DNA from: an uncultured Lachnospiraceae bacterium
GTDB taxonomy: Bacteria > Bacillota > Clostridia > Lachnospirales > Lachnospiraceae
Reading direction: 5' to 3'
Length of the DNA stretch: 46,066 nt
Assembly (NCBI GenBank): GCA_902778165.1
Contig: CACYWQ010000016.1
Coordinates: 1-46,066 of the forward strand
Part shown: piece by piece, positions 1 to 46,066 of the stretch
How the letters are laid out: each line of letters opens with the position of its first letter
How positions within the stretch are numbered: the first letter of the stretch is position 1
Made by a program: the position numbers and the translations under genes
The notes under the pieces: generated by a model
The model's input: the letters and a program-made list of their open reading frames with translations, nothing else
The model's database searches: none
What the model was told of the DNA's origin: nothing

Positions 1-748
1 TGTCGGCTTATCTGCATGTGGCAACAGTGCAACCGTTAAGGAATCCAATTATGATTACGATATGATATATAATGCAACGGATTCTTATGTAGGTGCAATT
101 GACGAACTTACCACTCAGGGTACAAGTATAGACGATATCAAGGCTATGCTTAAGCAGTATAACATGTCCGTAGAAGATTATTACGGAATGGATGAGACTG
201 TTCTCGGTGCTGCTTTGGAGAATTACAAGTTAGCAATTGAAGACCTCGGTTCTTATGCCGGTGTAGATACGGTAAGTTATGTGGAGAATGATGACCTCCT
301 GGAGATAAGTGCCGTGATCAAAGGTACAGCCATTGATCCCAAGGGCAATCCCAGGACGGCAAACGTCAAGATAGAAGTCAGCCCTAAGGACGGCAAGGTT
401 AATTCGATTCTTACGAATGTGAATTATACTACGCAGGAACTTATGACCAATGCGGCTTTGAATACCGTTTTGGGTATGGGTACGGTGTTTGTTGTGCTCA
501 TCATACTTATGGCTATCATATCACTGTTTAAGGTGATTAATAACCTTGAGAACAGGGCAGCAAACAAAAACAGAGAATCTGCCGGTAAGGCTGATTCGGT
601 TGACAGAGCTGTGGCTCAGATTGAGAAGAATGAGCAGGCTTTAGATGATACTGAACTTATAGCGGTAATTGCTGCAGCAATAGCTGCCAGTGAAGGTGCT
701 GCATCTGCTGATGGTTACGTTGTACGTTCTATCAGAAGAAGATATTAG
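1..748 (+). CDS. oadG: OadG-family gamma subunit of Na+-pumping decarboxylase, lipoprotein-type (5' truncated)
   Basis: Likely small membrane subunit of a sodium-pumping oxaloacetate decarboxylase, anchoring the carboxyltransferase to the beta subunit. The frame is open from base 2, so the gene begins before the window; a methionine at 62 is internal. The first visible residues include LSACG, a lipobox, so the mature protein should be lipid-anchored at its cysteine. A soluble domain of about 150 residues follows, then one membrane segment (visible residues ~161-178, rich in V, I, L) and a charged tail. Classical OadG proteins are about 80 residues with the membrane helix near the N-terminus, so the extracytoplasmic domain is an added part. 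The biotin carrier follows after 20 nt and OadB after that, which supports the call. The role of the added domain is not visible from sequence. Confidence 0.8.
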   Translation, partial: VGLSACGNSATVKESNYDYDMIYNATDSYVGAIDELTTQGTSIDDIKAMLKQYNMSVEDYYGMDETVLGAALENYKLAIEDLGSYAGVDTVSYVENDDLLEISAVIKGTAIDPKGNPRTANVKIEVSPKDGKVNSILTNVNYTTQELMTNAALNTVLGMGTVFVVLIILMAIISLFKVINNLENRAANKNRESAGKADSVDRAVAQIEKNEQALDDTELIAVIAAAIAASEGAASADGYVVRSIRRRY

Positions 749-768
749 AATAAACGGAGGAAAATAAT

Positions 769-1134
769 ATGAAGAATTATACCATTACGGTTAACGGTAA
801 CGTATATGACGTAACAGTGGAAGAGGGCGCAGGATCAGGCGCAGCTCCCGTAGCTAAGGCAGCTCCTAAGGCAGCTCCCAAGGCAGCTCCCGCAGCTCCT
901 AAGGCAAGCGGTTCAGCAGGCGGAATCAAGGTTGAGGCCGGTGCTGCAGGTAAGGTATTTAAGATTGAGGCTTCTGTAGGCCAGGCTGTTAAGAAGGGCG
1001 ATGCAGTAGTAATCATCGAGGCTATGAAGATGGAGATCCCCGTGGTTGCACCTTCTGACGGAACAGTTGCAAGCATAGATGTATCTGTAGGCGATGCTGT
1101 TGAGGCAGGCGCAGTACTTGCTACACTTAATTAA
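769..1134 (+). CDS. Biotin carboxyl carrier protein of the decarboxylase
   Basis: Carries the carboxyl group on biotin between the carboxyltransferase (2343-3779) and the membrane beta subunit. The 121-residue protein has a short N-terminal strand region, an Ala/Pro/Lys linker (residues ~24-48, with the near-repeat KAAP) and a biotinyl/lipoyl domain (~52-121). The biotinylation motif EAMKM is at residues 84-88, so Lys87 is the acceptor. The start has a good GGAGG site eight bases upstream. In many bacteria this domain is fused to the C-terminus of OadA; here the carboxyltransferase lacks it and the carrier is a separate gene. The linker is encoded by near-identical 12-15 base units at ~846-905, a place where copy number could vary. 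Confidence 0.93.
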   Translation: MKNYTITVNGNVYDVTVEEGAGSGAAPVAKAAPKAAPKAAPAAPKASGSAGGIKVEAGAAGKVFKIEASVGQAVKKGDAVVIIEAMKMEIPVVAPSDGTVASIDVSVGDAVEAGAVLATLN

Positions 1135-1178
1135 TCAGATTTGTTGAAATCAGGTAATAATATTCAGAAAGGAACACC

Positions 1179-2330
1179 ATGGAATATATATCAAATACAT
1201 TGAACAATCTGGTGCATCAGACAGCTTTCTTTAATCTGACCTGGGGCAACTATGTGATGATCGTTGTAGCGTGTATCTTCCTGTATCTTGCCATTGCCAA
1301 GGAATTTGAGCCTTTGTTGCTTATTCCAATCGCATTCGGCATGTTGCTTGTAAATATCTATCCCGATATTATGCTAAGCTTTGAGAAATCACCCAACGGC
1401 ATCGGAGGCCTTCTGTATTATTTCTATAAGCTGGATGAATGGGCCATTCTTCCTTCGCTCATATTCATGGGCGTAGGTGCCATGACGGACTTCGGTCCCC
1501 TTATTGCCAATCCTAAGAGCTTCCTGCTCGGAGCAGCAGCTCAGCTTGGTATCTACATGGCATATTTCGGTGCAATAGCACTTGGATTTAACGGTAAGGC
1601 TGCTGCCTCTATATCTATCATCGGCGGAGCAGACGGCCCTACATCAATCTTCCTTGCAGGTAAGCTTGGACAGACAGACCTGCTCGGACCTATCGCGGTT
1701 GCTGCATATTCGTACATGTCACTTGTACCTATTATCCAGCCGCCTATAATGAAGTTATTTACTACGGAGAAGGAGCGTAAGATCAAGATGGGTCAGCTTC
1801 GTCCCGTATCTAAGCTTGAGAAGATCTTATTCCCGATCGTAATCACTATCGTGGTATGTATGATCCTTCCCACAACAGCTCCTCTTGTAGGAATGCTTAT
1901 GCTTGGTAACTTATTTAAGGAGTGTGGAGTAGTAAGACAGCTTACTGATACCGCATCCAATGCACTTATGTATATCGTGGTTATTATCCTCGGTACATCT
2001 GTCGGTGCAACAACTTCTGCGGAAGCATTCCTTAATGCAGCTACACTTAAGATCGTCGTACTCGGACTTATAGCATTCTCGTTCGGTACATTCGGCGGAG
2101 TCATGCTTGGTAAGCTTATGTGCGTACTAAGCCACAGGCAGATCAATCCGCTTATCGGTTCGGCAGGCGTATCAGCCGTTCCCATGGCTGCGAGAGTATC
2201 GCAGAAGGTGGGTGCTGAAGCAGATCCCACCAACTTCTTGCTCATGCATGCGATGGGACCTAATGTTGCCGGAGTTATAGGAACAGCAGTTGCTGCCGGA
2301 ACATTTATGGCAGTATACGGAATAATGTAA
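1179..2330 (+). CDS. oadB: Na+-translocating decarboxylase beta subunit
   Basis: Integral membrane subunit that decarboxylates carboxybiotin and exports Na+. The 383-residue protein is almost entirely hydrophobic with around nine or more membrane segments. The conserved motif GGADGPT is at residues 149-155; its aspartate (Asp152) corresponds to the essential Asp of the family. A second conserved glycine/proline-rich stretch (MGPNVAGVIG) lies near the C-terminus. A ribosome-binding site (AAAGGAAC) precedes the ATG. It sits 44 nt after the biotin carrier and 12 nt before the carboxyltransferase, consistent with one operon. Beta subunits of methylmalonyl-CoA and glutaconyl-CoA decarboxylases are very similar; the OadA-type carboxyltransferase next door decides for oxaloacetate. 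Confidence 0.93.
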   Translation: MEYISNTLNNLVHQTAFFNLTWGNYVMIVVACIFLYLAIAKEFEPLLLIPIAFGMLLVNIYPDIMLSFEKSPNGIGGLLYYFYKLDEWAILPSLIFMGVGAMTDFGPLIANPKSFLLGAAAQLGIYMAYFGAIALGFNGKAAASISIIGGADGPTSIFLAGKLGQTDLLGPIAVAAYSYMSLVPIIQPPIMKLFTTEKERKIKMGQLRPVSKLEKILFPIVITIVVCMILPTTAPLVGMLMLGNLFKECGVVRQLTDTASNALMYIVVIILGTSVGATTSAEAFLNAATLKIVVLGLIAFSFGTFGGVMLGKLMCVLSHRQINPLIGSAGVSAVPMAARVSQKVGAEADPTNFLLMHAMGPNVAGVIGTAVAAGTFMAVYGIM

Positions 2331-2342
2331 AGGAGAATACAT

Positions 2343-3779
2343 ATGGCAGAAGTAGTAAAAAAGCCGGTTGGAATAATGGAAACGGTGCTTCGTGATGCTC
2401 ATCAGTCTCTGATAGCAACGAGAATGCCTACCGATAAGATGCTTCCGATCGTTGATAAGATGGATAAAGTCGGCTATGCAGCAGTAGAGTGCTGGGGCGG
2501 AGCTACATTCGATGCTTCACTCAGATTCCTTAAGGAAGATCCTTGGGAGAGACTCAGAAAGTTAAGAGACGGCTTCAAGAACACTAAGTTGCAGATGCTT
2601 TTCAGAGGACAGAATATCTTAGGATACCGTCCTTACGCTGATGATGTGGTATATGCCTTCGTTGAGAAGTCTATTGCCAACGGTATCGATGTAATCAGAA
2701 TTTTTGATTGCCTTAACGATATCCGTAACCTTCAGGCAGCCGTTGATGCAACAAATAAGATCAAGGTACAGGAGGGCAGAGGTTCCAGCCAGATAGCTCT
2801 TTCATATACACTTGGTGATGCCTATACTCTTGAGTACTGGGCAGATATGGCCAAGAAGATTGAAGAGATGGGTGCAGATTCAATCTGTATCAAGGATATG
2901 GCAGGACTCTTGGTTCCTTACAGAGCTGCAGAGCTTGTTAAGACTCTTAAAGAGAATACCAAGCTTCCTATCCAGCTCCATACACACTATACTTCAGGTG
3001 TTGCTTCAATGACATACCTTAAGGCTGTTGAGGCAGGTGTAGATGTTATTGACTGTGCGATTTCACCTTTCGCACTCGGTACATCACAGCCCGCTACCGA
3101 AGTTATGGTTGAGACATTCAAGGGTACTCCTTATGATACAGGATACGATCAGAAGCTTCTTGCAGAGATCGCTGATTACTGGAGACCTTACAGAGAAGAG
3201 TGCATAGAGTCTGGACTTATGAGTACCAAGGTGCTTGGTGTTAACATTAAGACACTTCTTTACCAGGTACCCGGTGGTATGTTATCTAACATGGTTTCAC
3301 AGCTTAAGGAACAGAATGCTGAAGATAAGTATAACGAAGTGCTTGAAGAGATTCCCAGAGTTCGTAAGGACTGTGGTGAGCCTCCGCTTGTTACACCTTC
3401 TTCACAGATTGTCGGAACTCAGGCTATATTCAATGTCCTTATGGGCGAGAGATATAAGATGGCTACAGGTGAGTTCAAGGATCTCTTAAGAGGTAACTAC
3501 GGACAGACTGTTAAGCCTATGAACGAAGAGGTAATCAATAAGGTTATCCCCGGCGAGAAGCGTTCTACAGCTCGTTCTGCAGAGGCTACAGGCCATACAG
3601 AGCCCGAGCTTGCTTCAATCGAGGCAGAGATGAAGGAATGGAAGCAGCAGGAAGAGGATGTGCTTTCATATGCACTGTTCCCTCAGGTTGCTGTTGATTT
3701 CTTTAAGTATCGTCAGGCACAGCAGACAGCTGTTGATGTTGCTAAGGCTGACACGACTAATAACGCTTATCCGGTATAG
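2343..3779 (+). CDS. oadA: Oxaloacetate decarboxylase alpha subunit (carboxyltransferase, PycB/OadA type)
   Basis: Transfers the carboxyl group of oxaloacetate to carrier biotin, giving pyruvate. The 478-residue protein has the DRE-TIM carboxyltransferase barrel: RDAHQS at residues 17-22, the lysine expected to be carbamylated at Lys184 (CIKDMAG), and metal-binding His213/His215 in LHTHYTSG. A conserved carboxyltransferase domain follows to ~residue 460. The usual C-terminal biotinyl domain is absent, matching the separate carrier gene at 769-1134. Pyruvate carboxylase subunit B is the near alternative, but no biotin carboxylase gene is seen here and OadB/OadG are adjacent. The start has AAGGAG nearby. 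It is the last gene of its operon, followed by a strong terminator. Confidence 0.92.
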   Translation: MAEVVKKPVGIMETVLRDAHQSLIATRMPTDKMLPIVDKMDKVGYAAVECWGGATFDASLRFLKEDPWERLRKLRDGFKNTKLQMLFRGQNILGYRPYADDVVYAFVEKSIANGIDVIRIFDCLNDIRNLQAAVDATNKIKVQEGRGSSQIALSYTLGDAYTLEYWADMAKKIEEMGADSICIKDMAGLLVPYRAAELVKTLKENTKLPIQLHTHYTSGVASMTYLKAVEAGVDVIDCAISPFALGTSQPATEVMVETFKGTPYDTGYDQKLLAEIADYWRPYREECIESGLMSTKVLGVNIKTLLYQVPGGMLSNMVSQLKEQNAEDKYNEVLEEIPRVRKDCGEPPLVTPSSQIVGTQAIFNVLMGERYKMATGEFKDLLRGNYGQTVKPMNEEVINKVIPGEKRSTARSAEATGHTEPELASIEAEMKEWKQQEEDVLSYALFPQVAVDFFKYRQAQQTAVDVAKADTTNNAYPV

Positions 3780-3802
3780 AATTAACAATTCGGAAGATCA
3801 AA

Positions 3803-3830
3803 GGTGGCGACAATTGTCGCCGCCTTTTTT
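3803..3830 (+). terminator. Rho-independent terminator of the oad operon
   Basis: A 9-bp stem (GGTGGCGAC / GTCGCCGCC, one G-T pair) around an AATT loop is followed directly by six T. It lies 23 nt after the oadA stop codon. Confidence 0.93.
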
Positions 3831-3840
3831 GATTAAAGCA

Positions 3841-3869
3841 TTGATATAATAAATACCATGTGTTATTAT
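3841..3869 (+). promoter_or_regulatory. Promoter for the TetR-RpiR-flavoprotein-cmk cluster
   Basis: TTGATA (3841-3846), a 17-bp spacer and TATTAT (3864-3869) make a good sigma-A promoter just downstream of the oad terminator and 35 nt upstream of the TetR start. A TATAAT at 3845-3850 is an alternative -10 but has no -35 box. Confidence 0.6.
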
Positions 3870-3904
3870 AGATAAGCATTAAATACAACTTGGAGGTGCG
3901 TTAC

Positions 3905-4450
3905 ATGCCACGTAAGGAGACAATTACAAGAGATTATCTGGTTGAAACAGCATTTACGTTAGCGAAACAGGAGGGTGTTGAGAATGTTACCGCAAGAAAG
4001 CTTGCGGCCAAGGCAGGATGTTCGACACAGCCCATATTCAGACTCTATGACAATATGGAGGATCTTGTGAGTGAGGTATTCTCACGCGCATGTAATTTCT
4101 TTGAATTCTATTATGATAATGCTACTAAGGGCCATGAAGAACCCTTTGTGGACTTAGGACTTGCATATATTAAATTTGCATCTGAAGAACCTCATCTTTT
4201 CAGTATGTTGTTCTTATCCGACAAGCGTTATGACAAGACCATGTATGAGATATTAAACGGCAGTAAGGGTATTGTGGGTGAGCAGATGAGTAAGGCTAAG
4301 GCCGCCGGCTGTGCCAACAGCGGCGATCTGTTTACGAAGATGTGGATATTCATACACGGAGCTGCCTGCATGTCCATTACAGGCGATTACGATCTGCCCG
4401 AAGCAGAGACTGTTAAGTTACTGATTGATACATACAAGGCATACAGGTAA
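3905..4450 (+). CDS. TetR/AcrR family transcriptional regulator
   Basis: DNA-binding repressor-type protein of 181 residues. The N-terminal helix-turn-helix spans about residues 8-50 (ITRDYLVETAFTLAKQ, then VTARKLAAKAGCSTQPIFRLY). The C-terminal ligand-binding part ends in a helical stretch with WIFIHGAACMSI, typical of the family. The start is ATG 3905 because GGAGGT lies seven bases upstream; a TTG at 3890 in the same frame precedes that site. It is 12 nt from the RpiR-type regulator, so the two regulators are probably co-transcribed. The ligand and targets cannot be read from sequence. Confidence 0.87.
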   Translation: MPRKETITRDYLVETAFTLAKQEGVENVTARKLAAKAGCSTQPIFRLYDNMEDLVSEVFSRACNFFEFYYDNATKGHEEPFVDLGLAYIKFASEEPHLFSMLFLSDKRYDKTMYEILNGSKGIVGEQMSKAKAAGCANSGDLFTKMWIFIHGAACMSITGDYDLPEAETVKLLIDTYKAYR

Positions 4451-4462
4451 TACGGGTAGATT

Positions 4463-5401
4463 ATGACGGACAATTCTGATGTTATACAGATCATAGATGA
4501 ACATTTCCCCAAGATGAGTAAGGGCCATAAGGCCATCGCATCTTATATCAAGGAACATTATGACGAGGCGGTATTCTTAACAGCCGCCAAGATCGGTGCA
4601 TCCCTTGGAATCAGCGAATCCACTGTTGTGAGATTCGCTTCTTCGCTTGGATATAAGGGCTTCCCTGAATTCCAGGCTTCGCTTGCGGATTGGGTTAAGA
4701 ATAAGCTTAATACGGTACAGAAAGTCAGTGCCAAATACGGCAGAAGCACTCAGTCAGAGATCCTTTCATCGGTTCTAACGGGCGATATAGAGAAGATACA
4801 GGATACATTGGGAGAGATCGATCCTGATGCATTTGAGAATGCGGTAGATATGATGCTTGCTGCCGAGAATGTATATGTAATGGGACTAAGGAGCTGTGAG
4901 CCCCTTGCGAATTTCTTGGGATTCTACCTTAACATGATTCGCGGCGGAGTTCATTTGATTAGGACTACGAGTGTGAGTGAGACATTCGAACAGATGATAA
5001 GAGTAAGCTCCAAAGACTGCGTTGTCGGTATAAGCTTCCCGAGATATTCCATGAGAACGCTTAAAGTTATGGAATTTGCCAGAGACCGTAACGCAAGGAT
5101 CATCTCCATTACCGATAATCAGTATTCGCCGATGTGCATGTACAGTTCGTGCAATCTGTTTGCCAGAAGCGATATGGTATCGATAGTTGATTCTCTTGTT
5201 GCGCCTCTAAGCGTTATCAATGCGCTTGTTGTGGCTCTCTGCCTTAAGGCTCCGGATGCGGTTAAGAATAATCTTGAGACACTTGAAGAAACATGGAGCA
5301 ATTATCAGGTTTACTTAGGCGATGAGATCAACTTTATTGATGATGAGCCTATGCTTGACTATTCGCTGCATAAGGATCTTATGAAAAATGACCGTAACTG
5401 A
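4463..5401 (+). CDS. MurR/RpiR family transcriptional regulator (HTH + SIS)
   Basis: Sugar-phosphate-responsive regulator of 312 residues. The N-terminal HTH_6 domain (~1-77) includes KIGASLGISESTVVRFASSLGYKGFPEFQ, here given only as its hallmark: the STVVRF helix followed by LGYKGF. A SIS phosphosugar-binding domain follows (~120-260), with VYVMGLRS and VVGISFPRYS as its typical strands. Start at ATG 4463, with only a weak upstream purine stretch, 12 nt after the TetR stop. It lies upstream of the HI0933-type flavoprotein and cytidylate kinase, in which no sugar function is visible, so its regulated genes may be elsewhere. Confidence 0.88.
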   Translation: MTDNSDVIQIIDEHFPKMSKGHKAIASYIKEHYDEAVFLTAAKIGASLGISESTVVRFASSLGYKGFPEFQASLADWVKNKLNTVQKVSAKYGRSTQSEILSSVLTGDIEKIQDTLGEIDPDAFENAVDMMLAAENVYVMGLRSCEPLANFLGFYLNMIRGGVHLIRTTSVSETFEQMIRVSSKDCVVGISFPRYSMRTLKVMEFARDRNARIISITDNQYSPMCMYSSCNLFARSDMVSIVDSLVAPLSVINALVVALCLKAPDAVKNNLETLEETWSNYQVYLGDEINFIDDEPMLDYSLHKDLMKNDRN

Positions 5402-5432
5402 GGTCAGATATATTACGGAGATTATGACTTAA

Positions 5433-6740
5433 ATGGGCGGAACATGTATTGTCATAGGCGGCGGTGCTGCCGGTATGATGGCTGCATACAGCGCCGGCTT
5501 AGGCGGCGGATATGATGAGGTGATTCTTGTTGAGAAGAATGAGAAACTTGGCAAGAAGGTATATATTACAGGAAAGGGCAGGTGTAATGTCACCAATAAT
5601 TGTGAGCCCGAGACATTCTTTGACAATGTTGTCAGTAATCCCAAGTTCTTATACAGTGCATATTATGGATTTGATAATAATGCCTTGATGGGTGTTATTG
5701 AAGATAACGGTTGTAAGTTAAAGACAGAGAGAGGAGATCGTGTATTTCCTGTATCTGACCATTCTTCAGATATAATCAAGGCAATGGAGAAGGCAGTAAG
5801 AAAGGCCGGAGTTAAGATAATGCTTAATTGCGAGGTCAAAGAACTTCTCCTTGCGGACAGTAAGGATGGGGCAAGCCCAAGGCATATAACCGGAGTAAGA
5901 CTTAAAAACGGTGATAAACTTAATGCCGATAAAGTGATAGTTGCAACCGGAGGATTGTCATATCCTTCAACAGGCAGTACGGGTGACGGCCATAAATGGC
6001 TTGAATCCCTGGGGCATACAATAACTAAATGTAAGCCGGCCTTAGTTCCCCTTACAGTCAAAGAAGTAAGCGAATGCAAGGCCATGCAGGGACTTGCTCT
6101 TAAGAATGTGGCCATTAAATTGTGTCGTCAGAGTGATAATGACAGTGCTGTCACGGATTCTAAGAATAAGTCGCATCATAAGAAAAATCTCATATATGAG
6201 GGCTTCGGTGAGATGTTATTTACTCATTTCGGAGTAAGCGGACCACTTATATTAAGCGCAAGCAGCCGATACGTTAAGGACTGTTATGACACGAATGCCG
6301 TATTGCATATAGACCTTAAGCCTGCGCTTACAACAGAGCAACTTGATAAGAGAATCCTAAGAGATTTCGATGAAGCCAAGAATAAAGATTTTCGAAATGT
6401 GCTTACCGGTTTGCTTCCAAGCAGCATGATAGACGTAGTGGTGGCAAGAAGCGGTATAGATGCAAATAAGAAGGTTAATTCGATCACAAGCAAGGAACGT
6501 GAGAATCTTGTGAATCTTATTAAGGATTATGTATTACATATAACCGGAACGAGGGATTATAACGAAGCGATAATTACACAGGGCGGAATCAAGGTATCAG
6601 AGGTTAATCCCGGTACGATGGAGTCTAAGCTTATTAAGGGCTTATATATTGCCGGTGAATTACTTGATGTGGATGCATATACCGGAGGATTTAATCTGCA
6701 GATCGCCTGGAGTACGGGTTATCTAGCTGGAACAATATAG
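5433..6740 (+). CDS. HI0933/BaiN-family FAD-dependent flavoprotein
   Basis: NAD(P)/FAD-dependent oxidoreductase of the HI0933 family (435 residues), a group including BaiN-like and aminoacetone-oxidase-like proteins with poorly known substrates. The dinucleotide-binding motif GGGAAGMMAA is near residue 10, followed by the family-specific GKKVYITGKGRCNVTN. The C-terminus has TQGGIKVSEV and GLYIAGELLDVDAYTGGFNLQ, which complete the FAD site. The GGAG site lies 12 bases before ATG 5433 and only 3 bases before an upstream ATG at 5424 whose frame stops after one more codon (ATG ACT TAA); the upstream ATG may act as a start-stop element. It is 31 nt after the RpiR gene and 23 nt before cmk. Confidence 0.87.
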   Translation: MGGTCIVIGGGAAGMMAAYSAGLGGGYDEVILVEKNEKLGKKVYITGKGRCNVTNNCEPETFFDNVVSNPKFLYSAYYGFDNNALMGVIEDNGCKLKTERGDRVFPVSDHSSDIIKAMEKAVRKAGVKIMLNCEVKELLLADSKDGASPRHITGVRLKNGDKLNADKVIVATGGLSYPSTGSTGDGHKWLESLGHTITKCKPALVPLTVKEVSECKAMQGLALKNVAIKLCRQSDNDSAVTDSKNKSHHKKNLIYEGFGEMLFTHFGVSGPLILSASSRYVKDCYDTNAVLHIDLKPALTTEQLDKRILRDFDEAKNKDFRNVLTGLLPSSMIDVVVARSGIDANKKVNSITSKERENLVNLIKDYVLHITGTRDYNEAIITQGGIKVSEVNPGTMESKLIKGLYIAGELLDVDAYTGGFNLQIAWSTGYLAGTI

Positions 6741-6763
6741 ACAGATTACGGAGGATAATGATT

Positions 6764-7414
6764 ATGAACATAGCAATCGACGGGCCTGCAGGAGCAGGTA
6801 AGAGTACAATAGCCAAGAAGATAGCGAAGAAACTTGGATATATTTATGTCGATACCGGAGCCATGTATCGAGCAATGGCGCTTTACTTCATAAGAATCGG
6901 GGTAAGTGCCGACGATAGTGTCAGCATAAGTAATAAGTGCAATGATGCAGATATCACCATAGAATACAGAAACGGTGAGCAGGTTGTATTGCTTAACGGA
7001 GAAGATGTTACAGGAATGCTTCGTACTGAAGAAGTGGGCAATATGGCATCTGCAACCTCGGTTAACGGCGATGTACGTAAGAAATTGGTTGAATTACAGC
7101 AGAAACTTGCAGCAACTTCGGATGTTGTAATGGATGGCCGAGACATAGGTACGGTGGTGCTGCCCAATGCGGAAGTAAAGGTATATTTAACTGCAAGCAG
7201 CGCAGTCAGAGCCAAGAGAAGATATGACGAGCTTGTTGCAAAGGGGGAGACACCGGATATAAATAAGATCGAAGCCGATATCATAGAGCGTGATGAACGC
7301 GATATGAATCGTGAGATCTCGCCCCTTCGCCAGGCTGATGATGCGACATTGATCGATAGCTCATATATGTCTATCGATGAAGTAGTGGATGCCGTAACAG
7401 GCCTTTTGCCGTAA
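6764..7414 (+). CDS. cmk: Cytidylate kinase
   Basis: Phosphorylates CMP and dCMP to the diphosphates. The 216-residue protein has the P-loop GPAGAGKST near its N-terminus, then DTGAMYRA, and DGRDIGTVV, all typical of bacterial CMP kinases; the C-terminus carries RDERDMNREISPL, which matches the lid region. ATG 6764 is chosen over ATG 6758 because the GGAGG site (6750-6754) is nine bases from the former and only three from the latter. It lies 23 nt after the flavoprotein gene. In many Clostridia cmk precedes ispH and the S1-domain gene, as it does here, although the palindromic element E1 separates them. Confidence 0.95.
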   Translation: MNIAIDGPAGAGKSTIAKKIAKKLGYIYVDTGAMYRAMALYFIRIGVSADDSVSISNKCNDADITIEYRNGEQVVLLNGEDVTGMLRTEEVGNMASATSVNGDVRKKLVELQQKLAATSDVVMDGRDIGTVVLPNAEVKVYLTASSAVRAKRRYDELVAKGETPDINKIEADIIERDERDMNREISPLRQADDATLIDSSYMSIDEVVDAVTGLLP

Positions 7415-7418
7415 ATTA

Positions 7419-7553
7419 ATATCGGATTATAAATGGTCCATCCGGGACGCTCTCGCTTCGGTTAAAACGCAGCGGTACATAAAGCGGCTGAAATACGCCG
7501 CTTAAGTGCCGGCGTTTTAAACGCCCCGGAGTGGATCATTTATTACCCGATAT
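7419..7553 (+). repeat. Palindromic intergenic element E1 (core shared with E2 at 41985-42126)
   Basis: A 135-bp imperfect inverted repeat fills most of the cmk-ispH gap. The outer arms are ATATCGG..ATAAATG..TCCA..CCGGG and the matching CCCGGAGTGGATCATTTAT..CCCGATAT segments, given here in pieces. Inside are GTTAAAACGC against GCGTTTTAAAC, and a small hairpin AAGCGGC / GCCGCTT. Core blocks ACGCTC, ACGCAGCGGT (7467-7476), ATACGCCGC (7493-7501), TAAG and CCGGCGTT (7509-7516) recur in the same order, on the other strand, in E2. The outer stems differ between the copies yet each is self-complementary. It could be a structured RNA segment of the cmk-ispH transcript, a REP/MITE-like mobile repeat, or both. 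No coding potential is seen. Confidence 0.85.
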
Positions 7554-7577
7554 ATGAATTAACAGGAGAATGCTTAT

Positions 7578-8426
7578 ATGCAGACAGAACTTGCTGAACA
7601 TGCCGGATTCTGCTTCGGAGTGGATAAGGCAGTAGAGATAGTTCATGAAGAGATTAAGAAGAACAAAGATGTGCCGATATATACTTATGGCCCAATCATA
7701 CACAATGAACAGGTTGTAGCAGATCTTGAATCAAAAGGCGTAAGGGCACTGGAAGATGACGATATAACAAAGGTTCCTCCCGGAGTGATGATCCTGCGCA
7801 GTCACGGTGTATCACGTCAGACAGAGGATAAACTAAGAGCAGCCGGGTTTACCATAGTCGACGCAACATGCCCCTTCGTTAAAAGAATTCACAGGACTGT
7901 TGATAAAGAATCTGTCACGGGTCATGTGATCATTGTCGGGGATCCGGATCATCCGGAAGTAACGGGAATAACGGGATGGTGCAACGAACAGCCGTATATC
8001 ATAAGCTCGTTATCTGATGCGGATAAAATCCCTTATCCGAAGGATGAGAGAATTACAATTGTCGCACAGACGACATTTAATTACAATAAATTTCAAGAAA
8101 TAGTTGATTATATAGACAAAAAAGGGTATTATATTAATGTTGTGAATACTATATGCAATGCGACTGAGGAGAGACAGGGAGCCGCAGCGAGACTGGCGGA
8201 AAGAGCGGATTGCATGATAGTGATAGGGGGAGCGCACAGCTCAAATTCGCGGAAATTATACGAGATCTGTAAGGAGAGATGTGACGCCACCTATTTTATA
8301 CAGACACTGGATGACTTGCATTTAGAACTACCTAAATCTGTTCGACTGGTGGGTATTACAGCAGGGGCTTCGACCCCAAATAAAATTATCGAGGAGGTTC
8401 AAAATTATGTCAGAAATGAGTTTTGA
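7578..8426 (+). CDS. ispH: 4-hydroxy-3-methylbut-2-enyl diphosphate reductase
   Basis: Last step of the MEP isoprenoid pathway, reducing HMBPP to IPP and DMAPP with an iron-sulfur cluster. The 282-residue protein has the three cluster cysteines at Cys12 (AGFCFGV), Cys98 (DATCPFV) and Cys193 (NTICNAT), the conserved histidines at 42 (IIHN), 76 (RSHGV) and 125 (PDHPEV), and the diphosphate-binding SSNS at 221-224. AGGAG lies nine bases before the ATG. Its end overlaps the S1-domain gene by 20 bp in another frame. In many Clostridia the two are one fused protein; here they are separate and probably translationally coupled. Element E1 lies just upstream. Confidence 0.95.
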   Translation: MQTELAEHAGFCFGVDKAVEIVHEEIKKNKDVPIYTYGPIIHNEQVVADLESKGVRALEDDDITKVPPGVMILRSHGVSRQTEDKLRAAGFTIVDATCPFVKRIHRTVDKESVTGHVIIVGDPDHPEVTGITGWCNEQPYIISSLSDADKIPYPKDERITIVAQTTFNYNKFQEIVDYIDKKGYYINVVNTICNATEERQGAAARLAERADCMIVIGGAHSSNSRKLYEICKERCDATYFIQTLDDLHLELPKSVRLVGITAGASTPNKIIEEVQNYVRNEF

Positions 8427-9654
8427 ACAAATGCTGAATGAATCATTCAAAACAATCCATACAGGAGAGGTAGTAGAAGGTACAGTTTTCTCTGTTAAGC
8501 CTGACGAGATTATACTGAACATCGGCTGCAAGGCAGACGGTATACTTACCAGAAGCGAATACACCAACGAATCTAACTTAGACCTCACTACCGTAGTAAA
8601 GGTTGGCGACACAATGGAAGCCAAGGTTCTTAAGGTCAATGACGGTGAGGGTCAGGTGATTCTTACATACAAGAGATTGGCTGCAGAGAAGGGCAATAAG
8701 AGAATCGAAGATGCCTTTAACAATCAGGAAGTACTTAAGGCTAAGGTTACACAGGTTCTTGACGGCGGTATCTGCGTGATGGTTGATGAAGTAAGAATAT
8801 TCATCCCCGCTTCACTTGTATCAGACACATACGAGAAGGATCTTAACAAGTATAAGGACGAAGAGATAGAGTTCGTTATCACAGAGTACAATCCTAAGAG
8901 AAGAAGATATATCGGTAACAGACGTATGCTTCTTACAGCTGAGAGAGATAAGGCTGCCAAGGAACTCATGGAGAGAATCCATGTTGGTGATGTTATCGAA
9001 GGAACTATTAAGAACGTTACAGACTTCGGTGCGTTCGTTGATCTCGGCGGAGCAGACGGTCTCCTTCATATCTCAGAGATGAGCTGGGGCAGAGTAGAGA
9101 GCCCTAAGAAGGTATTTAAGTCAGGTGATGTTGTAAGAGCATTCATCAAGGACATTCAGGGCAATAAGATCGCACTCTCAATGAAGTTTGAGGATGAGAA
9201 TCCTTGGAGAGATGCTGATAAGAAGTTTGCAATCGGCAATATCGTAACAGGTAAGGTTGCACGTATGACAGACTTCGGTGCATTTGTTGAGATCGAGAAG
9301 GGTGTAGATGCACTCTTACATGTATCTCAGATATCTAAGGATCACATCGAGAAGCCCAGTGATGTACTTAAGGTTGGCGATGAAGTTACAGCTAAGATCG
9401 TAGACTTCAACATAGATGACAAGAAGATCAGCTTAAGTATCAAGGCTACACTCGAGCCCGATGAGCCTGAAGAGGCTAAGGCAGAAGAGTCTGATGCAGA
9501 TGTTGTATCAGTTAACATCGATGAGGTTATAGCTTCTGAAGATGCAGCAGCAGAGGAAGAGGCTAAGCCCGCTAAGAAGACTACAAGAAAGAAGAAGACT
9601 GAAGAGACAGTCGCTGAAGAGACAGCTACAGAAGAGGCACCTGCAGAGGAGTAA
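8407..9654 (+). CDS. rpsA: Ribosomal protein S1-like protein with four S1 domains
   Basis: RNA-binding protein related to ribosomal protein S1, thought to help mRNA binding to the ribosome. The 415-residue protein carries four S1 domains at about residues 19-90, 106-178, 192-260 and 276-345. The last two have the clear motif TDFGAFV followed by LLHISEMS or LLHVSQIS. A low-complexity acidic/Lys-rich tail (~350-415, with KKTTRKKK) follows. The start is ATG 8407, nine bases after GAGGAGG, inside the end of ispH. E. coli S1 has six such domains; four is usual in Firmicutes. The ribosome association of Firmicute S1 homologues is less firm than in Gram-negatives, so the symbol is by homology. Confidence 0.88.
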   Translation: MSEMSFEQMLNESFKTIHTGEVVEGTVFSVKPDEIILNIGCKADGILTRSEYTNESNLDLTTVVKVGDTMEAKVLKVNDGEGQVILTYKRLAAEKGNKRIEDAFNNQEVLKAKVTQVLDGGICVMVDEVRIFIPASLVSDTYEKDLNKYKDEEIEFVITEYNPKRRRYIGNRRMLLTAERDKAAKELMERIHVGDVIEGTIKNVTDFGAFVDLGGADGLLHISEMSWGRVESPKKVFKSGDVVRAFIKDIQGNKIALSMKFEDENPWRDADKKFAIGNIVTGKVARMTDFGAFVEIEKGVDALLHVSQISKDHIEKPSDVLKVGDEVTAKIVDFNIDDKKISLSIKATLEPDEPEEAKAEESDADVVSVNIDEVIASEDAAAEEEAKPAKKTTRKKKTEETVAEETATEEAPAEE

Positions 9655-9662
9655 ATTGCTTA

Positions 9663-10442
9663 ATGGCTAATTACGATTATGAAGCTTTCATGAAGGACAT
9701 ATTCAAACTTACCAAGATTGATTTGACCTTCTATAAGCAGGCGCAGATGCAGCGACGCATCGATACACATATTTCCAAGAGTGAATTTAAGGGATATGAA
9801 GATTACGCTGCGATGCTTGCCAAAGATAAGAAGGCTTTGGATGAGTTTGTAGAGTATATTACGATTAATGTATCTGAGTTCTACCGTAATCCGGAACAGT
9901 GGGAGATTCTCACTAAGAGAATATTCCCCATGCTTATTGAGAAGTTCGGCACGAACCTCAATATTTGGAGTGCGGCCTGTTCTACAGGTGATGAGCCTTA
10001 TTCACTTGCAATGGCGCTCTCGGAATTCGTTCCGCTTAATAAGATCAGAATTACCGCTACGGACATAAGCGATGAAGTAGTTGCCAAGGCTAAGATCGGT
10101 CTGTACGGAGAGAAGAGTATAGCAAACGTTCCGGCCAAGTATAAGAAAGATTACTTTACTCAGAATGGACCTGCATATCAGATATCTGATAAGATTAAGA
10201 ACTGTATAACATTTAAGAAGCATAATCTTCTTAAGGATGATTTCTTTAAGAATCAGCATCTTATAGTTTGCAGAAATGTACTTATATACTTCACTGAAGA
10301 GGCCAAGGATGAGATCTTCACCAAGTATTATCAGTCTCTTGCAAACGGCGGTGTCTTATTTATAGGAAGTACCGAACAGATAATGAAGTATAAGGAGATT
10401 GGATACCAGAGATTGGATTCATTCTTCTACCAGAGAGCATAA
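9663..10442 (+). CDS. cheR: CheR-type protein-glutamate O-methyltransferase
   Basis: S-adenosylmethionine-dependent methyltransferase that methylates glutamates of chemotaxis receptors. The 259-residue protein has the CheR N-terminal domain (MQRRI at ~29-33; NVSEFYRNPEQW at 69-80) and the SAM-binding domain with SAACSTGDEPYSLAM at 103-117 and CRNVLIYF further on. It begins 8 nt after the S1-domain gene, with only a distant GAGGAG, so it is probably translated by coupling. No other chemotaxis gene is in the window. A stand-alone CheR beside housekeeping genes suggests a distributed chemotaxis set, or a methyltransferase with another target. A terminator follows. Confidence 0.92.
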   Translation: MANYDYEAFMKDIFKLTKIDLTFYKQAQMQRRIDTHISKSEFKGYEDYAAMLAKDKKALDEFVEYITINVSEFYRNPEQWEILTKRIFPMLIEKFGTNLNIWSAACSTGDEPYSLAMALSEFVPLNKIRITATDISDEVVAKAKIGLYGEKSIANVPAKYKKDYFTQNGPAYQISDKIKNCITFKKHNLLKDDFFKNQHLIVCRNVLIYFTEEAKDEIFTKYYQSLANGGVLFIGSTEQIMKYKEIGYQRLDSFFYQRA

Positions 10443-10460
10443 TAAGTAACAGAGATTAAA

Positions 10461-10490
10461 CGGCAGCACATTGTGCTGCCGTATTTTATT
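10461..10490 (+). terminator. Terminator after cheR
   Basis: CGGCAGCA / TGCTGCCG stem around a CATTG loop (10461-10481), then TATTTTATT. It overlaps the stop codon of the convergent nuclease gene and may work, less well, in the other direction too. Confidence 0.8.
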
Positions 10491-11580
10491 GCATATGCCT
10501 GATTATGTGTATTGCGTAATCTTTAAGTCTGTCTGTATCTTCTGACAGACTGCTTAATACTTCGAAATACATTTGCCTTGAGTTATACTCGGGTTTAAAT
10601 ATGGGCGCATATATCGGTTCCCATTCAGGAAGAAATTCGCCGGATTTTCTAGTGTAACAATTAGAAGCCTTGGCTTTCTGTCTGTATTCTTTGTCTACAT
10701 ATATTGCCACGGATTTATGTACGGCCATATCTTCTTTGGTAAGATAATAGTAATCCTTGTAATCCTCATAGAAGTATTTAAATTCATCGTTATATACCGG
10801 GACTTTGAGAGTTCCCGTATTTCCTTTATAAGTTAAGAAGCAACCGTCTTTGTTAAGTGAGAAGGGAACGGGGACTAAGAAGGCGGATTTAAGGCCTATT
10901 AACAGCTCTTTAACATCCTTGCCGCTATATGAGGTATATGAATCATAGTCAATACCTGTAACGGTGAAATTACCGGCAAATAATGCCGTATATGATAACA
11001 TGGGCATGATTCTTACCATACCGGTCACATCTTCGTAATTATGTGTAAATAACAACTTATACAGTTCAGCATCCCCGGTCTTTATATACTCTTTGTATAC
11101 GTTAATTAGTTCTCCGCCGCTGTATTTATCTTCTCTGGCTATTCCCATATATTGTTCTATGTCTTTCTGCCTGCATTTGGGCAGATTAAGTATGTATTTA
11201 AGGGAAGATACCTGCTTATATATATCTAGGCTTTTATATGAACAAATATCGGCCTTTAAGCCATATACGGCGCATCTTGAATCAATAAATGGAAGATCAA
11301 AAGTTAAACCGTTATAGTGTATCAAAAAGTCATAATCCTTAAGCGATTCAATGAGTGATTTAAGCAGTTGCTCCTCTTCAGAAGCCGACTCTGCAAGCAT
11401 GCTTGTAAATATAAGATCGTCTCCCTTATAGGATACGCTTCCGATCATGTAAATATAGGAATTATGGGCGGAAAGCCCAGTGGTCTCAATGTCGATAAAC
11501 AGAACTCTATGTCTGTCTGAAATGTTAAGATAGTCTTCGATAATTAATCTGTCATTTATAATAATAGACTCTGTTTTCAT
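10486..11580 (-). CDS. RNase H-like exonuclease, YprB family
   Basis: Probable DEDD-type 3'-5' exonuclease-fold protein (RNase_H_2 family, as in Bacillus YprB). The 364-residue protein shows LFIDIETTGLS (the D and E of the first motif) near residue 26, LIHYNGLTFDLPFI (second motif) and THNYEDVTGM (third motif). The C-terminal ~150 residues are variable. The start is placed at ATG 11580 (MKTESIIIND); an open stretch upstream to 11670 overlaps the rnfC start and has no ribosome-binding site. An extended -10 box ends nine bases before this ATG and there is no Shine-Dalgarno sequence, so the mRNA may be nearly leaderless. The gene is divergent from the rnf operon. Its substrate is unknown. Confidence 0.82.
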   Translation of the reverse strand: MKTESIIINDRLIIEDYLNISDRHRVLFIDIETTGLSAHNSYIYMIGSVSYKGDDLIFTSMLAESASEEEQLLKSLIESLKDYDFLIHYNGLTFDLPFIDSRCAVYGLKADICSYKSLDIYKQVSSLKYILNLPKCRQKDIEQYMGIAREDKYSGGELINVYKEYIKTGDAELYKLLFTHNYEDVTGMVRIMPMLSYTALFAGNFTVTGIDYDSYTSYSGKDVKELLIGLKSAFLVPVPFSLNKDGCFLTYKGNTGTLKVPVYNDEFKYFYEDYKDYYYLTKEDMAVHKSVAIYVDKEYRQKAKASNCYTRKSGEFLPEWEPIYAPIFKPEYNSRQMYFEVLSSLSEDTDRLKDYAIHIIRHMQ

Positions 11581-11589
11581 ACCGATAAT

Positions 11590-11595
11590 AGTATA
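11590..11595 (-). promoter_or_regulatory. Extended -10 box of the YprB-like gene
   Basis: On the minus strand TATGC-TATACT has the TG of an extended -10 one base before the hexamer. There is no good -35. Transcription would begin about two to three bases before the ATG at 11580. Confidence 0.5.
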
Positions 11596-11662
11596 GCATA
11601 CAGGGTAGAATTTTGGGGTGAAATAGAGTAGAATATATTGGAATATGTTGTTGGAGGTAGGT

Positions 11663-12994
11663 ATGGGCAAACTTACATTTACTGGAGGGATACATCCTTA
11701 CGACGGCAAAGATCTGTCTAAGGATAAGCCTATTTGTGACATTTTACCGGGTGAAGAACTGGTATACCCGTTGTCGCAGCATATAGGCGCACCGGCTACT
11801 CCCATAGTAGCCAAAGGAGATACGGTATTAAGAGGACAGAAGATAGCAGAGGCCTCAGGCTTCGTTTCTTCCAATATTTTCTCTACCGTATCAGGAACTG
11901 TTAAATCCATAGAACCCAGACGTGTAGTCACGGGAGATATGGTATCGTGTATCATAATTACCAATGACGGTTTATATAACGAAGTCAATTATGATGCATA
12001 CGATGAAATAGATGTTGATAATCTCAGCAAAGAAGACATTATCCAAAGAATTAAAGAAGCGGGTATCGTCGGCATGGGTGGTGCCGGATTCCCGACTCAC
12101 GTCAAATTAAGCCCCAAGGAACCTGACAAAATCGAATACTGTATAGCGAATTGCGCTGAGTGTGAGCCTTATCTTACGAGTGATTACAGGAGAATGATCG
12201 AGAATCCTGAGATGCTCATAGAAGGTCTTAAATGTGTGCTCAGATTATTCGATAATGCCAAAGGAATCCTTGCGGTAGAAGACAATAAGCCTGATTGTAT
12301 CGAACTTCTTAAGAAGTTAACCAAGGATGAACCAAGAATCCTTGTTAAAGCACTTAAGACCAAATATCCTCAGGGTTCAGAGAGACAGCTTATATTTGCG
12401 ACTACCAAACGTGCGATCAACTCTAAGATGCTGCCTGCCGATGTAGGATGCGTGGTTAATAACGTTGATACTCTGTGCGCAATATATAATGCAGTATGGA
12501 ATGGTAAGCCTTTGATGGAGAGGATAGTGACGGTTACAGGTGATGCAATTGCAGAGCCTAAGAATTATCGTGTCCATATCGGAATGAGCTATAAAGAACT
12601 TATTGATGCTGCAGGCGGATTTGTCAAAGATCCGGCTAAGATCATATCAGGCGGTCCCATGATGGGATTTGCGCTGTTTAATACCGATGTTCCAACTACC
12701 AAGACAGCGTCGGCACTTCTTGCACTTACCAAGGATGAGGCTTCCAAATATGAGCCTACGCCTTGTATTAATTGCGGAATGTGCCTTGAAGTATGTCCCG
12801 GAAGAGTTATGCCCAAGGTGTTGGCTGAATGTGCGGAACATGCTGATTATGAGAAATTTGAGAAGATGGGCGGACTTGAATGTTGCGAATGCGGATGTTG
12901 CAGTTATATCTGTCCGGCCAAGAGACATCTTACACAGTCGATTAAATCGGCACGTAAGATTGTGTTAGCCAATAAGAAGAAAGCAGGAAAGTGA
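11663..12994 (+). CDS. rnfC: Rnf complex subunit C
   Basis: NADH-binding subunit of the Rnf ferredoxin:NAD+ oxidoreductase, which couples electron flow to ion export. The 443-residue protein has the NADH/FMN region with GMGGAGFPTHVK and AECEPYL, a SLBB-like middle, and two [4Fe-4S] motifs: CINCGMCLEVCP from Cys368 and a second, cysteine-rich one at ~407-417 (CCECGCCSYICP). The start is ATG 11663, since GGAGG (11653-11657) is five bases before it; an in-frame ATG at 11645 lies upstream of that site. First gene of rnfCDGEAB. Only a weak promoter candidate (TATATT, 11634-11639) is visible, divergent from the YprB-like gene. Confidence 0.95.
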   Translation: MGKLTFTGGIHPYDGKDLSKDKPICDILPGEELVYPLSQHIGAPATPIVAKGDTVLRGQKIAEASGFVSSNIFSTVSGTVKSIEPRRVVTGDMVSCIIITNDGLYNEVNYDAYDEIDVDNLSKEDIIQRIKEAGIVGMGGAGFPTHVKLSPKEPDKIEYCIANCAECEPYLTSDYRRMIENPEMLIEGLKCVLRLFDNAKGILAVEDNKPDCIELLKKLTKDEPRILVKALKTKYPQGSERQLIFATTKRAINSKMLPADVGCVVNNVDTLCAIYNAVWNGKPLMERIVTVTGDAIAEPKNYRVHIGMSYKELIDAAGGFVKDPAKIISGGPMMGFALFNTDVPTTKTASALLALTKDEASKYEPTPCINCGMCLEVCPGRVMPKVLAECAEHADYEKFEKMGGLECCECGCCSYICPAKRHLTQSIKSARKIVLANKKKAGK

Positions 12995-13004
12995 GGATAA
13001 GTCA

Positions 13005-13937
13005 ATGAGTGATATGATGAGAGTATCATCCAATCCGCATATCAGATCAAAGGTGACAACCGACAAAATCATGTTATGCGTGGTTCTGGCGCTTCTGCCT
13101 GCGACAATCTTCGGTGTATGGAACTTCGGTCTTCATGCATTGTGGCAGGTGCTGCTTACAATAGCGGCATGTGTGGCTGCGGAAGCTGTATATGAACTGA
13201 TTATGAAGAAGAAATTGACCGTGCTTGATTTCTCGGCAGTAGTTACGGGACTTCTGCTCGGTCTTAATATGCCCCCGGCGGCTCCATTGTGGGTTGGCCC
13301 CTTTGGCGGTGTATTTGCGATCGTTGTAGTTAAGATGTTATTTGGAGGTTTGGGCGCGAATTTCATGAATCCGGCACTTGGAGCAAGATGCTTCCTTGTG
13401 ATCTCGTTCCCTGCCATAATGACTAACTTTAACTGCGATGCATATTCGGGAGCTACTCCTTTGGCACAGATCAAAGCGGGAGAGACCGTGAACATATTCA
13501 ATATGGTAATGGGAAGAACAGGCGGTACAATCGGTGAGACTTCAATGGTTGCGATTGTTGCCGGAGCCTGCTTTTTAATACTGTTGGGAATAATCGATCT
13601 TAAGATCCCGGCAAGTTATATAGTTACATTCGTGATCTTCTACGGATTGTTCTCCGGACACGGATTTGACCCTTATTATATATCCGCACAGTTAGCTGGC
13701 GGCGGACTTATGCTTGGTGCATTCTTCATGGCTACCGACTATGTGACCCGTCCGGTTACGAAGATCGGTCAGATAGTGTTCGGTATAATACTCGGACTCT
13801 TGACCGGTATATTCCGTGTATTCGGAGCATCAGGAGAAGGTGTGTCTTATGCGATCATAATCGGTAATCTGTTAGTTCCTCTTATTACCAGATTTACGGC
13901 ACCCAAGGCCTTCGGAGAAGGAGGTGAGCGTATATGA
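13005..13937 (+). CDS. rnfD: Rnf complex subunit D
   Basis: Membrane subunit of Rnf, related to NqrB, carrying covalent FMN and thought to take part in ion transport. The 310-residue protein has about eight to nine hydrophobic segments. SGAT at residues 148-151 is the flavinylation site, with Thr151 as the expected FMN acceptor; the surrounding YSGATPL is typical. It begins 10 nt after rnfC and its TGA overlaps the ATG of rnfG (ATGA), implying coupled translation. Confidence 0.95.
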   Translation: MSDMMRVSSNPHIRSKVTTDKIMLCVVLALLPATIFGVWNFGLHALWQVLLTIAACVAAEAVYELIMKKKLTVLDFSAVVTGLLLGLNMPPAAPLWVGPFGGVFAIVVVKMLFGGLGANFMNPALGARCFLVISFPAIMTNFNCDAYSGATPLAQIKAGETVNIFNMVMGRTGGTIGETSMVAIVAGACFLILLGIIDLKIPASYIVTFVIFYGLFSGHGFDPYYISAQLAGGGLMLGAFFMATDYVTRPVTKIGQIVFGIILGLLTGIFRVFGASGEGVSYAIIIGNLLVPLITRFTAPKAFGEGGERI

Positions 13938-14536
13938 GTATCAAAGAGAGCTTTAAAAACGCCCTGATTCTGATAGCAATAACCGTTATAGCGGGACTTA
14001 TATTAGGGGCGGTCTATGAGATTACCAAGGGTACTATTGCAGCTGCGGAAGAAGCTGATAAGAAGAACGCTTACTATGAAGTATTCCCCGATGCCGTGGA
14101 TTTTGCCCCGATTGACGGATTTATGAGTGATGCTAAGCGTGAACAGCTTGATGCGGCCGGATTTGAGGCTGTGACAATCGATGAATTAATACAGGCTAAG
14201 GCTTCTGACGGAAGCGTTGCCGGATATGTATTTACCGTGACCACATCTGAAGGTTACGGCGGAGATATCACGCTTACTACAGGTATAAGAAATGACGGAA
14301 CCATTAACGGAATATCGATCCTTAGTATCAACGAGACTGCGGGACTTGGAATGAATGCCGAGAAGGTACTCAAACCTCAATTTGCTGGCAAGAGTGCACA
14401 GACTCTTACATATACCAAGACAGGTGCTGTATCGGATGATCAGATAGATGCGATATCTGGTGCGACAATTACGACCAATGCATTTGTGCATGCGGTTAAT
14501 TGCTGTATCAAGTATTATTCGGATATGCTTAATTAG
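13934..14536 (+). CDS. rnfG: Rnf complex subunit G
   Basis: FMN-binding subunit of Rnf, anchored by one N-terminal helix (residues ~10-28) with the rest outside the membrane. The 200-residue protein has the FMN-binding domain at ~85-190; the flavinylation motif SGAT is at 175-178 with Thr178 as acceptor, and ETAGLGMNA (~134-142) matches the family. Start by ATGA overlap with rnfD and a GGAG site inside rnfD. An rnfE ribosome-binding site follows 15 nt later. Confidence 0.95.
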   Translation: MSIKESFKNALILIAITVIAGLILGAVYEITKGTIAAAEEADKKNAYYEVFPDAVDFAPIDGFMSDAKREQLDAAGFEAVTIDELIQAKASDGSVAGYVFTVTTSEGYGGDITLTTGIRNDGTINGISILSINETAGLGMNAEKVLKPQFAGKSAQTLTYTKTGAVSDDQIDAISGATITTNAFVHAVNCCIKYYSDMLN

Positions 14537-14550
14537 GAGGATAGGAAGAT

Positions 14551-15285
14551 ATGAATAAATGTATTGAACGCCTTCATAACGGCATATTAAAAGAAAACCC
14601 CACATTGGTATTGATGTTAGGAATGTGTCCGACGCTTGCGGTTACGACCTCTGCAATAAACGGTCTGGGTATGGGACTTACCACAACGGTTGTACTTGCA
14701 CTCAGTAATATGATCATTGCAGCTCTGCGCAAGGTTATTCCGGATAAGATAAGAATTCCTGCATTTATAGTTATAATTGCTTCTTTCGTTACGATAATGC
14801 AGTTATTGCTTCAGGCATATATACCGACGCTGTATAAAGCCCTCGGCATATATATTCCGCTTATAGTTGTTAACTGTATCATCTTAGGAAGAGCAGAAGC
14901 CTATGCATATAAGAATCCCGTATTGCCCTCATTATTCGACGGCTTGGGTATGGGACTCGGATTTACCATTGCACTTACGATAATCGGTCTGTTAAGAGAA
15001 TTTATAGGCGGATGTTCGGTATTCGGGTATGAACTTAATCTGTTTACGCCTGTAAGCATATTTAAGATGGCGCCCGGAGCATTCTTTGTTCTTGCTCTGT
15101 TAACTGCCATTCAGAATCAGGCTAAAATCGTGGGTGCTAAGAAGGGTAAGGATGTATCCAAGATCCAGTCAGGCTGTGGATCCGACTGTCTTAACTGTAC
15201 GGTAGGTGATTGTGCCGACAGAGTAGCTGCTGTCAGTGCACCTGCAGCGGATGAAGTTAATGTGGTTAAGGAGGAGAATGCATGA
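14551..15285 (+). CDS. rnfE: Rnf complex subunit E with C-terminal cysteine tail
   Basis: Membrane subunit of Rnf. Together with RnfA it is known to hold a [2Fe-2S] centre within the membrane; the expected cysteines are Cys26 (GMCPTLAV) and Cys109 (VVNCIIL). About six membrane segments fill residues 20-190. The protein is 244 residues and the last ~55 form a soluble tail with four cysteines, Cys209, Cys213, Cys216 and Cys221 (SGCGSDCLNCTVGDC), then an Ala/Glu-rich end. This tail goes beyond the membrane core and could bind metal or a cluster. GGAGG precedes the ATG. Its TGA overlaps the ATG of rnfA. Confidence 0.94.
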   Translation: MNKCIERLHNGILKENPTLVLMLGMCPTLAVTTSAINGLGMGLTTTVVLALSNMIIAALRKVIPDKIRIPAFIVIIASFVTIMQLLLQAYIPTLYKALGIYIPLIVVNCIILGRAEAYAYKNPVLPSLFDGLGMGLGFTIALTIIGLLREFIGGCSVFGYELNLFTPVSIFKMAPGAFFVLALLTAIQNQAKIVGAKKGKDVSKIQSGCGSDCLNCTVGDCADRVAAVSAPAADEVNVVKEENA

Positions 15286-15866
15286 ATACGGTAAGAGATT
15301 TGCTTATTATTCTGGTCGGTTCTTCGCTTGTAAGTAATGTTGTTCTAAGCCAGTTCCTTGGATTGTGTCCTTTCCTTGGCGTTTCCAAGAAGACCGATAC
15401 TGCTGCCGGCATGGGTGTTGCCGTTATTTTCGTAATAACGCTTTCAAGTGCGGTAGCGGGAGCTATATATCATTATATTCTTACGCCGCTTAATATGGAG
15501 TATATGCAGACGATAGTATTTATATTGGTCATTGCGGCGCTTGTACAGTTTGTTGAGATGTTCCTTAAGAAGTTTATCCCTGCATTATACCAGTCGCTTG
15601 GAGTATATCTTCCGCTTATTACGACCAACTGTGCCGTGCTTGGCGTTGCACTTACCAATGTCAGCAAGGGATACGGAATACTCTACGGAGTTGTTAACGG
15701 ATTTGCGACTGCGGTTGGATTCACTATTTCAATAATCCTGCTTGCAAGCATCAGAGAGAGACTTGAGTATAATGATATCCCCAAGCCGTTTAAGGGAATG
15801 CCGATCGTTCTGCTTACAGCGGGACTGATGGCCATCGCTTTCTGCGGTTTCTCGGGACTTATTTAG
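15282..15866 (+). CDS. rnfA: Rnf complex subunit A
   Basis: Membrane subunit of Rnf paralogous to RnfE, with six predicted helices and inverted topology relative to it. The 194-residue protein carries the expected [2Fe-2S] cysteines Cys29 (FLGLCPFLGV) and Cys117 (ITTNCAVLG). Length and motifs are normal for the family. Its start overlaps the rnfE stop (ATGA) with GGAG upstream, and rnfB follows after 22 nt. Confidence 0.95.
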   Translation: MNTVRDLLIILVGSSLVSNVVLSQFLGLCPFLGVSKKTDTAAGMGVAVIFVITLSSAVAGAIYHYILTPLNMEYMQTIVFILVIAALVQFVEMFLKKFIPALYQSLGVYLPLITTNCAVLGVALTNVSKGYGILYGVVNGFATAVGFTISIILLASIRERLEYNDIPKPFKGMPIVLLTAGLMAIAFCGFSGLI

Positions 15867-15888
15867 ATGTTGATTGTGGAGGAATAAC

Positions 15889-16686
15889 GTGTTACAGGGT
15901 ATTATTATTGCTACAGTATTGGTGGGTGCTGTCGGTGCATTTGTAGGTATATTCTTAGGAATTGCCGGTATTAAGTTTGCCGTTGAGACTGACCCAAGAG
16001 AAGAAGAAGTACTTGGTGCGCTTCCCGGTAATAACTGCGGTGGATGCGGATATGCCGGTTGCTCGGGCTTGGCAGCCGCAATTGTTAAGGGTGAGGCGCC
16101 TGTTAATGCCTGTCCGGTAGGCGGAGAGCCTGTGGCTAATGTCATATCGGGAATTATGGGTGTTGATGCGGGACAGTCCGTTAAGATGACAGCATTTGTT
16201 AAATGTCAGGGAGACTGCGATAAGGCGCATTCCGACTATGATTATACAGGCGTCGGTGATTGCTCGATGATGGCATTTGTTCCCGGAGGCGGCCCTAAGA
16301 GCTGCAGTTTCGGTTGTGCCGGATACGGTAATTGTGTTAAGGCTTGTCCCTTTGATGCCATTCATGTTATTAACGGCATTGCTAAGGTGGATAAAGAGGC
16401 CTGTAAGGCTTGCGGCAAGTGTGTAGCGGCTTGTCCTAAGGGCATAATCGAATTGGTGCCTTATTCGGCCGAAATTAAGGTTAATTGCAGTTCTAAGGAT
16501 AAGGGACCCGTTGCAATGAAGGCATGTGATGTTGCATGTATAGGTTGCGGAATTTGCGCCAAGAATTGTCCGGCAGGTGCCATAGAGGTAACGGATAATC
16601 TGGCCAAAATCGACTATGATAAATGTACATCATGCGGTACATGCGTAGAGAAATGTCCCAAGAAGGCGATTGTTAAGGAAGCTTAA
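15889..16686 (+). CDS. rnfB: Rnf complex subunit B
   Basis: Electron-input subunit of Rnf, taking electrons from reduced ferredoxin. The 265-residue protein starts with one membrane helix (~4-28), then a cluster domain with CGGCGYAGC (Cys50, 53, 58) and Cys75, then several ferredoxin-type motifs: CAGYGNCVKACP, CKACGKCVAACP, CIGCGICAKNCP and CTSCGTCVEKCP. The start is GTG 15889, seven bases after TGGAGGA (15877-15882); an in-frame TTG at 15874 precedes that site. The order C-D-G-E-A-B is the standard clostridial one. The stop codon directly abuts the ATG of the GH25 gene. Confidence 0.95.
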   Translation: MLQGIIIATVLVGAVGAFVGIFLGIAGIKFAVETDPREEEVLGALPGNNCGGCGYAGCSGLAAAIVKGEAPVNACPVGGEPVANVISGIMGVDAGQSVKMTAFVKCQGDCDKAHSDYDYTGVGDCSMMAFVPGGGPKSCSFGCAGYGNCVKACPFDAIHVINGIAKVDKEACKACGKCVAACPKGIIELVPYSAEIKVNCSSKDKGPVAMKACDVACIGCGICAKNCPAGAIEVTDNLAKIDYDKCTSCGTCVEKCPKKAIVKEA

Positions 16687-17877
16687 ATGAGACTTGACGA
16701 CGAGTTTGATTACGAATACGAAGAGGAAGAAGAGGAATCCGGCAGATACAGAGGCGGTGCGCCTATAATATATATGACGCTTGGAGTCTCTGTATTTGTA
16801 CTTATATTACTCGGAGCTATCATTGTATCCAATAATAAGGGTTCCAAAGCCAGCAAAGGGTATTCTGAGTATGTTGCTGCACAGAAGGCTGCAACCGAAG
16901 AACAATCCATGGAAGAATCTGCCGATTTATCGTCATCAAACGGTAAGAGAAGAGCGGAAGATCTGGATATTTGGGATATGTATCCCGAGTCTTCGAAGAA
17001 TAAGACATCTTCTAAGGACGATGACGATGATTCCATGGCTGACAATGCCAAGCCGCTTCCGTCTCCTACAACGGCGGTACCTTCGGTTTCGCCTACGCCG
17101 GATGATGAGAAATACAATGACGGTAAACATTATAAGATAGAACTTAAGGATGGTTCGTCAGAGTGGGTGACAATCGATAATACCCGTGAGAAGAATGCCT
17201 ATGATTTTACCAAATTTGTATCAAACGACGGTAAGCTTAAGTATATGAATGACGGTAAGGTATCCTCGTTCTTGGGTATTGATGTATCCAGATATCAGAA
17301 GGATATAGATTTCTATTCCGTTAAGAATTCCGGTGTTGAATTTGCGATGATCAGAGTCGGATCCAGAGGTTATCAGACTGGTCAGGTGACTTTGGATGAA
17401 TTCTTTGTTCAGAATATGCAAAGAGCAAGAGATGCAGGCCTTGATGTAGGCGTTTATTTCTATTCTCAGGCTATTACGGCCCAGGAGGCGGTAGATGAAG
17501 CCAATATGTTGATAGAAGCCTGCAAAGACTATAAACTCACATATCCTGTGGCTTATGACATGGAATTTGTTGAGAACGATTCGTCCAGAATAGATACATT
17601 AAGCAAAGATGAAAGAACTGCAATCGCGGCCGCTTTTATCAACAGGATCGTTGAAGCGGGCTATAAACCCATGATATACGGTAATGATGAATGGCTTACC
17701 AAGAGAGTGGATGTGAAGAAGCTTCCGACTGTATCGGTGTGGTTGTCCGATAAATCAGAAATGCCTGATTATCCGTATCAATATTCCATGTGGCAATACA
17801 GTACGGATGGCTCGATACTCGGTATAAACGGTTCCGTTAATATGGATATCTGCTTTATTGATTATTCTGCGCAGTAG
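16687..17877 (+). CDS. Membrane-anchored GH25 muramidase (lysozyme)
   Basis: Probable peptidoglycan hydrolase. The 396-residue protein has an acidic cytoplasmic stub (1-24), one membrane helix (~25-47), a low-complexity Ser/Asp/Pro linker (~50-145) and a GH25 domain (~195-396). Family catalytic positions are seen as Asp199 (GIDVSRYQ) and Asp291/Glu293 (YDMEF); WQYSTDG near the end is also typical. The ATG follows the rnfB stop with no gap, and AAGGAAG lies inside rnfB, so it is probably co-transcribed and coupled with the Rnf operon. No functional link to Rnf is known to me. Its end overlaps the convergent AP2-like gene by 23 bp. Confidence 0.88.
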   Translation: MRLDDEFDYEYEEEEEESGRYRGGAPIIYMTLGVSVFVLILLGAIIVSNNKGSKASKGYSEYVAAQKAATEEQSMEESADLSSSNGKRRAEDLDIWDMYPESSKNKTSSKDDDDDSMADNAKPLPSPTTAVPSVSPTPDDEKYNDGKHYKIELKDGSSEWVTIDNTREKNAYDFTKFVSNDGKLKYMNDGKVSSFLGIDVSRYQKDIDFYSVKNSGVEFAMIRVGSRGYQTGQVTLDEFFVQNMQRARDAGLDVGVYFYSQAITAQEAVDEANMLIEACKDYKLTYPVAYDMEFVENDSSRIDTLSKDERTAIAAAFINRIVEAGYKPMIYGNDEWLTKRVDVKKLPTVSVWLSDKSEMPDYPYQYSMWQYSTDGSILGINGSVNMDICFIDYSAQ

Positions 17878-18670
17878 GTCTGTAGTTGATTATCTTGTCA
17901 GATATGGTCAGATTGGAATATATATCCGCATATACCGATGCGGGTACTGATTCGATATAATTCTGTGAATATGCTTTATTAAGGCCGTTGGTATGTAATA
18001 TATCAATGGCCTTGTTATATGCGATTGCAGCCTGGATCGCATCATCATAATAACCGATGACGAAATTGCCGTTAATATGAATCACGGCCTTATACTTGGA
18101 ACGATGTCTGCCGCCCACAAGCCTTACACCGTGGTAAATATTGTCGACTTTGATGTTCTCGTATCTGTAGTCTAACGTATCGCCGTTAATATGCGTATAA
18201 TCCCTGTCAACAACAGCATAGGGCTTGATTCCGTAACGTGAAACAATGGATACCTGCATACCGTAATCGGCTACAAACAGATGGCCTCCGCGCTTCATTA
18301 TTTTGCGGGAAGAGTAATAGAATAAGTCATCGATCGAGAATTTGAGTTCTTCGGTCGGGCTTATATAATAAGAGAAATAGTTCTTGCGCATATATATGGG
18401 CGTAGTAAAATAAATATCGTTGTCACGGAAATTGATGATGACGACCCATTTATCAAAGGGCAGTAACTGCGAAGATGTATAGTCGTCTATTCCGAGCGAA
18501 GAAGATGATACCAGAAGATTGGCGGATGTATAGACTCTGTGTGCAGTATCGGGATCGTCAAAGCTTCCCAACGATATATGCTTATTCTTGTAGGTGAAGG
18601 AGGATCTGTAATATACGGTACCGTCCTTCTTGCGGGCCTTATATACGCCCGGATTGTTATTTGTACCCAT
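17855..18670 (-). CDS. AP2/HNH-endonuclease-like protein, possibly domesticated
   Basis: Function not known. The 271-residue protein (from ATG 18670) starts with an AP2-like or integrase-type DNA-binding segment (GVYKARKKDGTVYYRS, then HISLGSFDDPDTAHRVY). A middle region is unfamiliar. Further on, DRDYTHINGDTLDYRYENI resembles the HNH core and trailing N-x-x-x-N/R-x-E-N-L of homing endonucleases but lacks a full set of catalytic histidines, and SKYKAVIHINGNFVIGYYDD with AAIAYNKAID is a second AP2-like domain. It reads like a homing-endonuclease relative that has lost cutting activity. An extended -10 ends six bases before the ATG and no Shine-Dalgarno sequence is seen, so the mRNA may be leaderless. 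It is convergent with the GH25 gene. Confidence 0.65.
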   Translation of the reverse strand: MGTNNNPGVYKARKKDGTVYYRSSFTYKNKHISLGSFDDPDTAHRVYTSANLLVSSSSLGIDDYTSSQLLPFDKWVVIINFRDNDIYFTTPIYMRKNYFSYYISPTEELKFSIDDLFYYSSRKIMKRGGHLFVADYGMQVSIVSRYGIKPYAVVDRDYTHINGDTLDYRYENIKVDNIYHGVRLVGGRHRSKYKAVIHINGNFVIGYYDDAIQAAIAYNKAIDILHTNGLNKAYSQNYIESVPASVYADIYSNLTISDKIINYRPTAQNNQ

Positions 18671-18676
18671 GTAGAA

Positions 18677-18682
18677 AGTATA
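18677..18682 (-). promoter_or_regulatory. Extended -10 box of the AP2-like gene
   Basis: Minus strand TATGT-TATACT, with TG one base before the hexamer, ends six bases before ATG 18670; transcription would start at about the A of the ATG. No convincing -35. Confidence 0.5.
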
Positions 18683-18730
18683 ACATAAAATCACCTGTTT
18701 GGGATGTATCAAGTAAATATGGTTATTATC

Positions 18731-18759
18731 TTGTTAGTGATGACAACATCTGATATAAT
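18731..18759 (+). promoter_or_regulatory. Promoter of thrC
   Basis: TTGTTA (18731-18736), a 17-bp spacer and a perfect TATAAT (18754-18759) give a 5' leader of about 53 nt before the thrC start. No attenuator or riboswitch is seen in it. Confidence 0.75.
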
Positions 18760-18818
18760 CAAATACCGATGAACATAGATATAAGTATATTTAAGTAATA
18801 AGAAAGTGGTGAGTCGTA

Positions 18819-20306
18819 ATGGAAGAATTAATGTACAAAAGTACGAGAAACAGCGAACTTAGGATAACGGCATCCAAGGCTGTGCTGCAGGGACTGTCTG
18901 AAGATGGCGGATTATTCCTGCCCACATATATTCCCAAGCTTGATGTATCGCTTAAGGAACTTGCGGCAATGGATTACAGAGGCGTTGCTTATGAAGTTAT
19001 GAAACTGTTCCTTACGGATTATACGGAAGAAGAGCTTAAGCATTGTATAGCTTCTGCTTATGATGAGAAATTTGATACAGAGGGGATTGTTGAATTAGTA
19101 TATGCCGACGGAGCATATTATCTTGAACTGTTCCATGGTAAGACCATTGCGTTTAAGGATATGGCTTTATCCATTCTTCCTCACCTTATGATAACTGCTG
19201 CCAAGAAGAATGATATAGAAGATGACATTGTTATTCTGACGGCAACATCCGGTGATACAGGTAAGGCTGCACTTGCAGGATTTGATTCGGTTCCCGGAAC
19301 CAAGATAATCGTGTTCTATCCGAAGGGAGGGGTAAGCTTCATTCAGGAGCGTCAGATGGTCACACAGGCAGGTGCCAATACTTGCGTTATCGGAATCAAG
19401 GGTAATTTTGATGATGCTCAGACCGGAGTTAAGAAGTTATTTGCCGATAAGGCGCTTAAGGAAGAACTTGCCACAAGAGGCTACAGATTCTCATCTGCCA
19501 ACAGTATCAATATAGGTCGTTTGGTTCCCCAGATCGTATATTACGTATATTCATATGTTAAACTTCTTGCAGAAGGTAAGATATCAGAAGGAGAGAAGCT
19601 TAACTTCACCGTTCCTACAGGTAATTTCGGTAATATTCTTGCAGCATATATAGCTAAGGAAATGGGACTTCCCGTTAATAAGCTCATATGCGCATCCAAT
19701 GAGAATAAAGTGCTGTATGATTTCTTTGAGACAGGTGTATATGACCGTAACAGAGATTTTAAGCTTACCAATTCACCTTCCATGGATATTCTTATATCAA
19801 GTAACCTTGAAAGACTTATATACCTTATTGCAGGCGAGGACGATGCCAAGAATAAAGACCTTATGAGAAAGCTTGTTAATGAGGGTAAATATGAAATAAC
19901 ACCCGATATGAAATCAAAACTTGCTGATTTTATCGGCGGTTGTGCAACAGAGCAGGAGACCTTATCTCAGATACGCAAGCTGCATGAGGATACCGGTTAT
20001 GTGATCGATACTCATACTGCCGTAGCAAGCTATGTATATGATGCATATAAGAAGAATACGGGTGATGATACCAAGACTGTTATAGCATCAACGGCAAGCC
20101 CTTATAAGTTCACTCCCAACGTGATGACTGCAATTGATAAGGTGGAAGCAAATGAAGATCCCTTCGCTTTGGTAGACAGGTTATCTAAGCTTTCGGGAGT
20201 AAAAGTTCCTGTAGCAGTAGAGGAGATCCGTACAGCGCCTATCAAACATGATAAGGTGGTTGAGGTATCGGATATGAAGCAATCAGTTCTGGATTTCCTT
20301 AAATAA
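18819..20306 (+). CDS. thrC: Threonine synthase
   Basis: PLP enzyme converting O-phosphohomoserine to threonine. The 495-residue protein has the N-terminal STRNSE region, the PLP lysine at Lys113 in FKDMAL, and TSGDTGKAAL for phosphate binding; GNFGNILAAY matches the cofactor glycine/asparagine loop. Its length is that of the longer threonine synthase class found in Clostridia. GGTGAG lies about seven bases before ATG 18819; a second in-frame ATG four codons later is possible. It stands alone with its own promoter and terminator; hom and thrB are not in the window. Confidence 0.95.
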   Translation: MEELMYKSTRNSELRITASKAVLQGLSEDGGLFLPTYIPKLDVSLKELAAMDYRGVAYEVMKLFLTDYTEEELKHCIASAYDEKFDTEGIVELVYADGAYYLELFHGKTIAFKDMALSILPHLMITAAKKNDIEDDIVILTATSGDTGKAALAGFDSVPGTKIIVFYPKGGVSFIQERQMVTQAGANTCVIGIKGNFDDAQTGVKKLFADKALKEELATRGYRFSSANSINIGRLVPQIVYYVYSYVKLLAEGKISEGEKLNFTVPTGNFGNILAAYIAKEMGLPVNKLICASNENKVLYDFFETGVYDRNRDFKLTNSPSMDILISSNLERLIYLIAGEDDAKNKDLMRKLVNEGKYEITPDMKSKLADFIGGCATEQETLSQIRKLHEDTGYVIDTHTAVASYVYDAYKKNTGDDTKTVIASTASPYKFTPNVMTAIDKVEANEDPFALVDRLSKLSGVKVPVAVEEIRTAPIKHDKVVEVSDMKQSVLDFLK

Positions 20307-20312
20307 AGTATT

Positions 20313-20340
20313 AAGGAGCGGTGAGTAACCGCTCCTTTTT
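20313..20340 (+). terminator. Terminator of thrC
   Basis: A 10-bp stem (AAGGAGCGGT / ACCGCTCCTT) with a GAGTA loop, then TTTTT, lies between convergent thrC and the citrate synthase gene. The run of T favours the plus direction. Confidence 0.88.
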
Positions 20341-20350
20341 AATTCGATTA

Positions 20351-21715
20351 TTATCTTTCGTTAATCGGAATATATTCTCGGTCCGTACATAATGTCTTAT
20401 ATGCCGGACGAATGATCTTGCCGTTGTTACTTAGCTCTTCCATACGGTGTGCGCTCCAGCCGGAGATACGTGCCATTGCAAATATAGGCGTGTATAACTC
20501 AAGTGGAAGATTAAGCATGTGATATACAAGGCCTGAATAGAAGTCCACATTGATGCTTACGCCCTTAAACATCTGGCGTTCCTTGGCTATAATTTGGGGA
20601 GCCAGCTCTTCTACGATAGAATATAATTCATATTCGTTCTCAAGGCCTTTCTCTATTGCCAATTCCTTAACAAAGGACTTGAGTACTTCGGCACGGGGAT
20701 CGGACTTAGAATATATCGCATGTCCTACACCGTATATAAGACCGGCATTATCGAAAGCCTCGCCGTGAAGCAATTTCTGAAGATATACGGCCACTTCATC
20801 CCTGTCAGTCCAATCTCTTACATTATCCTGTATATCTTCAAACATCTGCACGACCTTGATATTGGCGCCGCCGTGTCTGGGTCCCTTAAGAGAACCTATG
20901 GCTGCAGCCATAACAGAATAAGTATCGGTCAAAGTAGAAGATACTACATGTGTGGTAAATGAAGAGTTATTACCGCCTCCGTGTTCGGCATGGATAACAA
21001 GACATATATCGAGTATCTTAGCCTCAAGTTCCGAGAATTTACCGTTATCACGCAGGATATGAAGGATATTCTCGGCTGCTGTAAGGTTAGGATCGGGTTG
21101 ATGTATTATAAGGCTCTCTCCGTCGTGATAATGCTTATAACTGTGATATCCGTATATCGATAACATCGGGAAGAGACTTATTAACTGTAAGCACTGCCTA
21201 AGTACATTTGGAAGGCTGGTATCATCCGCAAAGTCATCATATGAATATAAAGTAAGAACGCTTCTTGCAAGAGTGTTCATCATATCACGGCTGGGTGCCT
21301 TCATGATGATGTCACGCACGAAGCTTGTGGGAAGAGAACGGTAGAAGGTGAGCATTCCCGAGAAATCCTTAAGCTGTTGCTCTGTGGGAAGTTCGCCGAA
21401 TAAGAGAAGATATGTAGTCTCCTCGAAACCGTATTTGCGGCCCTGCTCGAATCCGCGACAGAGGTCCTTGACATTATATCCGCGATAGAAGAGTTCACCG
21501 TAATCGGGCACGGTAACACCGTCAACGATCTTAGTCGCCCTTACATCGGAAATATGTGTAAGACCGGCTAATACGCCCTTACCGTTCTGATCGCGAAGAC
21601 CTCTCTTGACTTCGTATTCATTATATAGTTGAGAATCGATAACAGAAGACTCTCTGCTGAGTTCAGATAATCTGATGATCTCAGGTGTAATCTCAGAATA
21701 GACGTTGTGATCCAT
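20351..21715 (-). CDS. gltA: Citrate synthase
   Basis: Condenses oxaloacetate and acetyl-CoA to citrate. The 454-residue protein has the active-site histidine region LVIHAEHGGGNNSSF (His242/His245), LKGPRHGGAN (His281) and GVGHAIYSKSDPRAEV (His332, Asp339). A longer N-terminal part of about 60 residues precedes the usual core, as in several clostridial citrate synthases. GGGGG lies five bases before ATG 21715. It is a single gene with no aconitase or isocitrate dehydrogenase nearby, suggesting a biosynthetic half-cycle to 2-oxoglutarate. Upstream lies a possible promoter overlapping a 14-bp palindrome. Confidence 0.93.
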   Translation of the reverse strand: MDHNVYSEITPEIIRLSELSRESSVIDSQLYNEYEVKRGLRDQNGKGVLAGLTHISDVRATKIVDGVTVPDYGELFYRGYNVKDLCRGFEQGRKYGFEETTYLLLFGELPTEQQLKDFSGMLTFYRSLPTSFVRDIIMKAPSRDMMNTLARSVLTLYSYDDFADDTSLPNVLRQCLQLISLFPMLSIYGYHSYKHYHDGESLIIHQPDPNLTAAENILHILRDNGKFSELEAKILDICLVIHAEHGGGNNSSFTTHVVSSTLTDTYSVMAAAIGSLKGPRHGGANIKVVQMFEDIQDNVRDWTDRDEVAVYLQKLLHGEAFDNAGLIYGVGHAIYSKSDPRAEVLKSFVKELAIEKGLENEYELYSIVEELAPQIIAKERQMFKGVSINVDFYSGLVYHMLNLPLELYTPIFAMARISGWSAHRMEELSNNGKIIRPAYKTLCTDREYIPINER

Positions 21716-21761
21716 AATAACCCCCGTAAATTATATACACACCCTTGGTCTCTGAGTCTTT

Positions 21762-21791
21762 AGTTTATCATGATAAAGCGTGTTTAATCAA
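21762..21791 (-). promoter_or_regulatory. Possible citrate synthase promoter
   Basis: Minus strand TTGATT (21791-21786), an 18-bp spacer and TAAACT (21767-21762) would give a leader of about 40 nt that keeps the GGGGG site. A TATAAT at 21735-21730 is a better -10 box but has no -35, and its start point would fall inside the ribosome-binding site. Confidence 0.4.
21764..21777. promoter_or_regulatory. 14-bp perfect palindrome, operator candidate
   Basis: TTTATCATGATAAA is a perfect palindrome. It lies in the divergent region between the citrate synthase and Xaa-Pro aminopeptidase genes, and overlaps the -10 and spacer of the possible citrate synthase promoter. This is the expected position for a repressor site. 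The regulator is unknown. Confidence 0.5.
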
Positions 21792-21833
21792 GGGAATATG
21801 CGTTTCTTAATAGAAATTTAAGGGGTTGATGTG

Positions 21834-21862
21834 TTGCCAATAAATATGATGTAAAGTATAAT
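21834..21862 (+). promoter_or_regulatory. Promoter of the aminopeptidase-ABC exporter operon
   Basis: TTGCCA (21834-21839), a 17-bp spacer and a perfect TATAAT (21857-21862), about 42 nt before the ATG at 21905. Confidence 0.75.
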
Positions 21863-21904
21863 ACAAAAATAGATTTGATAAAATATATTTTAGGGAATGT
21901 GAGT

Positions 21905-23761
21905 ATGAGAAAAGAAATAACGGCTCTCAGGGAGCAGATGAATAAACTGAATATAGATTATTATATCGTTACAACGACTGACGCACATAACAGCGAATAT
22001 GTAAGCGAAAAAGATATGGTCCTTAGGTTTATAACCGGATTTAGCGGCAGTAACGGAACATTGCTTGTATCTAAGTCAGAAGCGTTACTGTGGACCGACG
22101 GAAGATACTATATACAATGTGAGAAAGAATTAAGCGGATCGGGCATAGTTATGATGCGTGAGGGAGATGCCAGGGATGACTCGATTGAGCAATTTCTTGC
22201 TAAATCTGTTAAAGACGGAGAACGAATCGGATTTAACGGTGATAATATTACGGCACACAGAGCCAAGATATGGTTTAGGGATATTAACGACAGGAAATAT
22301 GAACTGATAACGGATGTGGATCTTGCCGGTCATATCTGGGATGAAAACGGTGACAGGCCTGATGCCATATGCGGAAGAATTCGTAATCAAGATCTTAAGT
22401 ATGCAGGAGAGGAACTGAGTTCTAAACTTAAGCAAGTAAACGATAAGGTTATTAAGCGTAATTGTACGTATCTGTTTACCTCAAGACCTGATGATATAAT
22501 GTGGCTGTTTAATTTAAGGGGTGAGGATGTAGCATATAATCCTGTAGCATTAAGCTATGCATTTATCAGCCTAGGAACAGCTTGTGAGGCTCATTTATTC
22601 CTTAACGGTGAAGGTCTTGATAATGATGCAAGATGTAAACTGGATAAGAATAATGTAATCATCCATGCATATGAAGATATATTCGGATTTCTTAAATCAT
22701 ATGACTATAAGGGTAATGTTATGGTCGATGAGAGGGAGATATCCGTTAATGCCAAAGAATCCATATGCACCGGACTGAATACTAAGTATTCCGTTATATC
22801 CTGCGTAAGTCCCATAACAGAACTCAAGGCGGTCAAAAACGATGCAGAGATTGCCAATATGAAGAAGTACTTCTTGATTGATTCGCTGGCGATGACTCAA
22901 TACATATTCACTGTTAAGAAGATAATGGGATGTGCTATACCTGCCGAAGCAGAGGCGTTTGTGTTAGATGAGTATGTTGCCAAATATGCCAATAAATCAA
23001 ATTGTGATTTTATATTTGATGAAATACAGGCAACAAAGATCTGTGACGAAATAAGATGCAAAATGCCTGATTGTGAAGGCTTGTCTTTTGCAACGATTGC
23101 TGCATACGGAGCAAATGCCGCCATGATGCATTATGAAGCAAGTGAAGAATCTTATGCCGAATGCAAATCTTGCGGAATGCTTCTTACCGATTGTGGGGGA
23201 CAATATCCGGGAGCCACAACCGATGTTACAAGGACAATAGCATTAGGCGAAGTAAGTGATGAGCAGAAACGGGATTATACACTTGTGCTCAAAGGATGGC
23301 TTGCGCTTATGCATGCAACATGGTTATATGGGTGCACAGGGCGGAATCTTGATATTCTTGCCAGACAATACTTATGGAATGAAGGAATTGATTATAAATG
23401 CGGAACGGGACACGGTGTTGGCTATAATCTAAGCGTTCACGAGGGTCCTCAGAATGTTCGATGGAGATATATAGAAGGAAGCAGCGAAGCAATCCTTAAG
23501 CCCGGTATGGTCATCACCAATGAACCCGGCGTATATAAAAGCGGAAGATACGGAATAAGAACTGAGAATACAATGCTTGTTATAGAGAAGTTTGTAAGCG
23601 ATAACGAACAGTATCTGGGATTTGAGAATCTGACATGGGTTCCCGTAGATACGGATCTGGTTGATTATTCGCTTCTTGATGATAAAGAAAAGGCGTGGCT
23701 TGAAGAGTATCAGGCAGAGGTGTATTCTAGATTAAGTGAGCAAAGGAGAATACATGGTTAG
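21905..23761 (+). CDS. Xaa-Pro aminopeptidase, M24B family
   Basis: Cytosolic metallopeptidase removing an N-terminal residue before proline. The 618-residue protein has two creatinase-like N-terminal domains (~1-310) and a pita-bread M24 domain (~320-560) with the metal ligands in DCGGQYPGATTDVTR (two Asp), GTGHGVGYNLSVHEG (His), ITNEPGVY (Glu) and IRTENTMLV (Glu). The C-terminal ~60 residues match the long, eukaryote-like APP class. The start is ATG 21905 with AGGG nine bases upstream; an in-frame TTG at 21875 lies upstream of that site. Its end overlaps the first ABC gene by 8 bp, so the three genes are probably one operon. Confidence 0.93.
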   Translation: MRKEITALREQMNKLNIDYYIVTTTDAHNSEYVSEKDMVLRFITGFSGSNGTLLVSKSEALLWTDGRYYIQCEKELSGSGIVMMREGDARDDSIEQFLAKSVKDGERIGFNGDNITAHRAKIWFRDINDRKYELITDVDLAGHIWDENGDRPDAICGRIRNQDLKYAGEELSSKLKQVNDKVIKRNCTYLFTSRPDDIMWLFNLRGEDVAYNPVALSYAFISLGTACEAHLFLNGEGLDNDARCKLDKNNVIIHAYEDIFGFLKSYDYKGNVMVDEREISVNAKESICTGLNTKYSVISCVSPITELKAVKNDAEIANMKKYFLIDSLAMTQYIFTVKKIMGCAIPAEAEAFVLDEYVAKYANKSNCDFIFDEIQATKICDEIRCKMPDCEGLSFATIAAYGANAAMMHYEASEESYAECKSCGMLLTDCGGQYPGATTDVTRTIALGEVSDEQKRDYTLVLKGWLALMHATWLYGCTGRNLDILARQYLWNEGIDYKCGTGHGVGYNLSVHEGPQNVRWRYIEGSSEAILKPGMVITNEPGVYKSGRYGIRTENTMLVIEKFVSDNEQYLGFENLTWVPVDTDLVDYSLLDDKEKAWLEEYQAEVYSRLSEQRRIHG

Positions 23762-25511
23762 AAGAATTCTTAAAGAAGTTAAAGAATATAAAGCGGCATC
23801 TATTGCAACACCTTTATGCATGATAGTGGAAGTAATAGCCGAGATGTTGATTCCTTATCTTATGGCTTCCATTATTGATAAGGGAGTTAATGCCGGAGAT
23901 TTAAATCATATAATCAAAGTGGGCGGATTGATGATATTGATCGCTGCAATAGGCCTTATAGGCGGACTTGCAGGCGGTGTGCTTGCAGCCAAAGCGGCTA
24001 CAGGATTTGCCAAGAATCTTCGTAAGGCAATGTTTGAGAGGATTCAGGGCTTTTCATTTGCCAATATTGATCATTTCTCTACGGCGGGTCTTGTTACAAG
24101 ACTTACAACCGATGTTAATACATTACAGATGGGTTATCAGATGGCGCTTAGAATGATGATGAGGGCACCGGCTTCGTTAATTGTTGCCCTTGTTATGGCA
24201 TTTGTTATTAATTCGCGTATTGCACTTATTTACCTGTTTGCAGTATTGATCCTGTCGCTTGTTTTGTATCTTATTATCTCTAATGCTATGAAGTATTTTA
24301 AACAGGCATTTCCTAAATATGATGCACTTAATGAGTCTGTTCAGGAGAATGTTTCGGCAATCAGAGTTGTTAAGGCGTATGTAAGAGAAGAACAGGAGAT
24401 TAGCAAATTTAAGAAAGCGTCTCAGGCAATCTATGATATCTTCTCTAAGGCAGAGGGCACGACGGTATTCCAGATGCCTGCAATGATGCTTACAGTATAC
24501 AGCTGTATTCTGCTTATAGGATGGTTCGGAGCCAAGATGATAGTCTCGGATACATTAACAACCGGACAGCTCATGAGCCTGCTTGCTTACTGCATGAATA
24601 TCCTAATGAGTCTTATGATGGTTTCGATGATATTCATTATGTTCTCAATGGGCTCAGCTGCAATAGAGAGAATATATGAAGTCCTTGAAGAGAAGAGTAC
24701 GATAGACAATCCGGATAACCCTGTTTATGAAGTAAAGGATGGCTCCATAGATTTTACAAATGTTAAATTTGCATATAATAAAGATGCCAAAGAAGACGTG
24801 CTTAAGAATATCAATCTTCATATCGAAAGTGGCGAAACAATCGGCATTATCGGCTCAACCGGAAGTGCTAAGACATCGTTAGTTAACCTTATCAGCAGAC
24901 TCTATGATGTTACCGACGGAAGTGTTAAGGTGGGCGGTGTTGATGTAAGGGAATATGATCTTACTACATTAAGAGATAAGGTCGCTGTTGTACTTCAGTC
25001 CAATACACTTTTCTCAGGTTCGATATATGATAACTTAAGATGGGGCAATGAGAACGCATCTTATGCCGATTGCCAGAAGGCGGCTGAATATGCCTGCGCC
25101 GATGAATTCATCAAAAGATTCCCCGATGGCTACAATACACATATTGAACAGGGCGGAAGCAATGTATCCGGAGGTCAGAAGCAGAGATTGTGCATAGCAA
25201 GAGCTCTTCTTAAATCGCCCAAGGTACTTATACTTGATGACTCTACATCGGCTGTGGATACTGCAACCGAAGCTAAGATAAGGCAGACATTCAGAGAGAA
25301 GATCCCTGATACTACCAAGATCATAATCGCTCAGAGAATCAGTTCGGTTATGGATGCCGACAGGATCATTGTAATGGAAGACGGACAGATAGACGGATTC
25401 GATACACACGAGAATCTGCTTAATAACAATAAGATATACAAAGAAGTCTACGATTCGCAGATGCAGGGCGGCGGAGACTTTGATGAAAGAGCGGGAAAGG
25501 AGGAGGAATAA
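23754..25511 (+). CDS. ABC exporter subunit with degenerate ATPase site
   Basis: One half of a type I ABC exporter: six-helix membrane domain (~1-310) then nucleotide-binding domain, 585 residues. Walker A is GSTGSAKTS (367-375), with Ala in place of the usual Gly before Lys373. The residue after the Walker B aspartate is Asp496, where Glu is normally catalytic (LILDDSTSAVD), and the switch histidine is Gln527 (IAQRISS). Its own signature is normal (VSGGQ). These changes are those of the non-catalytic partner in heterodimeric exporters such as TM287/288. Start at ATG 23754, with AAAGGAG upstream; the next gene supplies the other half. The substrate cannot be told. Confidence 0.92.
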   Translation: MVRRILKEVKEYKAASIATPLCMIVEVIAEMLIPYLMASIIDKGVNAGDLNHIIKVGGLMILIAAIGLIGGLAGGVLAAKAATGFAKNLRKAMFERIQGFSFANIDHFSTAGLVTRLTTDVNTLQMGYQMALRMMMRAPASLIVALVMAFVINSRIALIYLFAVLILSLVLYLIISNAMKYFKQAFPKYDALNESVQENVSAIRVVKAYVREEQEISKFKKASQAIYDIFSKAEGTTVFQMPAMMLTVYSCILLIGWFGAKMIVSDTLTTGQLMSLLAYCMNILMSLMMVSMIFIMFSMGSAAIERIYEVLEEKSTIDNPDNPVYEVKDGSIDFTNVKFAYNKDAKEDVLKNINLHIESGETIGIIGSTGSAKTSLVNLISRLYDVTDGSVKVGGVDVREYDLTTLRDKVAVVLQSNTLFSGSIYDNLRWGNENASYADCQKAAEYACADEFIKRFPDGYNTHIEQGGSNVSGGQKQRLCIARALLKSPKVLILDDSTSAVDTATEAKIRQTFREKIPDTTKIIIAQRISSVMDADRIIVMEDGQIDGFDTHENLLNNNKIYKEVYDSQMQGGGDFDERAGKEEE

Positions 25512-25512
25512 T

Positions 25513-27420
25513 ATGCCGGGGCCAATGGGAAGACCTCAACGCGGCGTTAAGCCGATGGTAGATAATCCGGGAATGGTTGTTAAACGCCTCCTTGGATATA
25601 TATTTAAAGACTTCGGCGGATTGTTTGCTCTTGTATTTGCAATGATAATTATAGGCGTCTTGGCAAACATCCAGGGAACTCTGTTTATTAAGAGTCTTAT
25701 TGACGACTACATTACACCTTTCTTACTTAACACGGACTCTCCGAATTTCGGACCGCTTAAGGCAGCTATGCTTAGGGTGGCATGTTTCTACGGACTCGGA
25801 ATAATAGCGGGATTTGTGCAGAACAGACTGATGATCTTAATATCACAGGGTGTTCAGCGTAATCTTCGTAACGATACCTTCTCGCATATGGAGACACTGC
25901 CGATTAAGTACTTTGATACACACAGCCACGGCGATATCATGAGTATATATACCAATGATATAGACACATTGCGACAGATCGTAAGCCAGACTCTTCCGCA
26001 GCTTGTTAATTCTGCATTTACCGTTGTCAGTGTGCTTATAAGTATGATTGTACTTAGTATTCCACTTACCTGCGTTACACTTATTATGGTTGCCATCACC
26101 ATGTTCGCATCCAAGACGGCAGGAGGATTATCGGGTAAGTATTTCGTGAGTCAACAGAAGAATCTCGGCGCAACGAACGGATATATTGAAGAGATGATAA
26201 GCGGTATCAAGGTCGTTAAGGTGTTCTGTCATGAAGATAAGTCAATAGAAGGCTTTAATGAACTTAATGAACAGTTATGCGATTCTTCCAACAAGGCCAA
26301 CAAATTCTCCAATATATTAGGCCCCATAAATGCTCAGATTGGCAATATAAGTTATGTATTATGTGCAGTTGTGGGCGGTATACTTGCGCTTAACGGATGG
26401 ACGGGACTTACATTGGGAGCCTTGGCAAGCTTCTTGACTTTTAATAAAAGTTTTAATATGCCAATCAACCAGATCAGTATGCAGATAAGCTCAATAGTTA
26501 TGGCTTTGGCCGGTGCAGACAGGATATTTAAGCTTATGGATGAACTGCCGGAGCAGGATGAGGGTTATGTTGTACTTGTAAACGTGAAAGAGTCTGAGAA
26601 TGGTGAGATAACCGAGACTACGGAGCATACCGGGCGTTGGATGTGGAAACATACGCATCAGGAGAGCGGTGAAGTCGAATATAAGGAGTGGAAAGGCGAT
26701 GTTACATTTGACGGCGTAGATTTCGGATATAACGATGATAAGATGGTTCTGCATGATATTAAGATGTATGCCAACGCAGGTCAGAAGATTGCATTCGTGG
26801 GCTCAACCGGCGCAGGCAAGACCACAATAACCAATCTTATCAACCGTTTCTATGATATACAGGACGGTAAGATCAGATATGACGGGATCAATATCAATAA
26901 GATACGCAAGGCAGATTTAAGAAGAAGCTTGGGAATGGTACTGCAGGATACCCATCTTTTCTCAGGAACGGTTGCCGATAATATCAGATACGGCATGCCT
27001 GATGCAACAATGGATGAGGTGATCGCCGCTGCCAAGCTTGCCAATGCAGACGGATTTATAAGAAGACTGCCTGAGGGTTATGACACAATGCTTAAGGGTG
27101 ACGGAGCTAACTTAAGTCAGGGCCAGAGGCAGTTGCTTGCGATTGCAAGAGCGGCCATAATGAATCCTCCGGTGCTTATACTTGATGAGGCTACATCAAG
27201 TATTGATACACGTACGGAGCGCATAGTTCAGCGTGGTATGGACAGCCTTATGAAGGGAAGAACGACTTTCGTAATTGCTCACAGATTATCAACGGTGCGC
27301 AATTCAGACTGCATTATGGTGCTTGAACAGGGCAGAATAATAGAGCGTGGAACTCATGATGAATTGATCGCAGAACACGGTAAATACTATCAGCTGTATA
27401 CAGGAAACAGTATTGCATAA
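25513..27420 (+). CDS. ABC exporter subunit with canonical ATPase site
   Basis: Second half of the heterodimeric exporter, 635 residues. Six membrane helices occupy ~35-340. Between the membrane and nucleotide-binding domains is a charged insert of about 45 residues (~349-395, with GRWMWKHTHQ). Walker A is GSTGAGKTT with Lys436, the catalytic Glu is Glu559 (LILDEATSSID) and the switch His is His590 (IAHRLST). Its signature is LSQGQ instead of LSGGQ, so the faulty composite site pairs this signature with the degenerate Walker motifs of the partner. Start is ATG 25513, overlapped by the strong AAGGAGGAGG in the end of the first subunit. The -35 of the downstream RNA promoter overlaps its last codons. 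Confidence 0.92.
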   Translation: MPGPMGRPQRGVKPMVDNPGMVVKRLLGYIFKDFGGLFALVFAMIIIGVLANIQGTLFIKSLIDDYITPFLLNTDSPNFGPLKAAMLRVACFYGLGIIAGFVQNRLMILISQGVQRNLRNDTFSHMETLPIKYFDTHSHGDIMSIYTNDIDTLRQIVSQTLPQLVNSAFTVVSVLISMIVLSIPLTCVTLIMVAITMFASKTAGGLSGKYFVSQQKNLGATNGYIEEMISGIKVVKVFCHEDKSIEGFNELNEQLCDSSNKANKFSNILGPINAQIGNISYVLCAVVGGILALNGWTGLTLGALASFLTFNKSFNMPINQISMQISSIVMALAGADRIFKLMDELPEQDEGYVVLVNVKESENGEITETTEHTGRWMWKHTHQESGEVEYKEWKGDVTFDGVDFGYNDDKMVLHDIKMYANAGQKIAFVGSTGAGKTTITNLINRFYDIQDGKIRYDGININKIRKADLRRSLGMVLQDTHLFSGTVADNIRYGMPDATMDEVIAAAKLANADGFIRRLPEGYDTMLKGDGANLSQGQRQLLAIARAAIMNPPVLILDEATSSIDTRTERIVQRGMDSLMKGRTTFVIAHRLSTVRNSDCIMVLEQGRIIERGTHDELIAEHGKYYQLYTGNSIA

Positions 27421-27441
27421 CAGGCATTAATATAGTATAAT
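27413..27441 (+). promoter_or_regulatory. Promoter of the non-coding RNA
   Basis: TTGCAT (27413-27418), a 17-bp spacer and a perfect TATAAT (27436-27441). The -35 box overlaps the stop codon of the ABC exporter gene. Transcription would begin near 27448. Confidence 0.72.
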
Positions 27442-27447
27442 AAACCT

Positions 27448-27719
27448 AACCTGTTATGAGGTTTACCTGATGTTTTGAACCTACATTTACTTTAAACGGG
27501 ATTCCAATATTACGTAGGAAGATGTCAGGCCTCCGAGAATAGCGATATTCATGAATGGTGACATTCCTGAATGGGCTTTCCCTGAATGGATACATTCATT
27601 ATGCAGTGGAAGACAGACGCTTACTGTTGCGGTGACCCACCTGGCGGTTAGCTAGGAGTCAAAATACAGGAGCCTTATCACAGGCCATAATAAATAAGCA
27701 ACCCAAGGGTTGCTTTTTT
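27448..27719 (+). ncRNA. Structured non-coding RNA, ~270 nt, possibly raiA motif
   Basis: A non-coding stretch with its own promoter and terminator and clear folding signals. The ends can pair (CCTGTTATGAGG near the 5' end with CCTTATCACAGG near the 3' end). CCTGA pairs with TCAGG enclosing CCTAC / GTAGG. Several short hairpins have GNRA-type or compact loops: GAATA-GCGA-TATTC, GAATG-GTGA-CATTC, GGG-CTTT-CCC, and ACAG/CTGT and GGTG/CACC pairs; CTCC may pair with GGAG further on. This is too branched for 6S RNA. The tmRNA tag and tRNA-like end, the RNase P motif GAGGAAAGTC and the SRP motif GGAAGCAGC are all missing. A large, complex RNA of this size in Clostridia fits the raiA motif, but I cannot confirm the family. 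Confidence 0.75.
27696..27719 (+). terminator. Terminator of the non-coding RNA
   Basis: AAGCAACCC / GGGTTGCTT stem, 8-9 bp with a very short loop, followed by TTTTTT. Confidence 0.9.
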
Positions 27720-27850
27720 ATTGAGTTTAATATAGAATTAACGGTGTTTGTATTATTGGTGTCAAGGGCTTGAAATTGTGTGTTATATGATACCACAAGA
27801 TGGAGTTTTGAAGCTTAAAACACTTTACCGTAAGAGGGAGATAAGGAGAG

Positions 27851-28825
27851 ATGAACAAGATGAAGGATATCAACTTTATTATGAATCGCAGGCATAAGGG
27901 CCTTGCTGCTGCGATTGCCGTGAGCATATCACTTATGATGATGCTTAGTGCTTGTTCCGGTTTTAAGGATGTTTCGACACAGGAAGAACCTGCTGCCAAT
28001 GAAGAGGTATCGGCAGATACCGAATCGGCACCTGAGGTTGAATCCGAAGAGGAGTCAAGCGAGGAACCTGTAGTTATAGAGACTGCGTATTTTGAAGAGA
28101 ACAGTATTGAATTTACTGATGAGAAGACGTTTACGGCTCCTTTTGCCGTTGATACATATGATCCGGATACTCTTGAATATAAGGAGTATAAGGGCGTAAC
28201 AGTTAAGCCTGCGGATAATGCGACGATCACTCTCGGTGATATTACACCTGCTGATTGTGATAAGGAAGGATACAAGGCATATACAATCAATTATACCGTT
28301 TCGGGCGATATTCGCGTTACGGTTGATACATTTGATTATGATGAGAATTATTCTTATGAGCCTCAGTTCCCTCATATTGATATGGCTGATTACTATACCG
28401 GTACATTACTTACATATTATCCTTCCCTTGAGAGACATCCGGACGGTAAGAATAAATACGACTACATCGATCCTTATACATTCAACGGTAAGAACTATGA
28501 ACTTGCATATTTTAATCTCGTAAGTTACGGTGAATCTGAAGAGACGGATTGGAGAATCGATGATTCCGCCGATGATTCAAGAATGCAGTGGTATGATGTG
28601 ACAGTAAGCGAGAATCATTCCATTGAGATCAGAGTTCCTGAGGATTATGACGGATTGGTGCTTGCGATTAACTTAAACGGTGTTACCGAATACGATAAGG
28701 AAGCATATTACGAATATATGGGAAGCAAAGACAGGCTTGTATTTGATGAGGATACCCAAAACGGATACACATATAAGCCAAATGCTTCTAAATTTATCAG
28801 ACTTTCATTAAACGGCACAGTATAA
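27851..28825 (+). CDS. Secreted lipoprotein of unknown function
   Basis: The 324-residue protein begins with a lipoprotein signal: basic residues, a hydrophobic stretch (~18-33) and the lipobox LSAC with Cys35. A Glu/Ser-rich linker (~40-75) follows, then a region of mixed beta-type sequence with many Tyr and Asp. I recognise no family. The AAGGAG site is only two bases before ATG 27851 and eleven before an in-frame ATG at 27860, so either start is possible; the lipobox is kept in both. It stands between the non-coding RNA and yihY, with a perfect 12-bp hairpin after it. The substrate or role is not visible. Confidence 0.75.
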   Translation: MNKMKDINFIMNRRHKGLAAAIAVSISLMMMLSACSGFKDVSTQEEPAANEEVSADTESAPEVESEEESSEEPVVIETAYFEENSIEFTDEKTFTAPFAVDTYDPDTLEYKEYKGVTVKPADNATITLGDITPADCDKEGYKAYTINYTVSGDIRVTVDTFDYDENYSYEPQFPHIDMADYYTGTLLTYYPSLERHPDGKNKYDYIDPYTFNGKNYELAYFNLVSYGESEETDWRIDDSADDSRMQWYDVTVSENHSIEIRVPEDYDGLVLAINLNGVTEYDKEAYYEYMGSKDRLVFDEDTQNGYTYKPNASKFIRLSLNGTV

Positions 28826-28844
28826 GATAAATGCATGATATGTG

Positions 28845-28889
28845 ACAGACGACTCTGATTGCGATATAAGCAATCAGAGTCTTGTCTGT
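28845..28889 (+). terminator. Long hairpin between the lipoprotein gene and yihY
   Basis: GACTCTGATTGC (28851-28862) pairs perfectly with GCAATCAGAGTC (28870-28881) around GATATAA. Beyond a two-base bulge, ACAGAC / GTCTGT extends the stem. No run of T follows; instead the GAGGG site of yihY comes at once. It could be a weak terminator, an mRNA end-protecting hairpin, or an element limiting yihY translation. Confidence 0.55.
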
Positions 28890-28903
28890 GAGGGATATAT
28901 GTT

Positions 28904-29758
28904 TTGAAGAAGCTGTATCTTATTCTCAGAGATTTCAGTAAGCAGATGGTTGGAGACAATATATCGGCCTATGCATCCAGCACGGCCTTTTTCTTCTTTT
29001 TGTCCATTGTACCCATTCTGCTTATTCTTTCGACAATAATAACGTTTACACCGCTTAGTAAGGATGCGCTGCTTGATGCAGTTATGTCAGCGCTTCCGGT
29101 GGCACTTAATGATACGGCCATAAGATTTATTGATCAAATCTATGATAAGGCACATACGATCCTGCCCATAGCCATTGTTGTTGCCATATGGAGTGCCGGC
29201 AAGGGCATGATGGCTCTGCAGATGGGACTTAATGTCGCTCACGGAGTCAGAGAGGATCGTAACTTTATCATTATAAGACTGCAGGCAAGTTTCTATATGA
29301 TAGTCACTTTGGTGGCTTTGCTGCTTACATTCGCCGTATCCATGATAGGTAAGACGCTTATAAAATATGTCAGTAAGTTAGCGCCTCATATGCTTGATCT
29401 TGCGCATTTTTTTGTTCGTTACAGATTTATAGTCGGTTGGGCGGCTCTGACCATAATATTTACGCTCATATATACGGTTGTTCCCAATATGAAGCTTAAG
29501 AAGAGGTACCAGGTACCCGGTGCGGCACTTGCGGCTGTGGGCTGGCAGCTTCTTGCTCTGGGGTTCTCGGTATATGTTGATTATTTCGGAGGAATGAGCG
29601 TATACGGAAGCTTATCGACCATTGTAATTGCATTGATGTGGCTGTATATGAGCATGTATATCCTGCTTATAGGAGCCAATCTCAATAGATATTTTAAGCC
29701 CTTAATAAGGGTATTCTATAAAAAAGGAAAGGAAATCGCAGATGAAAGAAAAGCTTGA
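28904..29758 (+). CDS. YihY/BrkB family inner membrane protein
   Basis: Integral membrane protein of 284 residues with six predicted helices, once wrongly called ribonuclease BN; its function is still unclear, with transport or envelope roles suggested. The N-terminus has the family pattern with YASSTAFFFFLSIVPILLI, and the C-terminus WQLLALGFSVYVDYF with IVIALMWLYMSMYILLIGA, shortened here to its hallmark LMWLY. The start is TTG 28904, nine bases after GAGGG. An ATG at 28899 is closer to that site but stops after one more codon (ATG TTT TGA). Its 3' end overlaps pheS by 17 bp. Confidence 0.87.
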   Translation: MKKLYLILRDFSKQMVGDNISAYASSTAFFFFLSIVPILLILSTIITFTPLSKDALLDAVMSALPVALNDTAIRFIDQIYDKAHTILPIAIVVAIWSAGKGMMALQMGLNVAHGVREDRNFIIIRLQASFYMIVTLVALLLTFAVSMIGKTLIKYVSKLAPHMLDLAHFFVRYRFIVGWAALTIIFTLIYTVVPNMKLKKRYQVPGAALAAVGWQLLALGFSVYVDYFGGMSVYGSLSTIVIALMWLYMSMYILLIGANLNRYFKPLIRVFYKKGKEIADERKA

Positions 29759-30761
29759 ACAGATAAGAAATGAAGCCTTATCTCAGGTTAAAGACTGTAG
29801 CGAAGTCAGTAAGTTAAGCGAGATCAGAGTTAATTTCTTGGGTAAGAAAGGACAGTTGACCAACATTCTTAAAAGTATGAAGGATGTTGCTCCTGAGGAC
29901 AGGCCCAAGGTAGGCCAGCTTGTCAATGAGACAAGAGCTGAGATAGAGAAAGTCTTTGATGAAGCGCAGCTTAAGCTTCAGAGAGCATTAAGAGATGCCC
30001 AGATGAAGAAGGAAGTCATTGATGTAACGCTTCCTGCCAAGAAGAATAATGTGGGACACAGACATCCCAATACAATAGCCAGGGAAGAAGTAGAGAACAT
30101 ATTTGTCGGAATGGGCTATGAAGTTGTTGAAGGTCCTGAGATAGAGACTGATTATTATAACTTCGAAGCGCTTAATATTCCCGCAGACCATCCGGCTAAG
30201 GATGAGCAGGATACATTCTATATTAACGATAAGTTCTTATTACGTACCCAGACATCGGGAACACAGGTGCATGTAATGGAGCAGGGTAAGCTGCCCATCA
30301 GAATGATAGCACCCGGAAGAGTGTTCCGTTCGGATGAAGTGGATGCTACACATTCTCCTTCATTCCATCAGATAGAGGGACTTGTAATTGATAAGCATAT
30401 TACATTTGCCGACCTTAAAGGTACTCTTTGGGAGTTTGCCAAGGAACTGTTCGGACAGGATACCAAGGTTAGATTCAGACCCCACCACTTTAATTTCACG
30501 GAGCCTTCCGCTGAGATGGATGTAAGCTGCTTTAAGTGCGGCGGAAGCGGATGCAGATTCTGCAAGGGAACGGGATGGATCGAGATTCTCGGTTGCGGAA
30601 TGGTTCACCCCAACGTTCTTAAGATGAGTAAGATCGACCCTGATAAGTACAGCGGATTTGCATTCGGAATCGGCCTTGAGCGTATTGCTCTGCTTAAGTA
30701 CGAGATAGACGATATGAGGCTTCTGTATGAGAACGATGCCAGATTCCTTAAGCAGTTCTGA
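29742..30761 (+). CDS. pheS: Phenylalanyl-tRNA synthetase alpha subunit
   Basis: Catalytic subunit of the (alpha-beta)2 class II enzyme charging tRNA-Phe. The 339-residue protein has an N-terminal coiled-coil (~1-85), motif 2 in the FRSDEVDATHSPSFHQIEG region, and the C-terminal GFAFGIGLERIALLKY (motif 3). A CFKCGGSGCRFCKGTGW segment gives a zinc-type cysteine set seen in clostridial PheS. AAAGGAAA precedes the ATG, which lies inside the end of yihY, so translation may be coupled. No T-box leader is present upstream. pheT follows after 72 nt. Confidence 0.96.
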   Translation: MKEKLEQIRNEALSQVKDCSEVSKLSEIRVNFLGKKGQLTNILKSMKDVAPEDRPKVGQLVNETRAEIEKVFDEAQLKLQRALRDAQMKKEVIDVTLPAKKNNVGHRHPNTIAREEVENIFVGMGYEVVEGPEIETDYYNFEALNIPADHPAKDEQDTFYINDKFLLRTQTSGTQVHVMEQGKLPIRMIAPGRVFRSDEVDATHSPSFHQIEGLVIDKHITFADLKGTLWEFAKELFGQDTKVRFRPHHFNFTEPSAEMDVSCFKCGGSGCRFCKGTGWIEILGCGMVHPNVLKMSKIDPDKYSGFAFGIGLERIALLKYEIDDMRLLYENDARFLKQF

Positions 30762-30833
30762 TGCTGATTCAGAATTGACGAATTGAATTAGAAATATAAT
30801 CTTGATTATATAAATTGGAGGATTTAGAGAATT

Positions 30834-33260
30834 ATGAATACGGCTATGTCGTGGATAAAAGCATATGTGCCCGACCTTGATTGCACGCCTCAGGAATACC
30901 TTGATGCAATGACAATGACGGGTACCAAGGTTGAGACTTACGAATGCCTTGATAAGAATCTTAAGAATATAGTGGTGGGACAGATAATGTCCATCGCACC
31001 TCATCCCGATGCGGATAAACTCATAATCTGTCAGGTGGATATAGGTAAAGAGAAGATTCAGATAGTTACCGGTGCCAATAATGTATCCGAGGGAGATAAG
31101 GTTCCTGTTGTGCTTGACGGCGGTAAGGTTGCCGGTGGTCATGACGGTGGTCCCCTTCCTGAGGACGGAATAGAGATACATAACGGTAAGCTTCGCGGAA
31201 TCGACAGCTTCGGCATGATGTGTTCCATAGAAGAACTTGGTTCATCAAGAGATTATTATCCCGAGGCTCCGGAAGACGGAATATATATATTCCCCGCAGA
31301 TGCTGTTGTGGGTTCGGATGCCGTTGAAGCATTAGGTCTTCATGATACTGTATTTGAATATGAGATTACATCCAACAGAGTAGACTGCTACAGCGTATTA
31401 GGAATAGCAAGAGAAGCCGCCGCAACATTCGGTAAGAAATTTGTGCCCCCTGTTGTTGAGGTTAAGGGTAATTCAGAGAAGGTTGAAGACTATGTATCGG
31501 TTGAGGTTGTGGATAAGGACCTCTGCAGCAGATACTGTGCAAGAGTCGTTAAGAATATTAAGATTGCTCCTTCACCCGAATGGATGCAGAGAAGGCTTGC
31601 TGCAAGCGGAATCAGACCTATTAACAATATCGTTGATATTACCAATTATGTAATGGAAGAATACGGTCAGCCCATGCATGCATTCGACCTTGATACGGTT
31701 GCGGATCACAAGATCGTTGTTAAGCGTGCTAATAACGGTGATAAGTTCATGACTCTTGACGGTCAGGAGAGAGAACTTGACAGCGAGATGCTTATGATAT
31801 GCGACGGACAGAAGCAGATCGGTATCGCAGGTATCATGGGCGGTGAGAATTCCAAGATCACGGATAATGTATCTACCATGTTATTTGAGGCAGCCTGCTT
31901 TAACGGTGCCAATATAAGAAAGTCAGCCAAGAGACTTGGCCTTAGAACAGATGCTTCAGGTAAATTTGAGAAGGGACTTGACCCCAGAAATGCATTGGAT
32001 GCAATCAACAGAGCATGCTCTTTGATTGAACAACTCGGATGCGGAGAGGTCGTAAGCGGCGTTGTGGATGTCTGCGAGCCCCTTAAGGACTTAAAAGTCA
32101 TTGATTTTACAACTTCAAGAATCAACGAACTTCTCGGAACCGATCTTAGCGATGATGTAATGCTTAAGATATTTGATTCGCTTGAACTTAAGGCAGAGAA
32201 GACGGGTGATGGATATAAGATGACCGTTCCCTCATACAGACAGGATCTTGAGGGTGTGGCCGATCTTGCGGAAGAAGTTGCCAGATTCTACGGATATGAC
32301 AAGATTCCTTCAACCCTTCCTTCAGGCGAAGCTACGACAGGTAAGATAAGCTTTAAGCAAAGAATTGAGAATAAGGCCAGAGATGTAGCACAGTTCTGCG
32401 GATTCTCACAGGGTATGTGTTACAGCTTCGAAAGCCCCAAGGTATATGACAAGTTGCTTATTCCGGAAGGCGATCCCCTTAGAAATGCCATCACTATAAG
32501 CAATCCCTTAGGTGAGGATTTCTCTATTATGAGAACGGTATCGCTTAACGGTATTCTTACATCCCTTGCAACCAATTACAACAGACGTAATAAGGATGTA
32601 AGATTATATGAACTTGCCAATGTATACCTTCCTAAGAGCCTGCCTCTTACGGAGAGCCCTGATGAGAGAATGCAGTTTACATTAGGATTCTACGGAGACG
32701 GCGATTTCTTCACGATGAAGGGCGTAGTAGAAGAGTTCTTTGACAGTATTGGAATGAATAAGAACATAACATACGATCCTAATGCCGGAAGACCTTATCT
32801 TCATCCCGGTCGTCAGGCCAATATCATCTACGATGGTGTTGTATGCGGATGTCTTGGTGAAGTTCATCCTGAGGTCTGTGATAACTATGATATCGGAACC
32901 AAGGCATATGTTGCGGTTCTTGATATGCCCAATATCGTCGGATTTGCAAGCTTTGACCGTAAGTATACGGGCGTTGCCAAATTTCCCAGCGTATCAAGAG
33001 ATATTTCAATGGTTGTACCTAAGGAGATCTTGGTTGGTGATATAGAAGCCATGATCAGACAGCGCGGCGGCAAGATGCTTGAGAGCTATAATCTGTTTGA
33101 TATCTATGAAGGCGAGCAGATCAAGGAAGGATTTAAGTCAGTTGCCTACAGCATCGTATTCAGATCACCCGACAGAACTCTTACGGATGATGATGTTAAT
33201 GGTGCAATGAAGAAGATCCTTAACGGACTTGACGGAATGGGAATCGAGTTAAGACAGTAA
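30834..33260 (+). CDS. pheT: Phenylalanyl-tRNA synthetase beta subunit
   Basis: The 808-residue beta subunit, which binds tRNA and edits mischarged Tyr-tRNA. Domains in order: EMAP-type tRNA-binding domain (~40-155, with PHPDADKL and GANNVSEGDKVPV), B3/B4 editing domain (~205-390, with EYGQPMHAFD and GIMGGENS), B5 (~405-475), a catalytic-like core, and the FDX-ACB anticodon-binding domain at the end (VAKFPSVSRDISMVV). GGAGG lies about twelve bases before the ATG, a rather long spacing. A small TATAATC / GATTATA hairpin (30795-30810) lies in the pheS-pheT gap. Confidence 0.96.
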   Translation: MNTAMSWIKAYVPDLDCTPQEYLDAMTMTGTKVETYECLDKNLKNIVVGQIMSIAPHPDADKLIICQVDIGKEKIQIVTGANNVSEGDKVPVVLDGGKVAGGHDGGPLPEDGIEIHNGKLRGIDSFGMMCSIEELGSSRDYYPEAPEDGIYIFPADAVVGSDAVEALGLHDTVFEYEITSNRVDCYSVLGIAREAAATFGKKFVPPVVEVKGNSEKVEDYVSVEVVDKDLCSRYCARVVKNIKIAPSPEWMQRRLAASGIRPINNIVDITNYVMEEYGQPMHAFDLDTVADHKIVVKRANNGDKFMTLDGQERELDSEMLMICDGQKQIGIAGIMGGENSKITDNVSTMLFEAACFNGANIRKSAKRLGLRTDASGKFEKGLDPRNALDAINRACSLIEQLGCGEVVSGVVDVCEPLKDLKVIDFTTSRINELLGTDLSDDVMLKIFDSLELKAEKTGDGYKMTVPSYRQDLEGVADLAEEVARFYGYDKIPSTLPSGEATTGKISFKQRIENKARDVAQFCGFSQGMCYSFESPKVYDKLLIPEGDPLRNAITISNPLGEDFSIMRTVSLNGILTSLATNYNRRNKDVRLYELANVYLPKSLPLTESPDERMQFTLGFYGDGDFFTMKGVVEEFFDSIGMNKNITYDPNAGRPYLHPGRQANIIYDGVVCGCLGEVHPEVCDNYDIGTKAYVAVLDMPNIVGFASFDRKYTGVAKFPSVSRDISMVVPKEILVGDIEAMIRQRGGKMLESYNLFDIYEGEQIKEGFKSVAYSIVFRSPDRTLTDDDVNGAMKKILNGLDGMGIELRQ

Positions 33261-33276
33261 TATACGGAGATTTGAT

Positions 33277-34677
33277 ATGAACGACAGGAATATATGGGAG
33301 TCAGCCACACAGAAGAAAGTAAGAGAGATCGATAAGTTTGCAACAGGCTATATTGATTTTCTTAATAACGGTAAGACCGAGAGAGAATGCTGCGATTTGG
33401 GCGTGTCAATGCTTGAAGATGCAGGATTTGTTGAACTTAGTAAGGTTATAGCATCCGGCAAGAAACTTAAGGCCGGAGATAAGGTCTATACCACACAGAT
33501 GAATAAGTCGATTGCAGCATTTAAGATAGGCAAAGCGCCTATGACAGATGGAATGAATATCTTAGGTGCGCATATAGACAGCCCCAGACTTGATATTAAG
33601 CAGAATCCCTTATATAACGACGGAGGATTTGCGCTTCTTGATACCCATTATTACGGTGGCGTCAAGAAATACCAGTGGGTGACCATTCCTCTTGCAATTC
33701 ACGGTGTTGTTGTCAAGAAAGACGGTTCGATCGTTGAGATCAACATCGGTGAAGATGAGGATGATCCCGTATTCTTCATTTCAGACCTGCTTATACATCT
33801 TGCATCCAAGCAGATGGAGAAGAAGGCCTCTGAAGTAATTGAGGGCGAGGCCCTTGATGTTATTGTGGGCAATATGCCTCTTAAGGAATCCAAAGACAAG
33901 GAGACTAAGGATGCGGTCAAGGCCAATATCCTTAAGCTTCTTAAGAGCGAATATGACATAGAAGAGGCTGATTTTGCTTCGGCAGAGCTTGAGGTTGTGC
34001 CTGCAGGTAAGGCAAGAGAGGCCGGATTTGACAGAAGCATGATACTTGCATACGGTCATGATGACAGAGTATGCGCTTATCCTTCGCTTAAGGCTTTGCT
34101 TGATGTGGGGACATGCGAACGTACTGTATGTACGATCCTTGTTGATAAAGAAGAGATTGGCTCTGTCGGTGCCACAGGTATGAGAAGCAGATTCTTTGCC
34201 AATGCAGTGGCTGAGATAATCAATCTTACCGTGGATAATTACAGTGACATCTTCTTATCAAGATGCATGGCCAATTCATATATGTTAAGTTCGGATGTCA
34301 ACGCGGGATTCGATCCCACATATGCCGATAAATTCGAGAAGAAGAATGCTTCGTATCTTGGAAACGGTATGGCGCTTATTAAGTTTACCGGTGCAAGAGG
34401 CAAGTCGGGTTCCAATGATGCCAATGCTGAATATATCGCCAAATTAAGGGATATCCTTGATAAGGACGGTGTTATATATCAGACAGCCGAGCTTGGTAAG
34501 GTCGATATAGGCGGAGGCGGTACCATCGCTTATATTCTTGCACTGTATGGAATGAATGTCATAGACTGCGGTATTGCGGTGCTTAATATGCATGCACCTT
34601 GGGAAGCGATAAGCAAAGCTGACTTATACGAGACATATTTAGGCTATAAGACATTCCTTAAGAATATTGGTGTATGA
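33277..34677 (+). CDS. M18 family metalloaminopeptidase
   Basis: Zinc aminopeptidase of the aspartyl aminopeptidase family, 466 residues, probably tetrahedral and cytosolic. Metal-ligand motifs are [10 protein letters not shown] (His), [12 protein letters not shown] (Glu) and NMHAPWE (His) near the C-terminus; [10 protein letters not shown] supplies an Asp. Bacterial members of this length are often annotated as ApeA/aminopeptidase 1. The start has CGGAG about nine bases upstream, 16 nt after pheT. Its stop overlaps the queA start (ATGA). A role in peptide recycling is inferred from the family only. Confidence 0.93.
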
Positions 34678-35726
34678 GAACGGCTGACTTTGACTATGAG
34701 TTACCGGAAGAACTGATCGCACAGGATCCCCTTGCAGATAGGTCGTCTTCTAAGTTGCTCATACTTGATAAGAATACGGGAGCCGTCAAACACGGCGTTT
34801 TTACGGATATACTTGATTATCTGCATGAAGGAGATTGCCTTGTGCTTAACAATACCAAGGTAATCCCTGCAAGATTGCTTGGTATTAAGCCGGATACGGG
34901 TGCGGCCATTGAAGTATTCCTGCTTAAGAGGCTGTCCGATAATGAGTGGGAGACCCTTGTACGCCCCGGCAAGAAATTAAGGCAAGGCGCTAAGGTGTCA
35001 TTCGGAGACGGATTGTTGACAGGAGAGATCGCAGAATGCCTTCCCGACGGCAACAGAATCGTCAGATTTAACTATGAGGGCATATTCGAAGAGATATTGG
35101 ATAAGCTTGGAGAGATGCCTCTGCCGCCCTATATAACCCATAAGCTTAAGGATAAGGACAGATATCAGACGGTATATGCCAAGTTTGAAGGTTCGGCAGC
35201 CGCGCCTACGGCAGGTCTGCATTTTACGAATGAATTGCTTGATCGCATTAAGGATAAAGGAGTGCAACTGGCGTATGTGACGCTCCATGTGGGCTTAGGT
35301 ACCTTCCGACCTGTCAAGGTCGAGGATGTAACGGCTCATAAGATGCATTCCGAGCATTATTTTATTGATAAAGAGACTGCGGATATAATCAATAATACCA
35401 AGAGGGCCGGCGGAAGAGTCATATGTGTCGGCACCACAAGCTGTAGGACGATTGAGAGTGCTGCCGTAAGTGATCAGGACGCAGGATATGTTCTTAAGCC
35501 TGTTGAAGATGATACAGAAATATTCATCTATCCGGGGTATGAATTTAAATTAACGGATTGTCTTATAACGAATTTTCATCTGCCGCAATCCACTCTGATC
35601 ATGCTTGTTTCGGCTCTTGCCGGACGAGATAATGTACTTGCGGCATACAAAGAAGCAGTTGATATGCGCTATAGATTCTTCTCATTCGGTGACGCGATGT
35701 TTATCACAGATTGTATTGAAAAATAG
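34674..35726 (+). CDS. queA: S-adenosylmethionine:tRNA ribosyltransferase-isomerase
   Basis: Makes epoxyqueuosine in tRNA anticodons by moving the ribosyl part of SAM to preQ1. The 350-residue protein has the family signatures [15 protein letters not shown] at the N-terminus, [26 protein letters not shown], and [10 protein letters not shown], with [15 protein letters not shown] near the C-terminus. It overlaps the M18 peptidase gene by 4 bp. The usual companion tgt is not in the window. The final segment [13 protein letters not shown] is complete, so the protein is full length. Confidence 0.95.
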
Positions 35727-35787
35727 CGGATATTGATATAAAGTATATAAGTAGTTTAAGGCCACATCAAACGGGAGATCAGTGACT

Positions 35788-36132
35788 ATGGAGAAGAGAA
35801 AAGCAGAGAGAACCGAACTTGAATCCAAGCTTATTATCAAGCAGCTTAACGGCGACGGAACAGGAATTAAGGAAGTCGGCATAGAGATTACGGATGTATC
35901 CAAAGCAGGAGTTGGATTCACCTGTACGGAGAAGCTGGATATCGGAGCTGTATATGAGGGATATTTGACTATTTGGACTGCTGAGGTCATACATTGCTTT
36001 ATGGAGATAGTAAGAATCGTCAAGAAGGGTGATGCTTATGAATACGGTGCTATTTTCATAGGAATGCCTGATATGGAGACCAAGCGTATTGAGATATATC
36101 AGACAGTCGGACATCTTAACGGTGAATTCTGA
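35788..36132 (+). CDS. PilZ-domain protein (c-di-GMP receptor candidate)
   Basis: A 114-residue protein made of a PilZ domain only. The c-di-GMP motifs are both present: RxxxR as Arg4-Arg8 (RKAER) and D-x-S-x-x-G as DVSKAG near residue 36. GGGAG is ten bases before ATG 35788 and only four before an in-frame GTG at 35782, so the ATG is chosen. It follows queA after ~60 nt and is closed by a strong terminator. The paralogue at 44501-44818 has the same layout. The target is unknown. Confidence 0.87.
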   Translation: MEKRKAERTELESKLIIKQLNGDGTGIKEVGIEITDVSKAGVGFTCTEKLDIGAVYEGYLTIWTAEVIHCFMEIVRIVKKGDAYEYGAIFIGMPDMETKRIEIYQTVGHLNGEF

Positions 36133-36151
36133 CATCAAATTCAATAATATA

Positions 36152-36180
36152 TTGTAAATTGTTAGAAAATTTAGTAAAAT
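36152..36180 (+). promoter_or_regulatory. Promoter of the EF-G-like gene, overlapping a terminator
   Basis: TTGTAA (36152-36157), a 17-bp spacer and TAAAAT (36175-36180). The start point (~36187) falls inside the left arm of the terminator hairpin, so the new mRNA begins with a shortened hairpin (TTAGAGTC / GACTCTAA). Confidence 0.6.
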
Positions 36181-36221
36181 ATTGGTTAGAGTCGTAAAAG
36201 ACTCTAATCAATATTTTTTTT
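36178..36221 (+). terminator. Terminator of the queA-PilZ operon
   Basis: A 16-bp stem (AATATTGGTTAGAGTC with GACTCTAATCAATATT, one G-T pair), GTAAAA loop, then eight T. A second small hairpin, GGTAGT-GGGG-ACTACC (36222-36237), follows just before the AGGAGG site of the next gene. Confidence 0.92.
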
Positions 36222-36250
36222 GGTAGTGGGGACTACCTAAAGGAGGTTAC

Positions 36251-38344
36251 ATGAACGTTTACACAACTGACAAGATCCGTAACGTCGTACTGCTTGGTCA
36301 TGGTGGTGCGGGCAAGACTTCTCTTGTGGAATCTATGGCATACCTTGCCGGACTTACATCCAGAATGGGCAAGGTTCAGGATGGCAACACCCTAAGCGAT
36401 TTCGGTAAGGAGGAGCAGAAGCGTCAGTTCTCAATATCGACATCTGTAGTTCCGATAGAATGGGACGGAGTTAAGATCAATCTTATAGATGCACCCGGAT
36501 ATTTTGATTTCGAAGGTGAAGCATACGAAGCAGCAAGCGCAGCCGATGCAGCCATTATTGTTGTAAGTGGTAAGGCAGGCGTTGAAGTTGGTACGGATAA
36601 GGCGTGGGAATTATGTGATAAATTCAAGCTTCCCCGAATGGTATTCGTTACCGATATGGATATAGACAATGCATCTTTCCGTCAGGTAGTTGAAGATATG
36701 ACTGCCAAGTACGGTAAGAAGCTTGCACCTTTCCATCTTCCCATAAGAGAAGATGAGAAGTTTGTAGGCTATGTTAATGTAATAGCCGAGAAGGCTTATC
36801 GTTGGGAAGGTAAGGAAGCTAAGGAATGTGATATCCCCGATTATTCGAAGTCATACCTTGAGCAGTACAAGGATACCCTTATGGAAGCCGTTGCTGAGAC
36901 TTCCGAAGAGTTCATGGACAGATACTTCGGCGGAGATACATTCTCAGAGGCTGAGATAAGAGCGGCACTTAGAACCAATATCAATGACTGTTCCATCGTT
37001 CCCATGTCTATGGGTTCAAGCATATTGTGTCAGGGTGTTTATACATTACTTGATGATATTGTTAAGTATCTTCCAAGCCCTGAGAACAGAACAGTTGCCG
37101 GTGTTTCTCTTAAGACTAACGAAGTGTTTGAAGCCAATTATGACTTCTCTAAGGCTAAGAGCGCATACATCTGGAAGACAATCGTTGATCCTTTCATCGG
37201 TAAGTACAGCCTTATTAAGGTTTATTCCGGCGTTATCAAGGCTGATGATACACTTTATAACCAGGATAAGGACGTTGATGAGAAGATTGGTAAGTTATAT
37301 ATCCTTCAGGGCAATAAGCCCATCGAAGTTCCGGAGCTTCATGCCGGTGATATAGGCGCAATCGCCAAGCTTACGGCTGCACGTACCGGTAATACATTAT
37401 CTACCAAGGCCAATGTCATCCAGTACGGTAAGGCAGAACTTCCTACACCTTATACATACAGAAGATATAAGGCTGTTAATAAGGGCGATATAGATAAGGT
37501 AAGCCAGGCATTGCAGAAGATGATGCATGAAGATCAGACACTTAAGAATGTCAATGATGCCGAGAACAGACAGCTCTTACTCTATGGTATGAGCGAACAG
37601 CATCTTGATATAGTTGTAAGCAGACTGCAGAATGAATATAAGGTTGCAGTTGAATTATCTGATCCTAAGGTGGCATACAGAGAGACTATCCGTAAGAAGT
37701 CAGACGTTGAATATAAGTATAAGAAGCAGTCAGGCGGACACGGCCAGTACGGTCATGTCAAGATGACATTCGAACCCAGCGGCGATATAGATACTCCTTA
37801 CACATTCGAGCAGATGGTTGTGGGCGGTGCCGTACCGAAGAACTACTTCCCTGCAGTTGAGAAGGGTCTTGCAGAGTCAGTGGGAAGAGGACCTTTGGCA
37901 GCATATCCTGTTGTAGGTATCAAGGCAGTGCTCTATGACGGATCTTACCATCCGGTTGATTCATCTGAGCAGGCATTCAAGATGGCTACTATCCAGGCAT
38001 TTAAGAAGGGTATCATGGAAGCTAATCCCGTACTGCTTGAGCCCATTATGAGCCTTAAGGTTACGGTTCCCGATCAGTATACCGGTGATGTTATGGGTGA
38101 CCTTAACAAGAGACGCGGAAGAGTGCTTGGCATGAATCCTACTGGTGACGGCAAGCAGGTGGTTGAGGCAGAAGTTCCTATGAGTACGATATTCAGATAT
38201 TGTACGGACCTTCGTTCCATGACTGGCGGTTCGGGCGAGTATGCATATGAATTCGCCAGATATGAGCAGTGTCCTTCGGATATTCAGGAGAAGGAAGTTG
38301 CCGCAAGAGCAGCCAAGGTTGCTGAGAACAGTGTTGATGAATAA
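36251..38344 (+). CDS. EF-G-like translational GTPase (EF-G2 type)
   Basis: Paralogue of elongation factor G, 697 residues, of the FusA2/EF-G-like group whose role is not settled. The G1 loop is GHGGAGKTS (16-24) rather than GHVDAGKTT. G3 is DAPGYFDF (80-87), so the catalytic histidine of DTPGH is Tyr. G4 is TDMD (134-137) in place of NKMD. Domains II-V follow, with QSGGHGQYGHVKMTFEP marking domain IV and RRGRVLGMNP in domain V. These deviations are normal for the EF-G2 group and exclude the main EF-G. AGGAGG lies four bases before the ATG. It is a single gene with its own promoter and terminator. Confidence 0.9.
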   Translation: MNVYTTDKIRNVVLLGHGGAGKTSLVESMAYLAGLTSRMGKVQDGNTLSDFGKEEQKRQFSISTSVVPIEWDGVKINLIDAPGYFDFEGEAYEAASAADAAIIVVSGKAGVEVGTDKAWELCDKFKLPRMVFVTDMDIDNASFRQVVEDMTAKYGKKLAPFHLPIREDEKFVGYVNVIAEKAYRWEGKEAKECDIPDYSKSYLEQYKDTLMEAVAETSEEFMDRYFGGDTFSEAEIRAALRTNINDCSIVPMSMGSSILCQGVYTLLDDIVKYLPSPENRTVAGVSLKTNEVFEANYDFSKAKSAYIWKTIVDPFIGKYSLIKVYSGVIKADDTLYNQDKDVDEKIGKLYILQGNKPIEVPELHAGDIGAIAKLTAARTGNTLSTKANVIQYGKAELPTPYTYRRYKAVNKGDIDKVSQALQKMMHEDQTLKNVNDAENRQLLLYGMSEQHLDIVVSRLQNEYKVAVELSDPKVAYRETIRKKSDVEYKYKKQSGGHGQYGHVKMTFEPSGDIDTPYTFEQMVVGGAVPKNYFPAVEKGLAESVGRGPLAAYPVVGIKAVLYDGSYHPVDSSEQAFKMATIQAFKKGIMEANPVLLEPIMSLKVTVPDQYTGDVMGDLNKRRGRVLGMNPTGDGKQVVEAEVPMSTIFRYCTDLRSMTGGSGEYAYEFARYEQCPSDIQEKEVAARAAKVAENSVDE

Positions 38345-38378
38345 TTCCATACATGGGGTGAGATGAGATAGTGTTACA

Positions 38379-38404
38379 GGGCTCGGGCAGATCTGTCCGA
38401 GCCC
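38379..38404 (+). terminator. Terminator-like hairpin after the EF-G-like gene
   Basis: GGGCTCGGGCAGA is followed without a gap by its near-perfect complement TCTGTCCGAGCCC, forming a strong GC-rich hairpin with an ATTTGTG tail. The short T-run makes it a moderate terminator. Confidence 0.7.
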
Positions 38405-38420
38405 ATTTGTGTCATAATTA

Positions 38421-38449
38421 TTGCAATTAAGGGCTTTATATGGTATAAC
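38421..38449 (+). promoter_or_regulatory. Promoter of the MraY-family gene
   Basis: TTGCAA (38421-38426), a 17-bp spacer and TATAAC (38444-38449). The ~60-nt leader contains a small hairpin, GTTCTTA / TAAGAAC (38463-38485). Confidence 0.62.
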
Positions 38450-38514
38450 ATCCATTGTGTGTTTGTTCTTATTATTTATATAAGAACTGATTGATTCAGA
38501 ATATTGATTAATAT

Positions 38515-39480
38515 ATGTTAAGAGAATTTACGGACAGTAATTTCATAATGATAATCGGACTTGCGGTCGCTTTTATTGCAACCGTTATTCTGCACGGAGT
38601 ACTTAAGGATAAGCTTCCTCACGATCAGGGAAGAGCCTTCGCCGTAGAAGGAGAGAAATCCAAGGGCAAGGCCAGAGGTTCCGGAATCATATTCGTGCTT
38701 GTATTTGTAGCATGTGACCTTATATTTAACAGGCTGTCAACGGAGAGGACCATATATCTGGCTGTTATTACATTCTCAATGATCACGGGATATATGGATG
38801 ATATGTCCGATAAGCCTTGGAATGAGTATTTTAAGGGTGCGCTGGATCTTGTACTGGCAATTATTGTGGCCGTTACATATCTTAAGTATAACGGAAATAC
38901 GTTTATCTTAGGCATGTTCGGAAGTATGGAGATCACCCTTCCTTATGTCGTATACGGACTGCTTATAGTAGGCCTTGTATGGATGGCCATTAATGTCACC
39001 AACTGTTCGGACGGAGTGGACGGACTCTCGGCCACGCTAACGATCATAAGTCTCGGTTCTTTTTACCTGTTGATGCAGGAGATTAGAGGAATAGGAAGTA
39101 CCGAGTATTCGATAATGTTATTCATGGTTGTTCTTGCAGCTTATCTGTGGTATAACGCTACACCCAGCACCATTCTTATGGGTGATGCAGGCAGCCGTGC
39201 AATGGGCATGATGATCGCCATAACGGCGCTTCTAAGTCACAGTCCGCTGCTATATATACCGCTATCGATAGTCCTTATCTTAGACGGAGGGTTAGGACTT
39301 TTGAAAGTTGCGCTTTTGAGATTCCTAAAGATAAGGATTCTGACCAATACCCGATGCCCGTTACATGACCAGGCAAGAAAGGTCAACGGATGGTCCAATA
39401 CACAGGTTGTTATAAGATTTGCAATCATACAGACGATAGTGAGTCTTCTGACCGTGTGGGGATATTGGATGCTCTATTGA
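38515..39480 (+). CDS. MraY-family phospho-sugar polyprenyl-phosphate transferase
   Basis: Membrane glycosyltransferase of the MraY/WecA superfamily, 321 residues with about ten helices. It transfers a phospho-sugar from a UDP-sugar to undecaprenyl phosphate. Motifs: HDQGRAFAVEGEKSKGKARG early (kept from MraY), DD at 95-96 (YMDDMSD), NVTNCSDGVDGL (160-171), GDAGS (223-227) and LHDQARKVNGW with His284, in place of the HHHFE of classical MraY. The early motif argues for MraY over WecA. It is not in a dcw cluster; either mraY is moved in this genome or this is a second copy. No Shine-Dalgarno sequence precedes the ATG. Confidence 0.82.
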   Translation: MLREFTDSNFIMIIGLAVAFIATVILHGVLKDKLPHDQGRAFAVEGEKSKGKARGSGIIFVLVFVACDLIFNRLSTERTIYLAVITFSMITGYMDDMSDKPWNEYFKGALDLVLAIIVAVTYLKYNGNTFILGMFGSMEITLPYVVYGLLIVGLVWMAINVTNCSDGVDGLSATLTIISLGSFYLLMQEIRGIGSTEYSIMLFMVVLAAYLWYNATPSTILMGDAGSRAMGMMIAITALLSHSPLLYIPLSIVLILDGGLGLLKVALLRFLKIRILTNTRCPLHDQARKVNGWSNTQVVIRFAIIQTIVSLLTVWGYWMLY

Positions 39481-39493
39481 ATTGTGATATACT
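39465..39493 (+). promoter_or_regulatory. Possible leuS promoter
   Basis: TTGGAT (39465-39470), a 17-bp spacer and TATACT with a preceding TGA (39488-39493), inside and just after the MraY-family gene. The leader of about 58 nt is too short for a T-box. Confidence 0.5.
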
Positions 39494-39558
39494 GAGAAAC
39501 GTTAATAATCAATGATAATAACTACATTTATATAAGAAATAGCAAGGAGATAACAGAC

Positions 39559-41979
39559 ATGGCACAACTGTACAACCACCACGAAGTGGAACCGAAATGG
39601 CAGAAGATATGGGAGGATGAGAAGGCTTATAAGACTGATAATGACTACAGCAAGCCTAAGTATTATGCGCTTGTTGAGTTCCCTTATCCTTCGGGACAGG
39701 GCCTTCACGTAGGTCATCCCAGACCTTACACAGCCCTTGATATTGTTGCGCGTAAGCGCAGAATGCAGGGCTACAATGTATTATATCCCATGGGTTGGGA
39801 TGCTTTCGGCCTTCCGACTGAGAACTATGCCATTGCCAATCATATACATCCCAAGACTGTAACGGAGAATAACGTTGCAAGATTCAAGGCACAGCTTCAG
39901 AGCCTCGGATATTCATTCGACTGGGACAGAGAGGTCAATACGACCGATCCTAACTACTATCACTGGACACAGTGGATATTCCTTAAGCTGTTCAATGCTG
40001 GACTTGCTTACAAGACCAATATGCCCATTAACTTCTGTACTTCATGTAAGGTGGGACTTGCCAATGAGGAAGTGGTCAACGGCAAGTGCGAGCGTTGCGG
40101 TTCGGAAGTAATCCGTAAGCAGCAGAGCCAGTGGATGCTTAAGATCACGGAGTATGCTGACAAGCTCATTGAGGGACTTGACAGCGTTGATTACATAGAG
40201 AGAGTCAAGACCCAGCAGCGCAACTGGATCGGACGTTCTACCGGTGCGGAAGTTGATTTCGCCCTTACGGGAAAAGATGATAAACTTACTGTTTATACTA
40301 CCAGACCGGATACCCTGTTCGGTGCGACCTATATGGTCATGAGTCCCGAGCATCCCTATATTGAGAAGTATAAAGATGAGATAAGCAATTATGATGAGCT
40401 TATCGCTTACAGAGAGCAGGCAGCCAAGAAGTCTGATTTCGAGCGTACTGAGCTTGCGAAGGATAAGACAGGTGTTGAGATCAAGGGCCTTACGGCGACC
40501 AATCCCGTCAACGGTAAGCAGATACCAATCTGGATATCTGATTATGTACTCATGAGCTACGGAACAGGTGCGATCATGGCGGTTCCTGCACATGATGAGA
40601 GAGACTGGGACTTTGCTAAGAAGTTTAATCTTCCTATTATAGAAGTTGTGGCAGGTTCATCTGTGCCTGTTACCGAACAGGTATATACCGATGTGGCTGA
40701 AGGCAAGCTTGTTAATTCAGAGTTCTTAAACGGATTGTCCGTTGCCGATGCTAAGGTTAAGATAACTGAATTCCTTACAGAGAAGGGTATTGGTCATGCC
40801 AAGACCAACTACAAGTTAAGAGACTGGGTATTCTCTCGTCAGAGATACTGGGGTGAGCCCATACCGATCATACATTGTGATAAGTGCGGATATGTACCGC
40901 TTAAGGAAGAAGAGCTTCCCCTTATGCTTCCTGAGGTAGACAGTTACATGCCTACGGATACAGGAGAATCACCTCTGGCAGCAATGACAGACTGGGTGAA
41001 CGTTAAGTGTCCTAAGTGTGGAGGTCCTGCTAAGAGAGAGACTGATACAATGCCTCAGTGGGCTGGTTCATCTTGGTATTTCCTGCGTTATACGGATCCT
41101 ACGAATGACAAGGAACTTGCCAGCAAGGAAGCACTTAAGTATTGGCTTCCCGTTGACTGGTATAACGGAGGTATGGAGCATACGACACTTCACCTTCTGT
41201 ATTCAAGATTCTGGCATCGTTTCTTATATGATGAGGGTGTTGTACCCTGTCCGGAACCTTACCAGAAGAGAACAAGCCACGGCATGATCTTAGGCTCTAA
41301 CGGTGAGAAGATGTCTAAGTCAAGAGGTAACGTTGTCAATCCGGATGATATCGTAAGAGAATACGGCGCAGATACACTTCGTACATATGAGATGTTCATA
41401 GGAGCCTTCGATTTGGCGGCTTCATGGAGTGATGAGGGTGTAAGAGGTTGCCGCAGATTCCTTGAAAGAGTATGGAAACTTCAGGATATAACAGTTGACG
41501 GTGATACATATTCATCAGACCTTGAGACCAATATGCACAAGACCATCAAGAAGGTCAGCTTGGATTTTGAGTCGCTTAAATACAATACGGCAATTGCTGC
41601 ACTCATGACACTTATCAATGACTTCTATAAGAAGGGCAGCGTGACTAAGGCCGAGCTTAAGACATTCCTTACATTGCTTAATCCGGTTGCGCCTCATATC
41701 ACTGAGGAGATCTGGAGCCTTGAGGGATTTGACGGCAGAATATACAATACGGCATGGCCTGAGTATGATGAAGCTAAGACCGTTGAAAACGAGATTGAGA
41801 TAGCAGTTCAGATATCCGGCAAGGTACGCGGCAAGATCATGATCGCAGTCGACGAGGATAAGGACAGCGTTATCACCAAGGCCAAGGAGAACGAGGCTAT
41901 CGCTCCTTTGCTTGAAGGCAAGACGATCGTTAAAGAGATCTACGTACCCGGCAAGATAGTAAATATAGTAGTTAAGTAA
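39559..41979 (+). CDS. leuS: Leucyl-tRNA synthetase
   Basis: Class I enzyme charging tRNA-Leu, 806 residues. The HIGH motif is HVGH (50-53) within [15 protein letters not shown]; the KMSKS motif is at residues 584-588 (EKMSKSRGN). A CP1 editing domain lies at ~225-420 with [13 protein letters not shown] and [15 protein letters not shown]. Zinc-type pairs CTSC/CERC and CDKC/CPKC are present. The C-terminal domain ends in [12 protein letters not shown]-like sequence typical of the family. AAGGAG lies about ten bases before the ATG. Palindromic element E2, which begins 5 nt after the stop, may also serve as its terminator. Confidence 0.97.
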
Positions 41980-41984
41980 TAAAC

Positions 41985-42126
41985 AAAATGGCACCAAGAT
42001 ATATTGCATAAGTGGGCAATACGGAACGCCGGTGCTTAGGCGGCGTATCTTAGACGCCTTACGCACCGCTGCGTGGAGTCCTTAGCGCGAGCGTGCCCAC
42101 GTTGTAATATATCTTGGTGTCATTTT
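41985..42126 (-). repeat. Palindromic intergenic element E2 (inverted copy of the E1 core)
   Basis: A 142-bp imperfect palindrome fills the leuS-sortase gap. Outer arms: AAAATGGCACCAAGATATAT on the left and ATATATCTTGGTGTCATTTT on the right, then GTGGGCA / TGCCCAC inside. Read on the minus strand, the core has ACGCTC, ACGCAGCGGT (42065-42074), ATACGCCGC (42040-42048), TAAG and CCGGCGTT (42025-42032) in the same order as E1. Outer stems differ from E1 in most positions yet still pair. Both copies share an AAATG start and CATTT end. The right arm ends in a run of T on the plus strand, so it could also terminate leuS. Confidence 0.85.
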
Positions 42127-42142
42127 TGTATAAGATAACTAT

Positions 42143-43312
42143 ATGAACACAGAGACTTACGAGATTCGCGGAAGGCAATTTCGCACCAAGGCGGATTACG
42201 CCAGAGGATACCGCGACAATCAGACAATTGAACGAATTGAACGTGAAGTTGATATGCTTGATCTTGAAGCTGTCGAGGAGTTGCTTACCGACCTTAAGCG
42301 TGGTAAGTATCATTTTGATACTCTGATCGGTGATGATTATATAGAAGAGATTGGCGAACTTGCAGATAAGCTTAGAGTTGAAGCGCAGGCCGAAGTCGAG
42401 AGCAGCAAGAAGCGCAAAGGGCATATTAAGTCTAAGACTGATAAATCCGGTGCGACAGGATCCGTTTCATCTCGCAAGAGATCTAAGAAATTCACGGACT
42501 ATGATGATGATATGCAACAGGAGATAATCAAGGTGCTTAAGAGGGATCAACTTAAGCGCCGTGTTATGATGCTTATCCTTGCTCTGTGCATATTGGGCTC
42601 CGTAGGTTATCTTGTATTTTATTTCACTCTGTATGAGAAGAATGATATGGAGTATACGGAACTTGCTGAACTTAAGAAAGAAGATGTGGGCGGTACAGTA
42701 GAGATCAATTATGAAGAAGCTAAGGATAAACCGCCTGTGCTTAAGAAATACGAGACTCTGTATCAGAAGAACAGAAGACTGGTAGGTTGGTTATCGATAC
42801 CGGGATGTGATATTGACTATCCCGTAATGCAGACATCCAATAATGAATATTATCTGGATCATAATTATAACCAGGATTATGATAAGAACGGCTCCTTATT
42901 TATGGATAAGGATTGTACGCCGGCATTCCCCAATGACAATATGATCATATACGGACATCATATGAAGTCAGGTAAAATGTTCGGTAATCTTAACAGATAT
43001 GCCAAGCAGGATTTCTGGGAGAAGAATCCGAACTTTAACTTCGATACAATATATGAGACGGGAACATATGCTGTAATGTATGTTTTCAGATCGAGAATAT
43101 ATGCGCAAGATGAGATAGTATTCAAGTACTATCAGTTTATAGATGCATCAAGTGCCGATGAATTTGATTCTAATATGGATGCAATGGCTGATATGTCCCT
43201 GTATGATACAGGCGTAACTGCGGTATACGGTGACAGATTGATCACATTGTCCACTTGTGATTCGTCGGAGGATGCAGGTCGCTTCGTGGTAGTCGCCAAG
43301 AAAATTTCCTGA
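42143..43312 (+). CDS. Class B sortase with long cytoplasmic N-terminus
   Basis: Transpeptidase that attaches surface proteins to peptidoglycan. The 389-residue protein has a charged cytoplasmic part (1-140, with helical Glu/Lys-rich stretches), one membrane helix (141-163) and a sortase domain (~200-389). Catalytic residues are His272 (IIYGHHM), Cys372 (LSTC) and Arg380 (GRFVVVAK); IDYPVMQ and YLDHNYN are typical of SrtB. The N-terminal part is much longer than the usual 10-25 residues. No Shine-Dalgarno sequence is seen; a TATAAG (42129-42134) ends eight bases before the ATG, suggesting a near-leaderless mRNA. A second sortase follows at 43603. Confidence 0.9.
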   Translation: MNTETYEIRGRQFRTKADYARGYRDNQTIERIEREVDMLDLEAVEELLTDLKRGKYHFDTLIGDDYIEEIGELADKLRVEAQAEVESSKKRKGHIKSKTDKSGATGSVSSRKRSKKFTDYDDDMQQEIIKVLKRDQLKRRVMMLILALCILGSVGYLVFYFTLYEKNDMEYTELAELKKEDVGGTVEINYEEAKDKPPVLKKYETLYQKNRRLVGWLSIPGCDIDYPVMQTSNNEYYLDHNYNQDYDKNGSLFMDKDCTPAFPNDNMIIYGHHMKSGKMFGNLNRYAKQDFWEKNPNFNFDTIYETGTYAVMYVFRSRIYAQDEIVFKYYQFIDASSADEFDSNMDAMADMSLYDTGVTAVYGDRLITLSTCDSSEDAGRFVVVAKKIS

Positions 43313-43315
43313 TTT

Positions 43316-43438
43316 TTTATAAAAAGAGAGTTTATAAATAGGAATTTATAAACTGTGAATTTATAAATTATTTATAAACACATTTATATCGGCATAAGAT
43401 GAATTAAAATGAATCGATTTTTAGAATAAATTTATAAA
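43316..43438. repeat. Cluster of TTTATAAA palindromes in AT-rich spacer
   Basis: The 290-bp gap between the sortase genes holds no gene. It is very AT-rich and has six perfect TTTATAAA octamers at 43316, 43331, 43345, 43360, 43371 and 43431; the first four are 14-15 bp apart. The first is part of a 12-bp palindrome (TTTTTATAAAAA) right after the sortase stop. This could be a regulator-binding array or simply bent or easily melted DNA. A promoter follows at 43540. Confidence 0.6.
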
Positions 43439-43539
43439 AAATCTATAAAATTGCTTTGGTACTTTATCATAACAGAGCGAAATTATACGCGATGCATTAA
43501 ATTTTAGTGAAATTTAGTTAAAAAATCATAAAAAACCTA

Positions 43540-43568
43540 TTGAAAACGCCGAAATATAGGTTTATTAT
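43540..43568 (+). promoter_or_regulatory. Promoter of the second sortase cluster
   Basis: TTGAAA (43540-43545), a 17-bp spacer and TATTAT (43563-43568). AAACCTAT / ATAGGTTT (43533-43540 with 43556-43563) is an inverted repeat spanning the -35 and spacer, a possible operator. Confidence 0.6.
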
Positions 43569-43602
43569 TTGACTAAGGACTAAAGTACTGGAATTGGGAT
43601 GA

Positions 43603-44451
43603 GTGAGTAGGAAGAATACTGACAGTTCTACAAAAAGGAATGATATCGTTAACAAGATGGTTCCGTACATACTGGTAGCAGTAATGTTGGTATCCGGATT
43701 CAATACGTTATCAGCCCTCAAAAATTATCGAGAAGCCAAGAAAGAGTATACAGGCCTCCAACAGTATGTAGCACCTTCGACCACGGTGACAGCCGAAGCG
43801 GAGAGTACATCGGAGGAAGCTGATACCGAGACAGAGGTGGAAGAGGTTGTAGTCAAGCCGGATATTCCGGCGATGGATATCGACTTTGATTCACTCCTTG
43901 AGATTAATGAAGACTTCAAGGGTTGGCTGATCTTCCCGGCATTGGAACTTAGTTATCCGGTATTGCAGGGAACCGATAATGAACATTATCTCCATGAGAC
44001 ATATGAGCACAACCGCAATAAGGCGGGAGCGATATTCATGGATTCTTACAATTACCCCGATTTCAAGGACTTAAATACCTTTATATACGGACATAATATG
44101 CGTGATGGGAGCATGTTTGGTTCTTTAAAGACATTGGCAGAGCACCCTGAACTGATTGAACAGGAACCGTACATATATGTATATACGCCAAGAGCATCCT
44201 ACCAATTCCAGATCGTGGCGTACTATACAACACACAAGAAGAGCGACACATATCAATTCATTCTGGATCTGAAAGAATACGACGCCTATCTTGATTACAT
44301 CGGTTCGGTCAATGACATGGAGAATATCCCTGATGTGGATATGAGTGAACATCCCAGGATGATGACACTGAGTACATGTAAAGGTTCAGCCGGAACAAGC
44401 AACAGATTTGTAGTTCATTCGGTGCTTGTGGATGTTAAGAAGAACGAATAA
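43603..44451 (+). CDS. Class B sortase
   Basis: Second sortase, 282 residues: short cytoplasmic stub, one membrane helix (~19-37), acidic Thr/Glu linker (~58-88) and a sortase domain. Catalytic residues are His164 (IYGHNM), Cys259 (LSTC) and Arg268 (NRFVVH); LSYPVLQGTDNEHYL is typical of SrtB. The start is taken as GTG 43603; an ATG at 43599 stops after three codons (ATG AGT GAG TAG) and the next in-frame ATG (43657) would cut into the helix. The ribosome-binding site is weak (TTGGGA). It is followed at short spacing by a PilZ gene and the His-rich repeat protein, a likely surface substrate. Confidence 0.9.
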   Translation: MSRKNTDSSTKRNDIVNKMVPYILVAVMLVSGFNTLSALKNYREAKKEYTGLQQYVAPSTTVTAEAESTSEEADTETEVEEVVVKPDIPAMDIDFDSLLEINEDFKGWLIFPALELSYPVLQGTDNEHYLHETYEHNRNKAGAIFMDSYNYPDFKDLNTFIYGHNMRDGSMFGSLKTLAEHPELIEQEPYIYVYTPRASYQFQIVAYYTTHKKSDTYQFILDLKEYDAYLDYIGSVNDMENIPDVDMSEHPRMMTLSTCKGSAGTSNRFVVHSVLVDVKKNE

Positions 44452-44500
44452 GAAGAAGTTAAGCATATAATGTCAATAAGTTAAGAGGGAGAATGGAAGT

Positions 44501-44818
44501 ATGGAAGAAAGACGTAATATTAACCGAGTTGAATACAAGGTGAAGAGTGTCATAGTAGTATGTGACACTTTTGAAAAGTATTACGTAGAAGTGGCCAATG
44601 TCAGCCCTTTAGGAATGGGAATCAAAGGCCCCGCAGATTTACCCGACATTAAGGGCAAAGACATAATAATCGTAGCAGATACACTTATTATGTATGCTCT
44701 GGTCAACAGACAGAAGAAACTTGAGGATGGTTGCTTCGAGATAGGTATCGAAGCTAAGAAATTCACTCCCGATGTGCTTGAGTATTTATTCCAGCACATA
44801 GGCGGAGATGAAGAGTAG
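44501..44818 (+). CDS. PilZ-domain protein (c-di-GMP receptor candidate)
   Basis: A 105-residue, single-domain PilZ protein. Both c-di-GMP motifs are seen: RxxxR (Arg5-Arg9, RNINR) and N-x-S-x-x-G as NVSPLG near residue 35. GAGGGAG is upstream of the ATG. It lies between the second sortase and the His-rich repeat protein, with 49 and 65 nt gaps. A PilZ protein here suggests c-di-GMP control of surface attachment, but this is inferred from position alone. It resembles the PilZ protein at 35788-36132 in size and layout. Confidence 0.85.
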   Translation: MEERRNINRVEYKVKSVIVVCDTFEKYYVEVANVSPLGMGIKGPADLPDIKGKDIIIVADTLIMYALVNRQKKLEDGCFEIGIEAKKFTPDVLEYLFQHIGGDEE

Positions 44819-44883
44819 AAGTGTAGAAGAGTAGTTCTTTTGTAACCAATTGGGAGTTTATTCTAGTAAAGAAGGAGAGGGAA

Positions 44884-46066
44884 ATGAAAAACAAGGTTCT
44901 TATAGCAATGGGTATAGGAATTACCGCTGCTATGGCACCCGCTATAGGTGCAAATGCTGAGACCCTTGATTCCGGCGGAGCTGCAGATGCCGGCGATCAG
45001 CTGCCTGAATATCAGGTGTCTGAGGCCGAAGAAGCTTCTGAGTCCGATGGAGGAGAGCAACAGCAAGAACAGAATGAAGCAGAGAATCCCACGACTCCGA
45101 CTGACGGTGCGAGCGCTGAGGGCGGTAATGGACCCACAGAGCTTGGTACGCCTCTTTTGGCACCGAACGTTGTTGAGACTGAGGAGACAACTGCGCCCAG
45201 CGTTAATTCCGGCAAGCCGGCAGACATGATCAATGATGCCGACAATGACAACAGTAACGGTATTGATTCTGTTACTTATGACGGTAAGACGACCGACATG
45301 GGTGATACCACTGTTGTAACGAATCCTAACGGAAGTGTTACCACAACTCAGACCAGCGAAGACAAGAACTTCGAGACCACTACAACAACTTACATTCAGG
45401 ATACATCAGATTATACTGTTGTTCCTGAAGGTACACCCGGTGCTGTCCTTATCGAAGAGAAGGATTACAGCCTTAAGGTTGGTGAGGTAACCGAAGTTGA
45501 GACTATCGAGCATGACCAGAAGGTTGAGAAGGTTAAGGTAGTCGATAAGGAAGCTTGGGTTGAGACTGTTCATCATGACGAAGAATATCATTATGAAGAT
45601 AAGGTTATTACACCCGAATATGATGAGCATCATGATGCCATAGTTGAGAAGGTTAAAGTTGTCGATCAGGAAGAATATGATGAAGTGATTCATCATGCTG
45701 CTGAATGGCATTATGAGTATGAAGAGATTCAGGGTGCATGGGACGAGCATCATGAAGCAGTAACCAGACCTGTTAAGGTAATCGATAAGGAAGCTTGGGA
45801 TGAGAAGATCCATCATGATGAAGTATTCCATTTCGAGGATAAGGTTGTTAAGGAAGCATGGGATGAACATCATGATGCTGTAACCGAGAAGGTTAAGGTT
45901 GTTGATAAGGAAGCCTGGACTGAGGAGATACCTCATGACGAAGAGTTCCACTACGAAGATAAGGTTGTTAAGGAAGCATGGGATGAACATCACGATGCAA
46001 TTACCGAGAAGGTTAAGATCGTAGATAAGGAAGCATGGGTTGAGACCGTTCATCATGACGAAGAAT
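44884..46066 (+). CDS. Secreted His-rich repeat protein (3' end outside window)
   Basis: The reading frame stays open to the window edge (394 codons seen). A Sec signal peptide covers residues 1-25 (cleavage after ANA). Next come a Glu/Ser/Gly/Pro-rich low-complexity part (~26-120), a Thr-rich stretch, and from about residue 215 a tandem 40-residue repeat. Each unit has the hallmarks DKEAW, HHDE, HYED and DEHHDA, and about five histidines; four full units and part of a fifth are seen. It lacks any known enzyme motif in the visible part. AAGGAG lies six bases before the ATG. The two sortases and PilZ just upstream suggest a cell-wall adhesin-like substrate; a sorting signal, if any, would lie beyond the window. 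Metal binding by the histidines is a guess. Confidence 0.8.
   Translation, partial: MKNKVLIAMGIGITAAMAPAIGANAETLDSGGAADAGDQLPEYQVSEAEEASESDGGEQQQEQNEAENPTTPTDGASAEGGNGPTELGTPLLAPNVVETEETTAPSVNSGKPADMINDADNDNSNGIDSVTYDGKTTDMGDTTVVTNPNGSVTTTQTSEDKNFETTTTTYIQDTSDYTVVPEGTPGAVLIEEKDYSLKVGEVTEVETIEHDQKVEKVKVVDKEAWVETVHHDEEYHYEDKVITPEYDEHHDAIVEKVKVVDQEEYDEVIHHAAEWHYEYEEIQGAWDEHHEAVTRPVKVIDKEAWDEKIHHDEVFHFEDKVVKEAWDEHHDAVTEKVKVVDKEAWTEEIPHDEEFHYEDKVVKEAWDEHHDAITEKVKIVDKEAWVETVHHDEE
45541..46066 (+). repeat. 120-bp tandem coding repeat
   Basis: Units begin at 45541, 45661, 45781, 45901 and 46021 (the last cut by the window), each opening with a GT/AT-CGAT-AAG-like start. The period is exactly 120 bp with no frameshift. 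Units 3-5 are closest to each other, and unit 2 is the most diverged. Within each unit the KEAW-E-HHD theme appears twice, so the unit itself looks like an old duplication. Confidence 0.92.

What the first reader, a model, noticed from the sequence alone, without database searches (positions are those of the whole stretch)
7419..7553. E1: palindromic element with a conserved core and swapped outer stems
The cmk-ispH gap is almost wholly a 135-bp nested palindrome. Its core blocks (ACGCTC, ACGCAGCGGT, ATACGCCGC, TAAG, CCGGCGTT) recur in order in E2, while the outer arms are mostly different in sequence but remain self-complementary in each copy. Conserved core plus covarying stems is the mark of selection on structure. 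It may be an unnamed structured RNA or cruciform element spread through this genome.
Basis: partly seen in the sequence, partly recalled or inferred. Interest (0 to 1): 0.75.

Follow-up and report, generated by a model that had tools for sequence, protein, structure and literature searches.

The report
Mobile nested DNA palindrome, conserved core
E1 is one of nine scattered copies of a small repeated DNA hairpin element found across one family of gut bacteria, with a fixed folded centre and outer arms that differ from copy to copy yet still match each other; it looks like mobile DNA rather than a regulatory RNA.

Summary
E1 (7419-7553) is a strong nested palindrome (fold z -8.1); E2 (about 41983-42129) shares its core on the opposite strand. 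The own genome has 9 copies. The core occurs in 11 of 20 genus genomes and, in a stricter order-wide sample, in 12 of 22 same-family genomes and none of the other 174. Rfam has no match.

RNA is not supported. Copies show no strand preference relative to genes (44 against 42). Core helices covary strongly but hold G.U in 15 of 2185 cells, against 42 of 499 in tRNAs. In recently multiplied copies the core sits in a unit with terminal inverted repeats and 8-bp duplications (9 of 12). Inverted close pairs all face one way (15 of 15; 4 more are same-strand), REPIN-like, but no core adjoins a Y1 transposase.

Best reading: an apparently undescribed Lachnospiraceae family of non-autonomous mobile DNA, conserved as folded DNA with sequence-free arms. 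How arms stay paired is unsettled; the mobilising enzyme is unknown. A near-invariant GNRA loop (176 of 188) is the main evidence for RNA.

The parts
7419..7553 (-). Element E1, whole nested palindrome; the strand carrying the GNRA loop is the minus strand
   Evidence: CM match 7441-7530 minus, 95.8 bits
7419..7440 (.). E1 outer arm, left; sequence unlike that of the other own-genome copies
   Evidence: pair I1
7532..7553 (.). E1 outer arm, right; complement of the left arm
   Evidence: pair I1
7448..7457 (-). E1 small hairpin P4, reads AGC-GAGA-GCG on the minus strand (GNRA loop)
   Evidence: read; loop conservation
7464..7518 (-). E1 inner hairpin P2/P3 with conserved two-base bulge and internal loop
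7412..7419 (.). Possible target duplication, left (TAAATTAA; overlaps the cmk stop codon); tentative
   Evidence: read by eye; 7 of 8 bases match the right copy; not tested against chance
7555..7562 (.). Possible target duplication, right (TGAATTAA); tentative
   Evidence: read by eye
41983..42129 (+). Element E2 (ends by eye), between leuS and a sortase-domain gene
   Evidence: CM match 42012-42100 plus, 92.7 bits
42026..42074 (+). E2 inner hairpin P2/P3
42084..42093 (+). E2 small hairpin P4, AGC-GCGA-GCG
6758..7414 (+). cmk (cytidylate kinase), left neighbour of E1
   Evidence: PF02224 E 4.5e-75
7578..8426 (+). ispH (LytB), right neighbour of E1
   Evidence: PF02401 E 1.3e-97

Best explanation
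E1 and E2 are copies of a Lachnospiraceae-specific family of small (about 135-250 bp) non-autonomous mobile DNA elements. Shown: many scattered, mostly intergenic copies; recent multiplication in one genome with terminal inverted repeats and target duplications; no strand preference relative to genes; a conserved asymmetric core (inner hairpin P2/P3 with a two-base bulge and internal loop, plus a small GNRA hairpin P4) closed by P1 and by long arms that differ between copies but stay complementary. Inferred: the core is read as folded DNA (single-stranded hairpin or cruciform) by an enzyme acting in trans, not identified; the arms need only pair, so that the structure forms. Inferred and weaker: copying of one arm from the other (template switching at replication) helps keep the arms paired while their sequence changes.
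For: Spread: 9 own copies; 11 of 20 genus genomes including the own, 50 copies in G012; 12 of 22 genomes listed as same family, own included, and none of the other 174 sampled in the order (E 1e-8 or better, stricter filters, 164 matchless genomes not listed). E1 is an insertion or a lineage-specific presence: 12 of 12 relatives whose cmk-ispH gap I read lack it (9, 3; 5 further ispH hits were not read on the right side or were cut). Mobility: 9 of 12 G012 units with both ends recognised have 8-bp flanking repeats with at most one mismatch, against 0 of 132 cross-pairings. Structure: 538 and 384 cells changed on both sides, 0 of 500 shuffles as high, slid partners far lower. DNA rather than RNA: 44:42; G.U 15 of 2185 against 42 of 499 in tRNAs. 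Geometry: among close pairs (gap under 600 bp) [-,+] 15, [+,-] 0, same strand 4. Arm copying: among 31 copy pairs with cores 98-100% identical, 54 arm positions changed on both sides and pair, 38 on one side; L343/L350 have 97-98% identical flank blocks but a 77% identical core, with 5 shared pairs changed on both sides and 1 on one side.
Against: P4 is GNRA in 176 of 188 sequences, never with T second, an RNA-like rule (GNRA-type loops are also stable in DNA, recalled). One P1 pair is often T.G (17 of 71, 15 of 110 cells), and the six outer P1 pairs hold G.U 40 and A.C 23 of 1101. Arm mismatches lean to G.U: 202 against 161 (nominal p 0.04, copies not independent); one-sided arm changes 54 against 35 over the three bins. 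No mobilising enzyme was found. Duplications were scored only in G012; E1's 7-of-8 flank match may be chance. Against arm copying: at the 11 G024/G081 sites the scored arm positions show 4 both-sided and 9 one-sided changes, and seven of those sites have no both-sided change at all; the wholesale differences at the others are unaligned and so unscored. Ectopic gene conversion or re-insertion could explain them.
Confidence: 0.65

Rival explanations
1. A structured RNA (small RNA or cis-acting RNA) encoded by the GNRA strand, carried as many paralogues, its long stem free in sequence.
For: GNRA loop in 176 of 188; strong covariation; slight G.U excess in arm mismatches; in L048/L100 the three one-sided changes scored are all G.U (scoring more positions, gave one G.U, one A.C, one other).
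Against: No Rfam match; G.U 0.7% in P2b-P4 against 8.4% in tRNAs; no strand bias relative to genes; a frequent C.A at one core pair on the GNRA strand (26 cells).
Confidence: 0.17
2. A REP/REPIN (BIME) system: single-stranded hairpins moved by a domesticated Y1 transposase (RAYT / TnpA_REP).
For: Inverted close pairs all [-,+]; intergenic, strand-neutral; Y1 proteins with open frames of 261-298 aa, RAYT-like by length (recalled), occur in some genomes.
Against: In the genus Y1 passes the cut-off in 5 of 11 genomes with cores and 4 of 9 without; none in G000, G012, G015, G016, G019 or G161, G047, G092, several of them incomplete; no core in any of the 26 Y1 loci (22, 4); G012 units have terminal repeats and 8-bp duplications, unlike Y1 transposition (recalled).
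Confidence: 0.07
3. The core is a nested parasite that inserts into the tips of pre-existing palindromes (other MITEs, hairpins), so the arms belong to the target.
For: Core sits inside units with different terminal repeats; core-less or core-deleted palindromes with perfect 8-bp repeats occur in G012 (L165, L166, L170, L171); the G081 counterpart of the L340 site holds a short GGGCG/CGCCC palindrome.
Against: Arms are shared among recent G012 copies, so they travel with the core there; the G081 counterpart of the L345 site holds no palindrome; core-less G012 forms can be slippage deletions between AATATATT repeats flanking the core (by eye).
Confidence: 0.2
4. Ordinary bidirectional terminators or mRNA-stabilising hairpins kept at gene ends.
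For: Mostly intergenic, slight excess between convergent genes (18 of 117 against 23 of 222 background gaps).
Against: An asymmetric conserved core is not needed for that; recent multiplication with target duplications. T-tracts were not tested.
Confidence: 0.05

Closest known systems
Bacterial MITEs (Correia/NEMIS, ERIC, RUP)
   Same: Small non-coding repeats that form stem-loops, with terminal inverted repeats and target duplications in a recently multiplied lineage. RUP has IS630-like ends at TA (passage in PMC2229807); the CGAAAC type here may be similar.
   Different: Here the centre is conserved and the arms are free, and the same core sits within units with at least two different terminal repeats.
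REPINs / BIMEs (PMC3116915, PMC8266576)
   Same: Inverted hairpin pairs of fixed orientation; REPIN spacers also show compensatory changes (passages).
   Different: Elements of about 135 nt or more rather than REPs of 20-50 nt; no linked or associated Y1 transposase.
Quasipalindrome template-switch mutation (PMC7202029, PMC8604942; starts of abstracts in the listing only)
   Same: Arms of an inverted repeat made alike by copying; would give changes on both sides at once.
   Different: Here only proposed as the process that keeps the arms of a mobile family paired; the sister-species scores do not show it by themselves.

Membership tests
Bacterial MITE | Terminal inverted repeats and target-site duplication | tested here: met
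   G012 units: 9 of 12 with 8-bp duplication, control 0 of 132. Not scored for the window's own genome, where only E1 shows a tentative 7-of-8 match.
Bacterial MITE | Multiple dispersed, mostly intergenic copies without coding capacity | tested here: met
   9 own copies; of 187 collected copies 117 lie between and 19 inside crude ORF calls, 51 not placed; coding capacity not tested formally
Bacterial MITE | A parent transposon with matching ends | tested here: inconclusive
   End search in G012 and 20 fetched stretches showed short or truncated units only; not every hit was fetched and the genome is 85% complete
REP/REPIN (RAYT-mobilised) | Y1 transposase (PF01797) in the genome, usually beside the repeats | tested here: not met
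   5 of 11 genus genomes with cores, 4 of 9 without; none in G161, G047, G092; no core in 26 of 26 Y1 loci
REP/REPIN (RAYT-mobilised) | Inverted pairs in a fixed orientation | tested here: met
   [-,+] 15, [+,-] 0, same strand 4
REP/REPIN (RAYT-mobilised) | Conserved GTAG-like tetranucleotide 5' of the hairpin | not tested
   No systematic test; none noticed by eye (output was cut)
Rfam structured RNA | Match to a curated family | tested here: not met
   0 matches for the window; two sub-threshold matches for E1
Structured RNA (general) | Covariation including G.U wobble on one strand | tested here: inconclusive
   Covariation yes; G.U 15 of 2185 in P2b-P4 against 42 of 499 in tRNAs; one P1 pair often T.G and a slight G.U lean in arms
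Structured RNA (general) | Expression from a defined strand | not testable with these tools
   No RNA-seq data available

The most novel reading that the evidence does not exclude
A new kind of mobile DNA module: a conserved folded-DNA core, recognised by shape by an unidentified recombinase or transposase, which has passed between unrelated transposon backbones in Lachnospiraceae and whose arms are remade by copying one arm from the other, so that structure is inherited while sequence is not.
Probability: 0.18. Interest if true: 0.8.

Novelty: new variant of a known kind. Interest (0 to 1): 0.55.

Why it matters
It offers a natural set of copies, including orthologous sites in sister species, in which a DNA structure persists while its sequence turns over. 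That makes two questions testable: whether template switching, conversion or slow compensatory mutation explains 'covariation' in long palindromes, and whether covariation alone should be read as evidence of RNA. It also warns RNA-discovery pipelines that strong covariation with few G.U pairs and no strand bias can mark mobile DNA.

Tried and rejected
Structured RNA: considered first; weakened by strand neutrality, lack of wobble in the core and lack of Rfam matches, but not excluded.

Gene-linked system: clustering 2800 ORFs of 80 aa or more from 121 loci gave no linked family; the largest cluster touched 13 loci at a median 2.2 kb. Three [-,+] pairs 1-1.3 kb apart (two orthologous) enclose a DUF2334/polysaccharide-deacetylase gene or an aminotransferase gene, not a transposase.

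RAYT: tested and not met.

Arms taken from the target site: not general (arms shared among G012 copies; no palindrome in the G081 counterpart of L345).

Pairs made of two fixed subtypes (like Y and Z REPs): a regex typing gave A+A 5, A+B 4, A+untyped 4 of 13 pairs, so not established.

Literature: six searches. None of the papers listed is, by title or abstract start, about such a Lachnospiraceae element; several lists were capped (12 of 1,215, 12 of 378, 20 of 32, 8 of 62) and the library holds open-licence papers only. Passages read: PMC2864571, PMC3116915, PMC8266576, PMC2229807; others from listings only.

Limits: ORF calls are crude and 51 of 187 copies were not placed (short stretch, repeat of another copy, or no neighbour). 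ARAGORN admits only G.U as a non-standard pair, so tRNA A.C is no control. Copies are not independent; pairs share members and many are from G012. CM alignments lean towards the structure given; A2 and A3 share two elements. In one search, 107 of 125 pattern hits entered (the rest lacked a recognisable P4 or were repeats), with 80 genus copies. In one search 12 distinct units were scored out of 40 fetched G012 stretches. Ends of CGAAAC type: 16 of 124 pattern hits in L185-L304; TAGG precedes 11 of 16 left and 8 of 16 right ends, one right end being cut.

Changed after checking: confidence lowered from 0.7 to 0.65 and the novel case from 0.2 to 0.18, because a recount gives 4 both-sided and 9 one-sided changes at the 11 sister-species sites; pair counts, Y1 counts and G.U counts were redone.

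Full report
WHAT IS THERE. E1 fills most of the cmk-ispH gap (genes by Pfam). Its outer arms are 7419-7440 and 7532-7553, its inner arms 7459-7470 and 7512-7523. It folds far better than shuffles, as RNA (z -8.08) or as DNA (z -7.36). E2 lies at about 41983-42129 between leuS and a sortase-domain gene, in the opposite orientation.

ANATOMY. On the strand with the GNRA loop (minus for E1, plus for E2) the order is: 5' arm; P1; a long inner hairpin P2/P3 with a two-base bulge (CT) and an internal TTA/TTAT loop; a linker; a small hairpin P4 (AGC-GNRA-GCG); P1'; 3' arm. Seven copies made model R1. The P4 loop is GNRA in 176 of 188 distinct aligned sequences (73 in A2, 115 in A3, two elements in both), the second base A 118, C 38, G 20, T 0.

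SPREAD. R1 finds 9 copies in the own genome and copies in 11 of 20 genus genomes including the own. In a sample of 196 genomes of the order, with stricter filters and E 1e-8 or better, 12 have it, all 12 among the 22 listed as same family; the 164 unlisted matchless genomes come after these in the kinship order of the list. A few MAGs are named Muribaculum, Muribaculaceae or Gastranaerophilales; I suspect binning errors but did not test it. One viral contig matched. Rfam has nothing.

IT MOVES. Twelve of twelve relatives whose cmk-ispH gap I read lack E1 (9, 3), out of 17 relatives with an ispH hit. In G012 the core lies within a unit ending in GTTACTGTTCACA; 9 of 12 scored units have 8-bp flanking repeats with at most one mismatch, against 0 of 132 cross-pairings. 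In other genera 16 of 124 pattern hits end in CGAAAC/GTTTCG, with TAGG before 11 of 16 left and 8 of 16 right ends. That resembles IS630-type ends (recalled; RUP passage in PMC2229807). So the same core sits in units with different ends.

DNA OR RNA. Of 187 collected copies, 117 could be placed between crude ORF calls: 44 opposite to and 42 along with codirectional neighbours, 18 convergent, 13 divergent; 19 fell inside ORF calls. Covariation is strong: the covariation score is reached by 0 of 500 shuffles in either alignment; the number of further pair types is reached by 16 and 6 of 500. Yet G.U occupies 15 of 2185 cells in P2b, P3 and P4, and A.C 30, of which 26 at one pair. In 23 tRNAs from fetched loci G.U is 42 of 499. 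Against this stand the GNRA rule, one P1 pair often T.G (17 of 71 and 15 of 110), and isolated arm mismatches of G.U 202, A.C 161 and 378 others.

PAIRS. Close pairs (gap under 600 bp) are [-,+] in 12 of 12 cases (100 loci; one match is cut), in 1 of 1 (21 further loci), and in 2 of 6, where the other 4 are same-strand; [+,-] was not seen. The pairs in L189 and L199 are orthologous. This is like REPINs (PMC3116915 passage). But in the genus Y1 transposases pass the cut-off in 5 of 11 genomes with cores and 4 of 9 without, and none of 26 Y1 loci holds a core.

ARMS. Among copy pairs with cores 98-100% identical (31 pairs, sharing members), arm positions were 650 same, 54 changed on both sides and pairing, 38 one-sided, with 17 G.U and 8 A.C states among the latter. 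Two related species, G024 and G081, share 11 scored sites. At seven the cores differ at 0 to 3 places, no both-sided arm change was scored and 6 one-sided changes were. L344/L352 has 3 both-sided changes, L343/L350 one, with 3 one-sided between them. At L326/L329 and L349/L353 the script could score no arm position: one search shows the innermost arm alike and the outer arms different, each copy still pairing. L343/L350 have 97-98% identical flank blocks (110-380 bp away) but 20 core differences; on predicted folds 41 shared pairs are unchanged, 5 changed on both sides, 1 on one side. Four more orthologous pairs give 11 both-sided and 5 one-sided changes. Over all 15: 326 same, 15 both sides, 14 one-sided, 259 unaligned. 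So arm change is uneven, and the data do not choose between copying of one arm, ectopic conversion, re-insertion and compensation.

EMPTY SITES. Three G024 sites were sought in five relatives. At L345 G081 lacks 183 bp and has no palindrome; at L340 it has 13 bp in place of 177, with a short GGGCG/CGCCC palindrome; at L347 a remnant with P4 and the 3' arm remains. The first favours insertion of the whole unit, though deletion is not excluded; the last is a loss.

VERDICT. A family of mobile, non-autonomous palindromic DNA, not met in the six literature searches made here (capped lists). Its conservation is the reverse of a usual MITE: fixed centre, free arms. The moving enzyme and the reason for the fixed core are unknown.

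Noticed in passing
L165, L166, L167, L170, L171 (G012): Core-less or core-deleted short forms of the G012 unit; L165, L166, L170 and L171 have perfect 8-bp flanking repeats. They may be slippage deletions or forms that move without the core.
   Followed up: partly
L107, L108 (G019): Two copies share a long altered 5' part, with a second GCGGGTAG start before the core, as if recombined (by eye).
   Followed up: no
L213 1922-2028: Copy whose small GNRA hairpin is extended by a further hairpin insert (by eye).
   Followed up: no
L395, L396, L317, L313, L314, L397, L398: Y1-domain proteins with open frames of 261-298 aa, RAYT-like by length (recalled), without any core in the fetched flanks.
   Followed up: partly
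L186, L194, L211, L213, L239: MAGs named Gastranaerophilales, Muribaculaceae or Muribaculum (NALB series) carry the element; possibly misbinned contigs, not tested.
   Followed up: no
own genome C11:37736-37802 (L051): A copy that has lost the tip of the inner hairpin but keeps arms and P4.
   Followed up: no
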